DNA of 64,000 nucleotides, from assembly GCF_024714495.1 (NCBI RefSeq), contig NZ_JAMZMJ010000001.1:930001-994000 (forward strand), read 5' to 3'. This document shows, piece by piece, positions 1 to 64,000 of the stretch. Source of the stretch: Marinoscillum pacificum. GTDB lineage: Bacteria; Bacteroidota; Bacteroidia; Cytophagales; Cyclobacteriaceae. A model generated the notes under the pieces. It searched no databases. It was not told the origin of the DNA and worked only from the letters and a program-made list of their open reading frames with translations. Position 1 is the first letter of the stretch. Each line of letters starts with the position of its first letter. The translations under genes and the position numbers were made by a program.

Positions 1-1661
1 CCATCTTCAAATAGTTCACTATCTTCTGGAAATAGCCTGGAAATGTAATTTTCGAAAGTGGGAATTTCATCAGTTTCATAGTCATGCATTTTTAACCACT
101 GCTCTGAAAACTTACTCGCTTCAGGATGCAGCACATCATATTCAAACCATCCTGTATTGGATATCTTCTGAGCACGAAGTAAGTTATCCTCCATTACACG
201 ATACTCAGTAACGTCCTGTACGGTAACAAGTGTTTTTGTGGGTATTCCTGAAACATCTCTTATTATCTCTCCATGACTAGTAAGGTATTTCAACCGGCCA
301 GTAGAAGTCATAATACGGTATTGTATGTCTTTCCATTCTGTAACCTCTGGATTGGCGTAGAGCTGCTCTAAGTGATCAAGTACCACTTTGTCTTCTGCTA
401 TTACATATTCATTTAAATCTGACAGAGCATTGACAGTACTTGAATCTTCCAAATCAAATATCTCCCAAAACTGATCTGAACCATAATATTCACCAGTGCT
501 CATATCCAAATCAACCCAACCAACCTTCGAGTATACTTGTATTCTGTTAAGTTTATCTTCGAGCTGCCTTACCTTAGTAAAATCAAGTACACAACCTAAA
601 AAATAACACGGAACCCCATTAGAGTCTCGATCGACTTCCCCTACCACCTGAATGTATCTTGACTCACCTTTTTTATCATAAATTTTAAAACTGACGTTAA
701 AGGAACTATCATCACTATTCAGAACTTTTGTTATTTTCTCTCTTTCTCCAGGTGCGACAATTGCTCTAATCTGATCTAGTGTATTTAATTCCTTTGGGCT
801 GTAGCCCATGATCTCGTAAAAGCGTGTATCACCCCACACTTGCCCAGTGGTATAATCAATCTCGTGCCAGCCTAAACCGCTGATTTCCTTAGTTTTCTTT
901 AATAAAAGCTCAGATTCTTTCAGAAAAGTAATATCATGAAAGAGTCCAATGGTTTTAATTAAAACACCTCCTCGGAAAACACACTCTATTTGTAGGTCAT
1001 ACCAATAAGTAGTTCCATTAATCAAAAATTGGACATGCTGGGATATGTGTGGTTTCTCGGGTGTGGCTTTACTAATCTTATTTTCCAAGCGCGATGAATG
1101 AGCACTTAATGCATGTGATTTAAGCCAGTCAATGGAGAAAACCTCATCTTCCTGTAAATGAAGCAGCTTGTTTAAGTTGCTCTGCAAGGTTATTGCATTG
1201 TCAATTTTATCATGCACATACCAACCTATCGCTGCATGATTCGCTATTTTATCATAGACTTTTTCCTCTGTTGATTTTCTTGAATTGAAAAACTTCTCCG
1301 CAAACTCTAAACGACTGATGCTTTCATCAAAAGTATTATCAGTGAAAAAATCCTCAATCAAAACAAATCGTTGAGCATTGAATTCACTACAGCTTAGGTA
1401 AACAACTACCTTTTTCGCTGTAGGTTTATTTAAACGAAAAGTTAATGGTTCCTCAAAATCATTAGTCTTTAGTGCTTCGCAAAGCGAATTATACACGATT
1501 CTTCGATCCTCTGGATAAATAGCACTGATGACTGTCTTGAACGAAACATTGTGAGCTTCCTTTCCTTCAGATATGAAGGATTTGAACTTTTTTGATAAAC
1601 AAAAAATAGTGTTTTCGCCTATCCTGCTTACAGATTTTGTCCTACTGATTGATGTCATCAT
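1..1661 (-). CDS. Multi-PAS sensor protein, C-terminus cut by window edge
   Basis: An open frame runs from ATG at 1661 to the left edge without a stop (about 553 codons visible). The translation starts MMTSISRTKSVSRIG and contains at least three or four PAS/PAC-like units, recognisable by repeated patterns such as TGWFEYDV, SGLGWHEIDY and VGWVDLDM followed by LVTVQDVTEYR or FLGCVLDFTKVR. No signal peptide or membrane segment is seen, so it is probably a cytoplasmic sensor. The last visible PAS (RAQKISNTGWFEYD) closely resembles one in the 1109-residue kinase at 4775-8104 (RAQKISQTGWFEYD), which points to duplication. A histidine-kinase core is expected beyond the edge but is not visible. ATG 1661 is followed by a second ATG; either may be used. 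Confidence 0.8.
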   Translation of the reverse strand, partial: MMTSISRTKSVSRIGENTIFCLSKKFKSFISEGKEAHNVSFKTVISAIYPEDRRIVYNSLCEALKTNDFEEPLTFRLNKPTAKKVVVYLSCSEFNAQRFVLIEDFFTDNTFDESISRLEFAEKFFNSRKSTEEKVYDKIANHAAIGWYVHDKIDNAITLQSNLNKLLHLQEDEVFSIDWLKSHALSAHSSRLENKISKATPEKPHISQHVQFLINGTTYWYDLQIECVFRGGVLIKTIGLFHDITFLKESELLLKKTKEISGLGWHEIDYTTGQVWGDTRFYEIMGYSPKELNTLDQIRAIVAPGEREKITKVLNSDDSSFNVSFKIYDKKGESRYIQVVGEVDRDSNGVPCYFLGCVLDFTKVRQLEDKLNRIQVYSKVGWVDLDMSTGEYYGSDQFWEIFDLEDSSTVNALSDLNEYVIAEDKVVLDHLEQLYANPEVTEWKDIQYRIMTSTGRLKYLTSHGEIIRDVSGIPTKTLVTVQDVTEYRVMEDNLLRAQKISNTGWFEYDVLHPEASKFSEQWLKMHDYETDEIPTFENYISRLFPEDSELFED

Positions 1662-1776
1662 AGCTCATTATTGATCTAGTTCAAATTAAAAGAACAGTTG
1701 TAGACACAATAGAAAAGTACCTTACTGGACAAAAAATTACGTCTGAACCAAAAGCGGCATCTATGATAACTTCTTA

Positions 1777-2148
1777 CTAGAATGCTTGAATCAGCTTGTC
1801 AATTTGTGTGCTTAATTCATGGATATCATACGGTTTTTGAAGATGTGAATCTGGACAGTATCCCATGCTACAGAGTTCTTCTCCGTCAACAGGATATGCC
1901 GTTAACAAGAGAATAGGAATTTTCTGATATTCAGCATTCGATTTAACTGTTCTGGTGATTTCTCGCCCATCCATAAGAGGCATGATCAAATCTGAGATAA
2001 TTAAGTCTGGCTTTTGATTAGAAAGACTTTGTATTAACTCAACCCCATTGTTAAAAACAGCTGTATCATAGCCCAAAAAACAGATTAACTCCTGTAATGA
2101 CTCTCGAATCCCTTCATTGTCATCGACAATAAAAACCTTTTTGCTCAT
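1777..2148 (-). CDS. Single-domain response regulator (CheY-like receiver)
   Basis: This 123-residue protein is a complete receiver domain and nothing else. Visible features are the acidic pair D9-D10, the likely phosphoacceptor D53 in IISDLIMP, T83 and the conserved K105 before Pro. It has no output domain, so it probably acts through protein contact or as a phosphate shuttle or sink among the neighbouring kinases. It lies downstream of a REC-AraC gene on the same strand but has its own exact -7 promoter match at 2171-2178. That match leaves a leader of only about 15-20 bases. Which kinase phosphorylates it cannot be told from sequence. Confidence 0.88.
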   Translation of the reverse strand: MSKKVFIVDDNEGIRESLQELICFLGYDTAVFNNGVELIQSLSNQKPDLIISDLIMPLMDGREITRTVKSNAEYQKIPILLLTAYPVDGEELCSMGYCPDSHLQKPYDIHELSTQIDKLIQAF

Positions 2149-2170
2149 TCTAGTTGACGATAGTTTAACA

Positions 2171-2178
2171 CAAAAGTA
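2171..2178 (-). promoter_or_regulatory. Bacteroidota -7 promoter element upstream of receiver gene
   Basis: On the minus strand the bases read TACTTTTG, an exact match to the Bacteroidota -7 consensus TAnnTTTG, 22 bases before the ATG at 2148. No convincing -33 TTTG is seen at the usual spacing. The placement suits an independent transcript for the lone receiver. Confidence 0.5.
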
Positions 2179-2282
2179 GATTGGAGGATCTATCCATTTT
2201 CTTCCAATTAGTTGTTCAACCTTTTTCCTAAGCTCAAATGCAGAAAATGACCGATAACCAGAGACTTTAAAATGTCATTTGA

Positions 2283-3008
2283 CTAGATAATCATTTCTTT
2301 TGGCGAATACCCAAATTGCTCCTTAAATGACTTTGAAAATGAAGACAGGCTCTTAAATCCCGCCTTTTCAGCAGCCTCACTCACGTTGCAATCACCGGAC
2401 TCGAGGTGTGACTTAGCCTTAGACAGCTTAAAAATGCGTACATAGTCCTGAAAAGACTGACTGCTGTATTTTTTTAGTTTCTTTTGAAGGCCTGAAGTAG
2501 ACATTTTCATCAAAAGTGCGATTCCTTCTAAACTTATGTCATGAATATGTACTTCCAAAAATTGGTTTAACTTCAAAATAAACTCCCACTCAGGGTCATG
2601 TGACTGCTCTACATCCACCTGACTTCTGAGCAAATTATTTCGCAAGTTGATAAGGTTCCTGATCTTGTATGCCAGTTCCCTCAAATCGAATGGCTTCTTC
2701 ACATAGCCATCAGCACCTATTCTGAAAGTATTTAATTGCGTCTCAAAATCTGCTTTGGCAGTCAGCATAATTATAGGAATAGTACAAAATGACTTATCTG
2801 ACTTAAGACGTGAAAGCAGTTCAATGCCATCCATCCGTGGCATCATTATATCACTAATAATCAAGTGTGGTTTCTTCAGATTGATTAACTGTAAAGCTTC
2901 CTCACCGTTCTGAGCTTCCATGGTTAAATATCCCAGCGTATGAATCAAATCAGTTACCGTCTCTCTGATCCCAAAATCATCTTCTACAATTAAAATTACT
3001 TCTTTCAT
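2283..3008 (-). CDS. Response regulator, receiver plus AraC-type DNA-binding domain
   Basis: The protein has 241 residues from the chosen ATG at 3008. Residues 3-125 form a receiver (E9-D10-D11, phosphoacceptor D53 in IISDIMMP, K105). After a linker, residues 144-241 form an AraC-type helix-turn-helix output (SQSFQDYVRIFKLSKAK, then AEKAGFKSLSSFSKSFKEQFG). This is the soluble counterpart of the receiver-AraC end of hybrid two-component systems. An upstream in-frame ATG at 3038 adds ten residues not matching any receiver start, and sister regulators begin within six residues of the first strand, so 3008 is preferred. It is a clear paralogue of 8168-8905. Target genes are unknown. Confidence 0.88.
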   Translation of the reverse strand: MKEVILIVEDDFGIRETVTDLIHTLGYLTMEAQNGEEALQLINLKKPHLIISDIMMPRMDGIELLSRLKSDKSFCTIPIIMLTAKADFETQLNTFRIGADGYVKKPFDLRELAYKIRNLINLRNNLLRSQVDVEQSHDPEWEFILKLNQFLEVHIHDISLEGIALLMKMSTSGLQKKLKKYSSQSFQDYVRIFKLSKAKSHLESGDCNVSEAAEKAGFKSLSSFSKSFKEQFGYSPKEMII

Positions 3009-3293
3009 GGGGTGATAGTAAGATCGCTGTGTGAACATATATAGTCCTCTTACATTTAACTATGACAAAGTTCATATTGATTCACAATTAGGTAATCCAC
3101 CTACAGTTTAGGCTTTAATTTAGTAAATCACCTAGAAGGTCATTACGTATTTAACATAAGCCTTCAGCGCATTCAAAACGTACCGTACACGTATTTTATT
3201 GATTCAGTAAAACCCTCTTATATTCTGTTACGATTTTGACCAACTTTATCTAATCAAATTAAACAATGATAGTCACAAACAAAAATTAAGATT

Positions 3294-3698
3294 ATGATGG
3301 TTCATCAGGTTACTCGAAAGATAAAAAACAATCAGTCCTTACAACCTTCTACAAGCAATCGACCCTTAGTTAGCTACAGTAAACAAAAGGGATTATTAAT
3401 AATCAGAGAGGCAGCAAACAAACTAAACTCAGTTCATATAGAAGCAATCAAAACGATCATTTCTGATCATCTCAACAGCAGAAAAACCATCGATATTGTT
3501 CTACAGATCCGAGAAATCAGCAAATTAAACCTGCCTTTATTATTCAATCTGTTCAAGTTCTGTAAAGGCCTGGAAGAATGGGATAAAAGAATTGATATCG
3601 CCTGGTATATCTCTGATGAAGATATGAATATGAAGCGATTAGCTCATGATTTTCAGGAATTGTATCAATTAAACCTAAGAATATTCCAAATTAGCTAA
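3294..3698 (+). CDS. SiaC/DUF1987-like small regulatory protein
   Basis: This 134-residue protein sits alone on the plus strand inside a minus-strand signalling cluster. Its layout resembles the SiaC (DUF1987) family of regulatory phosphoproteins: an N-terminal strand pair (residues 25-37), a helix (47-60), a central strand (66-73), a helix (80-94) and a closing block with IAWYISDEDMNMK (residues 102-114) and DFQELYQLNL. SiaC proteins are switched by phosphorylation of a threonine in a motif like FNTSS. In a by-eye alignment that segment here reads ISKLNLP (residues 75-81), so the usual Thr seems missing. No SiaA phosphatase or SiaB kinase gene is visible nearby. A terminator follows at 3775-3797. 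The family call is moderate because it rests on pattern recognition only. Confidence 0.6.
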   Translation: MMVHQVTRKIKNNQSLQPSTSNRPLVSYSKQKGLLIIREAANKLNSVHIEAIKTIISDHLNSRKTIDIVLQIREISKLNLPLLFNLFKFCKGLEEWDKRIDIAWYISDEDMNMKRLAHDFQELYQLNLRIFQIS

Positions 3699-3774
3699 CA
3701 AAACTGATCCAAAAAGTGTAACTTGTGACTAACCTTCCAAATTAAATCCAGCTAATATCGGAAAGTAATTTTAG

Positions 3775-3797
3775 CCCATCCTCGGATGGGTTTTTTT
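3775..3797 (+). terminator. Rho-independent terminator after the SiaC-like gene
   Basis: A short GC-rich hairpin (CCCATC, loop CTCG, GATGGG) is followed directly by seven T on the plus strand. It lies 76 bases after the stop of the plus-strand gene and in the gap before the convergent kinase gene ending at 3802, so it fits the end of the 3294-3698 transcript. Confidence 0.75.
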
Positions 3798-3801
3798 CTG
3801 T

Positions 3802-4794
3802 TCAACTGAATGTTAGAAGGTATTCTGATCCACGACCTGCCTCACTACTGATCTCAATCTCTCCATTGATCTTTTCCATTCTGTAATACAGGTTTTTAAG
3901 TCCTCCATTACTTATCACTTGATTGACATTAAAACCAATACCATCATCATTGATCTTCACATAGTATTGGTTATCAACCTGGGTCAAAACAGCGTTGACT
4001 TCAGTGGCTTTTGAATGTTTTACCACATTCGTCATAATTTCAGATATAACAGGAATAATTTCTACACTCTTTGCAAGAATTGGCTCTTCTTCAAAACTGT
4101 AAGAATACGAAATGGAGATATTGGTATACTGATCAAAGTTCTTGATCATCTTGTCCAGTGTTTTTTGGAAACCATTGACCATCAAATCATGTGCAGCATT
4201 CCCATCAATAAGGTTTCTAATCTGCAAGAAAGCCACATCCAAACCACTTTTTATATTCACAAGATCCTTTTTTAGACTACCACCTTCCGGAATCTTGCCA
4301 TCAAGTATTCGCTCTATATTCATTTTCAGGCTAACCACCGTTTGCTGAACATTGTCATGGATGTCCATTTTCATCCTGTCGGTTTCTAGCTTTTTAATTT
4401 CCTGAACCAACTCATCTTGATGACTTAACCGATATTGGATACTCTCAAGTAGCTCTCGATGATCAAATGGCTTCATTAAATAATCATCAGCACCCATTTT
4501 CAACCCTTCTCGAATATTCTGTGAGTGTGACTTGGCACTCAAAATAATGAATGGTATGAACTTACTTTTACCAAATGACCGAACTGCTTCCAATAACTCA
4601 TAACCTGTCATTTTAGGCATCATCAAATCAGAGATAATGAGGTCTGGTTGGTGCTTGACTACTTTAAAGAATCCAGATTCACCGTCTTCAGCAGTTACCA
4701 CTTCATACCCACTGCATTCTAGTAGATCCTGAATGGTTTCACGAATGTTCAATTCATCCTCGACTACCAATATTCTATTTTTCTTCTCGATCAT
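3802..4794 (-). CDS. Receiver-histidine kinase fusion (HisKA_3-type kinase)
   Basis: This 330-residue protein has an N-terminal receiver (residues 6-125; D13, phosphoacceptor D56 in IISDLMMP, K108) joined by a coiled linker to a small kinase. The dimerisation helix carries MDIHDNVQQTVVSLK with likely phosphorylated H146. The ATPase part shows N256 in EIMTNVVKHS and a DDGIGF box at 284-289, as in the NarX/DegS/LiaS-type HisKA_3 kinases. There is no membrane segment or PAS domain, so its input is probably the receiver, phosphorylated by another kinase. Its start overlaps the end of the 1109-residue kinase gene by 20 bases, implying co-translation. HisKA_3 kinases usually target NarL-type regulators, but none is in the window. 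Confidence 0.85.
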   Translation of the reverse strand: MIEKKNRILVVEDELNIRETIQDLLECSGYEVVTAEDGESGFFKVVKHQPDLIISDLMMPKMTGYELLEAVRSFGKSKFIPFIILSAKSHSQNIREGLKMGADDYLMKPFDHRELLESIQYRLSHQDELVQEIKKLETDRMKMDIHDNVQQTVVSLKMNIERILDGKIPEGGSLKKDLVNIKSGLDVAFLQIRNLIDGNAAHDLMVNGFQKTLDKMIKNFDQYTNISISYSYSFEEEPILAKSVEIIPVISEIMTNVVKHSKATEVNAVLTQVDNQYYVKINDDGIGFNVNQVISNGGLKNLYYRMEKINGEIEISSEAGRGSEYLLTFS

Positions 4795-7700
4795 TATTAT
4801 TTGGAATTAAAACTGTAAAGCATGATCCATTACCTTCTTCACTTTCTACTGAAATGGTACAATTATTAATTTTAAGAAATTCTGAAGTCACTGATAAACC
4901 AAGTCCTGTACCTGGAATATGACTTACTTTATCAGAACGATAAAAATCGTTAAATATCCTAGAGATATTCTCTTTGCTGATTCCTAACCCAAAATCTCGA
5001 ACACTCAAAACAACCCGTTGCTCATCCGTGTAATCAATAGTCAATAAGGGGTTTGGTTGTGCTTCCGAGTATTTGAATGCATTGGTCACCAGGTTAAGTA
5101 TCGCCTGTCTTATTAAGCCTTCGTCCAATACAACATTGCGTTCCTGCCCTTTTACCTTAACAATTAACACCCTTCCATCCTTTTGCGTCACATCAATATC
5201 AGCCTTGATACTCTTGAGTAAATCAAACAGATTAATATCCGAGAACCTCGGCTTGATAGCCCCAGATTGCGCCCTTCCAAGCATTAATATATCCTCCATT
5301 AAACCCACCATCCGATCTACTTCACGAGTCAATCTAGCGGATACTTTTTCAGTTAAAGGGTCATTTTTACCAGACAATTCAAGCAACTGCATATTGGATT
5401 TGATGACGGTAAGTGGTGTTCTGAATTGATGTGAAGCCATAGATACGAAACTCGCTCTCATCCGACTAAGCTCACGCTCCATTTCCATGGTTTTTCTAAG
5501 TTCTTCTTCGGCTCTCTTCTGGGTTGTTATTTTCTCGATCATGACACTCACTCGCTCTTCGTTATCATAACCTTGAAAAATATGAACATGGGCGCGATAC
5601 CAATCAAAAACACCTCTAAGTGTATACTGGTAATCAAATTTTCCAGAATTTCCAGAATTAAAAGCTTCTATTACCATCTGACACAACCTCTGACCATTAT
5701 TATCAGACCACAGTTCTTGCAAAGGTTGATTGATAAAACTAGCAGCAGGGATATGAAGTTTACTCTCATCATTGACTATTACTTTTTCGAACGTCAAATC
5801 AGACTTGATGATAAAAACGATATCTTCTGTTGCTTTAATCATGGCCTGAAGATCCGTATTGGTTTTGACCAATTGTTCCTCAAACGCTTTTCTATCACTA
5901 ATATCGCGAACGGATAATTGAATTTTGACAGGGGTTTCTTCTATAAGAACTCCGATATTCGCTTCAACCCATAAAAACTGCCCATCTTCCCTAAACAGAC
6001 GAAAGGAGACGGTTGTAGATTCTTTAGCAAACAAAAGTTTAGGAAGTATATCTTTAGTAAATCGTACTCGATCTTCCTTGTGCATTAGCTGAGTGGCCTC
6101 CATCCCAAGTAATTTATACTTGGAATATCCTGTCAATTCCTCTACATAATCTGAAGCGAATGTTATGACCATTCCTTTGTCTCTGCCTTCCAGTAGCAAA
6201 ATTGCATCCCGACTATTTTCAGACATCAAACGATACTTGCGCTCACTTTCCTTCAACGCCCGCTCAGTCACTCTGGATTTAGTCACATCAATAGTAGTAC
6301 CGAATATCTTAGATGGAACCCCATCTGTATAAACAATTCTAGAACTATTACTGATATAGCGCTTATGACCGTATCTTGTAATAATTCGATAATCCAAATT
6401 ATTCCATTCATCCGGCATTCGCTTCAGAAACTCGGGCAGATTGGGGATTAATTGCCTATCCACTGGGTGTATTTTTTCTAAAAAGGCATTTAGACGCATG
6501 GGTTGATTATCAAAATCATGCATATCCAACCATTCCTTAGAAAAACTACTGGCGGCCGGCGTTATAATATCGTATTCAAACCATCCGGTCTGACTGATCT
6601 TTTGGGCACGTTGGAGTCTCTCTTCGAGTGATTTGAACTCCGTAATATCCTGTACGGTACCCAATACCTTGACCATCTCACCAGAAACAGGATCAAACTC
6701 ATATTGCCCATTGTTTTGAATGAATCGATAATTTCCATTAGTCAGAACAATACGAAACTGAAAAGAATAACCAAATTCATAACTCAGATATTCTCTTCCT
6801 ATTCGATCAACCACAGGCAAATCATCCGGATGAACTTTTTTTAGAAATTCCTTACGATCATAAGCGTCCATCTCCAAAATTTGTAAAAACTCGGCTGAAA
6901 CGTCTATATCCTGCGTCTTCACATCTACCTCGTACCACCCAAGCCTTGCTAATTCATTAGCGTGCGTGAGTTGTAACTCCTTTTGCTTTAGGTCTGTAAT
7001 ATCTTTTGTTACGGCAACAATTTTGAATGGCCGATTATCTATTGGAGAAGATAACACTTGACCAGTACTTTCCAAATACCTTAATGTACCATCGCTCAGT
7101 ACTACTCGATAATGAAATGTTGGCCAACCTTCAAAGACTTCATATAACTTCTTTCGTGATTCAATCACTCGTTCATGATCCTCAGGATGTATACAAGCGA
7201 GTAATTCATTCAATGAAGGCATCCGGTTCAGATTCAAACCATGCATTCGCAAGTACTCTGGTGAAACTGATGATTTTTCTTTGTTTTTAAGATTGATTTC
7301 GTACCACCCTACCTTAGCAATCTCCTCCACATGCTCCAGCCTACCCTGTGTTAAGTGATATTTAGTGGTGTTTTCGAAACTACCCATCATTCGTACCAAT
7401 CGAGACTCAATCCAAATAGATGTCCCTCTACTTAAACCATACAAAAGCTCGCCATTGACAATGTGTCGAGTTCGAAATTCGAAATCAGGTGAATCAGGAG
7501 TCAGGTTACGCATCACCTGCTTAAAAATCTGAAGATCCTCAGGAAAAACAGTACCAGCAAAGTTTTTATAGCCTATCCTACCCTTATTTTCTACGCCCAA
7601 CAATGAAAAAATTTGACTTGACCAGAGAAATAAATCCAGCTCTGAATGGTATTCCCAATAACCTATATCATTGAAAAACTCCATTAAGTGGTCCTTCTTT

Positions 7701-8104
7701 AACTCCTTGGCAATATCCCCGCCAGGCATTACATCCATCTGAGTTTCCAGGTTAGGCTTAAACTGCAATAGAATAGCTAATTCTCCATCAAATTCTTCCT
7801 GCTGGACATACAGGTTTAATTTCCTATCATTCTCATCATTTTTCAACCTAAATTCTACAACATATTCACTTGAAGTCTCCTCCGTAGAGAGATAGTATAT
7901 ATCCATAACCTTAACACGGTCATTGTCATGGATCATGTCATACAGTAAATTAAGATCTGGATTAGGTTTAGGATTTACTCCAAGTATCTCAAACATACCT
8001 CTAGACCAGTAGCAGATATTTTTTTCTGGTACATTAAAAATGAAGGCTCTTCGTAAGTTATCCTTCGTAAGGTTACTTTGCTTTATGGCAGAAGCTTGTT
8101 TCAT
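4775..8104 (-). CDS. Soluble histidine kinase with about seven PAS domains
   Basis: This 1109-residue kinase has no visible signal peptide or membrane helix. About seven PAS/PAC units occupy residues 25-118, 142-250, 262-372, 385-490, 503-610, 620-738 and 750-860. They are marked by repeated GWYEV/GWFEY starts and VTKDIT, VQDITEF and VRDISDRK ends. A HisKA domain follows with H892 in SHQFRTPLTVIKSN. The HATPase domain shows N1004/N1008, a DFGLG box near 1037 and GTGLGL at 1065-1070, so the core looks active. It overlaps the downstream REC-kinase gene, and a REC-AraC regulator lies just upstream on the same strand. It most likely phosphorylates one or more of the neighbouring receivers. The ligand is unknown. 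Confidence 0.9.
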   Translation of the reverse strand: MKQASAIKQSNLTKDNLRRAFIFNVPEKNICYWSRGMFEILGVNPKPNPDLNLLYDMIHDNDRVKVMDIYYLSTEETSSEYVVEFRLKNDENDRKLNLYVQQEEFDGELAILLQFKPNLETQMDVMPGGDIAKELKKDHLMEFFNDIGYWEYHSELDLFLWSSQIFSLLGVENKGRIGYKNFAGTVFPEDLQIFKQVMRNLTPDSPDFEFRTRHIVNGELLYGLSRGTSIWIESRLVRMMGSFENTTKYHLTQGRLEHVEEIAKVGWYEINLKNKEKSSVSPEYLRMHGLNLNRMPSLNELLACIHPEDHERVIESRKKLYEVFEGWPTFHYRVVLSDGTLRYLESTGQVLSSPIDNRPFKIVAVTKDITDLKQKELQLTHANELARLGWYEVDVKTQDIDVSAEFLQILEMDAYDRKEFLKKVHPDDLPVVDRIGREYLSYEFGYSFQFRIVLTNGNYRFIQNNGQYEFDPVSGEMVKVLGTVQDITEFKSLEERLQRAQKISQTGWFEYDIITPAASSFSKEWLDMHDFDNQPMRLNAFLEKIHPVDRQLIPNLPEFLKRMPDEWNNLDYRIITRYGHKRYISNSSRIVYTDGVPSKIFGTTIDVTKSRVTERALKESERKYRLMSENSRDAILLLEGRDKGMVITFASDYVEELTGYSKYKLLGMEATQLMHKEDRVRFTKDILPKLLFAKESTTVSFRLFREDGQFLWVEANIGVLIEETPVKIQLSVRDISDRKAFEEQLVKTNTDLQAMIKATEDIVFIIKSDLTFEKVIVNDESKLHIPAASFINQPLQELWSDNNGQRLCQMVIEAFNSGNSGKFDYQYTLRGVFDWYRAHVHIFQGYDNEERVSVMIEKITTQKRAEEELRKTMEMERELSRMRASFVSMASHQFRTPLTVIKSNMQLLELSGKNDPLTEKVSARLTREVDRMVGLMEDILMLGRAQSGAIKPRFSDINLFDLLKSIKADIDVTQKDGRVLIVKVKGQERNVVLDEGLIRQAILNLVTNAFKYSEAQPNPLLTIDYTDEQRVVLSVRDFGLGISKENISRIFNDFYRSDKVSHIPGTGLGLSVTSEFLKINNCTISVESEEGNGSCFTVLIPNNNDREEK

Positions 8105-8167
8105 GAGACAATAAAAATAGAATGCAAAAACCCTTCCTATTGTGGAAGTACGTCCCCAGACAAATAA

Positions 8168-8905
8168 TTACGTCTGTACAACAACTTTGGAAGGGGGCAA
8201 TCCAAAATGCTCTTTGAATGAATCGGAAAAATGAGCAAGGTTCTTAAATCCACTCATCTGAGATGATTGACTAACGTTGCACTTACCTGACTGTAAAAGT
8301 GCTTTAGCCTTGCTTAGCTTGTATCTTTTTAAATAATCGCTGAAAGTATGTGAAGTATAGTGCTTTATTTTTTTTTGCAACCCTGAACCAGACAGGTTCA
8401 TTGATTCAGCAATTTTATCAAGAGTCGACTCATTCATATTATCCCTAATGGCCTCATTGAGTTGTGATAGAAATGAATGTTTCTTGATCGCTATTTCAGG
8501 ATCAAAGTCCATATCTCCTCGTAAAAGTATTGACTCTTGCAGTGCAAGTAAATTATTGATTTGAAAGAGTAACTCTACTGCATCAAATGGCTTCTGCACA
8601 TAAGCATCCGCTCCTATTGTGAAGGAATTCCACCTAGTGAACTGATCCACTTTTGCCGTGAGAATTAATACAGGAAGATGATGATAAATGGTACTTGATT
8701 TTACTAACTCCAATAAACGCAATCCATCCATTACAGGCATCATGATGTCGCTCACTACTAAATGTGGGTTAATCTCTTGAATTTTTTCCCATCCATCTTT
8801 ACCATTAATGGCTGAGCTAACCTGGTACCCACACGAATACAGTAAATCTATGAGGGTTTCTCGTATACCGAGATCATCCTCAACAACTAATACGTGATAG
8901 TTCAT
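8168..8905 (-). CDS. Response regulator, receiver plus AraC-type DNA-binding domain
   Basis: From the chosen ATG at 8905 the protein has 245 residues: a receiver (E9-D10-D11, phosphoacceptor D53 in VVSDIMMP, K105) and a C-terminal AraC helix-turn-helix (TFSDYLKRYKLSKAKALL, then SGFKNLAHFSDSFKEHFG). The frame stays open to an ATG at 9079, but that adds 58 residues with no receiver character. The start MNYHVLVVEDD matches its paralogue at 2283-3008. It lies 63 bases upstream of the big PAS kinase on the same strand, so it is the natural partner of that kinase. DNA targets are unknown. Confidence 0.87.
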   Translation of the reverse strand: MNYHVLVVEDDLGIRETLIDLLYSCGYQVSSAINGKDGWEKIQEINPHLVVSDIMMPVMDGLRLLELVKSSTIYHHLPVLILTAKVDQFTRWNSFTIGADAYVQKPFDAVELLFQINNLLALQESILLRGDMDFDPEIAIKKHSFLSQLNEAIRDNMNESTLDKIAESMNLSGSGLQKKIKHYTSHTFSDYLKRYKLSKAKALLQSGKCNVSQSSQMSGFKNLAHFSDSFKEHFGLPPSKVVVQT

Positions 8906-9044
8906 AATCGGAGCATTACGGTGATTGCGCAAAAAATAGCTAGTGGCGCATGTCTCAAAAAGGAATTTACAGAATTCCAAGATCAACTTATCTGATAACT
9001 GATAATGGTTCCATCTTGACCAAAACTTATAGGTAAAATACCTA

Positions 9045-9239
9045 TCACGTAACTGTTTCAACGAGCAGCTTTCGAACATTCGAACTATTCAAAACATGTA
9101 TTATCATTAATAACTGTTTTAATGTGAAATGATCAAAGCCGTTAATGATAAAATAATGATCAGCAACTTCTTGAAAGTTCACACGATTACCATCTACCCC
9201 AAACTGAACACCATCAAAAAAGAGAATATTTTCTTCCAT
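9045..9239 (-). CDS. Possible small protein, 64 residues, unknown
   Basis: An ATG at 9239 opens a 64-residue frame beginning MEENILFFDGVQFGVDG and ending RKLLVETVT. Composition is balanced and not obviously spurious, and it would lead the minus-strand transcript into the REC-AraC gene starting at 8905. No family is recognised. It could equally be chance coding in the 430-base gap between the REC-AraC and der genes. Without it, that gap holds only the der promoter element and a run of AT-rich sequence. Confidence 0.3.
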   Translation of the reverse strand: MEENILFFDGVQFGVDGNRVNFQEVADHYFIINGFDHFTLKQLLMIIHVLNSSNVRKLLVETVT

Positions 9240-9320
9240 TTCAGTAAATAATTCTATCTAATTACGATCTAATCAATGCATTTGGATTCCTGAATTAAAA
9301 AGTCTTTAGATGAAAAGGTC

Positions 9321-9328
9321 TAACTTTG
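9321..9328 (+). promoter_or_regulatory. -7 promoter element of der, implying a very short leader
   Basis: TAACTTTG is an exact match to the Bacteroidota -7 consensus TAnnTTTG. Only seven bases (CGCCACA) separate it from the der ATG at 9336. Transcription would be expected to begin at or within a few bases of the start codon, so the der mRNA may be leaderless or nearly so. A -33 TTTG at the expected spacing is not evident. Confidence 0.6.
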
Positions 9329-9335
9329 CGCCACA

Positions 9336-10649
9336 ATGGCAAACATCGTAGCAATAGTAGGAAGACCCAATGTTGGTAAGTCAACTTTTTTCAACCGGTT
9401 GGTGGAAAAAAAGCAAGCCATAATGGACAATGAAAGTGGGGTAACCAGAGACCGTCATTACGGGTACTCTGAGTGGAATGGAAAGTCCTTTACAGTAATT
9501 GATACTGGAGGATATGTAGAAGGATCGGAAGACATTTTTGAGGGAGCAATCCGTGAACAAGTAAAAGAAGCTTTAGAAGAAGCCAACGTTATTCTGTTCA
9601 TGGTTGACTGTCATACTGGGTTGCATGGTTTAGACCAGGACTTTGCCAATGTGGTTCGTGAGATTAAGAAACCAGTAATTATTGTTGCCAATAAAGCTGA
9701 TAATGCTGAGAAATCCTATATGGCAAGTGAGTTTTATCAATTGGGTATCAGCGAACAAATACTTCCAATAGCATCGATTAGTGGTGCTGGAACGGGAGAT
9801 TTATTGGATGAAGTAGTAGAATACTTTGAGCCAGATCCGGAGGTTGACACAGAGGAAAACGCGGTTCCTCGAATCGCAATTGTCGGCAGACCAAATGTTG
9901 GAAAATCCTCTTTCCTAAATGCTCTGTTAGGCAAGGATCGATCTATTGTAACGAACATAGCCGGAACCACTAGAGATGCAATAGATAGTCGATACAATCT
10001 TTTCGGAAAAGACTTTATACTTACCGACACTGCTGGGATACGTAAAAAAGCCAGAGTAAAAGAAGATATTGAATTCTACTCTGTTTTGAGGGCTATTCAA
10101 GCATTGCAGGATTCTGATGTGTGTGTGGTAGTTTTAGATGCCACTAATGGAATTGAAGCTCAAGATCTCAACATTATTAACCTGGCACATAAGTACAAAA
10201 AAGGCTGTGTGATCATGGTTAACAAGTGGGACTTGTATGAGAAAGATCACAAGTCTGCAGATGACTACAAAAAGCATATCGCTGAGAAACTTGGGCCTCT
10301 GTCCTATATTCCTGTTGTCTTCACTTCTGTATTAACGAAGCAAAGGATATTCAAAGTAGTAGAATTGGCTCTAGAAGTAGCTGGTAATAAACATAAGAAA
10401 ATTAGTACTTCTCTGCTAAATGAGAAAATGCTGAAGGAAATTGAAAATTACCCACCTCCTGCTGTGAGAGGAAAGCACATCAAAATCAAATACATAACAC
10501 AACTTCCTACCAACTCTCCAACGTTCGCATTTTTCTGCAACCATCCTAAGGATATTAAAGAATCGTACGAGAGATTCCTGGTCAATAAATTGAGACTTCA
10601 TTTCGATTTTGAGGGAGTGCCACTTAAAGCAGTATTTAGACAGAAATAA
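9336..10649 (+). CDS. der: Ribosome biogenesis GTPase Der (EngA)
   Basis: The 437-residue length is typical. Two tandem GTPase domains are visible: the first P-loop is GRPNVGKST at residues 9-17 with DTGG at 56-59 and NKAD at 119-122. The second is GRPNVGKSS at 184-192, followed by DTAG and NKWD. A C-terminal KH-like domain follows (KYITQLPTNSPTFAFFCNHP). Der is essential for 50S subunit maturation and acts in the cytoplasm. The start is fixed by the promoter element seven bases upstream. The following SprT-like gene abuts it with no gap, so the two are likely co-transcribed. Confidence 0.97.
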   Translation: MANIVAIVGRPNVGKSTFFNRLVEKKQAIMDNESGVTRDRHYGYSEWNGKSFTVIDTGGYVEGSEDIFEGAIREQVKEALEEANVILFMVDCHTGLHGLDQDFANVVREIKKPVIIVANKADNAEKSYMASEFYQLGISEQILPIASISGAGTGDLLDEVVEYFEPDPEVDTEENAVPRIAIVGRPNVGKSSFLNALLGKDRSIVTNIAGTTRDAIDSRYNLFGKDFILTDTAGIRKKARVKEDIEFYSVLRAIQALQDSDVCVVVLDATNGIEAQDLNIINLAHKYKKGCVIMVNKWDLYEKDHKSADDYKKHIAEKLGPLSYIPVVFTSVLTKQRIFKVVELALEVAGNKHKKISTSLLNEKMLKEIENYPPPAVRGKHIKIKYITQLPTNSPTFAFFCNHPKDIKESYERFLVNKLRLHFDFEGVPLKAVFRQK

Positions 10650-11267
10650 TTGAATTCAGGCAATAGGTATCTCAACGTTTTTGAACGGTTTGTTCCAGAA
10701 CCAGCAGCTGCTTATTGTCTGAAACTTTACGAGTATTTCGGATTCGAATTCAAAATCAAAAAAAGCAGGCAAACCAAACTTGGTGATTATCGGTATTCTC
10801 CACAGACTAAAAAGCACACCATCACCATCAACAATGATTTGAACCCTTATGCTTTTCTAGTAACATATCTCCATGAAGTAGCACATTTGGTGACGTTTGA
10901 TGAACATGGGAGAAAAGCAGCTCCTCATGGCACCGAATGGAAGAATAATTTCAAACGTGTAGCACAACCAGTACTTAACCAGCAAGTTTTTCCAGAAACC
11001 GTATTTATTGCTTTACAGAACTACTTTAAAAACCCAAAAGCTGCCAGCTGCTCAGATCCCGTTCTTTACAATATCTTAAGACAATTTGATGGACCTACAG
11101 ATCTTATCCCATTAAGTAAGATCAAAGTAGGTGACATATTTGATTTTCAAGGAAAAGAATTCCAAAAACTGGAAAAGAAACGCACCAGAAGTGTTTGCTT
11201 GGAAGTAAAGACTAACAGAAGATACCTGATTTCAGAAATTGCGCGAGTTAAAATTGTAAGCGACTAA
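10650..11267 (+). CDS. SprT-like zinc metalloprotein
   Basis: This 205-residue protein carries the metalloprotease motif HEVAH at residues 75-79, with a likely third zinc ligand H93 in APHGTEW, the arrangement of the SprT-like family. The C-terminal zinc ribbon of the family is not obvious; Cys residues are few. The start is TTG directly after the der stop codon (TAATTG). An in-frame stop just before it and no early ATG or GTG after it leave no better choice. Family function is poorly defined in bacteria; in eukaryotes the related SPRTN degrades DNA-protein crosslinks. Coupling to der is clear from the zero gap. Confidence 0.8.
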   Translation: MNSGNRYLNVFERFVPEPAAAYCLKLYEYFGFEFKIKKSRQTKLGDYRYSPQTKKHTITINNDLNPYAFLVTYLHEVAHLVTFDEHGRKAAPHGTEWKNNFKRVAQPVLNQQVFPETVFIALQNYFKNPKAASCSDPVLYNILRQFDGPTDLIPLSKIKVGDIFDFQGKEFQKLEKKRTRSVCLEVKTNRRYLISEIARVKIVSD

Positions 11268-11276
11268 GCTTATGGG

Positions 11277-11302
11277 ATTATAATTATTAATATTATAATT
11301 AT
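11277..11302. repeat. AT-only direct repeat between sprT-like gene and parA
   Basis: ATTATAATTAT occurs twice, at 11277-11287 and 11292-11302, separated by TAAT. Each copy contains the 8-base palindrome ATAATTAT. It lies 10 bases after the SprT-like stop and 67 bases before parA. It may be a terminator-like structure, an operator, or simply AT-rich spacer. Confidence 0.35.
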
Positions 11303-11369
11303 TTCAATACTTCATCTATCTAGTACAACTCTCCTGTTGTTTTACTAAATTAGAAGCAAAAGAACCAGT

Positions 11370-12179
11370 ATGGCCAATACAATTTCCATTTACAACTTTA
11401 AAGGAGGAGTAGGTAAAACAACTACCGCGATTAATTTGGGAATCAGTTGGGCAAAATCTTTTAAGGTTCTTTTAATTGATTTCGACCCACAGTGCAATCT
11501 TTCAAACTCTATCGCACCCGATCATGAGTCTCCTACCATTTATGAGTATTTGAAAAAGGTCATGCACGATCATGAAATTAACCCAAGGCCTGAAGAGATA
11601 ACCCCATACTTACACGTAGTTCCAGGGGACTTACAAATGACTCAAATTGAAAGTAATAATCAGTTTATTTCCTTTGGAAGAGAAATGGTTAGCAAGCTTC
11701 TGATGCACTTTCACCGCGAATACGACTTTGTGATCATGGATTGTCCAACCAATTTCGGCGTATTAGTCAAGTCCATTATAGGCGCATCAAGAAACATCTT
11801 AATTCCTGCTATTGCGGACAATTTCTCAATGACTGGCGTAAAAACATTGATGACCTATTTGGCAGCAGTAGAAAACCACTCCCTTAATATTCTCGGGGTG
11901 TATTTTAACATGTTTAATAATAACATGAATCTCACAGCCAAGAAATTTGAAGAAGCGAAGGATTTGTTCGGTTCCCTTATTTTAGAAAATACGGTAAGCC
12001 GATCGATAAAAGTAGGTGAGGCCAATGATGCTGGTGAATCAATTGCTGATTATTCACCTGACAATCATGCTGCTCAGGATTTCATGAAGCTAAGTGATGA
12101 GCTACTGGCTAAATTCAATAGCCAATCCCTAAATCCTGAATTCATTCTTCCCGATCTTCTCGAACGGATGAAAGGCTAA
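11370..12179 (+). CDS. Orphan ParA/Soj-family ATPase
   Basis: The 269-residue protein has a deviant Walker A, KGGVGKTTT (residues 11-19), switch region LIDFDPQCNLSNSI and VIMDCPTNFGVLVKS, as in ParA/Soj/MinD-type positioning ATPases. These bind ATP, dimerise and associate with DNA or membrane to place cargo. No parB or parS-like site is next to it, and the Bacteroidota chromosomal ParAB pair is normally adjacent, so this may position something else or act with a distant partner. It has about 100 bases of upstream AT-rich sequence and ends convergently, overlapping the next gene by four bases. Confidence 0.85.
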   Translation: MANTISIYNFKGGVGKTTTAINLGISWAKSFKVLLIDFDPQCNLSNSIAPDHESPTIYEYLKKVMHDHEINPRPEEITPYLHVVPGDLQMTQIESNNQFISFGREMVSKLLMHFHREYDFVIMDCPTNFGVLVKSIIGASRNILIPAIADNFSMTGVKTLMTYLAAVENHSLNILGVYFNMFNNNMNLTAKKFEEAKDLFGSLILENTVSRSIKVGEANDAGESIADYSPDNHAAQDFMKLSDELLAKFNSQSLNPEFILPDLLERMKG

Positions 12180-12745
12180 ACACCTAAACGGCGCTGCATC
12201 AATCCAGACACAACCGCATATAAGGTTTTAGGAGTCATTGTTCTCCAATTGATTATCTGCAGTTTACCACCAAAATTGATGTAATTATCAATTTCATATA
12301 CAGCCATTTCTTGCTCTACAAAATCTCTAAAGCAAAGTGCCGCAACCCAACCCTCCTCAACTTCTTCGAACCATTCTTCATAATAGCTATCATCACTACC
12401 ATGAAAATTCAGAATATTCTCTCCTATTAAGATGAACTTATTGATTCCTTGATCAGTGATATGCTCAATGACATTACGCTTCAAATGCATGATATCATTA
12501 TTGATTGCATCATTCCACTCTCCTATGAACTCTAAGACAATAAAACCTTCATCATAGTCGGCATAGAGGATTTTTAAATAAAGTGTCTCAGATCCAAAAT
12601 AATCCCATCCTGGATCAATGTAGTAACCATAGATATTTTCTGAGTAGAGGTCGTAGTTATACTCCTTCCCATAAAAAGGAGACTGCTCATCATGACTTGA
12701 ATCATAATGAGCATGCCATCCATAATAAGGTTCTATTTGATGCAC
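12176..12745 (-). CDS. Conserved-looking hypothetical protein, acidic and aromatic-rich
   Basis: The 189-residue protein is not recognised. It is rich in Tyr, Trp, Asp and Glu, especially in the first 60 residues (PYYGWHAHYDSS, YYIDPGWDYFG) and around 120-135 (DDSYYEEWFEEVEEGW). It has no signal peptide or membrane helix. The start is GTG at 12745, directly after the stop of the nuclease gene (TAAGTG), with an in-frame stop upstream and no early ATG, so it is probably translationally coupled to the nuclease. Its stop overlaps the end of the convergent parA gene by four bases. No function is proposed. Confidence 0.7.
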   Translation of the reverse strand: MHQIEPYYGWHAHYDSSHDEQSPFYGKEYNYDLYSENIYGYYIDPGWDYFGSETLYLKILYADYDEGFIVLEFIGEWNDAINNDIMHLKRNVIEHITDQGINKFILIGENILNFHGSDDSYYEEWFEEVEEGWVAALCFRDFVEQEMAVYEIDNYINFGGKLQIINWRTMTPKTLYAVVSGLMQRRLGV

Positions 12746-14695
12746 TTATTCTTTAATAATCTTATAGGTAAACTCTGAAGTAGATGTCAACACATTGATA
12801 AGGTATATCCCCTCATCCCACTTTGATGTTGACAAAGTAAGATTGGTGTCTAACACTTTTTCTACAATTTTAGATCCGGTCATATTAAAAACAATCACTT
12901 TTATTGGTTCATCGAACTTAAAGTTGAGATGGTCATATACAGGATTTGGATAAACCTTCAATTCCTCGTTTTCCACAGAAAGAACAGTTGTCTCCACGTC
13001 TCTAACAAAGACTAAATCATCTACAGTTCGTGGTGATAATTGATAATCAGCTCCAAACTGACCTACAAAACCTGTTACGTTATAAATACCAGCTGGCACC
13101 TCTGTGCCTACGAGTGGATGACTAGACGAACCAATTCTAAAAGTTAGTGCCCCTGTAGCATCTGTAATGGTAAAGTTTCCTGCAGATCCACCACCTTGAA
13201 AACTAGATCCAGCATCAGCAAATTCCACTTCATTAATTGTAACCAACTGAGATTCATAGCTCTCATCAACTTCATCAATAGTAAGCACCTTAGATTCTGG
13301 TAGATCTACTCCTTGAGCTATAAGTGTAATCACTATTGGTGACTCCTCGATCTGTAGTAGATTGTTATACGATGATAATGTTCCACTTACTAAAACACTA
13401 TCTCCTTGAACCAAATCACCTGATTCATTACCTGCATCAAAACTTCTCACCACTACACCTGCAGTACCATCATAGATCACTCTGCTTGCACTGCTATTGT
13501 TTCCTGCATCAATTACCACTCCGGTTACATAAACTGCAGCTCCAACACCTAATTCTCTTGCAGTGGCAATGCTGATCAATTCAACCCCTCCTTCTGTTCC
13601 GAAAACCTCTAATGTTATGTCATTTGCATCCTCTGTACTATGTGTCACGACATTAGTGTATGAAGCTTCGTCTTCAACCGTCGGCGCAAATTGAAGGTAA
13701 ACGGTATAAATCTCTGTTGTTTCACCTGCTACATGACTAAAAACAGCACTTTCTTCAAATGTTTCTCCATCTGATGAAACCTTAAAAGGAGCATTCACTG
13801 ATACCGTCAAATCCGCAGTTAAATTATATCCAGTAATCGTGTATTGTTGAGTTAATTGAGATCCTGCGGATACTGTTCCAAAGTCCTTGGAGAAATTTAA
13901 CGGATCTACATGCATGTAAGGAGAGGTAGTACTACCCCAAATTTCACCTACCCATTCTGGATGATCGATAAATGGGTTTCTATTTCCTTGATAACCGTAA
14001 GCTTTCTCATGTCTGTCTATTTCATATTGATCAACAGGATCCTCTTCATGCCATTGAATGAGTGTACTCAACACACCCAGTTCAGGATCACCTGAGTAGG
14101 TAACTCGATCCATCAACTCAAGATCTAAATCACTGCTTTCATATCGCATATCCATGTAGAACAGGATTCTGGCAACATCACCTTTGATTTCATCTCTTGG
14201 TTCGAAAAAATCTGCTGTAGTATATGTATCAGGAGCCTCTCCTTCTGCATTTTCTTCAGTATCCTCCACATCACCAAAATCTTTATTACTCTTAGAGGTG
14301 TTAACCGTAGCGTCAGATGGGCGTAAATTATGAACATCAGTATAGGCAGTATCTCCTTCGCTCGCGAATCCATGTGACTTTGGCCAGGTGTGCTCCCTAT
14401 TCCAATAATCCGCCTGATTGCTGCCGGCAAAATTGGCTTTAGGAATAGAGTTATTTTTATAAAAGAGGATAATGTTATCAGAGTTTTCAGGATCCTCATC
14501 TAATTCAGGAAGTATAAAATCTCTGAAATCTCCATATTCATACACCTTATGATTGCTGTTAATCACATGAAGTTTCGTTTTCAGTTCTTCCCCTGTCAAA
14601 CTTTCCGTGCCATCATAATATCCATCTGGTATAGACTGAGCGACACAAAGGTTCAAAAGAACTGTAGATAGGAATAAAGTAGAAAATACTTTCAT
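12746..14695 (-). CDS. Secreted endonuclease I family protein with T9SS sorting domain
   Basis: The 649-residue protein starts with a signal peptide (about residues 1-19, cut near CVAQS). Residues 25-260 are an endonuclease I (EndA/NucM) domain with REHTWPKSHGF near 100-110 and DVHNLRPSD at 120-128, the catalytic His-Asn region of the beta-beta-alpha-metal nucleases. An Ig-like module (about 265-370) and two OB-fold-like modules (about 372-565; IATARELGVGAAVYVTGVV) follow. The last 75 residues (VYPNPVYDHLNF to TYKIIKE) are a type A sorting domain for type IX secretion. It should be an extracellular or surface nuclease. A terminator separates it from the upstream lipoprotein/TonB receptor operon. 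Confidence 0.88.
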   Translation of the reverse strand: MKVFSTLFLSTVLLNLCVAQSIPDGYYDGTESLTGEELKTKLHVINSNHKVYEYGDFRDFILPELDEDPENSDNIILFYKNNSIPKANFAGSNQADYWNREHTWPKSHGFASEGDTAYTDVHNLRPSDATVNTSKSNKDFGDVEDTEENAEGEAPDTYTTADFFEPRDEIKGDVARILFYMDMRYESSDLDLELMDRVTYSGDPELGVLSTLIQWHEEDPVDQYEIDRHEKAYGYQGNRNPFIDHPEWVGEIWGSTTSPYMHVDPLNFSKDFGTVSAGSQLTQQYTITGYNLTADLTVSVNAPFKVSSDGETFEESAVFSHVAGETTEIYTVYLQFAPTVEDEASYTNVVTHSTEDANDITLEVFGTEGGVELISIATARELGVGAAVYVTGVVIDAGNNSSASRVIYDGTAGVVVRSFDAGNESGDLVQGDSVLVSGTLSSYNNLLQIEESPIVITLIAQGVDLPESKVLTIDEVDESYESQLVTINEVEFADAGSSFQGGGSAGNFTITDATGALTFRIGSSSHPLVGTEVPAGIYNVTGFVGQFGADYQLSPRTVDDLVFVRDVETTVLSVENEELKVYPNPVYDHLNFKFDEPIKVIVFNMTGSKIVEKVLDTNLTLSTSKWDEGIYLINVLTSTSEFTYKIIKE

Positions 14696-14720
14696 TAATG
14701 AGCTAATTGGTTTTAAATAA

Positions 14721-14748
14721 AGAAAGCTACCCGCAAAGGTAGCTTTCT
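14721..14748 (-). terminator. Terminator after the lipoprotein gene
   Basis: A perfect 11-base stem (AGAAAGCTACC / GGTAGCTTTCT) with a six-base loop lies 35 bases beyond the lipoprotein stop. On the minus strand it is followed by a T-rich run (TTATTTAAAA). It separates the TonB receptor-lipoprotein transcript from the nuclease gene starting at 14695. Confidence 0.7.
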
Positions 14749-14782
14749 GATAAGTTTTTATAATAATCCTATGAAGGATAGA

Positions 14783-15892
14783 TTATTCATTTACAACGTA
14801 TACTCCACCTTCAAGGATTAGAGATACTTCTTGCAACCCACCAGGGTAAGAATCATAAGTTACAACATACTTTTGACCTTCCTCTGCATCTGGGTGCATA
14901 CCTTGAAGAACGAAATCGATAGCTTCAATGATCAACTCAGTAGTCCAGTAACCACCGTTTGTATTGAAGTTACCATAGCTAGCCAAGTTAGCTCTAGCAT
15001 CAGCATTTCCAAGTGATTCATTTGCAGCAATTGCAGAGTAATCCCCAGCAGCTAAAGTATACTTAATAGTGTTGTCAGGAACCCAAGTAGAACCATCGTT
15101 ACCGAAGTTCAATGAGAAATACTGAGTATCTTCAATAGAAACCCACTCAGTACCGTCATGCTGATAAACTACAAGGAAGTTTTCATATTGACGCTCATCA
15201 TCGCTATTTACATAAGTATATTCGAATACTGCAGTTCTATAATCACCTTCTTCACCATATGCATATGCAGATGTATTAAGTAATTTTTCAATTCTAGCTC
15301 TCGCAGTTGATCTACTTTCAAAGTTGGTATAGCTCTGTCCCATTGCATAGTAATCTTCGTTAGAAGGCACATAAGCAATGTACCACTGACCTGCATAGTA
15401 TGCCAATACAGAAGTTCTAGAAGAAACACCACCCTCATAGTAGTCATAGTTAATCGTAACTATATCTCCTTCAGAAGGATCATCATTTACGTATCTAGCA
15501 GCTTTGAAGATATCACCTCTTGAATTCAAGTTAGGATAGCTCTCTCCTATTGCATCATAATCATCATCAGTCAATGTATATTCTACATCATCATCAACTC
15601 TGATTGGATCGTAGATTGCGTAACCTATTGTAGCGATACTTCCAGCTCCTAAGTGAGAGTAGATATCAGAAAGCAACTCAGGAATTAATTCCTTTGCTTC
15701 ATCTTCGTCATCAAAGTTTGCGAATGACTTTCCTAGATCGTCATAATCATCTTCAGTAAGCGTGTACTGAACATCAGCAGAAACACCCGTTTCGTCTGCG
15801 TCGATCTCGTCATAAAGATCTCCTAATGGCTCACAACCAAACAAGGTAGTAGCAGCAAGAGATACAATTGTTAAATATTTAGTGAATTTCAT
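14783..15892 (-). CDS. Lipoprotein with four related repeats, function unknown
   Basis: The 369-residue protein has a lipoprotein signal (LFGC, lipidated C20). It is strongly acidic. A motif like YTLTEDDYDDLGKSFANF recurs at about residues 43, 105, 177 and 278 (YTLTDDDYDAIGESYPNL, NEDYYAMGQSYTNFESR, YTLAAGDYSAIAANESLG). Each is followed by an Ala/Arg-rich helix and strands such as VTINYDYY or VFEYTYV. It follows the TonB receptor stop by 12 bases and precedes a terminator, so the pair forms one operon. That position suggests a surface-exposed substrate-binding partner of the receptor, as SusD is for SusC, though it is not SusD-like. The ligand is unknown. Confidence 0.82.
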   Translation of the reverse strand: MKFTKYLTIVSLAATTLFGCEPLGDLYDEIDADETGVSADVQYTLTEDDYDDLGKSFANFDDEDEAKELIPELLSDIYSHLGAGSIATIGYAIYDPIRVDDDVEYTLTDDDYDAIGESYPNLNSRGDIFKAARYVNDDPSEGDIVTINYDYYEGGVSSRTSVLAYYAGQWYIAYVPSNEDYYAMGQSYTNFESRSTARARIEKLLNTSAYAYGEEGDYRTAVFEYTYVNSDDERQYENFLVVYQHDGTEWVSIEDTQYFSLNFGNDGSTWVPDNTIKYTLAAGDYSAIAANESLGNADARANLASYGNFNTNGGYWTTELIIEAIDFVLQGMHPDAEEGQKYVVTYDSYPGGLQEVSLILEGGVYVVNE

Positions 15893-15904
15893 TTCTTGTT
15901 CAGT

Positions 15905-18463
15905 TTAGAATTTAACCTTAATACCTGAAGTCCAAGTTCTTCCTACACCGTAGTATACAGCAAGAGAAGTTGCAGGATCACCGTCCTGAGCATCAGAGAT
16001 GTACTCTACATCAAACAAGTTTTGTACGTTACCGTAAACTGTTGCGTCAAGATCTCCGATTTTGAAGCTATAGTTAGCTTTCACATCAACAAGGTTATAA
16101 GAAGGTACTTCATATGCATCTACACCTTGAACACTTTCAGTAGTTCTAGAAAGTGGATCGTAGTTAGCATAAAGGTTTGCATAATAGTTATAAACAAATC
16201 CTACAGCAAAGTCTTCAACGATATCATAGTCCATAGAAAGTGAAGCAGTTGTTTGAGCAGCATCACCTACTTTAAGACCTGAAATATACAATGTAGGAAT
16301 TGTAGTAAGTGGGTTTTGAGCTTCATCGAAGACAGTTACACCATCCACGTTGTTTTGCCATGTCCAATCACCAAGTGATAACATACCTGCAAATCTAAGA
16401 GCCTGAGTTGGCTGGTAGGATGCATCAAATTCAATACCCTGGTGAATAGCGTTTACACCTAAGATGTTAGCGTAAAGTAGGTCACCATTTTGGTTAGAAT
16501 ATGATCTAGTGAACGTTCTATCTTTCCATGCAGTTCTATACAAGTTTACATTAGCGCTGAATTTAGAGCTTCTGTATCCGTAACCTAACTCATATGAAAG
16601 AATCTTTTGGTTCTCAGCATCTTCATTGATATTGTTTCCAAAGTTTTGGAATACTGCATCAAAGTCAGGAGCTTTCTCGAAGTAACCAATGTTCGCGAAC
16701 ACATTGTGATTTCTAGTTAAGTTGTAGTTTGCACCACCTTTAACTTGATATCCTAAGAAGTTTTGGAAATCTGTTTCTTGCTCGCCAGGAACATACTGGA
16801 AATAATCAATTCTTTGATAAGAAGTGTTTGATCCAGACAATGAAACGAATGCAGAAAGTGGTCCATCAGAGTACTCACCTTGCATGAAAGCACCTTCCCA
16901 AAGAACGATACCGTCGTTGTAGTAATCTCTCTTATCTCCAACACCGATTGCTCTGTTAGGATTATTGATATCATTGTTATCAAGTACGTACTCCGCACCT
17001 AATAGATCTGTCACTTCTGAGAAGTGGATACCTTTGTAATATCTTAAGTCAAGACCACCTAAGAAGTTAAATTTCTTAGAGAATTCTGTAGTGAATGTAC
17101 TCAACATTCCGTACCACTGGTGATCGTTTCTTGATGCTCTCAAGTAACCTAATGCTCTTCCATCTGATGATGTTTGGTTCAATTCTACAATTGCATCCAA
17201 ATCATATGGGCTGTAAGCACCCGCAGTTCTGTAGTCTCTGAATGAAGGCTCGAAACCATCTACATCTTCTTCAGTAGCGTATCCGCCACCTCCACCAGTA
17301 CCGATACCCATGTAAACCGCTGTAGAAAGCTCAGATTTATCATTGATTGTCCAGTAGTGGTTCAAAGAAATTTGTGGTTTGTGGTAGAAGTTATCTTCTA
17401 CATTTACAACCTCTCCATTCAAATAACCCCAGTCAGAGTTGTATTTCAATCCTTGTGGAGCATTTCTGAATGTAGCAATTGACTGCATGTTTTGTCTTTG
17501 TCCGTGTCTCTGAGGAGCACCGAAACCAGTCAATGAAAGTGTATGAGCATCTCCAAGCATTTTAGAAACGTTGAAGAAGTAGTTATAACCAAGGAATTGA
17601 GTACCATCTACCCAACCATCTCCTTCGATTTTAGCACCTTGAACAGAAACAGCCCATCCTTTTTCAGTTAAACCTGTAGAAAGAGAAACTGCTGTTTTCT
17701 TGTAACCATTGTTACCAATACCTGAGTATACAGATCCACCTTTTTCAGTGTCTGTAGTTTGAGTAATGATGTTAATTGTACCACCAATAGAAGGAACAGC
17801 TACTTTAGAAGCACCTAGACCTCTTTGTACCTGCATTGTAGTAGTAACATCAGTCAAACCTGCCCAGTTAGACCAGTAAACTCGACCATTCTCCATGTCG
17901 TTAACAGGAACACCGTTGATCAAAACCGCAACGTTTACAGAGTTAAAACCTCTAACGTTGATTCTTGAATCACCGTATCCACCACCTTGCTTGGTAGCGT
18001 ATACACCTGGAGTTGTTTTCAAAAGCTCAGGAAATTCCTGGTTTGATGCATTCTCTTCGATGTAAGTTCTCTTGATAGTGGAAACCGCAACAGGAGTTTC
18101 ACGATCTACAGCAACAGATGCGATTACTTCCAATGGAGTCAATTCGTTAGCTCCTGGAGATAATGTAATCTCGCCTAAAGATTGTGTTTCGCTTAAGTTG
18201 ATGGTTTTGTCCACTGACTGGAACCCAACAAATGAAATAGTAATTGTTGTTGTTCCTTTAGCACTAACATCAAGACTAAATTCTCCGTTGTAGTCTGTGA
18301 TAGTACCATTTGTTGTTCCTTTTTCAACAACACTAGCACCTGGTAATCCTTCGCCTGTCTCTGAGTCGATTACAGTACCTGTAACCTTGCTCTGAGCGAA
18401 AGTCACTACTGATGCTAAAAGCATCGCAGCGATCAGTGCGTAATTGCGTAAAGTTTTCCTCAT
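15905..18463 (-). CDS. TonB-dependent outer-membrane receptor with N-terminal CarboxypepD_reg-like domain
   Basis: The 852-residue protein has a signal peptide (cut after TFAQ). A carboxypeptidase regulatory-like beta-sandwich follows (about 25-110; VTGTVIDSETGEGLPGASV), then a TonB plug (about 120-230; LLKTTPGVYATKQGGGYGD, INVRGFNSVNVAVLINGVPV) and a 22-strand barrel ending in an aromatic-rich strand (WTSGIKVKF). It lacks the SusC signature length (about 1000 residues) and has no SusD neighbour. It is more like CirA/FecA-type receptors. Codon choice looks biased, suggesting strong expression. An exact -7 element lies at 18495-18502. It is co-transcribed with the repeat lipoprotein. The substrate is unknown. 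Confidence 0.93.
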   Translation of the reverse strand: MRKTLRNYALIAAMLLASVVTFAQSKVTGTVIDSETGEGLPGASVVEKGTTNGTITDYNGEFSLDVSAKGTTTITISFVGFQSVDKTINLSETQSLGEITLSPGANELTPLEVIASVAVDRETPVAVSTIKRTYIEENASNQEFPELLKTTPGVYATKQGGGYGDSRINVRGFNSVNVAVLINGVPVNDMENGRVYWSNWAGLTDVTTTMQVQRGLGASKVAVPSIGGTINIITQTTDTEKGGSVYSGIGNNGYKKTAVSLSTGLTEKGWAVSVQGAKIEGDGWVDGTQFLGYNYFFNVSKMLGDAHTLSLTGFGAPQRHGQRQNMQSIATFRNAPQGLKYNSDWGYLNGEVVNVEDNFYHKPQISLNHYWTINDKSELSTAVYMGIGTGGGGGYATEEDVDGFEPSFRDYRTAGAYSPYDLDAIVELNQTSSDGRALGYLRASRNDHQWYGMLSTFTTEFSKKFNFLGGLDLRYYKGIHFSEVTDLLGAEYVLDNNDINNPNRAIGVGDKRDYYNDGIVLWEGAFMQGEYSDGPLSAFVSLSGSNTSYQRIDYFQYVPGEQETDFQNFLGYQVKGGANYNLTRNHNVFANIGYFEKAPDFDAVFQNFGNNINEDAENQKILSYELGYGYRSSKFSANVNLYRTAWKDRTFTRSYSNQNGDLLYANILGVNAIHQGIEFDASYQPTQALRFAGMLSLGDWTWQNNVDGVTVFDEAQNPLTTIPTLYISGLKVGDAAQTTASLSMDYDIVEDFAVGFVYNYYANLYANYDPLSRTTESVQGVDAYEVPSYNLVDVKANYSFKIGDLDATVYGNVQNLFDVEYISDAQDGDPATSLAVYYGVGRTWTSGIKVKF

Positions 18464-18494
18464 TGCGTTTACTGTTTGTTTTAATTAACTCCCG

Positions 18495-18502
18495 CAAAAG
18501 TA
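18495..18502 (-). promoter_or_regulatory. -7 promoter element of the TonB receptor operon
   Basis: The minus strand reads TACTTTTG, an exact TAnnTTTG match, 31 bases before the receptor ATG at 18463. This predicts a leader of roughly 25 bases. The remaining gap up to 18724 (about 220 bases) is AT-rich and shows no other feature I can support. Confidence 0.55.
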
Positions 18503-18724
18503 TGATTATTGATTGCTAAGAAGTTTTCAGAATAGTTAAGTTTTGATACGAATTTATAAACTTAACTTAACATTCGTTGGATGAAACAGTAGAGTCAAAC
18601 GAGATTTTTGAAATATTCAGAAAGTTATCGGTCTCAGTGAAATATGAACAAAATCAATAGAGGAAAAATGATTCAAAATCAAAATTTTATACTTAACAAT
18701 TACGTAACATTGATGTTGTTTTGT

Positions 18725-19543
18725 TCACATTAAATTAGCATAAGCTTCGATTGCAGCACGAACACTTCCATGTTTTTCCAACAATTCTGTAGCTGTATCT
18801 TCCTCTATACTAAGCTCATGCATCAACATCCGCACACCTCTCTGCTCTAATTTCTTATTAGTCAACTGCATATCGACCATCTTGTTCCCTTTAATCCTAC
18901 CAAGACGAATCATAACACCGGTAGTTATCATATTCAGAATCATCTTCTGTGCGGTACCAGATTTCATTCTCGTACTACCAGTAATAAACTCTGGACCAAC
19001 AACCACTTCCACTGGAAAGTCTACAGCCTCACCCAAAGGAGAACCACTACTACATGCAACACCGCCGGTTAATAAGCCTCGCTTTTTAGCTTCTTCTACC
19101 CCACCTATCACATAAGGTGTAGTCCCGGAAGCAGCAATACCCACCACACTATCATTTTCATCAGGTTCAAATGGTAAAATATCTTTCCAGGCTTGTTTTT
19201 CATCATCTTCAGCAAATTCTACAGCTTTTCGGATCGCACCATCACCTCCAGCAATGATTCCAATGACCAAATCATGCGGTACGCCAAAAGTCGGGGGACA
19301 CTCCGATGCATCTACAATTCCTAAACGACCACTTGTACCAGAACCGATGTAAAACAGCCTACCACCTCTTTTCATTCGCTCAGCTATTTGATCAATTAAA
19401 GCTGCAACATTAGGCAATACGACTTCTACAGCTTTAGCTACAGTTTGGTCTTCCTGATTAATATTGGTGACCACATCTAGTGTGGACATTTCTTCTATTT
19501 GATCGTATCGAGAGGTCTTCTCGGTATCTGGAAGTCTAGACAT
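18725..19543 (-). CDS. murQ: N-acetylmuramic acid 6-phosphate etherase MurQ
   Basis: The 272-residue protein matches MurQ: a SIS domain with GRLFYIGSGTSGRLGIVDASECPPTFG split over residues 61-87 (catalytic Glu in ASECPP) and GPEFITGSTRMKSGTAQK near 180-200. It cleaves the D-lactyl ether of MurNAc-6-phosphate to give GlcNAc-6-phosphate, a cytoplasmic step in peptidoglycan recycling. It is about 25 residues shorter than the E. coli protein, but all recognisable motifs are present. Its ATG overlaps the end of the kinase gene by eight bases, so the two are co-translated. Confidence 0.95.
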   Translation of the reverse strand: MSRLPDTEKTSRYDQIEEMSTLDVVTNINQEDQTVAKAVEVVLPNVAALIDQIAERMKRGGRLFYIGSGTSGRLGIVDASECPPTFGVPHDLVIGIIAGGDGAIRKAVEFAEDDEKQAWKDILPFEPDENDSVVGIAASGTTPYVIGGVEEAKKRGLLTGGVACSSGSPLGEAVDFPVEVVVGPEFITGSTRMKSGTAQKMILNMITTGVMIRLGRIKGNKMVDMQLTNKKLEQRGVRMLMHELSIEEDTATELLEKHGSVRAAIEAYANLM

Positions 19544-20360
19544 GATTTTGATGATAAAGAGTTAAGCCTGCAATTGGACTTTGTATGATTCTTTTTATTC
19601 TAATTGATTTTGCTTTAGCTACTGCATTCAAAATATTTCCGAAGTTGAATGCAATAGAACCTGAGAAACTTATTTCTTCAGGCAAATTGTTTCCAAAATA
19701 GCCTTCAAAATAATTATGAAACGCATTCTCCACTAATTGATAAAGGGCTGGCTGACTTTGATTTTGGCCGATAAATTCAGCGAACTGCCCTAAATAAGAC
19801 TTAGCAACTCCATTCTGATATACCTCAGTAAGTACTTGCGCCTCGGTAAACTCAGGGAAATTTTCGCTTATCTGCTTTGTTAAATAAACATCAAATTGAC
19901 CTCTTAAATAAGCTGAAACAAACCTTCTACCAATATCAATCCCACTGCCCTCGTCTCCCAATATATAACCTAAAGAAGCTTTACGATCATCCAAAGTAGC
20001 TCCATTATAGTGAATAGCAGCACTGCCTGTTCCCAATATTCCAACCCAACCTGGAGAATGATTAAGAAGCGATCTTGCTACGGCTAAAGTATCCGGATAT
20101 ACATTCACCAATTTGGAGGTAATTATATTCGAAATTTGATTAACTAAACGTTCTTTATTCTGCTCATTACCTCCAGCAACATAAAAATGAACTTCATCGA
20201 ATTCCAATTCCTGAATTTGTTGTGGAATAGACTGTTTGAGTACTTCCAACGCATCTGTAGAGGCATTGAAACCTGCACTTACAAACTGCCTGATCACACC
20301 ATTGTTGATGATTCTCCAATCAGTCTTTGTCCCGCCTGCATCAGCTATTGCTACCATCAT
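19536..20360 (-). CDS. BadF/BadG-type sugar kinase, probable MurNAc kinase
   Basis: The 274-residue protein is of the ASKHA-fold BadF/BadG/BcrA/BcrD ATPase family. Phosphate loop 1 is DAGGTKTDW near residue 7, loop 2 GILGTGSAA near 107, then GDEGSGIDIGRR, and an adenosine motif FSGSIA near 230. Family members include GlcNAc kinases and clostridial MurK. Overlap with murQ downstream strongly suggests it makes the MurQ substrate, MurNAc-6-phosphate, from free MurNAc. Specificity for MurNAc against GlcNAc cannot be read from sequence. The start overlaps the cytochrome b5-like gene by four bases. Confidence 0.82.
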   Translation of the reverse strand: MMVAIADAGGTKTDWRIINNGVIRQFVSAGFNASTDALEVLKQSIPQQIQELEFDEVHFYVAGGNEQNKERLVNQISNIITSKLVNVYPDTLAVARSLLNHSPGWVGILGTGSAAIHYNGATLDDRKASLGYILGDEGSGIDIGRRFVSAYLRGQFDVYLTKQISENFPEFTEAQVLTEVYQNGVAKSYLGQFAEFIGQNQSQPALYQLVENAFHNYFEGYFGNNLPEEISFSGSIAFNFGNILNAVAKAKSIRIKRIIQSPIAGLTLYHQNHV

Positions 20361-20584
20361 ACTAAAATCCCGATTTGAGTCATTCTCTCAAAAACTTTTT
20401 CTGTATGTGGCGCATCCACTAATTCGTCAGTGAGATCCTGACCTGCCCAATGCTCATAGTGCTTGCCATTTCGCCATAGACGGGATTGAGTCACATCAAA
20501 GATCTTTCCCTGATAAGCCACCCAAATTTCGTCCCGATCCTGACCGTTACGAAGTGCTAGTTGTGACCTGGTATATTCTGTCAT
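20357..20584 (-). CDS. Small cytochrome b5-like domain protein
   Basis: This 75-residue protein is a minimal cytochrome b5-like heme/steroid-binding domain: YTRSQLALRNGQD, then IWVAYQGKIFDVTQS, then HYEHWAGQDLTDEL and APHTEKVFERM. H45 and H60 are candidate heme ligands, but the classical HPGG is not present, as in the membrane-associated steroid-receptor-like branch. It has no membrane segment. Its ATG overlaps the MutS2 stop codon as TAATG and its end overlaps the kinase gene. Why a cytochrome b5-like protein sits between mutS2 and a sugar kinase is not clear. Confidence 0.78.
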   Translation of the reverse strand: MTEYTRSQLALRNGQDRDEIWVAYQGKIFDVTQSRLWRNGKHYEHWAGQDLTDELVDAPHTEKVFERMTQIGILV

Positions 20585-22962
20585 TACCTGAATGTAACCA
20601 GTGTTATTCCACTACCACCCATTTCAATATGCTCGTCAACTGCTCTCTCCACACTGCTATGCCCTTTGAGGTGAGTTCTGATCACATCCCGAAGTATACC
20701 ATGTCCTTTTCCATGTATAATCCGAACCTGATCCGTCCCGAGTAACAAAGCAGAATCAATGTATTCATCTACCTTCGATAAAGCTTCATCTGCTCGCATA
20801 CCACGAACATCAACTTCACCATTGAACTGGGTCATTTTCTCCACCATGTTCATCCCACCAATGCGACGTGACCTTTTCTCTTGTTGCTGATGAGAAACAT
20901 TCGCTTTGGCCAATTTCTTCACATCTATAAACGAAATAATGTTTCCAAACCGCACCTGAGCTTGCTTCCCCTTCACATTCATCACCTCTCCAGAGGTATC
21001 CTGACCATCGATAGTGACGCTATCGCCAACTTTGAACTCTAGATCTTTCTTCTTAGTGGCAGCCTTTTCAATGGCCTTATCTTGAGCCTGCTTGTATTTA
21101 TCCAAGTCCTCCCTAAGAGCCTTGGTCTTGGCTTTATCAGCCTTCGTTTCTTGAATAGTTCTAATCGTATTTTCAATGCGCTTATTGGCATCCTCTACGA
21201 TTCGTTTAGCCTCGTGCTTAGCCTCCTTAATCAGACGCTTTTGTTCATCCTGAAGCATCTCTTTCAGACTTTCATAGTCTGTCTTAATAGAAGCAACTTC
21301 CTTCTCTTCCCTTTCGAGTTTTTTGGTCAGCTTTTCATATTTACCACGTTCCTTTTCTAGAGCGTTCAATAGATGCTCATAATCCACCTGACTGGTTCCG
21401 ACCATACCTTTTGCATCTTCAATAATATGCTTTGGCAATCCTATCTTTTTAGCAATCTCAAATGCAAAGGAACTTCCTGGCTTACCTACTTCCAGTTCAA
21501 AAAGTGGCTCTAAAGCCCCTACATCGTATTTCATTGCACCATTCACTACACCAGGTTTGTTTTCAGCAAACTTTTTCAGATTTTGATAGTGTGTGGTTAC
21601 TACCCCAAATGACTTGCGCTCATTCAACTGCCCCAAGATAGACTCAGCAATGGCTCCACCAAATTGAGGTTCTGTACCAGTACCAAATTCATCTATCAGA
21701 AACATCGTATTTCGATCGGACATCTCCTGGAAATACTTCATGGCCGTCAAGTGAGAACTATATGTACTCAAATCATTCTCCAAAGACTGAGTATCTCCAA
21801 TGTCTAGAAAAATACTTCGGAACACTCCAAAAGTAGACGCTTCACTAACTGGCACTAGAAAACCACATTGAAACATGTATTGGAGTAAACCAACGGATTT
21901 CAACGCAACCGATTTACCTCCAGCATTGGGTCCAGAAATAACCAAAATACGATTTGACTGTCTGTTGAGCTCCAAAGAAAGCGGAATAGTTGGCTTACCG
22001 GAACCTTTATGTGATAACCACAACAGCGGATGCTTGGCTTGATACCACTTAACTTCCGGATTTTTAGTGACCTCAGGCTTCACACCTTCTATCTCCAAAG
22101 CAAAAACAGCTTTTGCATGGATGAAATCCATTAACCCAATGAAGAAAGATCCTTTCTCCAAATCCTCCATCGACTCACGAACCAAATCTGTAAGTCTAGT
22201 TAGAATTCGAGCAATTTCACGCTTCTCTTGATACTGAAGTTCTCTTACTTCATTATTCAATTGAAGTGCTTCGGTTGGCTCTAAATAGACCGTTTGACCG
22301 GTAGCTGATTCATCATGAACAAAGCCTTGAATTCTACGTTTGTGTTCAGCTTTTAGTGGAATTACTAATCGACCATCGCGAACGGTTACAGAACTATCTT
22401 CATCAGTCAACTTATCCTGAATAGCTTTGCGAAGTACCTTGTTAATAGCAGTTCTTACAGCTTTTTCTTTCTGAATGAGTAAAGATCTGATTGCTGCTAA
22501 TTCTGGACTCGCTGTATCGCGCACAATACCACGCTCATCCACTATTTGCTCAATTTCCTTAATTAGATCCTGATCCGCAATAAATCCATATGTCAAGGAA
22601 CATAACTGAGGATAATCGTCCTGATGCTTCTTGACATACTGCGTCCACTGATACAATAAGGTTAAAAGCGATTTTAACTGACTAAAATCTTCACCTTGCA
22701 GGAATGTACCTTTTACTTTAATTTTCTTCAAAAAGACTCTAAGATCCTGAAAGTCTCTTGATGGCAAATTATCTCCTGATGAAAGAATTCGAACCATCTC
22801 ATTGGTTTGATCTAGCCATTTGGAGATATCATCCACTCTGGATGATGGCTTTACTTTTTCCAGAAATTCAACTCCATGATCAGATTTACATTTGGCTCTC
22901 ACCAAATCTATCACCTGATCCATTCCCAACTTTTCCTGGATATCTTTAGGGTATTCTAACAT
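20584..22962 (-). CDS. mutS2: MutS2 family ATPase/endonuclease
   Basis: The 792-residue protein has the MutS2 order: an N-terminal core and lever region, a MutS ATPase domain with Walker A GPNAGGKSVALK (around residue 345) and Walker B TMFLIDEFGTGTEP, then STHYQN-like VTTHYQNLK. A long coiled coil (about 510-640), a KOW-like segment (FKVGDSVTIDGQDTSGEV) and a C-terminal Smr domain follow (VDVRGMRADEAL, RIIHGKGHGILRDVI). The family suppresses homologous recombination or splits collided ribosomes, depending on species; it does not act in mismatch repair. Its ATG overlaps the DUF4296 stop (TAATG). Confidence 0.95.
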   Translation of the reverse strand: MLEYPKDIQEKLGMDQVIDLVRAKCKSDHGVEFLEKVKPSSRVDDISKWLDQTNEMVRILSSGDNLPSRDFQDLRVFLKKIKVKGTFLQGEDFSQLKSLLTLLYQWTQYVKKHQDDYPQLCSLTYGFIADQDLIKEIEQIVDERGIVRDTASPELAAIRSLLIQKEKAVRTAINKVLRKAIQDKLTDEDSSVTVRDGRLVIPLKAEHKRRIQGFVHDESATGQTVYLEPTEALQLNNEVRELQYQEKREIARILTRLTDLVRESMEDLEKGSFFIGLMDFIHAKAVFALEIEGVKPEVTKNPEVKWYQAKHPLLWLSHKGSGKPTIPLSLELNRQSNRILVISGPNAGGKSVALKSVGLLQYMFQCGFLVPVSEASTFGVFRSIFLDIGDTQSLENDLSTYSSHLTAMKYFQEMSDRNTMFLIDEFGTGTEPQFGGAIAESILGQLNERKSFGVVTTHYQNLKKFAENKPGVVNGAMKYDVGALEPLFELEVGKPGSSFAFEIAKKIGLPKHIIEDAKGMVGTSQVDYEHLLNALEKERGKYEKLTKKLEREEKEVASIKTDYESLKEMLQDEQKRLIKEAKHEAKRIVEDANKRIENTIRTIQETKADKAKTKALREDLDKYKQAQDKAIEKAATKKKDLEFKVGDSVTIDGQDTSGEVMNVKGKQAQVRFGNIISFIDVKKLAKANVSHQQQEKRSRRIGGMNMVEKMTQFNGEVDVRGMRADEALSKVDEYIDSALLLGTDQVRIIHGKGHGILRDVIRTHLKGHSSVERAVDEHIEMGGSGITLVTFR

Positions 22963-23309
22963 TAATAAGCGTTATTCAATTTCTGACGAGCGAGCAAACT
23001 ATCTACTACCTGATTGTAGATATCTTTCATCTCATCAATTTCGTCTATGTAATAAGCGGTTGATTCGGCATACTGTTCCTTGGTTATGCCCAAATCGTCA
23101 AACAGCATTCCCTCATAATGGTTATAGATTAACTGGCTGCTATCTCTAGGTAAATAGAGTTTCTTAATTTTAGCTTCCAAAATATGCACATCAATCAGAA
23201 CCCGAACCATTTGATCACGTGTAAGTACATTTGGCGGTCTCTGAGCTTGCTTTTTGGAGCAATTAACGAATATTAACAGAGCCAATACTATAAAAAAAGA
23301 ATTTCTCAC
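22962..23309 (-). CDS. DUF4296 lipoprotein
   Basis: The 115-residue protein has a lipoprotein signal (FIVLALLIFVNC, Cys about residue 17) and a DUF4296-like body (VLTRDQMVRVLIDVHILEAK, YYIDEIDEMKDIYNQVVD). The frame extends to an ATG at 23369, but an exact -7 promoter element sits at 23343-23350, downstream of that ATG. The start is therefore placed at GTG 23309, right before the hydrophobic signal. It is the first gene of the operon leading to mutS2, the cytochrome b5-like gene, the kinase and murQ. DUF4296 has no established function. Confidence 0.78.
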   Translation of the reverse strand: MRNSFFIVLALLIFVNCSKKQAQRPPNVLTRDQMVRVLIDVHILEAKIKKLYLPRDSSQLIYNHYEGMLFDDLGITKEQYAESTAYYIDEIDEMKDIYNQVVDSLLARQKLNNAY

Positions 23310-23342
23310 AAGTTTAAGTCTATGTGTTCGTATAATTTTGTA

Positions 23343-23350
23343 CAAATGTA
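23343..23350 (-). promoter_or_regulatory. -7 promoter element of the DUF4296-mutS2-murQ operon
   Basis: The minus strand reads TACATTTG, an exact TAnnTTTG match, 33 bases upstream of GTG 23309. A TTTTTGG run lies about 16 bases further upstream, a loose -33 candidate. The element decides the start of the DUF4296 gene, because the longer reading frame begins upstream of it. Confidence 0.55.
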
Positions 23351-23380
23351 TCGGATCGTAAGAAGCCAAAAATACTTTGC

Positions 23381-24265
23381 ATGAAGGAAATCCTTAAAAA
23401 GCTGAGAAAATATGAAATACGCGTGCGTAAAGCCATCAACTCTCAGATGCAAGGTGATTTTCACAGCATCTTCAAAGGCTCCGGTCTTGAGTTTGATGAC
23501 GTCAGAGCCTACCAATACGGCGATGATGTAAGAACCATCGACTGGAATGTAACGGCAAAAGGGCACGGAACGTTTGTTAAAACCTTTATTGAAGAAAAAG
23601 AACAAACGGTAATGTTCCTATTGGATGTTTCTGCATCTCAAGAAATTGGGTCTGCAAAACGTCAAAAAATAGATACAGGAAAAGAAATTGCAGCACTATT
23701 GGCACTATCAGCAGTGAAAGAAAGTAGTGCCGTGGGTTTACTATGTTTTTCTGACCAAAAGGAGAAATATATTAAACCAGGAAAGGGAATGAAGCATTCC
23801 TATGAATTGCTTTCAAGCATTTTCAAATTAAAGCCCGCTTCCAAAAAAACGAATCTAGATCAGGCGATTAAAACCACTCTCGGCATATTGAAGCGAAGAG
23901 CGGTCATCTTTTTAATCTCCGACTTTATAGATGAAAATTACATGCACAGCCTAAAAGGCATGGCGAGAAAACATGATCTCGTGGTGGTTCAATTGTTTGA
24001 CAAACGAGAATCACAAATGCCAAACCTGGGTATAGTGCCATTGTATGAAAAAGAAAGTGGCCGTACGTTATGGGTCAATTCTTCTTCTAGTCATTTCAGA
24101 AATGTGTTAAATAAAACATATGGAAAGAATACTTCAGATTTGGAGACTTTCTGCAGAAGAAATGATGTAAACTACCTATCTATTGAAACTGGGGATGATT
24201 ATGTCCCTAAATTGGTTCGATTGTTTAGACACAGGAACAAGTCAAATGCGCAACGTCCAAGATAA
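23381..24265 (+). CDS. DUF58 domain protein of the Bat operon
   Basis: The 294-residue protein carries the DUF58 signature (EFDDVRAYQYGDDVRTIDWN, residues 33-52) and a von Willebrand A-like fold with MFLLDVSAS. In Bacteroidota, DUF58 genes lie between moxR and batA in the aerotolerance (Bat) operon, thought to form a MoxR-VWA chaperone-like system at the membrane. No moxR gene precedes it here; the upstream neighbour is divergent. The end overlaps the following BatD-like gene by 20 bases. A TACTTTG sequence right before the ATG resembles the -7 element with one base missing from its spacer. Confidence 0.88.
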   Translation: MKEILKKLRKYEIRVRKAINSQMQGDFHSIFKGSGLEFDDVRAYQYGDDVRTIDWNVTAKGHGTFVKTFIEEKEQTVMFLLDVSASQEIGSAKRQKIDTGKEIAALLALSAVKESSAVGLLCFSDQKEKYIKPGKGMKHSYELLSSIFKLKPASKKTNLDQAIKTTLGILKRRAVIFLISDFIDENYMHSLKGMARKHDLVVVQLFDKRESQMPNLGIVPLYEKESGRTLWVNSSSSHFRNVLNKTYGKNTSDLETFCRRNDVNYLSIETGDDYVPKLVRLFRHRNKSNAQRPR

Positions 24266-25148
24266 ACTCTTACTCTACATATTAGCTATTACATTATCTC
24301 TGAGTGGCTTCTCACAGCAAATCACTGTACGTGGTGGTTTTATTCAGGATAGTGTCAGAATCGGGGAAAAAATTGATTACTGGTTAACAGCACAATATCC
24401 AGAATCAATAGACCTGCTTCTTCCGGACACCTTGTATTCATTCACTCCATGGGAGTTTTACGGCAAGAAATATTTCCCAAGTCAGTTAAATAATGGGATA
24501 GTCTATGATTCTGCAGTTTATTCTTTAGAAAGCTATGAAATAGACGCAGTTCAATATTTGAGTCTTCCGGCTTTCATCGTGGAAGGTGAAGAAGATACAG
24601 TGGTAATTGATGGAAATCTTGACTCCATCTTCTTCAGCACCATGTTACCTGTAGCTGCGGACACTCTAAGCCTCAAAACAAATCTGGATTATCAGGATGT
24701 AGATACCATGGTCAATTATCCATTGATATGGATTGTCTTAGGTGTGCTCTTAATTCTGATTATTATCGGATTCTTAGTCTTCGGAAAACGCATCAGAAAA
24801 GAATTCAAACTTAGAAGGCTCAAAAAAGAATACCTTAAATTCTCTGAATTGCTTTCTCATAACATTAAGTCACTCAAATCAAGTCCAAATCAAAAGATTG
24901 CTGAAGCTTCCATTACCCAATGGAAAGCATTCCTTGAAACAATGGAGCAACGTCCGTTTACCAAATTGACAACTAAGGAGATTATGGCTCTAGAGTATAC
25001 CAATGAGCTGAACGGCACTTTGAAAAATATTGACCGATGTGTGTATGGTGGCAAACTTGACGATAACCTATATAAGGATTTCCAAGCCATTGAGGACTTT
25101 ACTCAACATCGTTACTCAGTCATTACCGATCAAATAAAAAACAGCTAA
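24246..25148 (+). CDS. BatD-like membrane protein
   Basis: From ATG 24246 the protein has 300 residues: a signal peptide (LLLYILAITLSLSGFSQ), a periplasmic beta-rich part (about 20-155) and one membrane helix (YPLIWIVLGVLLILIIIGFL). A charged cytoplasmic tail with KEFKLRRLKKEY follows. This arrangement is that of short BatD-like or DUF4381-like proteins of Bat operons. The open frame reaches back to 24183, but the later ATG gives a proper signal peptide and a normal 20-base overlap with the DUF58 gene. The next gene, batA, begins three bases after its stop. Confidence 0.72.
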   Translation: MRNVQDKLLLYILAITLSLSGFSQQITVRGGFIQDSVRIGEKIDYWLTAQYPESIDLLLPDTLYSFTPWEFYGKKYFPSQLNNGIVYDSAVYSLESYEIDAVQYLSLPAFIVEGEEDTVVIDGNLDSIFFSTMLPVAADTLSLKTNLDYQDVDTMVNYPLIWIVLGVLLILIIIGFLVFGKRIRKEFKLRRLKKEYLKFSELLSHNIKSLKSSPNQKIAEASITQWKAFLETMEQRPFTKLTTKEIMALEYTNELNGTLKNIDRCVYGGKLDDNLYKDFQAIEDFTQHRYSVITDQIKNS

Positions 25149-25150
25149 GG

Positions 25151-26191
25151 ATGGAGTTTTTAGACAATTGGTTTTCGCTAAGCTGGTTTTCATGGACGAA
25201 ACTAAAATCATTTGATTGGGAGCAACCTATGTGGTTTTACGCACTGGCTGTCATTCCTCTTATTTTGATTTTGAGATGGGTTATTCTGGTCAAATTTAGA
25301 GATCGACTACCTATAGCTCTTACTAAAAATGACATTAAGAATGATCCAATTAGCATATTGAGGTTCATACCTCCCATTCTTTTCTATTTGGTATTGGCTT
25401 TAGTTATTGTAGCCTTAGCAAGACCTCAGTCCACCAATGAGCAAGTAGAGCAATGGAGTGAAGGAATCGACATTATGCTGACCATAGATATCTCTGAGTC
25501 GATGCAAATCGAGGATTTTAAACCTAACCGACTAGAAGCGGCAAAAGATGTAGCTAGAAACTTCGTGGCGGGTCGTTTTCAGGATAGAATTGGATTGGTA
25601 GTATTTTCAGGAGATGCCTTCTCTCGCTCTCCATTAACCACGGATTACGAGCTTCTTAATAGCTACATCGATGATATTTCCTTCGACTTGATTGAAAACA
25701 GAGGAACAGCTATTGGTAGTGCTTTAGCCGTATCCACTAATCGTCTGAGAGAGTCTGACAGTAAATCTAAAGTAATGATTCTCTTAAGTGATGGAGATAA
25801 TACTGCAGGAAATATTGACCCAATTACCGCTGCTCAGTTAGCGCAAGCATACGATATCAAGATTTACACCATTGCTATTGGGAAAGAAGGAAAAGTGCCT
25901 TTTGGAACAGACTTTTTCGGTAGACCTAGATATGTCGAAAACACCCTGGATGAAACCAACTTAAGAGAAATAGCCAAAATTGGAAATGGAAATTTCTACC
26001 GCGTTTCTGATAAAGAAGCGTTGGTGCAGGTATTTGACGAAATTGATGCGTTGGAAAAAGCAGAGATCAAAGAGACTCGATACAAAGACACCACAGACTA
26101 CTATGCCATTTATTTAAGATGGGCATTAGTATTTCTTGCTTTGTGGATGCTTACCAAGTCTACTTTCATTACGAATGCAATGACAGATTAA
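25151..26191 (+). CDS. batA: BatA, von Willebrand factor A membrane protein
   Basis: The 346-residue protein has two N-terminal membrane helices (WFYALAVIPLILILRWVIL and ILFYLVLALVIVALA), a VWA domain with MIDAS motif DISES (in LTIDISESMQ) and a later metal-ligand Thr and Asp (LLSDGDNTAG). A C-terminal membrane helix follows (YYAIYLRWALVFLALWML). This is the BatA topology. BatA and BatB normally follow one another in Bacteroides; batB, batC and batE are absent here, since the next gene is an aldo/keto reductase. The role is probably in envelope stress tolerance, inferred from the family. Confidence 0.9.
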   Translation: MEFLDNWFSLSWFSWTKLKSFDWEQPMWFYALAVIPLILILRWVILVKFRDRLPIALTKNDIKNDPISILRFIPPILFYLVLALVIVALARPQSTNEQVEQWSEGIDIMLTIDISESMQIEDFKPNRLEAAKDVARNFVAGRFQDRIGLVVFSGDAFSRSPLTTDYELLNSYIDDISFDLIENRGTAIGSALAVSTNRLRESDSKSKVMILLSDGDNTAGNIDPITAAQLAQAYDIKIYTIAIGKEGKVPFGTDFFGRPRYVENTLDETNLREIAKIGNGNFYRVSDKEALVQVFDEIDALEKAEIKETRYKDTTDYYAIYLRWALVFLALWMLTKSTFITNAMTD

Positions 26192-26233
26192 ACCTTTCCA
26201 TTTTGTATGGGTTAATTCTGAAAGCCATCAATT

Positions 26234-27133
26234 ATGAATTACCGTAAACTTCCAAAAACAGACCTCAACATTTCTGAGATTAGTTTTGGATGCATGTCTC
26301 TGGATCTTAATTCCGTAAATAATGAATCCATTCTTCGGACAGCACACGAGAGAGGAATCAACTATTTCGACACAGCAGACCTGTATAATAAAGGTGCTAA
26401 TGAATTACTTGTTGGTGATAGTCTGAAACCCATACGTACTGACGTAATTCTAGCAACAAAAGTTGGCAATGAATGGCTTCCAGATGGTTCTTCCTGGAGG
26501 TGGAATACTAGCAAAGATTACATTCTCAATGCTGCTGACAAAAGCTTAAAACGCCTTCAAACAGATTACATCGACATCTATCAGCTCCATGGAGGCACTA
26601 TTGATGATAACAGAGATGAAATCATTGAAGCTTTTGAATTACTAAAAGAACAAGGCAAGATTCGCTATTATGGTATATCATCCATCCGACCGAATGTAAT
26701 CAATGCCTATGCAACAGAAACAGACATCGTCAGTGACATGCTGCAATACAGTCTTTTGGATAGAAGACCAGAAGAAAACGTACTGGAATTAGCAAAAGAG
26801 CATCAAATTGGGCTCATGGTAAGAGGCGCACTCGCCAAAGGATTACTGGCTGGAAAACCAGCAACAGGCTTCCTTAACCATTCTACAGATGATGTGAGGA
26901 AAATCAACTCTACCCTTGAGAAACTTAGCTCAGCTCAAAGAAACAAAGGTCAAAGTGCTATCCAGTATGTTTTACACCATCAAGCAGTAACAACCGCAGT
27001 AATTGGCTTTAGGACATTGGAGCAACTCGATAACCTGGTCAATGATAACCTCAATCCAAGTTTATCAACACAGGAATACCAAGAACTTCAAAACTGTCTA
27101 CAACCAGCTATCTACGAGCAGCATAGAATTTAA
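26234..27133 (+). CDS. Aldo/keto reductase
   Basis: The 299-residue protein shows the AKR TIM-barrel pattern: FDTADLYNKGANELLVGDSL with catalytic Asp and Tyr (DTADLY), Lys in VILATKVG, and YIDIYQLHGG with the His position. The C-terminal NADPH-binding part is VIGFRTLEQLDNLV. It is closest in style to the YghZ/oxidoreductase branch. The physiological substrate cannot be assigned. It follows batA by 42 bases on the same strand and ends convergently, overlapping the next gene by four bases. Confidence 0.9.
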   Translation: MNYRKLPKTDLNISEISFGCMSLDLNSVNNESILRTAHERGINYFDTADLYNKGANELLVGDSLKPIRTDVILATKVGNEWLPDGSSWRWNTSKDYILNAADKSLKRLQTDYIDIYQLHGGTIDDNRDEIIEAFELLKEQGKIRYYGISSIRPNVINAYATETDIVSDMLQYSLLDRRPEENVLELAKEHQIGLMVRGALAKGLLAGKPATGFLNHSTDDVRKINSTLEKLSSAQRNKGQSAIQYVLHHQAVTTAVIGFRTLEQLDNLVNDNLNPSLSTQEYQELQNCLQPAIYEQHRI

Positions 27134-27687
27134 TACGCAACTACTGCATAATCATCCATTACTCGTGTGATACTAGCCACTAACTGCTGTTCATGAGACC
27201 ATGGCTCAGGCTGTCCAGAATATCCTTTCCAAATCATTCTATTGGTTTTAGCGTCTACTAAGAATATGGTATATGAGTCTGCTGGTAAGTTCACTTTCTG
27301 TTTGTAATAGTTCTTATGTTTTGGGTTTTGCTGTTCCTGGCCGCCAGCTTCATATTTCAACCAATGACTTAAATTGCTTTGTTCAAATCCCACCATTCTC
27401 GTTTCCTGGTAAAAGAATTTGCATGAAACCAATAAGTCAGGGCTGACTTCATCGTACCTATACCCCATACTTACCAGCCGCTTGAACAATGTGTTTTTGA
27501 CTATCTGCTCTTCATAATCTCCATTCCCAGAATAGCTATTGGACATGAAAGCAAATGATCTATATTCCTTGAATTTACCGTGAACATCATAGTCTGAGTC
27601 CATGACATACTGACTTGAAGAACAGCCCACCAACAACATCGCCGTTGTAGTGAATAAAAGCGAAAAAGTAAATTTCTTAATTTTCAT
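27130..27687 (-). CDS. DUF4136 lipoprotein
   Basis: The 185-residue protein has a lipobox (MLLVGC, C22) and then a DUF4136-like body: SDYDVHGKFKEYRSFAF, IVKNTLFKRLVSMGYRYDE, PDLLVSCKF and the closing DAKTNRMIWKGYSGQ. The family is made of envelope lipoproteins of unknown role. It stands alone, convergent with the aldo/keto reductase. About 120 AT-rich bases separate it from the DUF885 gene, with no clear promoter match. Confidence 0.8.
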   Translation of the reverse strand: MKIKKFTFSLLFTTTAMLLVGCSSSQYVMDSDYDVHGKFKEYRSFAFMSNSYSGNGDYEEQIVKNTLFKRLVSMGYRYDEVSPDLLVSCKFFYQETRMVGFEQSNLSHWLKYEAGGQEQQNPKHKNYYKQKVNLPADSYTIFLVDAKTNRMIWKGYSGQPEPWSHEQQLVASITRVMDDYAVVAY

Positions 27688-27809
27688 AGATATGTCTTTA
27701 ATATTAACATATCCATAAGTTAAATATCATTTCATTATATATTTAACAACTTAATAGCTTTTTCAATGAAAATGACAACATTTTACAATTCCCTTATTCC
27801 GCGTTGATT

Positions 27810-29519
27810 TCATCGATTTTTCTCAATGTAATACCTCACTTCCTTCTGTAATTCAAATAAAGGAACGGACCCGTTAGAGAGAATAATTTGATGAAAGTCT
27901 TGAATATCGAATTTATCTCCCAATTCCAGAGATGCTGTTTCTCTTAACTTTTTAATGGTTAGCTCTCCCACTTTATAACTTACAGCCTGCCCTGGCCATC
28001 CAATGTACCGATCTATTTCAGTGGTTACTTCATGCAGAGAGAGCGCTGTATTATTTGCCAGATAGTCTAACGCTTGCTGCCTGCTCCACCCTTTATAATG
28101 GATACCTACATCAACGACTAAACGGCACGCTCTCCACATCTCATAAGTGTACCTTCCAAATAACTCATAAGGAGTCTCATACATCCCCATTTCTTCACCA
28201 AGATATTCAGCATACAATCCCCAACCTTCTCCATAGGCACTGATGTAATAGTTCTTTCGGAACTCTGGAATATCGGCTGCCAGTTCCGCAGCTACCATCA
28301 TACCCAAATGATGACCAGGAACTGCCTCGTGAAGGGTTAATGCAGGTAGTGTATAAAAAGGCCTGCTTGGCAAGTCGTAAGTATTGACCCAGTAGATTCC
28401 TGCTCTATCATCACTTCGACTTCCAGGGACATAACGACCTCCTGTATATGTAGGCGCTATTGAAGCAGGAACAGGCTCCACGGTAAATGGCAATTGATAA
28501 AGCTGCTTAAACAGCTTTGGAAGTTGACCTTCAGCCTTTTTACTTAACCAGGCGGCTCTACTCAACAATTCCTGAGGTGTCTTTGCATAGAATTGAGCAT
28601 CTATTCGCAAAAAACCTATAAACTCTTTAAAACTCCCTTCAAACTCCAAGTCAGAGATAATAGCATCCATTGACTGTCTGATTCTTGCAACTTCTTGCAG
28701 ACCCAATTGATACACAAAATCAGGTGACATAGACTGTGTGGTATAGAAAGCTATCCTGTCTTCATAGTAAGCTTTTCCATTGTGAATTTTGGAGATTCCG
28801 ACTTCTAGAGGAGCTGCAACTAAGTATTGATCCCTCAAAAACACCTCTAGCTCTTCATATTTTGGACGTACGTGTTGCTCAATCAACTGTCTACCTGCTT
28901 CCTTTAGCTCTTCAGAATTTTCCGAATTCAATTTCAGGTACGGGGCGAAAAACGGATTTAATTGATAATCATTCACTAGATAAGGCTTTATCAGCTTTAA
29001 TGCGTTCCCAACAATGACTTTAGGACGCATAATCCCCTTTTTCATTCCTTTAATAAGAAGTGTTTTGTTGTAATCCAAAAAGTCCAAATAAGACAGCACC
29101 CACTTTTGGTAGTTAGAAAAATCCTCTGGAGAATTGAATTTCCAACTGGCAATGGCAAAAGAGGTTGCGTTGTAAAATCCTCCTTCTGCATTGAATGGCA
29201 TTAAATAAGACTTATACTTTACCTCGCTTATCTCGTCAGTCAATTTTAGCAGTAAAGTGGAATGAGTAATCTGATCCTGACGACCAAGTTGTTCTTTTGG
29301 AATTTGATTGAGCTTATCAAATTGCTTTTGAAGCTCCTTTGATCTTGCAAGAAGCATATCTTCGGTCAAAAAGTGATAACCCGCCTTGTAGTCCTCAAAA
29401 GAATAGTACTTTCGATTAATTTCTTCAACTTGATAGATGACTTGTTGCAACGCTAAATTTTCCTGAGCCGATAAACTATTGGCTATCAACAATAAAGAAA
29501 TTAGTATAACCTTTTTCAT
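27810..29519 (-). CDS. DUF885 family secreted metallopeptidase-like protein
   Basis: From ATG 29519 the protein has 569 residues and a signal peptide (KKVILISLLLIANSLSAQ). The body matches DUF885 proteins, which have a zincin-like HExxH-type motif; here it reads LHEAVPGHHLG, with a downstream Glu in SAYGEGWGLYAEYLGEEMG. The C-terminal part has YIGWPGQAVSYKVGEL, a conserved family block. These proteins are probably periplasmic or surface peptidases, but activity is rarely shown. An ATG three codons upstream (29528) would also work. Confidence 0.87.
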   Translation of the reverse strand: MKKVILISLLLIANSLSAQENLALQQVIYQVEEINRKYYSFEDYKAGYHFLTEDMLLARSKELQKQFDKLNQIPKEQLGRQDQITHSTLLLKLTDEISEVKYKSYLMPFNAEGGFYNATSFAIASWKFNSPEDFSNYQKWVLSYLDFLDYNKTLLIKGMKKGIMRPKVIVGNALKLIKPYLVNDYQLNPFFAPYLKLNSENSEELKEAGRQLIEQHVRPKYEELEVFLRDQYLVAAPLEVGISKIHNGKAYYEDRIAFYTTQSMSPDFVYQLGLQEVARIRQSMDAIISDLEFEGSFKEFIGFLRIDAQFYAKTPQELLSRAAWLSKKAEGQLPKLFKQLYQLPFTVEPVPASIAPTYTGGRYVPGSRSDDRAGIYWVNTYDLPSRPFYTLPALTLHEAVPGHHLGMMVAAELAADIPEFRKNYYISAYGEGWGLYAEYLGEEMGMYETPYELFGRYTYEMWRACRLVVDVGIHYKGWSRQQALDYLANNTALSLHEVTTEIDRYIGWPGQAVSYKVGELTIKKLRETASLELGDKFDIQDFHQIILSNGSVPLFELQKEVRYYIEKNR

Positions 29520-29581
29520 GAAATCCATTAATTAGTCTTTCTAAATCTAAGCATCTTTGACCGATCAAGAGGCAATCAACT

Positions 29582-30154
29582 ATGAGCAAAGAATACATCG
29601 ACGACCAGATTTTTAAAAACATTGACTATCGATTAAACGAGTTAGAGAATGGTGAATACACAGATTGCCAATTCGTTCAGTGCTCTTTTGAACATGTCAA
29701 CTTATCCAGCCAAGTATTTGCTGATTGCGTATTCATTGAATGTGATTTGAGCAATGCGAAGTTATCTGACACATCATTCAGAAATGTCAAATTCAAAGAC
29801 TGCAAAATGCTCGGGCTTCACTTTAATGACTGTCGTGAATTTTTATTACAGATGTCCTTTAAGAGTTGTAGCCTTAGCTATTCTACCTTTCATGGATTGA
29901 ATATCTCGCAAACTGTTTTTGATCATTGTGAATGCAAAGAGGTTGATTTTGAAAACTGCAACCTGATGAAATCCGTTTTTGAAGAGACCGATTTACAAGG
30001 AGCCATATTTAATAATTCCAACCTTACGCTCGCAAATTTCTCCACCGCCAACAACTTCAGCATCAATCCGGAAAATAATATTTTAAAAAAGGCGTATTTC
30101 TCAAGATATAATATAATTGGATTAATAAATCACTTAAACATTAATCTGAAATAA
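29582..30154 (+). CDS. Pentapeptide repeat protein, Qnr-like C-terminus
   Basis: The 190-residue protein consists mostly of A(D/N)LxX-type pentapeptide repeats with central Phe or Leu (CQFVQCSFEHVNLSSQVF, TDLQGAIFNNSNLTLANF), forming a right-handed quadrilateral helix. The end, NPENNILKKAYFSRYNIIGL, resembles the C-terminal dimer segment of Qnr and MfpA proteins (NPxxNxLKKAxFS). Those proteins mimic DNA and protect gyrase from quinolones. At 190 residues it is a little shorter than Qnr (about 218). Gyrase protection is an inference; many chromosomal relatives have unknown roles. It is a single-gene unit. Confidence 0.82.
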   Translation: MSKEYIDDQIFKNIDYRLNELENGEYTDCQFVQCSFEHVNLSSQVFADCVFIECDLSNAKLSDTSFRNVKFKDCKMLGLHFNDCREFLLQMSFKSCSLSYSTFHGLNISQTVFDHCECKEVDFENCNLMKSVFEETDLQGAIFNNSNLTLANFSTANNFSINPENNILKKAYFSRYNIIGLINHLNINLK

Positions 30155-30285
30155 GCGTTTCAATATTACCACACATGTAACATTCCATCCGCAGATCACT
30201 TTAGGTCTACCATTCATATCATGAATTGACCTCAAATCATCGATTGCCGTTCATTTAAGCAGATCAAAACTAAACTCAAACAATA

Positions 30286-30867
30286 ATGAAAAAGGCAATT
30301 CTAACAATGGCTGTAGTGGCATTGGTATGCTCAACCGCCATGTCAAAAACGGATCCTTCCGACAAAGCGTCTAGTAACAAAATCAGTCTTACAAAGACAG
30401 ACAACAGCAAATTTTCGCTGGATATGGTCACTAATGAAAAGGGCGTGGTGAGACTCAAAATCATCGACGAAAAAGGAAAATTATTAGTGGCTGAGAAGGT
30501 TTCTTTTAACAAATCCTTTAGCCTCCCAATAGACATGTCTAACATGAGTGAAGGCAATTACACGGTAAAAGCAGAATCAAGTATTTCTTCGTTGGAACAA
30601 AGTGTGTTTGTAAGCACGCTTCATGAAGAAGATGTAGCAGCCTTTTTAAGAAATGAAGGTAATAGAAATTTTCGCTTAAAGGTATATCACGAAAATATCC
30701 CAGTTTCAATCAAAATTATAGACGCCGCAGGCCATGTCTATTATGATAAAACCATTACGAGTGAAATCAATTTTATTCAGAATTTTGACCTATCTCAGAT
30801 TAGCGAATCTGTAGATTTAGAAATGATCATTTCTGGTAAAAAATCAACTATTTATAAATCAATCTAA
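30286..30867 (+). CDS. Small secreted protein with two sorting-domain-like sandwiches
   Basis: The 193-residue protein has a signal peptide (MKKAILTMAVVALVCSTAMS). The rest appears to be two related beta-sandwich units. The first (about 45-110) contains VVRLKIIDEKGKLLVAEKV and DMSNMSEGNYTVKAES. The second (about 125-193) contains RLKVYHENIPVSIKIIDAAG and FDLSQISESVDLEMII. Both resemble the type A T9SS sorting domain (IxDxxGKxV, then DMSxLxxGxYxVKV) but with no cargo domain. Similar small proteins are common in Cytophagales; the function is unknown. A terminator-like hairpin follows at 30900. Confidence 0.65.
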   Translation: MKKAILTMAVVALVCSTAMSKTDPSDKASSNKISLTKTDNSKFSLDMVTNEKGVVRLKIIDEKGKLLVAEKVSFNKSFSLPIDMSNMSEGNYTVKAESSISSLEQSVFVSTLHEEDVAAFLRNEGNRNFRLKVYHENIPVSIKIIDAAGHVYYDKTITSEINFIQNFDLSQISESVDLEMIISGKKSTIYKSI

Positions 30868-30899
30868 TCGGACTAAATAAAGAAAATCCTCTTCATATC

Positions 30900-30940
30900 A
30901 AGGTGCTTTTGGGCTGTGCTCATCTGCACCTTTATTTTTT
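30900..30940 (+). terminator. Probable terminator after the small secreted protein
   Basis: AAGGTGC (30900-30906) pairs with GCACCTT (30926-30932) across a 19-base loop, followed by TATTTTTT on the plus strand. The long loop makes it weaker than a classical terminator, but its position between two convergent genes is right. Confidence 0.5.
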
Positions 30941-31568
30941 AATTGATCATGTAATTGTCAACCAGGAAATAGATCATTTGAAATCCAAAGAGAATTAAAA
31001 TCACTCCAACAGATCTGTTTAGGATCAATATCTTCTTAGGAGTCACTGAAGATCGCAAGCGATGAGCTATAAACGCTTTGATGATATCTGTAGTAAATAT
31101 GGTGGTAAGCATTCCTGCAAAAAACGATAGCTGAGCATTAAAAGTGAACTCATACTTGGTAGCCATTACACCAATGATGCTAATCCATCCGATTAAAATC
31201 AATGGATTAAACCCATTCAATACAAACCCTTTAACAAGATATTTGAGATACGAGAGGTCTTTTTTATTTTCTATTTCGTTTTTGTAAAGCTTTGGTTTTT
31301 TGAACCAGGAGTAAACTCCATATAAGATCAGAACAATAGTCCCGATAACTCCTAGCCATAAACGAATCCGAGGGTTATCAAGCAAAGAAGCCACTCCCAT
31401 AATGGATAATACCACGTATATAATATCGCTCAAACTAATACCTATAGCTAACAATATAGCTTTCTTGAATCCTTTCTGCACGCTTGTTTGGATCAAGGCA
31501 AAGAACCCTGGCCCAATAGAAAAGATGAATACTAATCCTGATATTAATCCGGTTAAATATGGATGCAT
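30939..31568 (-). CDS. LysE/RhtB family exporter
   Basis: From ATG 31568 the protein has 209 residues with six hydrophobic segments and the family's N-terminal motif (GLVFIFSIGPGFFALIQTSVQKGFKKA, where the conserved Gly-Pro is visible). LysE-type proteins export amino acids or related small molecules across the inner membrane. The open frame reaches 31610, but ATG 31568 overlaps the GH3 stop codon as TAATG, an arrangement repeated elsewhere in this genome, so it is chosen. Co-translation with the GH3 gene suggests a shared substrate. Confidence 0.85.
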   Translation of the reverse strand: MHPYLTGLISGLVFIFSIGPGFFALIQTSVQKGFKKAILLAIGISLSDIIYVVLSIMGVASLLDNPRIRLWLGVIGTIVLILYGVYSWFKKPKLYKNEIENKKDLSYLKYLVKGFVLNGFNPLILIGWISIIGVMATKYEFTFNAQLSFFAGMLTTIFTTDIIKAFIAHRLRSSVTPKKILILNRSVGVILILFGFQMIYFLVDNYMIN

Positions 31569-33124
31569 TAATGAACGTTTTCGTTTAGCCCAGACAGGAA
31601 ACTCTTCCAATCTACAGCTTTTTCGTTTTTAAGCACTCTAGGGAATTTATTTTGTCCCCCTTCCTTACCTTGAAGCTTTAACCATTCATAGAAAATAGAA
31701 GTTGGCATCACATGTACTGAAAAATTCTTCAATGCATGTCCACGTTCCACTTTATAGTCGTCGTTGAGGTCTTTTAGTCGCTCATCAAGTTTTTGAGCCA
31801 ACAAAGCCTCATCTACTTGATCATCAGTACCAATGTACCATCGATGCCCAAATAAACTATCACTGGGCTCCCCAATTACGGTAAACTCCCTAACATCAAA
31901 ATTGAGCTCTTCGCTTACCAGCTCAATCGCCTTGTTCATATTATCAAGAGAAAGGTGTTCACCGCACAAGCTTAAGAAATGCTTGGTACGACCTATGATA
32001 TAAATCTCCGCTTCTTTTACAGAGGCAAATTTAACAACATCTCCGATAAGATACCTCCAGGTGCCAGCGTTTGTAGTCAATAACAAAGCATACTCCTTAT
32101 TCTCCTCAACCTGACCTATGTGTAGGGTTTCAGCTCCCTCTTTTAACTCTCCGTCTTCTGTAAAGTTTTGATCATTGAACGGAACAAACTCGTAAAAAAT
32201 TCCATTATTCATCACCAAACGCATGGATTTGCGATCTGGAAAAGCCTGAAAGGCAATAAATCCTTCACTTGCCAGGTAGGTCTCTAAATAGAGCAACGGA
32301 GATTTCAGCAGCTTTTCAAACCCTTTTTTATAAGGTTCAAAGGATACTCCTCCATGGACAAATATTTTTAGGTTGGGCCAAATATCATGGATGGTCTCCA
32401 CCTCATAGTATTTGATGATTTTTTCCATTAAGATTTGCAACCAAGCCGGCACGCCAACAATAATGCCGATATCCCAGTTCTTAGCATTCTTAGTGATATC
32501 ATCAAGCTTAGCGCCCCACTCTGATGTTTTTGCGATACGCTTACCAGGCTTATAAAAATGCTGAAACCAGAACGGTATTTGTGCGGCCGTAATTCCACTC
32601 AAATCCCCCTCAAAATAAGTCCCACTTTTTCTCAAATTGGTACTTCCTCCAAGCATTAAGATGCCTTTGGTAAACAGGTCAGTAGGCAGGTCATATCTCG
32701 ATAATGAAAGTATTTGACGAATACTCGTTTTGCGAATAGATTTGACCATATCACGAGTAATCGGAATATATTTAGAGGCAGCACCTGAAGTTCCGCTACT
32801 CAAAGCGAAGTACTTTATTTTACCAGGATAGCAAACATTTTTCTTTCCATCTTTAGCCAGATGCCACCATTGATCATATATGGCATTGTAGTCAAAAGTT
32901 GGCACTGAACTTCTATATGCATCATAGAATTCATCCGAATCATCACTTTTGAAAGACTTTAAAACTCCGTCGAAATCGTAATGTTCTCCAAATTGAGTTT
33001 GCTTTGAATGAATTAGGAGTTTTCTCAGTTCTTGCTTTTGTAATTCGCTCGGAGAAGAAAATTGTTGCTCCAAACTTTCTCTCAAAGTGATGCCTTTTTT
33101 GAGCAGTGTACCTAAAATTGCCAT
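31568..33124 (-). CDS. GH3 family acyl-adenylate amido-synthetase-like protein
   Basis: The 518-residue protein is a GH3 (auxin-responsive promoter family) member. Its ATP/AMP-binding motif is FALSSGTSGAASKYIPIT near residues 110-125, with LETYLASEGFIAFQ and IYIIGRTKHFLSLCGEHLS further on. Plant GH3 enzymes adenylate a carboxylic acid and join it to an amino acid. Bacterial members are widespread in Bacteroidota but their substrates are mostly unknown. It is followed by a LysE exporter with a one-base stop-start overlap. No acid-producing genes are adjacent. Confidence 0.88.
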   Translation of the reverse strand: MAILGTLLKKGITLRESLEQQFSSPSELQKQELRKLLIHSKQTQFGEHYDFDGVLKSFKSDDSDEFYDAYRSSVPTFDYNAIYDQWWHLAKDGKKNVCYPGKIKYFALSSGTSGAASKYIPITRDMVKSIRKTSIRQILSLSRYDLPTDLFTKGILMLGGSTNLRKSGTYFEGDLSGITAAQIPFWFQHFYKPGKRIAKTSEWGAKLDDITKNAKNWDIGIIVGVPAWLQILMEKIIKYYEVETIHDIWPNLKIFVHGGVSFEPYKKGFEKLLKSPLLYLETYLASEGFIAFQAFPDRKSMRLVMNNGIFYEFVPFNDQNFTEDGELKEGAETLHIGQVEENKEYALLLTTNAGTWRYLIGDVVKFASVKEAEIYIIGRTKHFLSLCGEHLSLDNMNKAIELVSEELNFDVREFTVIGEPSDSLFGHRWYIGTDDQVDEALLAQKLDERLKDLNDDYKVERGHALKNFSVHVMPTSIFYEWLKLQGKEGGQNKFPRVLKNEKAVDWKSFLSGLNENVH

Positions 33125-33224
33125 AGCTAGTTGCTTTTCAAGAGCGTAATTTTACCTTAATTTGGTAACTCGTCTATTATCTATACGCTAAAGTTAACCA
33201 AGTAGTCGTCAATCTATATCCGCA

Positions 33225-33902
33225 ATGAGTAAAATAGCCGATAACATTTCAAAAATTAACATTGAGATAGAACCTTATGAAGCTCGCTTAATCGCAGTTA
33301 GTAAAACCAAACCTGGTGATGCTATCCAAGAAGCTTATGATCATGGCCACAGGGATTTTGGTGAGAACAAAGTTCAGGAAATGACCGAAAAACATGAGCA
33401 GCTGCCATCTGACATTAGATGGCATATGATTGGTCATTTACAGCGAAATAAGGTAAAATATATTGCTCCATATGTCTACCTCATTCATTCTATAGATAGC
33501 GAAAGACTGTTAAAAGCAGTGGACAAGGAAGCTGTCAAGAGTGATCGAATTATCAACTGTTTGTTGCAAGTTCATATTGCTGAAGAAGAGTCCAAATTTG
33601 GATTTGATGAAAAGGAGCTGAAGCAACTTTTAGATAACAATATCTTAAAAGAAACGCCCAATGTGAGAGTGGTAGGCCTGATGGGAATGGCCACCAACAC
33701 CGAAAATGAAGCCCAGATCATTCGTGAATTCACAGGATTGAAAATGCTTTTTGACGAACTGCAGGAAGCCTACCAACTTGACAACTTCAATTTAAAATAC
33801 CTATCCATGGGAATGAGTGGTGACTACCAGATTGCTCTGGATTGTGGCAGTAACATGGTACGAATAGGTAGCACAATATTCGGAGAAAGAAACTATGTCT
33901 AA
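33225..33902 (+). CDS. YggS-family PLP homeostasis protein
   Basis: The 225-residue protein is the single-domain alanine-racemase-like PLP-binding protein (PLPBP/YggS/YlmE). The PLP lysine is K27 in AVSKTKP. Other family motifs are GHRDFGENKVQEM, WHMIGHLQRNK, GLMGMATNTEN and LSMGMSGDYQIALDCGSNMVRIGSTIFG. It helps balance vitamin B6 and amino acid pools and has no known catalytic activity. Its end overlaps the following DUF423 gene by eight bases. Confidence 0.95.
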   Translation: MSKIADNISKINIEIEPYEARLIAVSKTKPGDAIQEAYDHGHRDFGENKVQEMTEKHEQLPSDIRWHMIGHLQRNKVKYIAPYVYLIHSIDSERLLKAVDKEAVKSDRIINCLLQVHIAEEESKFGFDEKELKQLLDNNILKETPNVRVVGLMGMATNTENEAQIIREFTGLKMLFDELQEAYQLDNFNLKYLSMGMSGDYQIALDCGSNMVRIGSTIFGERNYV

Positions 33903-34266
33903 AAACATTCTAATTACAGGAGCCATTTTGGGTGGATTGGTTGTGGCAATAGGTGCGTTTGGCGCTCATGCGCTCAACCCTATTTTAACAGAAAATGGAA
34001 GAGTAGCTACATTTGAAACTGCCGTACAGTATCACATGTTCCACACACTGGCACTCCTGCTTGTCGGAATCCTGTCAAAAGAAAAAACCCACCAACTTTT
34101 ACAGTGGGTGGGTTATCTATTCTTTTTTGGAATCCTGATCTTCTCAGGATCACTTTATGTGCTTTCCATTACCAACATTACCATTCTTGGGGCGATTACT
34201 CCATTAGGAGGTGTTGCATTTATTGGTGGATGGATTTTGTTAATTATCTACTTGTATAAGTCATAA
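33895..34266 (+). CDS. DUF423 membrane protein
   Basis: The 123-residue protein has four hydrophobic helices and the DUF423 pattern: GAILGGLVVAIGAFGAHAL, FETAVQYHMFHTLALLLVG, SGSLYVLSITNI and ITPLGGVAFIGGWILL. These small inner-membrane proteins are widespread but uncharacterised. It overlaps yggS by eight bases and is probably co-translated. Confidence 0.9.
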   Translation: MSKNILITGAILGGLVVAIGAFGAHALNPILTENGRVATFETAVQYHMFHTLALLLVGILSKEKTHQLLQWVGYLFFFGILIFSGSLYVLSITNITILGAITPLGGVAFIGGWILLIIYLYKS

Positions 34267-34269
34267 GAC

Positions 34270-34692
34270 TTATTCACCATCTTCAGGTTCAGTTGTTGCA
34301 GGAACTACATTTCCTTTAATTGAAATTCGTTCAGTTGCATTCACAGCATTTGAGCTGATAGTGATGATTTTGTTTTGTACACCCATTTTACCTCTACTAT
34401 TGAATCTAATAGTCATCTCGGTAGTCTCACCTGGAGCTAATGGTTCTCTATTCCAATCCGGAGCTGTACATCCACATGATGTTCTAACATTAGAAATTAC
34501 CAATGCTTCGTTTCCAGTATTTTCATATTTGAATACGTGGGTCACCACCTCTCCTTGCTTGATTTCTCCGAAGTTGTAAGAAGATTCCACGAATGCAATT
34601 TTAGGTCCGTTTAAGTCTGTTTGCTCATCAGCACTTTGTGCAACCACACCAAACCCTACGAATAAAATGAATAAACTTGCTAATACTCTCAT
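34270..34692 (-). CDS. Secreted DUF1573 protein
   Basis: The 140-residue protein has a signal peptide (MRVLASLFILFVGFGVVAQS) and one DUF1573 Ig-like domain: FVESSYNFGEIKQGEVVTHV, VISNVRTSCGCTAPDW and APGETTEMTIRFNS. The SCGC pair is conserved in the family. It is probably periplasmic; the role is unknown. The next upstream gene is divergent. Confidence 0.88.
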   Translation of the reverse strand: MRVLASLFILFVGFGVVAQSADEQTDLNGPKIAFVESSYNFGEIKQGEVVTHVFKYENTGNEALVISNVRTSCGCTAPDWNREPLAPGETTEMTIRFNSRGKMGVQNKIITISSNAVNATERISIKGNVVPATTEPEDGE

Positions 34693-34754
34693 AGTTTCTA
34701 TTCTTAAAAATTTCCAGTAAAGGTAACGAAGACTATGTGAATTTGTTGATAAAT

Positions 34755-35255
34755 ATGATGGAAACAGTAAGTAAAGAGTTATACGAGCACAAAGTACGTG
34801 TGAGGGTATGTGGCATTTTAGTTGAGGGTTCGAAAATGCTATTGCTTAAACATGAAGGTGTAGGATCTGCAGGATTTATTTGGTCACCCCCAGGTGGAGG
34901 ACTTGAGTTTGACCAAAATGCGCATTCCACTCTGGTTAAAGAATTCAAAGAAGAAACCGATCTGACCATAGAAGTTGGCGACTTCTTGTTTGTCAATGAA
35001 TATAAGGATGACCGTTTTCATGCAATAGAATTGTTTTTTTTAGTGAAAAAAATTGAAGGTGACGAAAAACTTGGTTTTGATCCGGAAGTTCCAAAAAACG
35101 AGCAAATACTCACAGAAATGCGATGGATTGACTTTGAGGAGCTAAAAAAGATGCCAAAAGCCAACTTACACAACATTTTTAGTGAATTAGATCATCCCAG
35201 CATGATTGTGGAATCGTCAGGCTTTTATAAATTTGGAAGTATTTCAAAAAAATAG
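34755..35255 (+). CDS. Nudix hydrolase family protein with altered Nudix box
   Basis: From ATG 34755 the protein has 166 residues; a GTG at 34737 in frame is less likely. The Nudix fold is visible (VRVRVCGILVEGSKMLLLKHEG, WSPPGGGLEFDQNAHSTL, KEFKEETDL). In the box GX5EX7REUXEEXGU the first Glu appears as Gln, the Arg as Lys and the last Gly as Asp, while the metal-binding EE pair is kept. It may hydrolyse a nucleotide derivative, but the substitutions leave activity uncertain. Confidence 0.82.
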   Translation: MMETVSKELYEHKVRVRVCGILVEGSKMLLLKHEGVGSAGFIWSPPGGGLEFDQNAHSTLVKEFKEETDLTIEVGDFLFVNEYKDDRFHAIELFFLVKKIEGDEKLGFDPEVPKNEQILTEMRWIDFEELKKMPKANLHNIFSELDHPSMIVESSGFYKFGSISKK

Positions 35256-35307
35256 GGTTTTACTAACAACCTAATTATCCTTATTATTGCAAAAAACCTA
35301 ACAGTAA

Positions 35308-35901
35308 ATGAGCAAGACAAAAATCTTCAGTATAGTTTTCGGACTTTTAGCATTGTTCTTAGCATGGTACTTATACAACTCAATCAATTCTAGTATTGTT
35401 GAGTCTGAGCGTATCGCTAAAATGGAAGCACGAATTATCGAGCAGTTGAAAATGATCAGAGAAGCCGAAATCGCCTACCTAAGTGTTAATGGACAATACA
35501 CAAGTGATTGGGATAAGCTTATAAATTTTGTTGATACTGGAAGTTTCTACATTACTGAAAGCAAAGAATTCATTAAAACTTTGGCTTATGGTGCTGATAG
35601 TATTTGGACGGTAACTGACACATTAGGTACTGTTCCTGTAATTGATTCACTATTTACTAAAGACAAATGGCCAAGATTTAACTTAAAACAGTTACCTTAT
35701 GTACCTGGAGTTGAGCCTGCTACTAAGTTCAACATCTGGGCAGATAAAATTGACAAGAGTGGTGTTAAAGTAAACGCTATTGAAGTATTTAACCCTTCTC
35801 CTGTAAATCCTGCTAGAGATGAAGAAAGTGAGTATCAAACAAGAAAACCACTTAGATTCGGTTCTAGAACAAGTGTAACAACATCAGGTAACTGGGAATA
35901 A
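35308..35901 (+). CDS. Hypothetical protein with N-terminal membrane anchor
   Basis: The 197-residue protein starts with one membrane helix (IFSIVFGLLALFLAWYLY). A short coiled segment follows (SSIVESERIAKMEARIIEQL), then a periplasmic part (REAEIAYLSVNGQYTSDWDKL). The AEIAYLSVNGQYTSDWDKL pattern recalls pilin-like and pseudopilin proteins, but no prepilin peptidase site is seen, so this is only a resemblance. It is two bases upstream of the DUF3822 gene and probably in one operon with it and coaD. Confidence 0.7.
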   Translation: MSKTKIFSIVFGLLALFLAWYLYNSINSSIVESERIAKMEARIIEQLKMIREAEIAYLSVNGQYTSDWDKLINFVDTGSFYITESKEFIKTLAYGADSIWTVTDTLGTVPVIDSLFTKDKWPRFNLKQLPYVPGVEPATKFNIWADKIDKSGVKVNAIEVFNPSPVNPARDEESEYQTRKPLRFGSRTSVTTSGNWE

Positions 35902-35903
35902 TT

Positions 35904-36797
35904 TTGAGTGCATCAACCACATTAAAGACTTATAAATTAGTCAAAAGAATTAAAGCTGGGGGCTTCGACAAAGAGAAGCTCCCATCTTACTCTCTGTGTC
36001 TTCAGATAGGTACCAGAGATTTTTCATTTAGTGTGGTTAACAAACAGACTAATAGCTGTTTATACATTGAAGATTATCGTCTAGATAACATCAAGACGAT
36101 CAACACCAGACTTGAAGCCATTCAGGAAATTGTGGCTAAACATCCATTTCTTGGTTCTGATCTTTGGGATAGCATCAAGCTAAGCTTCAAGACTCACAAA
36201 TTTTCACTAGTACCTGCTTCTTATTTCCTTCCAGAAGCATCTAGCGACTATCTAGCTCTTAACGCTGAAATCAAAACCAAAATCGAAGAAGTATACTACT
36301 ACAAGCATATTGCAAGTAGTGCTGTAAACATCTTCGCTAGTGATAAAAAAGTGATTTCATGGGCTAAGGATCAGTACAAGATCAAAAGTATTCAGGTGAT
36401 TCATCAAGGTAGTGCCTTAATAGAAGGTATCCTTAAATACGATGATCACTCACATGAAAAAGCCATGTTCTGCTTTGTAGACAAAGGCCTTTTACACGTG
36501 GCAGTAAGCCAAAATCAAAAGCTTCAATTCTACAACCAATTTGCGGTTAGAAAGAGTGAAGACTTTCTAAAATACATCATGCTTGTTTTCAAAGAGCTGC
36601 GCATGTCGCCAAAAACAAGCAACCTTATTATTTGGGGTGCCATTAAAACAGACGCACCTCACATCGAATTATTGAAAAAATACATCCGAAACATCTCACT
36701 CGGAAGTAAACCGAATTTCCTAAAATTCGGGCCTGAGTTTGAAGAAGTTGAAGATCACAGATACTTCGACATCTACAGCATATTCCTCTGCGAATAA
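35904..36797 (+). CDS. DUF3822 family protein
   Basis: The 297-residue protein matches DUF3822 (SLCLQIGTRDFSFSVVNKQT, LVPASYFLPEASSDYLAL, FCFVDKGLLHVAVSQNQKL), a Bacteroidota family with an actin-like duplicated fold and no known function that commonly sits beside coaD and rsmD. The start is TTG at 35904, two bases after the preceding stop; no ATG or GTG occurs nearby in frame. Its stop overlaps the coaD ATG as TAATG. Confidence 0.82.
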   Translation: MSASTTLKTYKLVKRIKAGGFDKEKLPSYSLCLQIGTRDFSFSVVNKQTNSCLYIEDYRLDNIKTINTRLEAIQEIVAKHPFLGSDLWDSIKLSFKTHKFSLVPASYFLPEASSDYLALNAEIKTKIEEVYYYKHIASSAVNIFASDKKVISWAKDQYKIKSIQVIHQGSALIEGILKYDDHSHEKAMFCFVDKGLLHVAVSQNQKLQFYNQFAVRKSEDFLKYIMLVFKELRMSPKTSNLIIWGAIKTDAPHIELLKKYIRNISLGSKPNFLKFGPEFEEVEDHRYFDIYSIFLCE

Positions 36798-37249
36798 TGA
36801 AAAAAGTAGCCATCTTTCCTGGATCATTTGACCCTTTTACTAAAGGTCATGAAGATATAGTACTTCGCAGTTTAAACCTGTTTGATGAAGTGATCATCGG
36901 CATAGGTCATAACAGCAAGAAAACCAGATACTTCGATCTAGATTATATGGTTAATAAGATTGAAGAAGCCTTCAAGGATTATGACAATGTCAAGGTGACG
37001 GTTTATGATGAACTGACAGCCATGATCGCTGAAAAATACAATGCTCAATTCCTTATCAGAGGTCTTAGAAATACGACCGACTTTGAATATGAGAATAGCA
37101 TTTCTCAAATTAACAAGTATCTGAACACCACTTTGGAGACGGTATTTTTGATCACTTCACCTGAATTAGCTCCGATTAGCAGCAGTATTATCCGTGAAGT
37201 GCACAAATATGGAGGGGACGTAGAACCGTTTATCCCTTATAAACTCTGA
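36797..37249 (+). CDS. coaD: Phosphopantetheine adenylyltransferase CoaD
   Basis: The 150-residue protein has the nucleotidyltransferase signature FPGSFDPFTKGHEDIV (residues 7-22, T/HxGH motif GH) and the C-terminal ISSSIIREV motif, with RGLRNTTDFEYE in between. It converts 4'-phosphopantetheine and ATP to dephospho-CoA in coenzyme A synthesis. It follows DUF3822 with overlapping stop and start, and its end overlaps the convergent Nudix gene by 13 bases. Confidence 0.96.
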   Translation: MKKVAIFPGSFDPFTKGHEDIVLRSLNLFDEVIIGIGHNSKKTRYFDLDYMVNKIEEAFKDYDNVKVTVYDELTAMIAEKYNAQFLIRGLRNTTDFEYENSISQINKYLNTTLETVFLITSPELAPISSSIIREVHKYGGDVEPFIPYKL

Positions 37250-37926
37250 TCATGTATTTTTAGGAGTTTATGATACTCCTGAACAACTACCCTGATTGAG
37301 CGGTAAGAATTGTACAAAGCCGCACGCAATTCACTCAAGTTCATCCACCTCACTTCATCAATATCCTCCTCTACTTGAGGCCCCATATTGGTATCATCCA
37401 CGCATTTCATTACATACCAGTGAGTCTTTTTAAGAACGTACTTCTTCTTATTGACATAGGTATGCCAGGTGGCATTGATCTTTTTCTCAATCCTAACCTT
37501 TACTCCAGTTTCTTCCTCTACCTCTCGCTCAGCACACTCGCGCTTCTTCTCCCCTTTTTCCATTTTACCTTTAGGAATATCCCATCGGCCCTTTCTGAAG
37601 ATGAGTAAAATTTTGCCTTCTTTATCAACTACTCCACCCGCAGCCTCAATCACTTTAAACTTCCTCTTTATATATTGAATGATTGTTTCCTTGTCACCAC
37701 TTGTAAACGTTATAGAATCAACCCCTTTCAGCTTATTATCGGTCATTACATGAAGCAACTCATCAACCTTTTCAGGAGAAGCATCATTGATGAGCACATC
37801 ATCAATCAACTTTTTAGGCTTTATTTTGCTTGAAGCACCGTCTATCACCAGGTCGAACTCTTTGGAAGAGTCCAATTCTTCGTTACTGATAATACTAACA
37901 GGAATATCGTTTATAAATATTTTCAC
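37237..37926 (-). CDS. Nudix hydrolase with N-terminal extension
   Basis: From GTG 37926 the protein has 229 residues. An N-terminal region of about 110 residues (KIFINDIPVSIIS to FKVIEAAG) precedes a canonical Nudix box GKMEKGEKKRECAEREVEEE. The ORF is open to ATG 37956, but relatives begin with MKIFIN and a near-match to the -7 element (minus-strand TTTATTTG, 37945-37952) lies just before the GTG. The Nudix domain should be active; the N-terminal part looks like a small alpha/beta domain and is not recognised. Substrate is unknown. Confidence 0.83.
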   Translation of the reverse strand: MKIFINDIPVSIISNEELDSSKEFDLVIDGASSKIKPKKLIDDVLINDASPEKVDELLHVMTDNKLKGVDSITFTSGDKETIIQYIKRKFKVIEAAGGVVDKEGKILLIFRKGRWDIPKGKMEKGEKKRECAEREVEEETGVKVRIEKKINATWHTYVNKKKYVLKKTHWYVMKCVDDTNMGPQVEEDIDEVRWMNLSELRAALYNSYRSIRVVVQEYHKLLKIHDQSL

Positions 37927-38011
37927 GAGAGGGTTAGCTTTGCACAAATAAAACATAAAATTACTGGGGTGTAAAAATCACACCGTAAGAATTTTCAAAA
38001 AATAATACTTC

Positions 38012-38662
38012 ATGTCCATTCAAAAATTTGAAGATAACCTGGCCGTAGAAATTGCAAATGCTCTGGCTAGTATCCAAGCGATTAAAATTCAACCAGATAA
38101 GCCTTTCACCTGGGCTTCTGGATGGAAGTCTCCTATTTATTGTGATAATCGACTGAGTCTATCTTATCCAGCGATAAGAACCAAGGTAAAAGATGCGTTA
38201 GTAGCGCTTATCAAGAAACAATATCCTGAGGTAGAATGTATCGCAGGTGTGGCTACTGCAGGTATCCCACAAGGAGCGCTCGTTGCAGATGCCTTGGATA
38301 TTCCTTTCATCTACATTCGCTCTAAGTCGAAAAGTCACGGAATGGAAAACATGATTGAAGGGGAAGCTAAAAAAGGAGCTAAAGTCGTTTTAATAGAAGA
38401 TTTGATCTCTACAGGAGGAAGCTCACTTCAAGCAGCAGAAGCTGTACGTGCAGCAGGAATGGATGTATTAGGAATGGCTGCCATCTTCACGTATGGATTC
38501 CCAATATCTGAAGATAATTTCAAACAACACAATGTGGATCTCGCATACCTAAGTGATTATGAAACACTGATCGATCTGATGGTAAAGGATGGTCGTTTGA
38601 AAGAAGAGCAATTGGAAACTTTAAAGGCATGGAGAGACAATCCAGCTCAATGGGAGAATTAA
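38012..38662 (+). CDS. pyrE: Orotate phosphoribosyltransferase
   Basis: The 216-residue protein has the PRTase fold with the PRPP-binding motif VVLIEDLISTGGSS (about residues 128-141), ASGWKSPIYCDNR near the N-terminus and GVATAGIPQGALVA. It makes OMP from orotate in pyrimidine synthesis. It is a single-gene unit here; its end overlaps the convergent TIGR02757 gene by four bases. Confidence 0.96.
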   Translation: MSIQKFEDNLAVEIANALASIQAIKIQPDKPFTWASGWKSPIYCDNRLSLSYPAIRTKVKDALVALIKKQYPEVECIAGVATAGIPQGALVADALDIPFIYIRSKSKSHGMENMIEGEAKKGAKVVLIEDLISTGGSSLQAAEAVRAAGMDVLGMAAIFTYGFPISEDNFKQHNVDLAYLSDYETLIDLMVKDGRLKEEQLETLKAWRDNPAQWEN

Positions 38663-39435
38663 AATTTCTCCTCTACTCCTAAGCCAAATAAAGCAAAATC
38701 ATACTTGACTGGATCCTTTGGGTCCAGTCTCTTTAAATTTTCGGTCAGCTGAATAGCGGTGGTCCAATCTGTTTGCTTTCGCTGAATTAAACCAAGCTTC
38801 CTTCCTACCCGATCCACGTGCAGATCACATGGACATACTAATTGACTCATTTGGATATTGTTCCAGAGTCCAAAATCGACACCTTTGTCATCATTGCGTA
38901 CCATCCACCTTAAGTACATATTCAATCGCTTACACGCTGATTTTCTAGCTGGACTGGGAATGTGTTTATACGTCCTTCTTGGGTGATCAGGTAATGCAAA
39001 AAAGTATTCAAAGAAGCCCTTCAAATGAGTTTCTACAGTAGTCGCACTGGAATCAGCCTTTATTGTAAACGCTGATTCAAGAGACTCATGCTGCTCATAA
39101 TGAAACTTAAAAAACTCAATGAAATACAGTGCATCGGTCGAGTTGAAAGTCCTATGCTTGAAGTTGAGGAATGGTTTCAAATCATCTTCCTCATGATTTA
39201 AGATAAAGTCATATGGAGCATTATCCATCATTTGGAAAAACTCCTTGCACTTATTGATGATCGTTTTACGTTGACCCCAGGCCAAAACCGCTGCCACGAA
39301 CCCAGCAATTTCAATATCCTGCTTTTTATTAAATAAATGCGGAATGGAAATAGGGTCGTTAGGAATAAAACCTGGCTGGTTGTATTCCTTTACCTTAAGA
39401 TCTAAGAAATCCCTGAGTCTTTCGAAATCTTCCAA
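38659..39435 (-). CDS. TIGR02757/DUF2400 family protein
   Basis: The 258-residue protein matches the TIGR02757 family: YNQPGFIPNDPISIPHLF, AGFVAAVLAWGQRKTIINKC, KRLNMYLRWMVRNDDKGVDF and CPCDLHVDRVGRKLGLI. The latter part resembles helix-hairpin-helix DNA glycosylases (CDLHVDRVG), but catalysis is not established. It follows the LysM protein by one base, the last gene of a three-gene operon. Confidence 0.85.
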   Translation of the reverse strand: MEDFERLRDFLDLKVKEYNQPGFIPNDPISIPHLFNKKQDIEIAGFVAAVLAWGQRKTIINKCKEFFQMMDNAPYDFILNHEEDDLKPFLNFKHRTFNSTDALYFIEFFKFHYEQHESLESAFTIKADSSATTVETHLKGFFEYFFALPDHPRRTYKHIPSPARKSACKRLNMYLRWMVRNDDKGVDFGLWNNIQMSQLVCPCDLHVDRVGRKLGLIQRKQTDWTTAIQLTENLKRLDPKDPVKYDFALFGLGVEEKF

Positions 39436-39436
39436 A

Positions 39437-40507
39437 TCAATCTTCGAAATAGGAAACTTCCACCCTTGTCATTGGATCTATTACGCCCAATCGATCAAAG
39501 CAAATTGGAGTCAATCGTACCAGTACATTCTTATTTATGCCTGTCTCTGGCAATTTACCTACCACTTTCACAAAGATCTTTTGATTATTCATCAAGTTAC
39601 GAACCTCTATCATCGCTCCTATAGGTAATGACCTATGTAGTGCCAAATACTTCTTGGTATCCACCACATCTTCAATCTTTCTAGCTGTTCCTTCTTCGAT
39701 AATCTTCGTAAATCCACCTCCATCAGTCACCTTTCTTCTGGTTCCATAAGAAAGCTTCTCTACGTTCTTTCTTTTATTCAATTCGTCCTGATCAGGTTCT
39801 CCCTTAACAAGTAGCTTTTGACCAATTGTCAGATAAGTATTTGGCAGTTTATTCCAAATAACCAAGCTATCTGGTCTCACCTTATATTTAGCTGCAATAG
39901 TTTCGAGCAAATCACCAGTTTGTACATAGTAGATATTGAAACCTGCTGGAGCTTCTGGTTCTCTACTCTCCGATTTACGGTCATTACGACTTTTATCCTT
40001 GTCTTTTGACTTTTCTTTTGATGAAGATTTATTCGAATCTGCAAAAGTTGCATTTCCTGAAGAAGCAATGTTCAATACCTGACCAACAGAAATCTCATTG
40101 GTGGACAAGCCATTCCATTCTTTAATCTGATCAACCTTTACATTATAAAGCTTGCTGATAGCATAAAGCGTTTGACCAGGCTCTACTGTATGCAACTGAC
40201 TAGAAACAGAACTAGCTAAAATGGTCTTTTCTGGCTCTGTGGATGGTTTGTTTGTAGTAGGAAAACGAAGCTCCTGACCCAGTGAAATGTTGTTGTCCGC
40301 AAGACCATTCACAGACTTCACCACAGGCAATTCACAACCATATCGTCTAGCTAGACTATATAATGTTTCCCCTTGTTCTACTTTATGAATAATGAAGTAT
40401 TTTCCATCTTGGTTTTCGGTTCTCAGTGAATCCAACGAAGTTGCTTGAAGACCTAATGACGCTAAAGCAAAACACACGAAACACACAACTCTATAATTCA
40501 ATCCCAT
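39437..40507 (-). CDS. Three-LysM protein with C-terminal RlpA-like barrel
   Basis: The 356-residue protein has a signal peptide, three LysM motifs (about 37-82, 106-148, 192-236: VEQGETLYSLARRYG, VEPGQTLYAISKLYN, VQTGDLLETIAAKYK) and a Ser/Lys-rich linker. It ends in a domain like a double-psi beta-barrel (GTARKIEDVVDTKKYLALHR, PIGAMIEVRNL, VLVRLTPICFDRLGV) as in RlpA. It should bind peptidoglycan. The catalytic Asp and His of lytic RlpA are not obvious. It overlaps the upstream gene by 17 bases. Confidence 0.87.
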   Translation of the reverse strand: MGLNYRVVCFVCFALASLGLQATSLDSLRTENQDGKYFIIHKVEQGETLYSLARRYGCELPVVKSVNGLADNNISLGQELRFPTTNKPSTEPEKTILASSVSSQLHTVEPGQTLYAISKLYNVKVDQIKEWNGLSTNEISVGQVLNIASSGNATFADSNKSSSKEKSKDKDKSRNDRKSESREPEAPAGFNIYYVQTGDLLETIAAKYKVRPDSLVIWNKLPNTYLTIGQKLLVKGEPDQDELNKRKNVEKLSYGTRRKVTDGGGFTKIIEEGTARKIEDVVDTKKYLALHRSLPIGAMIEVRNLMNNQKIFVKVVGKLPETGINKNVLVRLTPICFDRLGVIDPMTRVEVSYFED

Positions 40508-41243
40508 TTATCTTTTTACTGTTTTCAATAAACACCAATACATTGTTAAGAATGAAGAAACCTCCAGAAGCAAACCCTTCCAACTGCTCATCTATTTTAG
40601 AAGCATAGTAGATCTCTCCTTCTTTAATCACAGTTATCCATCTATCAAACTTTGTACCTAAACGAACATAATGGCAAATTATGATGAAATCCTCTTCCTC
40701 ATAATATTCACATCCTAATCCGCTAGGTTCCGTTTCCAAAAACTGTTCCACTAATTCACAACTCTCGGACCCCGCCTTGTAATATACCGGACTTCTAAGA
40801 ATTATGTTTTCACTTGAGTCGAGCTGTTCCAATAAATAACTTTTTCGAACAGATGTATCTTTCGGATCAACACCGACCAATTCCTTTCCAGTGATGCTGT
40901 CATATTGAAATTGTGGAATTTCAGCCTCCAAAGACCTATTTACAACATGATATATTAAAATTGATTTAGCAGATGGGTCATTGGGATCCTCGTATTTCTC
41001 TAATAGAAAATAAGGATGTCTGTAAATCAGTGAATTGGTCCACAAATCACTCTTTTGTATATCAAATCCATCCTCTTCAACCGATCCATCCAGGTTAACT
41101 AAATGATAGTGAATGGACTGATTAGCTTCATCACGCACCTCCAAAATCATGTTACCAGTTCGTTGACAAAGCACTACCTGCCAGATTTTATTTGCTAAGT
41201 CTAAAGAAAACCGAAAAGTTGCTTCTGTCACGCGTAGAATCAA
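40491..41243 (-). CDS. DUF4905-like hypothetical protein
   Basis: The 250-residue protein looks like the Bacteroidota family DUF4905 (FRFSLDLANKIWQVVLCQRT, DLWTNSLIYRHPYFLLEKYEDP), a beta-rich soluble protein of unknown role seen next to LysM genes. No signal peptide is visible. The start is TTG at 41243 or GTG at 41231; no ATG is available after the exact -7 element at 41270-41277. It heads an operon with the LysM and TIGR02757 genes. The family assignment is from memory and moderate. Confidence 0.65.
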   Translation of the reverse strand: MILRVTEATFRFSLDLANKIWQVVLCQRTGNMILEVRDEANQSIHYHLVNLDGSVEEDGFDIQKSDLWTNSLIYRHPYFLLEKYEDPNDPSAKSILIYHVVNRSLEAEIPQFQYDSITGKELVGVDPKDTSVRKSYLLEQLDSSENIILRSPVYYKAGSESCELVEQFLETEPSGLGCEYYEEEDFIIICHYVRLGTKFDRWITVIKEGEIYYASKIDEQLEGFASGGFFILNNVLVFIENSKKINGIEL

Positions 41244-41269
41244 GTATTTTTATGAAAAATTAATGGTTG

Positions 41270-41277
41270 CAAAGTTA
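41270..41277 (-). promoter_or_regulatory. -7 promoter element of the DUF4905-LysM operon
   Basis: The minus strand reads TAACTTTG, an exact TAnnTTTG match, 26 bases before TTG 41243. It lies in the 45-base gap shared with the divergent nfeD gene (41289). Confidence 0.55.
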
Positions 41278-41288
41278 GACCAGCTGCT

Positions 41289-42632
41289 ATGCTAAAAAAA
41301 CATCTACCCATATTCTTCCTGATCTTTTTTAGCCATCTCGTAATGGCTCAGGACAGCACTACAACCAAAGTAATGCACTTAAAAGTTCAGGCTAATATAG
41401 ACCCACGAACGAATCGATATACGGAACTAGGTTTGGAGCAAGCAGAAGAAATTGGAGCTGACTTGATCATTCTGGAGCTAGATACGTACGGTGGCGCACT
41501 TAACGATGCCGATGAAATCAGAACGAGGGTCTTAAATTTCGAAAAGCCTATTTATGCTTATATCAATAAAGATGCAGCATCAGCAGGTGCATTGATTTCT
41601 ATAGCTTGTGACAGCATTTACATGGCTCCAGGCTCCAGTATAGGAGCAGCAACCGTAGTTACTCAAGACGGTGAGGCTGCTCCTGATAAATACCAGTCTT
41701 ACATGCGGTCGATCATGCGATCAACAGCCGAAGCTACTGGTAGAAACCCAATAATAGCTGAAGGAATGGTGGACGAAGACATTGATTTGGACAGCATCGC
41801 TCAGGAAGGAAAGGTAATTACTTTTTCAGTTACTGAGGCGATGAAATATGGCTTTTGTGAAGCCAAGGTTAATTCTATTGAAGAAATACTCGAGCGTTCT
41901 GAAATCACCAATTACGAGTTGGTTTCATTCGAATTGGATACTTCAGATAAGATTATTGAGTTATTCTTGAATCCGTTCATTAGTGGAATATTAATACTAA
42001 TTATCATCGGTGGAATATATTTTGAGCTGCAGACTCCAGGAGTAGGTTTCCCGATCGTTGCGTCTATAGTTGCCACCATATTATATTTCACTCCTTATTA
42101 CTTGAATGGGCTTGCTGAGAACTGGGAAATCATCGCTTTCTTTATCGGAATTGTACTGATAGCTTTGGAGATATTCGTCATTCCTGGATTTGGGGTGGCT
42201 GGAATATCTGGCTTAATTCTAACCGTAGGTTCTCTGGTTTTAGTCATGCTGAATAATGACAGCTTTGACTTTTCATTCGTAAAAGGTGACGATCTATTCA
42301 TAGCAGTAGCCACTACTCTTTTAGGTATGTTGGGAGCCATAATTATTATGTTCCTAGGTGGCGTCCGGCTAGCCAATAGCAAAGCATTCAAAAGAATCTC
42401 GCTACAAGACGTACAAGATCATGAACAAGGATTTACTTCAAGCTTCTATAAAGGCAAATCGATGGTTGGTAAATCTGGGAAAGCCTATACCATTCTAAGA
42501 CCAAGTGGACGAGTAGAGATAGAAGGTGAAATCTATGATGCATTTACTCGTGGTAACTACATCGAAGCTGGTACCGAGATTGTAGTAATATCGGATGAAG
42601 GCACTTCATTAAAGGTGAAAGAAGCTGAATGA
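41289..42632 (+). CDS. nfeD: NfeD family membrane-bound serine protease-like protein
   Basis: The 447-residue protein has a signal peptide, a ClpP-like serine protease domain (VQANIDPRTNRYTELGLEQA, INKDAASAGALISIACDSIY with the likely catalytic Ser in ASAG), then four to five membrane helices (about 225-350). It ends in an NfeD OB-fold (MVGKSGKAYTILRPSGRVEIEG). NfeD1b proteins cleave membrane substrates and usually pair with a SPFH protein (FloA or stomatin); no SPFH gene is adjacent. Its stop overlaps the kdsB start as ATGA. Confidence 0.92.
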   Translation: MLKKHLPIFFLIFFSHLVMAQDSTTTKVMHLKVQANIDPRTNRYTELGLEQAEEIGADLIILELDTYGGALNDADEIRTRVLNFEKPIYAYINKDAASAGALISIACDSIYMAPGSSIGAATVVTQDGEAAPDKYQSYMRSIMRSTAEATGRNPIIAEGMVDEDIDLDSIAQEGKVITFSVTEAMKYGFCEAKVNSIEEILERSEITNYELVSFELDTSDKIIELFLNPFISGILILIIIGGIYFELQTPGVGFPIVASIVATILYFTPYYLNGLAENWEIIAFFIGIVLIALEIFVIPGFGVAGISGLILTVGSLVLVMLNNDSFDFSFVKGDDLFIAVATTLLGMLGAIIIMFLGGVRLANSKAFKRISLQDVQDHEQGFTSSFYKGKSMVGKSGKAYTILRPSGRVEIEGEIYDAFTRGNYIEAGTEIVVISDEGTSLKVKEAE

Positions 42633-43366
42633 AGATTTTAGGTGTAATTCCTTCACGATATGCATCATCTAGATTTCCAGGAAAACCTTTGGTGGATATC
42701 CATGGAAAAACGATGATTCAGCGGGTCTATGAACAAGCGCTTCAAAGCTCCTCACTAGATGAATTAGTTGTTGCTACTGATGATCAGCGAATATTTGATG
42801 AAGTAATGCGCTTTGGAGGGAAAGCAATGATGACCAGTCCAGATCACAACAATGGAACCGAACGAAGTGCGGAAGTTGCTAGAATAAAAGACGGTTTTGA
42901 TTATATCATCAATATCCAAGGAGACGAACCTCAAATACATCCGGATCAGATCACCATATTAGCTAATATGCTAAATGGAGATGTCGAGCTTGCAACTCTA
43001 GTGAAGCCCATTACAGACTATGAAGAATTGGATGATCCAGGAGAAATGAAAGTCATCTTTAATCAGCAGAATGAGGCGATTTATTTCAGCAGGACATGTA
43101 TACCCTATTTACGTGACATTCAAAAGGTTGATCGTTTAAAGGCTCACAATTACTACAAGCACATCGGGATTTATGCTTACCGGGATGATATCTTACAGCA
43201 GATCGTCAAACTTCCACAGAGCACTTTAGAAATGGCGGAATCGCTGGAGCAATTACGATGGATTGAGAATGGTTATAAGATCCAGTTAGGTTTCACTAAT
43301 TTAGAGAGCAGAATGATTGACACCCCAGCCGATCTGGCTAAACTTTTAAACGAAATACATTCATGA
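42629..43366 (+). CDS. kdsB: 3-deoxy-manno-octulosonate cytidylyltransferase
   Basis: The 245-residue protein matches KdsB: GVIPSRYASSRFPGKPL at residues 4-20, VVATDDQRI, GTERSAEV and IINIQGDEPQI, YYKHIGIYAYR, and LEQLRWIENGY. It activates Kdo with CTP for lipid A-core synthesis. It overlaps nfeD and the next small gene (ATGA junctions), placing it inside a six-gene envelope operon. Confidence 0.96.
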   Translation: MKILGVIPSRYASSRFPGKPLVDIHGKTMIQRVYEQALQSSSLDELVVATDDQRIFDEVMRFGGKAMMTSPDHNNGTERSAEVARIKDGFDYIINIQGDEPQIHPDQITILANMLNGDVELATLVKPITDYEELDDPGEMKVIFNQQNEAIYFSRTCIPYLRDIQKVDRLKAHNYYKHIGIYAYRDDILQQIVKLPQSTLEMAESLEQLRWIENGYKIQLGFTNLESRMIDTPADLAKLLNEIHS

Positions 43367-43545
43367 GAAAAGCGCTAAAAATACTCACCTGGGTACTGAT
43401 GGTCGTTGCGCTAGTATTATTTTGGTTGTCACTAAGATCTACCGAAGGTAATTTCGAATACACTTTGTATGCACTTGGAGCAGTCACACTTGGCTGGATT
43501 TCCAATTATTTTTTGAAAAAGTATGAAAAAGAGAAGGAAGACTGA
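43363..43545 (+). CDS. Small membrane protein, 60 residues
   Basis: The 60-residue protein has two hydrophobic segments (LKILTWVLMVVALVLFWLSL and TLYALGAVTLGWISNYFL) and a charged tail (KKYEKEKED). The start overlaps the kdsB stop (ATGA) and the end overlaps the DUF3667 gene by 23 bases. It is not recognised. The tight overlaps on both sides are the main evidence that it is a real gene. Confidence 0.7.
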   Translation: MRKALKILTWVLMVVALVLFWLSLRSTEGNFEYTLYALGAVTLGWISNYFLKKYEKEKED

Positions 43546-44551
43546 CAAGTGCCTCAATTGTGGCTATGAATTAGATCCATCCTTTGACTATTGCCCAAAG
43601 TGTGGTCAGGAAAATAGTGATAACCAGATCTCTTTTGGCAGATTGATTGTGGAGTTTTTCTCCAATTATTTCTCCTTAGATTCTCGATTTGGCAGAAGTA
43701 TAGCTCCATTCTTTTTCAAACCAGGTACGCTTACGTCAGAGTTCATGGATGGTAAGCGTGTGAAGTATGCCAATCCAATCCGACTGTATCTGGTAGTAAG
43801 TTTGATTCACTTCTTTGTGATGAACACTTACCTGGATATGAGCGCAACACATGGAAAAATTATCCCTGAAAATGCCAAGCCTGTTCAATTGGATTCTTTA
43901 CAAGCAGCTATACAAGCCGACAGTTCTTTTCAGAAAGATATCAAACCGATCAAGAACTTCTTGCCTTTTGGCAATCTCGATTCATTGGAGTTTACATCTA
44001 AAACAGACACATCATCTTCCTTTTCTGATGATATGTCAACAGCATTTAAAATGTCTAATAATCGATTCACTGTTCAGGAAATAGAAGATTCCATCCACAA
44101 TGAACAGAACCCTTACATAAGACAAAAACTGAATCGACAGATCATTAAAATCATGACCTCAGACTCTCATGAGATCAAGATGTTTATTGCTAAGAATATA
44201 CCTATTCTGATATTCTTTTTATTACCTCTCTATGCGCTTATACTCAAGGTCTTCTTTAGTAAGAAATTGTATATTAATCACGTTGTACACAGCCTGCACA
44301 TCCATTCATTGGTATTCATTTTACTGACTCTTTATTGGATAGTGAGGATGTTTTCGGAAGGAAGTGCAGAATTTATTGACTTCTATTTATTCCTGCTCGT
44401 ATGTGTATATATCGTGTTGTCATTTAGAAACACCTATCACATTAGCACTCGTAAAGCTATTTTCAAAACATTGGGCACTGGGTTCATTTACTGGATGTTA
44501 TTGATATTAGGAATGTTCCTAGAAATATTAGTAAGCCTTTCATTCTTTTAA
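43523..44551 (+). CDS. DUF3667 zinc-ribbon membrane protein
   Basis: The 342-residue protein starts with a zinc ribbon (CLNCGYELDPSFDYCPKCG, residues 10-28), followed by FFKPGTLTSEFMDGKRVKYAN, the DUF3667 signature. Several membrane helices follow (about 92-108, 224-245, 255-275, 283-305, 320-340). Between them lies a soluble loop of about 110 residues rich in Ser and Asp. The family is uncharacterised. It lies seven bases upstream of the MutS-like gene. Confidence 0.82.
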   Translation: MKKRRKTDKCLNCGYELDPSFDYCPKCGQENSDNQISFGRLIVEFFSNYFSLDSRFGRSIAPFFFKPGTLTSEFMDGKRVKYANPIRLYLVVSLIHFFVMNTYLDMSATHGKIIPENAKPVQLDSLQAAIQADSSFQKDIKPIKNFLPFGNLDSLEFTSKTDTSSSFSDDMSTAFKMSNNRFTVQEIEDSIHNEQNPYIRQKLNRQIIKIMTSDSHEIKMFIAKNIPILIFFLLPLYALILKVFFSKKLYINHVVHSLHIHSLVFILLTLYWIVRMFSEGSAEFIDFYLFLLVCVYIVLSFRNTYHISTRKAIFKTLGTGFIYWMLLILGMFLEILVSLSFF

Positions 44552-44557
44552 TTCTGT

Positions 44558-46345
44558 ATGACTAATTATACTGCCAGAGCAGAACAGTTCAACAAAACAT
44601 CTAATTCACATTCAAAACAAGCCTTTACCTTCTCACTTTTAAGAGGAGCTTCATTCATTGCGTTTATCATTTTCATGATACTGTATTTCAACAATGATCA
44701 AGTGATCTGGTTGATTTCGGGATTTGTAAGCATTGGATTGTTTAGCTCTCTTGTAGGAAGGCATCGGTTTCATGAAGATCAAAAGCTCTATTATCAAACA
44801 CTAGTTGATATCAACCTGGAAGAGCTAAAAAGAACCAATCTCGTGCTTCATGATTTTGAAACTGGCGATCAATTCCTGGAAGAAAATCATCCCAATCAGC
44901 ATGATTTGGATGTATTTGGATCTCATTCTCTCTATCAGCTTATCAATAGATCATCTACTCAGGATGGTCAAAAACTAATCGGTCAATGGCTTTCAAATCA
45001 ACCTACAAGTGAAGAGGTGATCGAGAAGCAGGAGGCTGTGAAAGAACTAAGCAAGGACTTAGATTGGTTACAGAAACTGCAAGCCAATTCGAGAATTAGC
45101 GTTCGAAAAAAGAAAAAAAACGAGCCTACATTAAGAGCCGCCAATTTGATCGATTGGTCAACAATAAAAACGAATACTGGAAATCGTACAGTATGGTTTA
45201 CTTTGATAGGTGTCCTGTTAATTGGGATCATCACTACAGGCGTCTTCATTGCTATAGATGCCATACCATATCAGTACATCTATGGTAATATTTTAGTCAA
45301 TGCCATCGCATTGGGAATAGTTGCTAGAAAACTAAGTGTTGAAATAGTTGGAGCAGATAAAGCCCAATACTTGGTTACCTCCTATCTGGAGGTCCTAAAA
45401 GTGATCAACTCAAAAGACTATCAAAGTGCTCTCCCAAAGCGATTGAAGCAAGCCTTGACTAACCCGCATGATGCTGAGAAAGCAATAAGCCAACTTAGTA
45501 AAATCAGCCATAGAATTAGTTCTCGAGCAAATATGCTTTATCTGGTGGTAGACCTCTTGTTTTTAATTGACTTCTTTCTACTAATGAGTATCTATCAATG
45601 GAAGAAAACCAACAGCGAGCACATTGAAGAATGGCTTCAGGCAATTCATGAATTTGAGGCGTTGATGAGTATTGCTAGTTTTGCTGAGCAACACCCAACC
45701 TATCAATATCCAAAACTCGCATCAAGCATCTTCAAGTTAGACGGAAAGGAAATAGGTCATCCTTTGATTGGTAAAAGCGACAGAGTAAACAATGATTATT
45801 TTGTAGACGGAAAAGGCTCCGTAGACATTATCACAGGATCAAACATGTCTGGGAAATCAACCTTCCAGAGAACACTAGGGATCAATCTAATTCTCGCTCG
45901 AATAGGCGCGCCAGTATGTGCCTCTACGTTTGAGTTTAGCAATGTGGAAGTATTCACTAGCATGCGTACCAAGGACAATCTGAGTGAAAACACCAGCTCA
46001 TTTTATGCTGAGTTAAAACGAATTACGCAACTTTTGAAGACTGTTGAAGACAAACCCACTTTCTTCCTACTAGATGAAATCCTAAAAGGAACGAACTCAG
46101 AAGACAGACATCTCGGAGCAATTGCCTTAGCTGAAAAGTTATCAACAAAAGAAGCATTTGGACTTATTAGCACACATGATTTAGCCTTAAGCGAATTGGA
46201 GAAGACCAATAAACATGTTAGAAATTACAGTTTCAATAGCCAAATAGATGGAAGTAAAATCAGTTTCGACTACACACTAACTCCTGGCCCTTGTAAAAGC
46301 TTCAATGCCTCTCAGCTCATGCGAAATATGGGAATAATTGATTAA
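44558..46345 (+). CDS. Membrane-anchored MutS-like ATPase
   Basis: The 595-residue protein has a MutS domain III lever and domain V ATPase at its C-terminal half: Walker A GSNMSGKST (427-435), Walker B FFLLDEILKGTN (502-513) and a signature STHDLALSELE. It lacks the mismatch-reading and connector domains. Four likely membrane helices lie in the N-terminal half (about 24-43, 48-66, 212-233, 239-257). Such MutS-related proteins are seen in Bacteroidota and are not mismatch-repair proteins. It lies between DUF3667 and a glycosyltransferase, so an envelope role is possible. Confidence 0.85.
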   Translation: MTNYTARAEQFNKTSNSHSKQAFTFSLLRGASFIAFIIFMILYFNNDQVIWLISGFVSIGLFSSLVGRHRFHEDQKLYYQTLVDINLEELKRTNLVLHDFETGDQFLEENHPNQHDLDVFGSHSLYQLINRSSTQDGQKLIGQWLSNQPTSEEVIEKQEAVKELSKDLDWLQKLQANSRISVRKKKKNEPTLRAANLIDWSTIKTNTGNRTVWFTLIGVLLIGIITTGVFIAIDAIPYQYIYGNILVNAIALGIVARKLSVEIVGADKAQYLVTSYLEVLKVINSKDYQSALPKRLKQALTNPHDAEKAISQLSKISHRISSRANMLYLVVDLLFLIDFFLLMSIYQWKKTNSEHIEEWLQAIHEFEALMSIASFAEQHPTYQYPKLASSIFKLDGKEIGHPLIGKSDRVNNDYFVDGKGSVDIITGSNMSGKSTFQRTLGINLILARIGAPVCASTFEFSNVEVFTSMRTKDNLSENTSSFYAELKRITQLLKTVEDKPTFFLLDEILKGTNSEDRHLGAIALAEKLSTKEAFGLISTHDLALSELEKTNKHVRNYSFNSQIDGSKISFDYTLTPGPCKSFNASQLMRNMGIID

Positions 46346-46348
46346 CCA

Positions 46349-47308
46349 ATGAACGAACTGGTTTCCATCATTACTCCCTGTAAAAATGCAGAGCGCTGGT
46401 TGGAAGCTTGTTTTGAGTCCATTAAGAATCAGTCCTATACAAATTGGGAATGGATCGTCATTGATGACTCATCAACGGATGGCTCTTATAATATTCTTAA
46501 ACGCCTTGCTAAATCAGATAACAAAGTCAAGGTTTTCAAGAATCCTGATCAAGGTATTATCGCTGCACTAAACAAAGGATTACAAAGCTCAATAGGCTCG
46601 TTTATCACAAGAATGGATGCTGATGACCTAATGCCTTCACAGCGAATAGAAAAGATGGTTAGTCGTCTTCAAACAAGCCCTGTTAAAACGGTGGTAACAG
46701 GTTTGGTCTCATACTTTAGTGACTCAGAAGTTAGTGAAGGATATCAGTCTTATGAAAAATGGATCAATGAGGTTAATGCCTCATCAACTCAGTGGAAGAA
46801 TGTATATCGTGAATGTGTCATAGCGTCACCCAACTGGATGCTACGCAGAAATGATCTCCTATCTATTGGAGGGTTTGCTGATTTAGTTTATCCAGAAGAC
46901 TATGATTTGGTATTCAAATGGTACCAACATCAATTTCAAGTCGAATGCATCGAAGAAGTTACCTTGTTTTGGAGAGAACATCCTGATAGAACTTCCAGAA
47001 ACTCTGATCACTACCAGCAGCAAGCATTCTTTGAGCTAAAACTTAAACGGTTCATTGAACTTGACTACAAAGGTGAACCTTTGGTTATCTGGGGAGATAA
47101 TGTTAAGTCCAAACTAGCTGAAACCATTTTAATGAAGCATGGAATAACTCCAATAGTTCAAAACCTCAACAATTATCAAGAAATAAAACACCTTCAATCT
47201 CCACAGCTATTGATTGCTGTCTGGCCAGATGAAAAGCAACGCGATCAAATAGAAAACTTCCTCAAGTCAAGCAACTTACATCAAGGCTTTGACTGGTGGT
47301 GGTTGTAA
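46349..47308 (+). CDS. Family 2 glycosyltransferase with extra C-terminal domain
   Basis: The 319-residue protein has an N-terminal GT-A domain (VSIITPCKNAERWLEACFES, VIDDSSTDGSY, then DxD-like RMDADD near 88-93). About 80 residues at the C-terminus (PLVIWGDNVKSKLAETILMK onward, ending in FDWWWL) look like a small Rossmann-type domain seen at the end of some GT2 proteins. The acceptor is unknown; kdsB in the same operon suggests lipopolysaccharide or another surface sugar. It starts three bases after the MutS-like stop and ends flush with the convergent NIPSNAP gene. Confidence 0.88.
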   Translation: MNELVSIITPCKNAERWLEACFESIKNQSYTNWEWIVIDDSSTDGSYNILKRLAKSDNKVKVFKNPDQGIIAALNKGLQSSIGSFITRMDADDLMPSQRIEKMVSRLQTSPVKTVVTGLVSYFSDSEVSEGYQSYEKWINEVNASSTQWKNVYRECVIASPNWMLRRNDLLSIGGFADLVYPEDYDLVFKWYQHQFQVECIEEVTLFWREHPDRTSRNSDHYQQQAFFELKLKRFIELDYKGEPLVIWGDNVKSKLAETILMKHGITPIVQNLNNYQEIKHLQSPQLLIAVWPDEKQRDQIENFLKSSNLHQGFDWWWL

Positions 47309-48118
47309 TCAATAATCTGAGTACTCAGTTGGATAAAGTAGAAAAATGTCCGCGTGAGAAACGTTATTATCATAATACGAATTACCAATTAATTCTTTCC
47401 ACTCAGGTGCATCACCAAATGATTTCCAATGTTCGTCTCTGCTTTCTTGATTTGAAAAGGTCGTCATGTACATCAGATTTGGCATTTTAGGACCTGAAAT
47501 CACATCCGCATAGAAAACCGCATTGAAACCTAGTCGATCAAACAGCGCTACTTCACCGCCTTCATTGAACATTTCTACTTTGTTCAGATAGTAAGACTCT
47601 GTAGGTGATTCATAACTTCTCAACTCATAGATTCTATCTTTCCTTGATCCTTCTACAGAAGTTGGTTTCATGACAGGAAAATCTCTGAAGGCGCTTAAAA
47701 GAATAGATTCGATTCGCTTGTAAGGTGGATTATTGTGTGGCGCATTCAAATAACCAGCACCCTTAGACAGATAATCGTGATCACCAAGCAATGCCGTATC
47801 TAAGCTTAAAAAGGTCTCTAATCTGTTAAATGGAATGAGAACGTAGGTTTGAGGAACTGAATCTGATTCGGACAATCTCTTTTTAAAAACACCAATGTTT
47901 TGAATGCCTAACTTCTTCAAGCCAGGAAGAAACGCCTCCGCCAGGTATTCATCTGTTAGGCTTTGCTGCAGTTCTGAATCAAACGTATAAACCTTTAATT
48001 GATAGTATTCTTTTTGATCTGATGGTTCCTGATCGGTATCGGCTGATTGAGTGGGTGACTCACAGCTGAAGGTTCCTATAGCTGCAATAAAGAAAAAGAT
48101 CAAAGTTCTCATCATCAA
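47309..48118 (-). CDS. NIPSNAP family lipoprotein
   Basis: The 269-residue protein has a lipobox (AIGTFSC, Cys about residue 19) and two NIPSNAP-type ferredoxin-like domains: YQLKVYTFDSELQQSLTDEY in the first and IYELRSYESPTESYYLNKVEMF in the second, followed by YMTTFSNQESRDEHWKSF. Function of bacterial lipoprotein members is unknown. Two further ATGs lie just after the first, so the exact start is uncertain by two residues. Confidence 0.85.
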   Translation of the reverse strand: MMMRTLIFFFIAAIGTFSCESPTQSADTDQEPSDQKEYYQLKVYTFDSELQQSLTDEYLAEAFLPGLKKLGIQNIGVFKKRLSESDSVPQTYVLIPFNRLETFLSLDTALLGDHDYLSKGAGYLNAPHNNPPYKRIESILLSAFRDFPVMKPTSVEGSRKDRIYELRSYESPTESYYLNKVEMFNEGGEVALFDRLGFNAVFYADVISGPKMPNLMYMTTFSNQESRDEHWKSFGDAPEWKELIGNSYYDNNVSHADIFLLYPTEYSDY

Positions 48119-48189
48119 GTTGGATTGTTACACCGAACAAATTACGAATAATCTTGGTCTTCAACTCAAATTGATAATTGCTATCAATC

Positions 48190-48212
48190 AAAAAAAGGAG
48201 GCTTAAGCCTCC
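48190..48212 (-). terminator. Terminator after the LruC gene
   Basis: GGAGGC and GCCTCC pair across TTAA (48197-48212), followed on the minus strand by seven T. It lies 34 bases after the LruC-protein stop codon and separates it from the NIPSNAP gene. Confidence 0.8.
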
Positions 48213-48245
48213 TCTTCTCCTCTTCATTATCCAACCAATAGCTGC

Positions 48246-49847
48246 CTACCGGTTTGATTTCTTATATAGGTGCTTATGGACTTTATTTCCGCTTTCATCG
48301 GTATACCAGGGACTTTTGGACTTCCCTTGTACAAAATCTACAAAACGTGGATAAGCTTGTGAAATTTGCACTTTTTCCTTCGGGTATTCCCAAGAAACAG
48401 GAATCTCTATTACCCATGGTAAATTATTTTCTGTCAAGAAAAATTTACCTTCACCTGGCCTGGTATCATCAGCGGCTTGTCCAATCCAGGATTCATCAAA
48501 TAAACTTGTGTAGGCTCTTCCTGGCTTATGCACTTCACGTCCTTCCTCTTGATCGATTCGAATGTATTCATCAACTTCAAAATCATCCACACTAACCTGC
48601 CCATTTAGTAACACTACCAATGAAATCTCAATAGGATCTTGGTATGATCTTGCACTATCAGTATTTATAAAACCACCAGTATTAAACCCTTGTTTGATAT
48701 GTTTAAACCTTATTTCGGTCTTATTTTCCAATTTATGCAGTTCATAATTTAGTCCTCCATCAACAATTTGCTCAATGGATATACCTATTGATGCTCCAGG
48801 ATCTGAAAAACTTATGCACAGGTCATTTTCGAATATTGCTCCTATTGCTTCAACATTGATGTCATAAATAATTTGAGTCACTTTATCATTAGCATTAGCG
48901 TAAAGCTCTGCATTATGAGAAATTACTAAATCATTGAAGTCAAAATCACCTAAATATGGCCACATATCTTCGAATGCAAAGGTAGAATACGCATTCTGCG
49001 CAGGAATGTAAGTTACGGAAGCAATATCAGTATCATTAGGCACAATATCTGCATGATCATCTACTCCATCATTGTCAGAATCTAATGATGAAGTCATGCA
49101 TGGATTAATAAATGTTACTAATTCTGTACTGATCGTATGCGGTGATGTTTTACAGTCAGCAACAACAGAGAAACCTCTAATCAAACTCATATCAAAATCT
49201 TCATAAGAAAAGAACCATTGATTATTATTGGAATTAACACTTTGTTGATCCGGTGTTGTTCTCTCAACACTTCCATCCAATTTGTTAACATCAATATAGG
49301 ATATAGATGCGCTAGACTTTATGAAAACTCCATCTTCTCTACACCGAATTTGAGTTGCGTTGCCTAAAAAGGAAGTACAAGCTGGAGTACCTCCAGTACG
49401 AGCACCTGTCTCATCAAAGAATGAATCTGCAACTTCCAAGTCTGTCATCGAAATAGTTAAATTCCCTTCAGATACATCAAAATATTTCGAATTACCCTGG
49501 TACTTGGTATAAAGGAATAATTTCTCAATATGTAGAGGTCGGTCAATTTGAACATCAATACCATCGTTCAAACTCGTATAACCAACTCGAAGAGCATAGA
49601 CACTATCACGATAATCGGTTCCAACTATTGCAAATTGAATAGTTTCGACCATAGACATCCTGGAAGAACCATTGGTAAAGTCAATATGAACGCTTTGATC
49701 AGGAGACATTTCATAATTAAATCCATCAGGCACTTTCCATTTCGACATATCTGCCCCATCAATATCTAACAATTCCACGTTGGTTCTTTGTACACATCCA
49801 TATGTTAGATAAATCGCTATAACCAACAACATTTCAATCTTCTTCAT
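48246..49847 (-). CDS. LruC domain lipoprotein
   Basis: The 533-residue protein begins with a lipoprotein-like signal (IEMLLVIAIYLTYGC, Cys about 18). In the centre is a short Asp-rich calcium-type stretch (DSDNDGVDDHADIVPND), then the LruC/DUF4842 domain, recognised by AFEDMWPYLGDFDFNDLVIS and a conserved C-terminal PWVIEIPVSWEYPKE, AYPRFVDFV. The family is made of outer-surface proteins of Bacteroidota and some others, with unknown ligands. It is its own transcription unit, ended by a terminator at 48190-48212. Confidence 0.85.
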   Translation of the reverse strand: MKKIEMLLVIAIYLTYGCVQRTNVELLDIDGADMSKWKVPDGFNYEMSPDQSVHIDFTNGSSRMSMVETIQFAIVGTDYRDSVYALRVGYTSLNDGIDVQIDRPLHIEKLFLYTKYQGNSKYFDVSEGNLTISMTDLEVADSFFDETGARTGGTPACTSFLGNATQIRCREDGVFIKSSASISYIDVNKLDGSVERTTPDQQSVNSNNNQWFFSYEDFDMSLIRGFSVVADCKTSPHTISTELVTFINPCMTSSLDSDNDGVDDHADIVPNDTDIASVTYIPAQNAYSTFAFEDMWPYLGDFDFNDLVISHNAELYANANDKVTQIIYDINVEAIGAIFENDLCISFSDPGASIGISIEQIVDGGLNYELHKLENKTEIRFKHIKQGFNTGGFINTDSARSYQDPIEISLVVLLNGQVSVDDFEVDEYIRIDQEEGREVHKPGRAYTSLFDESWIGQAADDTRPGEGKFFLTENNLPWVIEIPVSWEYPKEKVQISQAYPRFVDFVQGKSKSPWYTDESGNKVHKHLYKKSNR

Positions 49848-49982
49848 ATCTCCTCACATTTAGGTAATGCAAGCATATAAAGCTTCAGTTATGAAATCCC
49901 TACTCATTCGATTAATGGACTTATCTCACAGTTAACCTGCAATATGCTTCATGTATACCACCTTGATTCGTAGATTCGTAGT

Positions 49983-50219
49983 ATGGAAAATGCTATCTAT
50001 TTAAAAGCACTGGATTTGGAAAAAAGAGGACAATGGGATGCTGCCCATGAACTCATTCAAGATCTACCTGATAAAAATGCGGCATGGATTCATGCATACC
50101 TCCACCGAAAAGAAGGAGATCAATGGAATGCCGAGTATTGGTATAAAAGAGCAGGTCAATCTGTATTTACTGGCTCATTAGATGAAGAATGGCGTCATAT
50201 TTATGATTCGTTATCATAA
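49983..50219 (+). CDS. Small TPR-like protein
   Basis: The 78-residue protein (YLKALDLEKRGQWDAAHELI, AWIHAYLHRKEGDQWNAEYW, YKRAG) resembles a two-helix-repeat family found as single small genes in many bacteria. It has no signal peptide. It is isolated between divergent LruC and a bidirectional terminator at 50282-50318. Confidence 0.72.
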   Translation: MENAIYLKALDLEKRGQWDAAHELIQDLPDKNAAWIHAYLHRKEGDQWNAEYWYKRAGQSVFTGSLDEEWRHIYDSLS

Positions 50220-50281
50220 CCATCTCTAAAAGGAAACCGAAATCAATTAAAAAACTGAGAAAATTCTTGAATTAAAAAACT

Positions 50282-50318
50282 AGAGGCCGTTCAAATTATG
50301 TTTGAACGGCCTCTTTTT
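50282..50318. terminator. Bidirectional terminator between the TPR-like gene and susD
   Basis: A perfect 14-base stem (AGAGGCCGTTCAAA / TTTGAACGGCCTCT) has a five-base loop, T-run on the plus side (50314-50318) and A-run on the left (50275-50280), which gives a T-run for the minus strand. It lies between convergent genes and can end both the 49983-50219 transcript and the SusC/SusD transcript. Confidence 0.9.
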
Positions 50319-50337
50319 AGAACAAGATTAAAATCGA

Positions 50338-51681
50338 TTAATTACCATAACCGTCGTTCTGCTGAAGACCTGGATTGATATTGCGCTCTCTATCTGGAAT
50401 TGGGAAAACCAATTCAGGAGCACTATAAGAGAAGCCATCAGATGATCCTTGAAGTCTTTTAATTTCATGGATACTGTGCCCTTCAAATGCTAATTCAAGC
50501 TTTCTTTCATTTAAAATATCAGCCAAAGTAGGCGTTGTTATATCACCTAAACCTGCCCTGTTTCTGATCATATTCAAGTCACTTGCAGGAGTAGCTCCAA
50601 CAGCTGTCCCTTCTCTGAAGTTTGATTCGGCTCTAGTCAAATAAAGCTCCGCTAGACGGATAAAAGTAACATTTGCAAACTGGTCAGTCCATTTAGATGT
50701 TCTGGTATCTCCAGTTGCAGCATCTGTGTAGAAGAACGATCCTCTATCATCACCAGCTTCATATAAGTTCAAGTGTTTCGCAAATATTTCAATATCTCCT
50801 CTTCCTCCTAAAGATGAAGAAGCGAAGAATAACTGCATGTTATTTGCACCATCCTGAGTTGTAACCTGGATTGAGAATACATCTTCTATTCCATTAGACT
50901 GATTATTGAAAGCTGCATCAAATGAACCTTCTAAGTCATATATTCCATCTGCAGCGGTCAGAGCAGCATCTGACGCATCACGAGCTGACGCATAATCACC
51001 TTGTTGCAGGTATACTCGTGACAACAATGCTCCAGCAGCTACACTATTGGCATATACACCATTATCAGCCGGCAAATTAGCAGCTGCAAAACTTAGGTCG
51101 TCAATAACAAAATCATAAACCGCCGACACTGTTGCTCTATCAACTGGATTTACATCATTTGGCTCTGTTACCAATGGCACACCCAAGTTTGTAGCTGGAT
51201 CGCCATCAGAGTATGATGGACCAAAGAACAACACCAATTCAAAGTACATCATCCCGCGAATAAACCTAGCTTCCGCTTCCACTGTTGATCTATCTTCTTC
51301 ATTTACCACATCTAAAGCAGCTAGAATGTTGTTGGTAATGTTAATAGTTCTGTAACCATCTAACCATAAGTCAGCTACATCTCCATTGATAACAGTGATT
51401 TCCTTTCTCCATATATCAGAAGGATCACCGAAAGTACCTGAAAACTGAAGCTCGTCATCCGCACCCAGCAATTCGGAATTTCTTTGCGTATTTCCTCCAA
51501 AAAGGTCTGTATCGCTCAATGCATCATAAGCTCCTACCAATACCGTTTTTACATTGGCATCGGTGTTCAGAGCAATTGAATTATCAATATCCTGAGGTGG
51601 ATTTAGATCCAACTCATCTGTACATGAGCCCAAAATCAACAGGCTCAGAAATAGAATAGAATATATTTTAATATTTTTCAT
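50338..51681 (-). CDS. SusD/RagB family surface lipoprotein
   Basis: From ATG 51681 (51693 is also possible) the protein has about 447 residues, a lipobox (LILGSC), and the SusD helical scaffold: TDELDLNPPQDIDNS at the start, EARFIRGMMYFELVLFFGP and the C-terminal LNMIRNRAGLGDITTPTLA, ILNERKLELAFEGHSIHEIKR. SusD proteins cap the matching SusC transporter and bind the ligand. It follows susC by a few bases. No glycosidase, sulfatase or peptidase follows it, so the substrate cannot be guessed. Confidence 0.93.
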   Translation of the reverse strand: MKNIKIYSILFLSLLILGSCTDELDLNPPQDIDNSIALNTDANVKTVLVGAYDALSDTDLFGGNTQRNSELLGADDELQFSGTFGDPSDIWRKEITVINGDVADLWLDGYRTINITNNILAALDVVNEEDRSTVEAEARFIRGMMYFELVLFFGPSYSDGDPATNLGVPLVTEPNDVNPVDRATVSAVYDFVIDDLSFAAANLPADNGVYANSVAAGALLSRVYLQQGDYASARDASDAALTAADGIYDLEGSFDAAFNNQSNGIEDVFSIQVTTQDGANNMQLFFASSSLGGRGDIEIFAKHLNLYEAGDDRGSFFYTDAATGDTRTSKWTDQFANVTFIRLAELYLTRAESNFREGTAVGATPASDLNMIRNRAGLGDITTPTLADILNERKLELAFEGHSIHEIKRLQGSSDGFSYSAPELVFPIPDRERNINPGLQQNDGYGN

Positions 51682-51699
51682 ATGTCTGTTCATTTTAGA

Positions 51700-54600
51700 T
51701 TAAAAACCTAGCTTAACACCGAAAGTAAACGTCTTTGCCTGAGGAGCAGAATAGAAATCGTTTCCAAGGAAAATGTTACTAGCTAGGTAATCCGTATTCA
51801 CTTCAGGGTCCCAACCGTCATAGTCAGTAATGGTGATTAAATTCTGTCCACTGAAATAAACCCTTGCAGAAGAAATAAATGAATTACCTAGAATGCTTCT
51901 TGGGAAATTGTAACCAAATGTCAAAGTCTTCAATCTTACGTATGACGCGTCCGACAAGTATCTGCTTGAAGTCTGAGCTCCATTGTTGGCATAAAGTCTG
52001 GCCTGAGGCACATCAGTAATATCACCTGGCTGTTGCCATCTATCCAATTGATCAGCAGTTTGGTTATCCTCATAACGCGCATTGGCAGTCATGAAAGTAC
52101 CTCCACCCAGGAATACTTTATTTCCTTCCTGACCTTGAATCAAGATGCTCAAGTCAAATCCTTTAAATTTGAAGTTGTTAGTCCATCCATAAATAAAATC
52201 AGGGTTTGGATTTCCAAGTACTTTTGATTCAGCAAGGTTATAATTATCAGTAACATATCTATCTCCTAAATGGTCTACAGTAAAAGCACTACCATCATTT
52301 AGTTCTTCCTCTGAAGGATCTCTGTTGAGATAGAATATTGCATCTCCATTTTCTGGATTAGCTCCAGCGAATTCAACACCATAATGAACACCTATTGCCT
52401 CACCTACGATTATGGCATTCATGTATCTTGAACTAGTTGGACCAATTTGCTCTGTATCACCGTAAAGTTTGGTTACCTTATTTTGGTTAGCAGCATAGTT
52501 CAAACTGGTACTCCAGGAAAATGCACTTCCTTTGATCAGGTCATAATTTAAAACTACTTCAACACCAGAGTTTTGTAACTCTCCAATGTTTTGTGTTTGA
52601 GTACTAAAACCAGATGTTCCCAAAACTGGTACATTCAATAACAAGTCTGTTGTATTCTTTTTGTAGTAGTCCAACTCTCCTGACAATCTATCTCCAAATA
52701 GTCCAAAGTCAACTCCTATATCTACTTGTGCTGTTTTCTCCCACTCCAAGTCTGGATTAGGGATTTGAGAAGGGATAAGTGCTGACTGACCGTTGTAACC
52801 CGCAGCTACGTAAGTTCCAAAATGGTCATAATTACCAATACCGGCGTTACCAGTCAAGCCATAACTGGCCCTTAACTTTAAGAAACTCAAAACATCTGAG
52901 CTACCCAAAAAACCTTCATTACTTATGATCCACCCAACAGAAGCTGCAGGGAAGAAACCATATCTATTGTTCTCACCAAACCTTGAAGATGCATCCATTC
53001 TTCCACTAACACCTAATAGGTATTTGTCTTGAAGCTTATAATTCAATCTTCCAAAGTAGGATAAGAACGAATATTCGTTTAGAGTACCTGACCAATCTGC
53101 AACTTCAGCCGCAGAACTCAATGTTTTCAACTCATCCAATGGGTAACCCTGACCAGCAGTCAGAGTCTGATGTCTCGTTGATTTCTGAAACTCTGTACCT
53201 AATGTAAAGTCAATAGAGTGAACATCGAATACCTTACTGTAATTAGCATAAAGTCTAGAGGTATAATTGAATATTCTCACCCATCTATCCTGTCCATAAC
53301 CACCAACAGACAGTCCTGCTTCTGTAACACTGTTTTGATATCTCTGCTCTAACTGAGTCAATAAATCAAATCCATACTCCCCAGTAATACTCAAACCATC
53401 CACTACATCGTATGTAGCACTAGTATTGACCAAATTTCTAAAGACAGTGGTCGTAAAATCTGAATTCTCTTCCTCCATTGTAGCTGGATAATAGAACATC
53501 GCTGGGTTTACTGTATTGTCATAAAGATTACCTTCTTCATCTCTAACCGGTGTAATAGGTGCCTGAGCTATCAACTGAAGAGGAGTCGAGAATGCATTAT
53601 CATCGGTTACTCGATTGTTTAATGACCTGCTAATACCTACATTCACACCTACAGTAAGTTTTTCAGAGATATCATGATCAAGGTTTAATCTACCAGAGAT
53701 TCTTTGAAAGCTGTTACCAATTAATATTCCATCTTGATCAGTTACTGAACCACTAAAGAAAAATCTAGTATTATCACTTCCACCTCTAGCGGATAAGTCA
53801 TAACTCTGGACTGACGCATCTTGAAATGCTTCTTCTTGCCAGTCTGTTCCTTCCCAATTAGGATTATTCGCAATCTCTTCTCTCCAATCTACATGACCTG
53901 ACAAATAATCAAATGTACCTTCCATATATTCCAACCATGAACCAGCATAATCATCAGGATTATTAATTGGATCAAAGCCATCCGCCAAATCGTTATTATA
54001 GGCAGCTTCCCTAAACAACTCTATGTATTGACCTGCATTGATAAAATCACGTTTTCTGGTTGGTTTACTAAAACCGAATTGTGCGTTGAAGTTAAACTGA
54101 GTCTTTCCAGCTTTTCCTTGTTTGGTTGTGATTAACACTACACCATTGGATCCTCTAGAACCATAAATAGCAGCAGAAGATGCATCCTTCAATATCTCTA
54201 TAGAAGCGATATCATTGAAGTTAATATCCGAAAGCGGATTAGTCGCTGCTGATGTCAAAGATTGATTATCTGTAGTAATCGGTATACCATCCACCACATA
54301 CAGTGGTTCGTTACTTGCTGAAATGGACGATGCCCCTCGCACGCGAATATTGATTCCTCCACCAACTTTACCATTTTGAGAGGTGATTTGTACACCAGCT
54401 GTTCTCCCTTGAATGGCTTGTTCGAACGATGGAACTGGAATATTTTCAATGTCTTCACCTGAAACCTGAGCTACATTACCGGTTAAGTCCTGCTTTATCT
54501 GAGTTCCATAACCTACAACGACTACCTCAGATAACTCAGTAACATCCTCTGACAAAGTCACATTAATTACTGACTGAGCTCCAATTTCCACTTCTTGTGA

Positions 54601-54831
54601 TTCAAATCCAATAAACCTGAATACAAGTGTTCCTCCATTTTCCGGTACTGATAAACGGAAATTACCATCCAAATCCGTAGTAGTACCGTTGGTTGAACCT
54701 TTTACCAAGACATTAACTCCGGGTAATGTGGAGCCTGCCTCATCGCTAATAGTACCAGTCACGACCCGCTGCGCCAGAGCAGCAAAGCTCGTGAAGAGTA
54801 CAGCCATACTCATAAGTAAAGCTTTCTTCAT
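51700..54831 (-). CDS. SusC/RagA family TonB-dependent transporter
   Basis: The 1043-residue protein has a signal peptide (cut after ALAQ), a CarboxypepD_reg-like domain (residues 22-105), the plug (about 115-225; LSEVVVVGYGTQIKQDLTG, INIRVRGASSISASNEPLYV) and a long beta barrel ending in KTFTFGVKLGF. It lacks an STN domain, so an ECF-sigma relay through this receptor is unlikely. No ECF sigma factor or HTCS gene is next to it, and no -7 consensus was found in the 395-base upstream gap. Confidence 0.95.
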   Translation of the reverse strand: MKKALLMSMAVLFTSFAALAQRVVTGTISDEAGSTLPGVNVLVKGSTNGTTTDLDGNFRLSVPENGGTLVFRFIGFESQEVEIGAQSVINVTLSEDVTELSEVVVVGYGTQIKQDLTGNVAQVSGEDIENIPVPSFEQAIQGRTAGVQITSQNGKVGGGINIRVRGASSISASNEPLYVVDGIPITTDNQSLTSAATNPLSDINFNDIASIEILKDASSAAIYGSRGSNGVVLITTKQGKAGKTQFNFNAQFGFSKPTRKRDFINAGQYIELFREAAYNNDLADGFDPINNPDDYAGSWLEYMEGTFDYLSGHVDWREEIANNPNWEGTDWQEEAFQDASVQSYDLSARGGSDNTRFFFSGSVTDQDGILIGNSFQRISGRLNLDHDISEKLTVGVNVGISRSLNNRVTDDNAFSTPLQLIAQAPITPVRDEEGNLYDNTVNPAMFYYPATMEEENSDFTTTVFRNLVNTSATYDVVDGLSITGEYGFDLLTQLEQRYQNSVTEAGLSVGGYGQDRWVRIFNYTSRLYANYSKVFDVHSIDFTLGTEFQKSTRHQTLTAGQGYPLDELKTLSSAAEVADWSGTLNEYSFLSYFGRLNYKLQDKYLLGVSGRMDASSRFGENNRYGFFPAASVGWIISNEGFLGSSDVLSFLKLRASYGLTGNAGIGNYDHFGTYVAAGYNGQSALIPSQIPNPDLEWEKTAQVDIGVDFGLFGDRLSGELDYYKKNTTDLLLNVPVLGTSGFSTQTQNIGELQNSGVEVVLNYDLIKGSAFSWSTSLNYAANQNKVTKLYGDTEQIGPTSSRYMNAIIVGEAIGVHYGVEFAGANPENGDAIFYLNRDPSEEELNDGSAFTVDHLGDRYVTDNYNLAESKVLGNPNPDFIYGWTNNFKFKGFDLSILIQGQEGNKVFLGGGTFMTANARYEDNQTADQLDRWQQPGDITDVPQARLYANNGAQTSSRYLSDASYVRLKTLTFGYNFPRSILGNSFISSARVYFSGQNLITITDYDGWDPEVNTDYLASNIFLGNDFYSAPQAKTFTFGVKLGF

Positions 54832-55179
54832 AGTCTACATTTTTAGTTAAACTGAATTATTAATTACTCAATAATAAAAGGCTTAAATTAGTGATAACAG
54901 TAGATTTATACCCATTTAATATGAAGCATCATACTAATTCTTGATTTTTCCACCGAAATGCTAATTACTCACCCTTAATACATCCTTAACAATTAAAAAA
55001 TACAACCCCCTATGAGTTTTTCTGAAGAATTGTTAATTCAAAGCAATTTCAAATGTGAGATTCTGAATTATATGAACGAACTAATAGCCTTAGGAACGGC
55101 AAACGGATGAGCAAAAGAATAGATTGATTTTTCACTATTTCATTAACAAAATAGCAAAATTCTAATGTTACACAGCTTA
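54832..55179. other. Upstream gap of the susC operon, no gene seen
   Basis: This roughly 350-base gap between susC and the hemL hairpin is strongly AT-rich with no convincing reading frame on either strand, no tRNA-like fold and no exact -7 consensus. It presumably holds the susC promoter and any regulator-binding site, but I cannot point to one. Confidence 0.5.
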
Positions 55180-55220
55180 AATATTTGGCTCGAAGCACAT
55201 GTTATTTCGAGCCAAATATT
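55180..55220 (-). terminator. Perfect inverted repeat downstream of hemL, probable terminator
   Basis: A perfect 15-base stem (AATATTTGGCTCGAA / TTCGAGCCAAATATT) with an 11-base loop lies eight bases beyond the hemL stop. No long T-run follows on the minus strand (TTAAGC follows), so it is not a textbook terminator. The stem is still strong and rightly placed to end or protect the hemL transcript. Confidence 0.6.
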
Positions 55221-55227
55221 AAAAAAA

Positions 55228-56523
55228 TTAAGATGCGATAATATCTCTAAGACTATCATCATTTGCTCTGATGATATCTTCAATGTCCTGATCAGAAAGT
55301 ACAGAGGACACAAATAGCGTTTCAAACTGAGATGGAGCAAGGTAAATACCTCTATTCAACATCAAATTGAAGTATTTACCAAATAACTGCGTATCCGCAT
55401 GTTTTGCTGTGTTCAAGTCGAATACCTCTTTATCTGTAAAGAACATGCTATACATGCTTCCTATTTGATTGATAGTATAGTTCAACCCCAACACTTCGCA
55501 TGATTCCTTATAACCCGCTACGATCTTTTTAGTGTTAGATTCAAGTTTGCCGTAAGTCTCTGGATGATCGAATAAATACTTCAACATGGTATATCCAGCA
55601 GCCATTGCTACTGGGTTCCCTGAAAGCGTACCTGCCTGATAAACAGGACCTTCCGGAGAAACAAAATCCATTATCTCCTTCTTACCACCATAAGCCCCTA
55701 CAGGCAAACCACCTCCAATGATCTTACCTAATGTTGTCATGTCAGGAATAACTCCCAAACGTTCTTGTGCTCCACCTTTTGCAAGACGGAAACCAGTCAT
55801 CACTTCATCAAATATGAGTACAATACCCTCAGCATCACAAAGTGCTCTTAAGCCTTCCAAAAATCCAGCTTTTGGCAATACACACCCCATATTCCCAGCA
55901 ACTGGCTCTATGATTATAGCTGCAACTTCCCCTTTATTTTCTTCAACAATTTTCTGAACTGCTTCTAAATCATTGAAAGGAGCAAGTAAAGTATCTTGTG
56001 CAGTTCCAGATGTGACTCCTGGACTGTCAGGCGTTCCCATGGTCATCGCACCACTACCTGCTGCGATTAAAAATGAATCACCATGTCCATGATAACATCC
56101 TTCAAACTTGATAAACTTATCTCTACCTGTATATCCTCGAGCAACACGAATAGCTGACATGGTCGCTTCGGTACCCGAATTAACCATTCTTACACGATCA
56201 ATGGATGGTACCATTTCACAAATCAACTCAGCAATCAAAACTTCTCGCTCTCCAGGTGCACCAAAAGATGGAGAGTGCTGAATTGCTTGAATAACTGCCT
56301 CTTCCACCATCTCATTGGCATGACCAAGTATCATTGGGCCCCACGAGTTGATCATATCTATGTAGGAATTACCATCCTCATCAACCATCTTAGATCCCTT
56401 GGCTGATTTGAAAAATATTGGATCTCCTCCTACTGCTTTAAATGCTCGAACTGGTGAATTGACTCCACCAGGTATAAAATTCTTAGCTCTACTAAAAAGT
56501 GATTTACTCTTTTCGATCTTCAT
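55228..56523 (-). CDS. hemL: Glutamate-1-semialdehyde 2,1-aminomutase
   Basis: From ATG 56523 the protein has 431 residues and matches HemL: FIPGGVNSPVRAF (GVNSPVR), MVNSGTEATMSAIRVARGYT, FEGCYHGHGDSF, LIFDEVMTGFR and the PLP lysine in TTLGKIIGGGLPVGAYGG. It makes 5-aminolevulinate for heme synthesis through the C5 pathway. The ORF is open to 56541, but ATG 56523 gives MKIEKSKSLFSRA, the usual start. It overlaps the end of the preceding gene by 20 bases. Confidence 0.96.
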   Translation of the reverse strand: MKIEKSKSLFSRAKNFIPGGVNSPVRAFKAVGGDPIFFKSAKGSKMVDEDGNSYIDMINSWGPMILGHANEMVEEAVIQAIQHSPSFGAPGEREVLIAELICEMVPSIDRVRMVNSGTEATMSAIRVARGYTGRDKFIKFEGCYHGHGDSFLIAAGSGAMTMGTPDSPGVTSGTAQDTLLAPFNDLEAVQKIVEENKGEVAAIIIEPVAGNMGCVLPKAGFLEGLRALCDAEGIVLIFDEVMTGFRLAKGGAQERLGVIPDMTTLGKIIGGGLPVGAYGGKKEIMDFVSPEGPVYQAGTLSGNPVAMAAGYTMLKYLFDHPETYGKLESNTKKIVAGYKESCEVLGLNYTINQIGSMYSMFFTDKEVFDLNTAKHADTQLFGKYFNLMLNRGIYLAPSQFETLFVSSVLSDQDIEDIIRANDDSLRDIIAS

Positions 56524-58375
56524 ACAAATCCCTATTAACAACTTCTAGTTTAGAGTTTTTAAATCTAACAACTGGTACTACCTGATTGTCATTGGCTACT
56601 CCATAACTGTAACCTTCAAATACTTTTCCATCTACAAAACTACCGTCACGAAGACCTCTTTGGAAATACTTTCCATGACGATGCATCATGCGCCCAGCAA
56701 ACCAAACAGCTTCATATCCTCGATAGTGATTGATAGATGGGTTGGTTTTATATTTAGTAATGATTCGCTCCTTCAGGTTTTGATAATCAGACCCTCCAAA
56801 ATCCATGTATTCTGGATTGGTCAATCCCACACCTAGTCTATCCAATTGAGCAAAGGAAAGCATGGTAAAATCCAACCAATCACCATAACCATAAAGCCTG
56901 GTACTATCCCTTCTACTTTCGATGGCGCTAATCATATTACTTGCATACAGATTGCTGCGGGTAGCTGCCAAAATGTGTCCTACACTATCTGGGGCCATAT
57001 AGAAAGGCTCCTCGTAATAGACAATTTTGAACTCTTCCTTCTCATCCATGCTCACTGGCAAAACAAAAGAGGTGTCCCTAGCCATTCTTCTAAGCTCATC
57101 GCTACGTATTCTTCTACTACGCACAAACCTACCCGGCAAAATGCTGATTGAGTCAGCCTCTTCCTTTGTTAAATAGCTGTAATAAGTTGCTGCTAAGGTG
57201 TCTAGTAGAGCTTTGGCATTTCCCTTATTTATTGACTGATATAACACCACTTCCATACCAGCTGCTTCTATCAATTGCTTATATACTGCCGCATATGACG
57301 AATCACGTTCATTCTCTTCATAGAAAATCATCGCGTAAGGATTGACATTTTCAGCAATAGCTAATTCAGCAGCTTTGATGGCCATCGTGTTGTAACTTGG
57401 CTTCAGCAAAAAAGAATATGGGTTTTCATCAACCACATCTGCATTGCTAGAAATTGGATTGATCGTATTAATCGCATTTTCTTTTGAAAAAGCAGATATT
57501 ACCTCTCTTGGCTCTGGATACAGTGGTCCAATGATCAAATCTTGGTCTTTGAAACCAGACTGTCTGGTTATAGCTTCTGTTGCACCTTTCTTCCTTTTGG
57601 TATCATATGGGTAGATATTCACCGGACGATCAATAGCTGCTAAATCTTCAGCAGCTAATAACATCCCCTGATACATATCCATAACCAAACGATTTTGACT
57701 GATCAGGCCTGTATTATCAAGTGATTCGAACAAGAAAGGAAGCACAACAGCAATGTTGTATACGTCCTTACGAATGACAGGCAAATCAACAGATTCAAAA
57801 TTGGCAATATCAAACTGCCATTTTTCCACCAATTGATTGATTCTCAAAAAGTTTCTTTCTTGATAAGGAACAGCATTTAACTTCTCCAAAAGCAAAGAAG
57901 CCAATAATTTATTCTCAGGATAAGAATCTACCAGCAAATTCAAATCTATCGCAGGAAGCTCTGATAAGTAGGCTTTTATAAATAGCGATTCGGCTTCTTT
58001 ATTATTGATTGCGTCGGCATATTGCTTTCCATAAGTTAGTCCTTGAGCATAATCCCCAGACTCATAACCTGAGAATGCCAACCAATAAAGCACTTCTTTC
58101 TTCTGATCCCAGTTCGGAGCCTGAACTAGTAATTGCTTCCATGCATCCGTTGCGGCTTTTTCATCACCTTGTTTGTAGGCTGAAATTGCAAAATAGAACT
58201 GAGCATAATTACCAAAAGTCTCACTTTGACTTAAGGCTGCAAAGGATGCCTTCGAACTACTGTACTTACCTTCCGAAAAAAGTCTTTTAGCTTCTAAGAA
58301 TTCAGCTTGCTCAGACTGACTAAAACCGGCAAACGAACATAGAAGTACTACGATTGATAAGAATAATTTATTCAA
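56504..58375 (-). CDS. Periplasmic-binding-like protein with N-terminal TPR region
   Basis: The 623-residue protein has a signal peptide (NKLFLSIVVLLCSFAGFSQ). A TPR-like helical region follows (about 22-200; FLEAKRLFSEGKYSSSKASF, WKQLLVQAPNWDQKKEVLYW), then a type I periplasmic-binding domain (about 207-620; YNIAVVLPFLFESLDN, DLIIGPLYPEPREVISAFS, GYEAVWFAGRMMHR). This order recalls LpoA/LppC penicillin-binding-protein activators and Bacteroidota ABC-type receptors. No ABC transporter is adjacent. It sits between guaA and hemL with a 31-base gap from guaA, likely one operon. Confidence 0.8.
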   Translation of the reverse strand: MNKLFLSIVVLLCSFAGFSQSEQAEFLEAKRLFSEGKYSSSKASFAALSQSETFGNYAQFYFAISAYKQGDEKAATDAWKQLLVQAPNWDQKKEVLYWLAFSGYESGDYAQGLTYGKQYADAINNKEAESLFIKAYLSELPAIDLNLLVDSYPENKLLASLLLEKLNAVPYQERNFLRINQLVEKWQFDIANFESVDLPVIRKDVYNIAVVLPFLFESLDNTGLISQNRLVMDMYQGMLLAAEDLAAIDRPVNIYPYDTKRKKGATEAITRQSGFKDQDLIIGPLYPEPREVISAFSKENAINTINPISSNADVVDENPYSFLLKPSYNTMAIKAAELAIAENVNPYAMIFYEENERDSSYAAVYKQLIEAAGMEVVLYQSINKGNAKALLDTLAATYYSYLTKEEADSISILPGRFVRSRRIRSDELRRMARDTSFVLPVSMDEKEEFKIVYYEEPFYMAPDSVGHILAATRSNLYASNMISAIESRRDSTRLYGYGDWLDFTMLSFAQLDRLGVGLTNPEYMDFGGSDYQNLKERIITKYKTNPSINHYRGYEAVWFAGRMMHRHGKYFQRGLRDGSFVDGKVFEGYSYGVANDNQVVPVVRFKNSKLEVVNRDLYEDRKE

Positions 58376-58406
58376 ACTGGTATGAGTTTATCTTTATACG
58401 TAATGA

Positions 58407-59933
58407 TTATTCCCACTCAATTGTTGCAGGAGGCTTACTACTAATATCGTAAACTACTCTATTAACGCCTTTTACTTGATTAATTATTTTGTTTGAAGTG
58501 TTCGCCAGGAACTCATAAGGCAAGTGCACCCAATCAGCCGTCATACCATCCAAACTTGCAACTGCTCTCAGGGCAACCACTTGTTCGTAAGTACGCTCAT
58601 CTCCCATCACTCCTACAGACTGAACAGGCAATAACATTGCGCCTGCTTGCCAAACTTCATCATACAAGCCATCATCCTTCAATCCCTGGATGAAGATATG
58701 ATCTACCTCCTGTAGGATTCTAACTTTCTCTGCTGTGATATCACCAAGAATTCTAATTCCTAAACCAGGACCTGGGAATGGGTGTCTTCCTAGAATATTA
58801 TTAGAAATTTCTAACGCCTTACCTACGTTTCTCACTTCATCTTTAAAAAGTAAGTTCAAAGGCTCTACAACCTTCAAATTCATCTTCTCAGGTAATCCAC
58901 CAACGTTGTGGTGAGATTTAATGGTTACTGAAGGACCATTTACAGATACAGACTCAATCACATCAGGGTAAATAGTACCTTGACCTAACCACTTTACGTC
59001 TTTTATTTGATGAGCTTCTCTATCAAACACTTCAATAAAGACTCTACCAATTGCTTTACGCTTATCTTCTGGGTCGGTTAAGCCTTCTAAGGCACTGTAA
59101 AAATCAGCTTTCGCATCAACGCCTTTTACATTCAAGCCCATGCCTTCGTATGACGCTAGCACTTCCTCGAATTCATTTTTTCTCAATAACCCATTGTCAA
59201 CGAAAATACAGTAAAGGTTCTTTCCAATAGCCTGGTGAATAAGTGTAGCTGCGACAGACGAGTCAACTCCACCTGATAATCCCATAACTACCTTGTCATT
59301 TCCAAGTTTTGCTTGGAGCTCTCTTACGGTATTCTCAACAAAAATATCTGCTGTCCAGTCCTGAGCTGCTCCACAAATATGTACCACGAAGTTTCTTAGC
59401 AATGCTTTACCATCTGTGCTGTGAGTTACCTCTGGGTGGAATTGAATTCCGTAAATCGGCTTCTCTTCCACTTTGAAAGCTGCAACTGGGATACTTTCAG
59501 TATTGGCTATTATTTGAAAATCTTCAGGCAATTCTGTAATGGTATCTCCATGCGACATCCATACTTGACTTCCAATTTCGATTTCTTTCAATAAATCATA
59601 GTGTGCATTGATATGAGCCAATTTTGCTCTACCATACTCTCTATGCTGAGACTTAGACACTTTACCGCCATGTTTAGAAGCTAAAAGCTGCGCTCCATAA
59701 CACACCCCTAAAATTGGCAAATGCTCTAGAGATTTGATATCAACATCTGGTGCACCTTCATCTAGTACACTGCACGGACTTCCTGAAAGTATTATACCTT
59801 TGGTATATTCATCCGGGTCAGGAAAATGATTAAACGGGTGGATTTCACAATATACATCCAGTTCTCTTACTCTTCGTGCGATTAACTGAGTGTATTGAGA
59901 ACCAAAGTCCAGAATAAGTATCTTGTCTGTCAT
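58407..59933 (-). CDS. guaA: GMP synthase (glutamine-hydrolysing)
   Basis: The 508-residue protein has a class I glutamine amidotransferase domain ([11 protein letters not shown] with nucleophile Cys about 78) and an ATP-pyrophosphatase domain ([16 protein letters not shown]). A C-terminal dimerisation domain follows, ending [18 protein letters not shown]. It converts XMP to GMP. An exact -7 element lies four bases before its ATG, implying a leaderless or near-leaderless transcript. Confidence 0.97.
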
Positions 59934-59937
59934 CCCG

Positions 59938-59945
59938 CAAAATTA
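59938..59945 (-). promoter_or_regulatory. -7 promoter element of guaA, implying a very short leader
   Basis: The minus strand reads TAATTTTG, an exact TAnnTTTG match, and only CGGG separates it from the guaA ATG at 59933. Transcription from this element would start at about the A of the start codon or just past it. Confidence 0.55.
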
Positions 59946-60033
59946 GCAGAATCGATCAAACCCGAATTGATTTTTGAATTGGATTTGAAAGTATGTTGTT
60001 TTTTATTTCTTTAGCTCGCTGAAACTACCATAT

Positions 60034-62661
60034 ATGACGCAGGAGGAAAAACGTTTAGAGGCATGTAGAGAAGGTTCTCCATGGAAAGAATGGGGCCCTT
60101 ATCTTTCAGAACGTCAATGGGCAACCGTAAGGGAAGATTATTCTGAAGGGGGAAACGCCTGGGAAAGCATTGTGCATGATCAGGCAAGGAGCAAGTCGTA
60201 TCGTTGGGGAGAAGATGGAATCGGTGGTTTTAGCAACTCTGATCAACGAATTTGCTTCTCATGGGCATTCTGGAATGGAAAAGATAAAATCCTAAAAGAA
60301 CGTCTGTTTGGCCTTACAGGTCATGAAGGAAATCATGGTGAAGATGTAAAGGAACTGTACTATTACCTGGACAGTACACCCACTCATTCTTACATGAAGA
60401 TGCTTTATAAGTATCCGATCAATGAGTTCCCTTATTCTGACCTGGTTCTTAAAAATCAAAAACTTAGCAAAAAGGAAAGAGAGTATGAATTGTTGGATAC
60501 TGGCATATTCGACAAGGATGAATATTTTGATATCTTTTTGGAATATGCGAAAGTTTCACAGGATGACTTTCAGTTTAAAGCGGTAATCCATAATCGCAGT
60601 AACAAAGCAGCTGATCTTACAGTCTTACCTACATTGTGGTTTAGAAACACCTGGTCTTCTGGACGTGACAAACGTATTCCTGAAATCAAGGAAGTATCGG
60701 CCAATGAAATGATCATCAAGCATCATTTACTTGGGGACTTTCATGTTTATCTAGATTCCGACGGTCTCTCAGAGCAACTTTATTGTGACAATGCCACTAA
60801 CAGGGTTCGTTTGTACGGTGTACCCAATAAACAATCAGACTATCCAAAAGATGCCATCAACGACTACATCGTGGATGGTAAAAATACGGTTAATCCGAAC
60901 AAAGAAGGCACCAAAGCTTCAGCTGTATATCGGATCAACGTACCTGCACAAGGTTCAAAAACAGTTCGAGTAAGAATGTCTCCTGTAGCTTTAGAAAATC
61001 CAATGCAGGATTTTGATTCCAATTTTGAATTGAGAGTTGCAGAAGCAGATAGTTTCTACAGAAATGTACATGGAAAAGTCGCAGATAAGGACTTAAAAAA
61101 CATCCAACGTCAAGCATTTGCCGGCATGATGTGGAGTAAACAGTTCTATTATTATAATGTAAGAAACTGGCTGTACGGTGACCCTGGAAGGATGAAACCA
61201 TCTGCCTCACGAGCAAAAGGTAGAAACTCCGATTGGCAACACCTCTACAATTACGACATCCTGTCGATGCCTGACAAATGGGAATATCCATGGTATGCGG
61301 CCTGGGATTTGGCATTCCATTGTATTCCATTAGCCAGAATAGATGCAGATTTTGCTAAAGGTCAACTTTTACTTTTGCTTAAGGAGCGCTACATGCACCC
61401 CAATGGACAAATTCCAGCTTATGAGTGGAACTTTACGGATGTAAACCCTCCTGTACATGCATGGGCCGTTCGACGCGTATTCCAAATTGACCAGCAGAAA
61501 ACAGGTAAACCTGACTTTGAATTCTTACAAAAAGCCTTTCATAAACTACTCATCAATTTCACCTGGTGGGTCAACAGAAAAGATACTAATGGAAATAACG
61601 TATTCGAAGGTGGATTCTTAGGATTAGACAATATCGGAGTTTTTGACAGAAACCACCAGATCGTAGAGGATGCTCGATTAGAACAGGCAGACAGTACCAG
61701 CTGGATGGCCATGTTCTCTTTGAACATGCTTAGAATCTCTTTAGATCTATCCATGGAAAATCCTGTTTATCAGGATATGGCGATTAAGTTCTTTGAACAC
61801 TTCCTATATATCTCTGGAGCCATGAACAGCATCGGTGACACGGATGTAGATCTTTGGGATGACGAAGACAACTTCTACTATGACGTCATGCATACGCCAA
61901 CCAAACCTAACCAGCGTATGAAAGTAAAATCAATGGTTGGCTTGATTCCACTTTTTGCCATAGAGATCTTAAGAGCAGAAGTTTATGACAAACTCCCAGA
62001 ATTCCGTGAGCGTTTGGATTTCTTTTTAAAAGAGCGTCCAAAATTAGCCTCTCTAGTGTCGAGATGGGAAGAACCTGGACAAGGCGAAAGAAGATTGCTA
62101 AGTATTCTAAGAGGATTTAGAATGAAAAAAATTCTCGAAAGAATGCTGGATGAAGATGAATTCTTGTCTCCTTATGGAATTAGAGCAATGTCGAAAGACC
62201 ATGAGAAGAACCCATATAAGATGAACATTGAAGGACAGAAATTCGAAGTTTCCTATATCCCTGGTGAGTCCGATAGTTCATTCTTTGGTGGTAACTCCAA
62301 CTGGAGAGGACCAATATGGTTCCCTGTTAATTACTTGATTTTAGAGTCATTGCTGAAATTCTCCTATTACTATGGAGAAGACTACAAAGTAGAATTTCCA
62401 ATAGGTAGTGGCGATGAACACACACTACTAGAAGTAACACAGGGAATTTGTGATCGATTGATTGGTATTTTTAAGAAAGACGAAAAAGGTTATCGACCGG
62501 TTTATGGAGATTCTTTAAAACAGCAAACTGATCCACACTTTAAAGACTACATTTTATTCTATGAGTACTTCAACGGAGACACAGGTTTAGGCCTTGGTGC
62601 GTCTCACCAAACTGGCTGGACAGGACTCGTTGCGGAACTTATTCATCGTTACCACAATTAA
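60034..62661 (+). CDS. GH63/MGH1-type glucosidase
   Basis: The 875-residue protein matches the bacterial GH63-like glucosidase/mannosylglycerate hydrolase-related group: the N-terminal beta-sandwich (RQWATVREDYSEGGNAWES, YRWGEDGIGGFSN) and a C-terminal (alpha/alpha)6 barrel. The barrel shows KWEYPWYAAWDLAFHCIPLA (likely catalytic Asp in AWD), PAYEWNFTDVNPPVHAWAV, and WRGPIWFPVNYLI. No signal peptide, so it is cytoplasmic. It stands as one gene next to guaA (divergent), with no sugar transporter beside it. Confidence 0.9.
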   Translation: MTQEEKRLEACREGSPWKEWGPYLSERQWATVREDYSEGGNAWESIVHDQARSKSYRWGEDGIGGFSNSDQRICFSWAFWNGKDKILKERLFGLTGHEGNHGEDVKELYYYLDSTPTHSYMKMLYKYPINEFPYSDLVLKNQKLSKKEREYELLDTGIFDKDEYFDIFLEYAKVSQDDFQFKAVIHNRSNKAADLTVLPTLWFRNTWSSGRDKRIPEIKEVSANEMIIKHHLLGDFHVYLDSDGLSEQLYCDNATNRVRLYGVPNKQSDYPKDAINDYIVDGKNTVNPNKEGTKASAVYRINVPAQGSKTVRVRMSPVALENPMQDFDSNFELRVAEADSFYRNVHGKVADKDLKNIQRQAFAGMMWSKQFYYYNVRNWLYGDPGRMKPSASRAKGRNSDWQHLYNYDILSMPDKWEYPWYAAWDLAFHCIPLARIDADFAKGQLLLLLKERYMHPNGQIPAYEWNFTDVNPPVHAWAVRRVFQIDQQKTGKPDFEFLQKAFHKLLINFTWWVNRKDTNGNNVFEGGFLGLDNIGVFDRNHQIVEDARLEQADSTSWMAMFSLNMLRISLDLSMENPVYQDMAIKFFEHFLYISGAMNSIGDTDVDLWDDEDNFYYDVMHTPTKPNQRMKVKSMVGLIPLFAIEILRAEVYDKLPEFRERLDFFLKERPKLASLVSRWEEPGQGERRLLSILRGFRMKKILERMLDEDEFLSPYGIRAMSKDHEKNPYKMNIEGQKFEVSYIPGESDSSFFGGNSNWRGPIWFPVNYLILESLLKFSYYYGEDYKVEFPIGSGDEHTLLEVTQGICDRLIGIFKKDEKGYRPVYGDSLKQQTDPHFKDYILFYEYFNGDTGLGLGASHQTGWTGLVAELIHRYHN

Positions 62662-62726
62662 CTCAAAGTAATTTCAATTTAAAATAAGGTTAACATTCTT
62701 GAATTACCTTGCGCAAAAATACATTT

Positions 62727-64000
62727 ATGAGAGCCACGCTTGCACTATTACTATTCGTTAGTACATTATTTTCTTTTGCCCAGAAACAACCCAAACTCGT
62801 AGTAGGAATCGTTATTGACCAAATGCGTCATGACTACCTTCAGCGTTTCGAATACCAATTTGGAGAAGATGGTTTTAAACGAATGATGAGTCAGGGATTT
62901 GAAGCAAAAAACAATCATTACAATTATATCCCTACCTATACTGCTCCAGGTCACGCATCTATATACACAGGAACCACACCTAGATATCACGGCATCATTG
63001 CCAATGACTGGTACAGTAAAGTTTTAGGTAGATCGGTTTATTGTGTTGGAGACACATTATATAACGCTACTGGCGGTAGCGCGATGAATGGTAAAATCTC
63101 ACCAAGAAACCTTCAAGTCAATACCATTACGGATGAGTTAAAGCTTTCGACCAATTTTCAATCTAAGGTGGTTGGAGTATCTATTAAAGATAGAGGTGCC
63201 GTTTTGCCTGCAGGTCATACTCCAAATGGCGCTTATTGGTATGATTCGCGAACAGGCGAATTCATGACATCAGACTTCTATTTCAAAGAGTTACCAAAAT
63301 GGGTTCAGGATTTCAACAACAAAAGACTTGCTAATAAATACTCTGATCAAGTTTGGAATACAATTAAACCAATTGAGTCATACAAACAATCTACTGCCGA
63401 TAATGTGCCCTACGAGGGCGGATTCAAAGGAAAAGATTCTCCAACCTTTCCATACGATTTATCCAAACTAAGAAAAGAAAACGGTCCATATGGATTAATC
63501 CGTTCCACACCATTCGGAAATACATTGGTTCTAGACATGGCGAAGGCAGCTTTAAAAGGTGAAAATCTGGGTACAGATAATGTCATGGATTTTCTAGCAG
63601 TAAGCCTTTCTTCAACTGACTATGTAGGTCACAATTTCGGACCAAACTCAGTGGAGTTAGAAGATACTTATATCCGCCTGGACAAAGATTTAGGTGAATT
63701 CTTAAAATATTTGGATAAAGAAGTAGGTGAAGGTGAGTATATGGTATTCCTAACGGCTGATCATGGAGTGGTTGCTAATCCTCAGTTCCTGGTAGATCAT
63801 AATTTACCTGGCGGATATTATAGCAATGACGAAGCCAAAGCATCTTTTGGAGAGTTTTTAAAAGAATTGGGATCGGAAGACTATGTTTCAAACATCTCTA
63901 ATGATCAAATATTCTTAAACAGAGAATTCATCCAATCAAAAGGAGAAAACCTGGAAGACATACAGAAACTATTTGCTGAGAAAGCGATGGATTTAGAGTT
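62727..64000 (+). CDS. PafA-type alkaline phosphatase, C-terminus cut by window edge
   Basis: From ATG 62727 a signal peptide (LLLFVSTLFSFAQ) is followed by the alkaline phosphatase fold of PafA. Reading against PafA of Elizabethkingia, all visible active-site residues are present: zinc ligands D31, D298, H302, D345 and H346, nucleophile T72 in YTAPGHAS, N93, K154 and R156 (IKDRG). PafA is a calcium-dependent periplasmic phosphomonoesterase active on sugar phosphates. About 424 residues are visible; the last zinc ligand and about 100 residues lie beyond the edge. Confidence 0.92.
   Translation, partial: MRATLALLLFVSTLFSFAQKQPKLVVGIVIDQMRHDYLQRFEYQFGEDGFKRMMSQGFEAKNNHYNYIPTYTAPGHASIYTGTTPRYHGIIANDWYSKVLGRSVYCVGDTLYNATGGSAMNGKISPRNLQVNTITDELKLSTNFQSKVVGVSIKDRGAVLPAGHTPNGAYWYDSRTGEFMTSDFYFKELPKWVQDFNNKRLANKYSDQVWNTIKPIESYKQSTADNVPYEGGFKGKDSPTFPYDLSKLRKENGPYGLIRSTPFGNTLVLDMAKAALKGENLGTDNVMDFLAVSLSSTDYVGHNFGPNSVELEDTYIRLDKDLGEFLKYLDKEVGEGEYMVFLTADHGVVANPQFLVDHNLPGGYYSNDEAKASFGEFLKELGSEDYVSNISNDQIFLNREFIQSKGENLEDIQKLFAEKAMDLE

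Follow-up and report, generated by a model that had tools for sequence, protein, structure and literature searches.

The region between era and der of Marinoscillum pacificum holds ten signalling genes. We see about an even chance that they form a lineage-specific two-component island that was enlarged by reiteration of a kinase-regulator set and in which, judging from the proteins encoded, the wiring would run through several receivers. The window, i.e., the whole stretch of DNA analysed, comprises 64,000 nucleotides (G000:C11:930001-994000); its left edge cuts the island, the left part of which was read beyond that edge. The set, built of parts of known kinds, is rare, and its growth appears to have proceeded step by step inside one genus. 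Empty-site, one-set, two-set and three-kinase versions of a single chromosomal junction occur within one genus and family. They provide a natural series for the question of how specificity is retained, lost or exchanged among reiterated kinase-regulator sets. A literature search of partial coverage retrieved no description of the island's gene set.

Genes and borders

The left border is era (C11:922227-923108), 6.9 kb left of the window; the features inside the window are compiled in Table 1. Read from era, the order is a NarL-type regulator of 226 aa on the plus strand, then HK874, a REC-x-REC protein (336 aa), HK1228, REC123 and RA1, all on the minus strand, then the SiaC-like gene (plus) and finally RECHK330, HK1109 and RA2 (minus). 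The first three of these lie left of the window. The seven signalling genes that the initial annotation had named at 1-9079 are all present. Pfam assignments of the island genes exceed the cut-offs, except for the HisKA_3 match of RECHK330 (3.1e-4, 21.6 vs 24 bits), which stays just under; the HATPase_c match of the same protein lies above. The four receivers counted initially are too few for the full island, which has seven receiver domains in six proteins. None of them is fused to a PAS kinase according to Pfam, as had been noticed, and the output kinase, of which at least one had been expected, is represented by the putative REC-HisKA_3 protein.

Table 1. Features of the island and its right border, in window coordinates
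Feature	Position	Strand	Remarks
HK1228, N-terminal 553 aa	1..1661 (ORF 3-1661)	-	whole gene L004:12975-16661, 1228 aa, remainder left of the window; Pfam PAS_3 x4, PAS_4, HisKA, HATPase_c
REC123, single-domain receiver	1777..2148	-	Response_reg 2.8e-19
RA1, REC-AraC regulator	2283..3038	-	Response_reg 9e-29, HTH_18 2.2e-16
Palindrome TAGGTRNWTTACCTAA, two copies 31 bp apart	3086..3134	-	divergent RA1/SiaC promoter region; 0 and 2 mismatches; direct repeat D1
Divergent SiaC-family protein, 134 aa	3294..3698	+	PF09345 2.5e-9, 37.3 vs 24.5 bits cut-off
RECHK330, putative REC-HisKA_3-HATPase kinase	3802..4794	-	Response_reg 4.2e-28, HATPase_c 3.1e-8
HK1109, multi-PAS HisKA kinase	4775..8104	-	Pfam PAS_3 x5, HisKA, HATPase_c
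RA2, REC-AraC regulator	8168..8905 (annotated ORF to 9079)	-	Response_reg 2.2e-23, HTH_18 1.9e-16
Palindrome copy	9027..9044	-	upstream of RA2 core start; 1 mismatch
der GTPase	9336..10649	+	right border of the presumed insertion

Two operons are probable. Operon A, RA2-HK1109-RECHK330, is headed by RA2, and operon B, RA1-REC123-HK1228-REC-x-REC-HK874, by RA1. RA1 and RA2 both possess the Pfam domains of REC-AraC response regulators and the motifs SDIMMP and KP. The core of RA1 may start at Met11 (window 3008). RA2 probably starts at Met59 (window 8905), since the first 58 residues of the annotated frame are absent from both congeners. HK874, HK1228 and HK1109 (874, 1228 and 1109 aa) are multi-PAS HisKA sensor kinases with Pfam matches above cut-off, each with an SHQFRTP H-box and a GTGLG motif. 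No island protein contains a hydrophobic stretch of membrane-helix strength, and the kinases are therefore predicted to be cytoplasmic.

Among the 73 family genomes that possess both border genes, era and der are found on one strand and at most 0.6 kb apart in 53. In two they lie within 0.6 kb on opposite strands, in six, the present genome among them, the gap exceeds 1 kb but stays within 20 kb, in one they are far apart on one contig and in 11 they are on different contigs. The site is empty in G061, where the right flank (SprT, ParA) is the same. In view of the adjacency in 53 genomes and of this empty site, an insertion at era-der is the simplest reading of the island.

Sets in relatives and their history

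The reiterated set would consist of a REC-AraC regulator, a cytoplasmic multi-PAS HisKA kinase and then a receiver-bearing second-tier protein, the latter being a putative REC-HisKA_3 kinase in set A and a REC-hairpin(His)-REC protein in set B. Conservation in relatives, proposed initially as a check, was found: all core genes recur in the congener G312, and a one-set version exists in G313. The latter reads der-RA2-HK1108-RECHK-NarL, followed by more kinase genes up to era; its RA2 is split over two contigs that abut inside the gene, the start of C276 encoding an RA2-type C-terminus. The two-set state of G312 is RA2-HK1128-RECHK-SiaC-RA1-HK746-NarL, with orthologues of RA1 (75% identity) and HK1109 (69%). 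Compared with G312, from which REC123 is absent, the present genome adds REC123, HK1228 and REC-x-REC between RA1 and HK874 and has three kinases. A metagenome-assembled genome, UBA7330, contains two related sets, both elsewhere than at era-der. One (L027) is RA-HK1229-RECHK, with the same gene order as here; the other (L191) is REC-RA-HK1138-RECHK-RECxREC, its REC-hairpin-REC protein being 35% identical over the full length. As REC-x-REC and a lone receiver also occur at L191 of UBA7330, both belong to the set recurrently, and neither is an accident of the present genome.

Within the genus, all genomes in which the era-der junction is readable (G312, G313, G311 and G314) have signalling genes there. 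In G007, era and der do not lie together, and the set is missing. The kinase family, searched at 1e-90, is absent from the 240 other genomes of the order. Other signalling genes also reside at the junction. Ethylene-receptor-like kinases are seen there in G313 (L190:8418-10433, minus) and G311 (L173:9495-11561, plus); both match ETR1_N (PF25487, E about 1e-29 to 1e-30) and they are 50% identical to each other. The gap of G314 (L174:5797-14690) contains a canonical SiaC with the Thr kept, a PAS kinase, a REC-SpoIIE phosphatase and receivers, one of them sharing 36% identity with the second REC of REC-x-REC.

The REC-AraC proteins had been called paralogues, and indeed RA1 and RA2 are 45% identical and, within the genome, mutual best matches at 223 bits, the next one reaching 136. 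In trees with long outgroup branches, the five genus copies and the L027 copy of UBA7330 form a clade (98/91) apart from the AraC ends of HTCS-type proteins. RA1 groups with its counterpart in G312 (100/98), RA2 with those of G312 and G313 (100/98), and RA1 is weakly paired with UBA7330, not with RA2 (95/41). The kinase tree places HK1109 with its relatives in G312 and G313 (94/99) and HK1228 as sister to HK874 plus HK746 of G312 (99/99). HK1109 and HK1228, the two PAS kinases of the window, can accordingly not be maintained as the duplicated pair that had been proposed: the sister of HK1228 is the third kinase, HK874, outside the window. As HK874 and HK746 group together and HK1228 stays outside the pair, HK1228 was either lost in G312 or reached the present genome later and by a different route. 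Also rejected as proof of a recent duplication is the near-identical PAS stretch. The segment RAQKIS[NQ]TGWFEYD is common to the whole kinase family, e.g., as RAQEISNTGWFEYD in HK874 and LAQKISKTGWFEYD in UBA7330, and by itself dates no duplication.

Was the module duplicated in place, as suggested at the outset? That kinase and REC-AraC sets are reiterated is supported; "in place" is neither rejected nor favoured. Trees constrained to keep the genus copies in one group are worse by 1.2 log-likelihood units for the REC-AraC proteins (AU p 0.247) and by 3.7 for the kinases (AU p 0.166). Such small differences speak against the view that the second set was acquired horizontally, from a lineage like UBA7330, instead of arising by duplication in place, and so does the lack of any visible mobile-element gene in or beside the island, the G+C content of which (37.3%) is only slightly low relative to the flanks (38.9-40.3%). 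A transfer would, however, comply with RA1 being nearer to UBA7330 (54%) than to RA2, with their weak pairing in the tree and with a patchy distribution, a REC-HisKA_3 homologue at 1e-35 being present in 2 of 241 genomes of the order, this one included. We consider it somewhat unlikely. By sequence comparison, the data fit a reiteration of the set without dating the first split.

Putative wiring and a common palindrome

The PAS kinases would respond to signals that are cytoplasmic or diffusible, autophosphorylate and pass phosphoryl groups on to several separate receivers. Direct transcriptional output would come from the REC-AraC proteins, and the lone receiver might buffer. RECHK330 is a candidate second-tier kinase, the activity of which would be set by its own receiver and which may phosphorylate the NarL-type regulator. 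Its receiver Asp, HD H-box and ATPase motifs are conserved in six homologues. NarL-type regulators are the usual partners of HisKA_3 kinases. Here the NarL-type gene is the one nearest to era, and in G313 it directly adjoins RECHK. Neither UBA7330 locus has a NarL gene beside it, and the pairing may thus not be general. The NarL-type gene of G312 is broken by an in-frame TAA (L164 about 17270, minus), which makes it a pseudogene or reflects an assembly error.

The REC-x-REC protein could relay phosphoryl groups between receivers via a conserved His. Its probable layout is REC-helical hairpin-REC, with an acceptor Asp in both receivers and an invariant His152 in the linker that is conserved with UBA7330. 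The linker is predicted as a two-helix hairpin with low confidence (pLDDT about 60 there, pTM 0.43), and Pfam yields no HisKA match in it. A fold search with the model returned receivers; over the whole chain all superpositions were poor (PleD, TM 0.35), and the search is thus uninformative on the hairpin. If it were a phosphotransferase, the protein would serve as a compact hub for relay, with a layout that has been little described. In its most elaborate form, the wiring would be a two-tier cascade, the PAS kinases controlling the REC-HisKA_3 kinase via its receiver, the ATPase-less REC-hairpin-REC hub linking the sets and one palindromic operator being shared. In this full form we hold it to be quite unlikely.

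A simpler arrangement dispenses with any branched relay. Classical two-component systems, two or three in number and insulated from one another, would be neighbours by chance: HK1109 with RA2, HK1228 and HK874 with RA1 and REC123, and RECHK330/NarL separate. Each operon indeed has a REC-AraC and a kinase of its own at the head, identity between the sets has fallen to about 45%, which is enough for specificity to separate, and G313 works with a single set. Yet the REC-HisKA_3 gene directly follows and overlaps the kinase gene at five loci (by 20 bp between HK1109 and RECHK330, by 1-11 bp elsewhere), and a palindrome upstream is common to both operons. Overlap and palindrome suggest linkage within and between the sets, and the insulated arrangement appears to us somewhat unlikely.

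For the multi-receiver wiring, the palindrome TAGGTRNWTTACCTAA, found upstream of both RA1 and RA2, would mean common control, by NarL more likely than by the REC-AraC proteins. The 31-bp spacing of the pair upstream of RA1 is conserved in G312, and weaker aligned copies precede RA2 in G312 and G313. With up to three mismatches, the window contains 20 matches vs 7 expected, some sites being counted twice because they are palindromic; none of 100 shuffles reaches 20. A matrix built from the window's three sites only gives 23.7 for TAGGTGTTTTACCTAATT in G313 (L190:10495), the best of 60 simulated sequences scoring 17.3. This exact recurrence of the palindrome precedes a kinase-REC-kinase-NarL2 operon, which ends in a second NarL paralogue, by about 60 bp. 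The pattern was picked after the window sites and the aligned congener copies had been seen, so that only the G313 match is an independent test. The copies of G312 are weaker (best 16.0, within the simulation range), and the palindrome was not found when the regions preceding the UBA7330 sets were searched. Two-fold symmetry of a site is more in keeping with a NarL-type dimer than with an AraC-type regulator; the direct spacing of 31 bp would also suit the latter. The gap between era and NarL (L004:8109-8432) contains half-site-like copies, CACCTATTTTAGGTA and TAGGTAAATCACCA, in a number not above chance.

Known systems and the SiaC-like protein

The hybrid systems of Bacteroidota known as HTCS likewise combine a HisKA kinase, a receiver and an AraC-type DNA-binding domain, and they are the nearest outgroup of RA1 and RA2 in the tree. 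An HTCS, however, is a single membrane-spanning chain, whereas the REC-AraC regulators of the island are encoded apart from the kinases, which are predicted to be cytoplasmic and have PAS sensors. The Pak-SdrG-PhyT-PhyR multi-kinase phosphorelay of Sphingomonas (PMC5898713) resembles the island in its several sensor kinases and lone receiver and, should the proposed wiring hold, also in a His-bearing phosphotransfer intermediate and a branched input. It differs in that other protein families are used throughout; moreover, the island lacks a sigma-factor mimic, and its presumed intermediate is flanked by two receivers.

The 134-aa protein of the island falls into the SiaC family, which recalls the SiaABCD threonine-phosphorylation switch (PMC7647112). 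In Pseudomonas, SiaB phosphorylates T68 of SiaC in LLYLNTSSIK (PMC7647112). In the column of this Thr (NTSS motif), the island protein has Lys and its 47% orthologue in G312 has Ile, and genes for the phosphatase SiaA, the kinase SiaB and SiaD are not among the ten island genes. A SiaC gene in a working SiaABCD switch was therefore rejected, phosphosite and partners being missing. A PDB sequence search with the protein gave a chance match only. The present genome has twelve SiaC-family genes, several of them in tandem (e.g., G000:C28:76827, C31:23105, C3:63043-68401).
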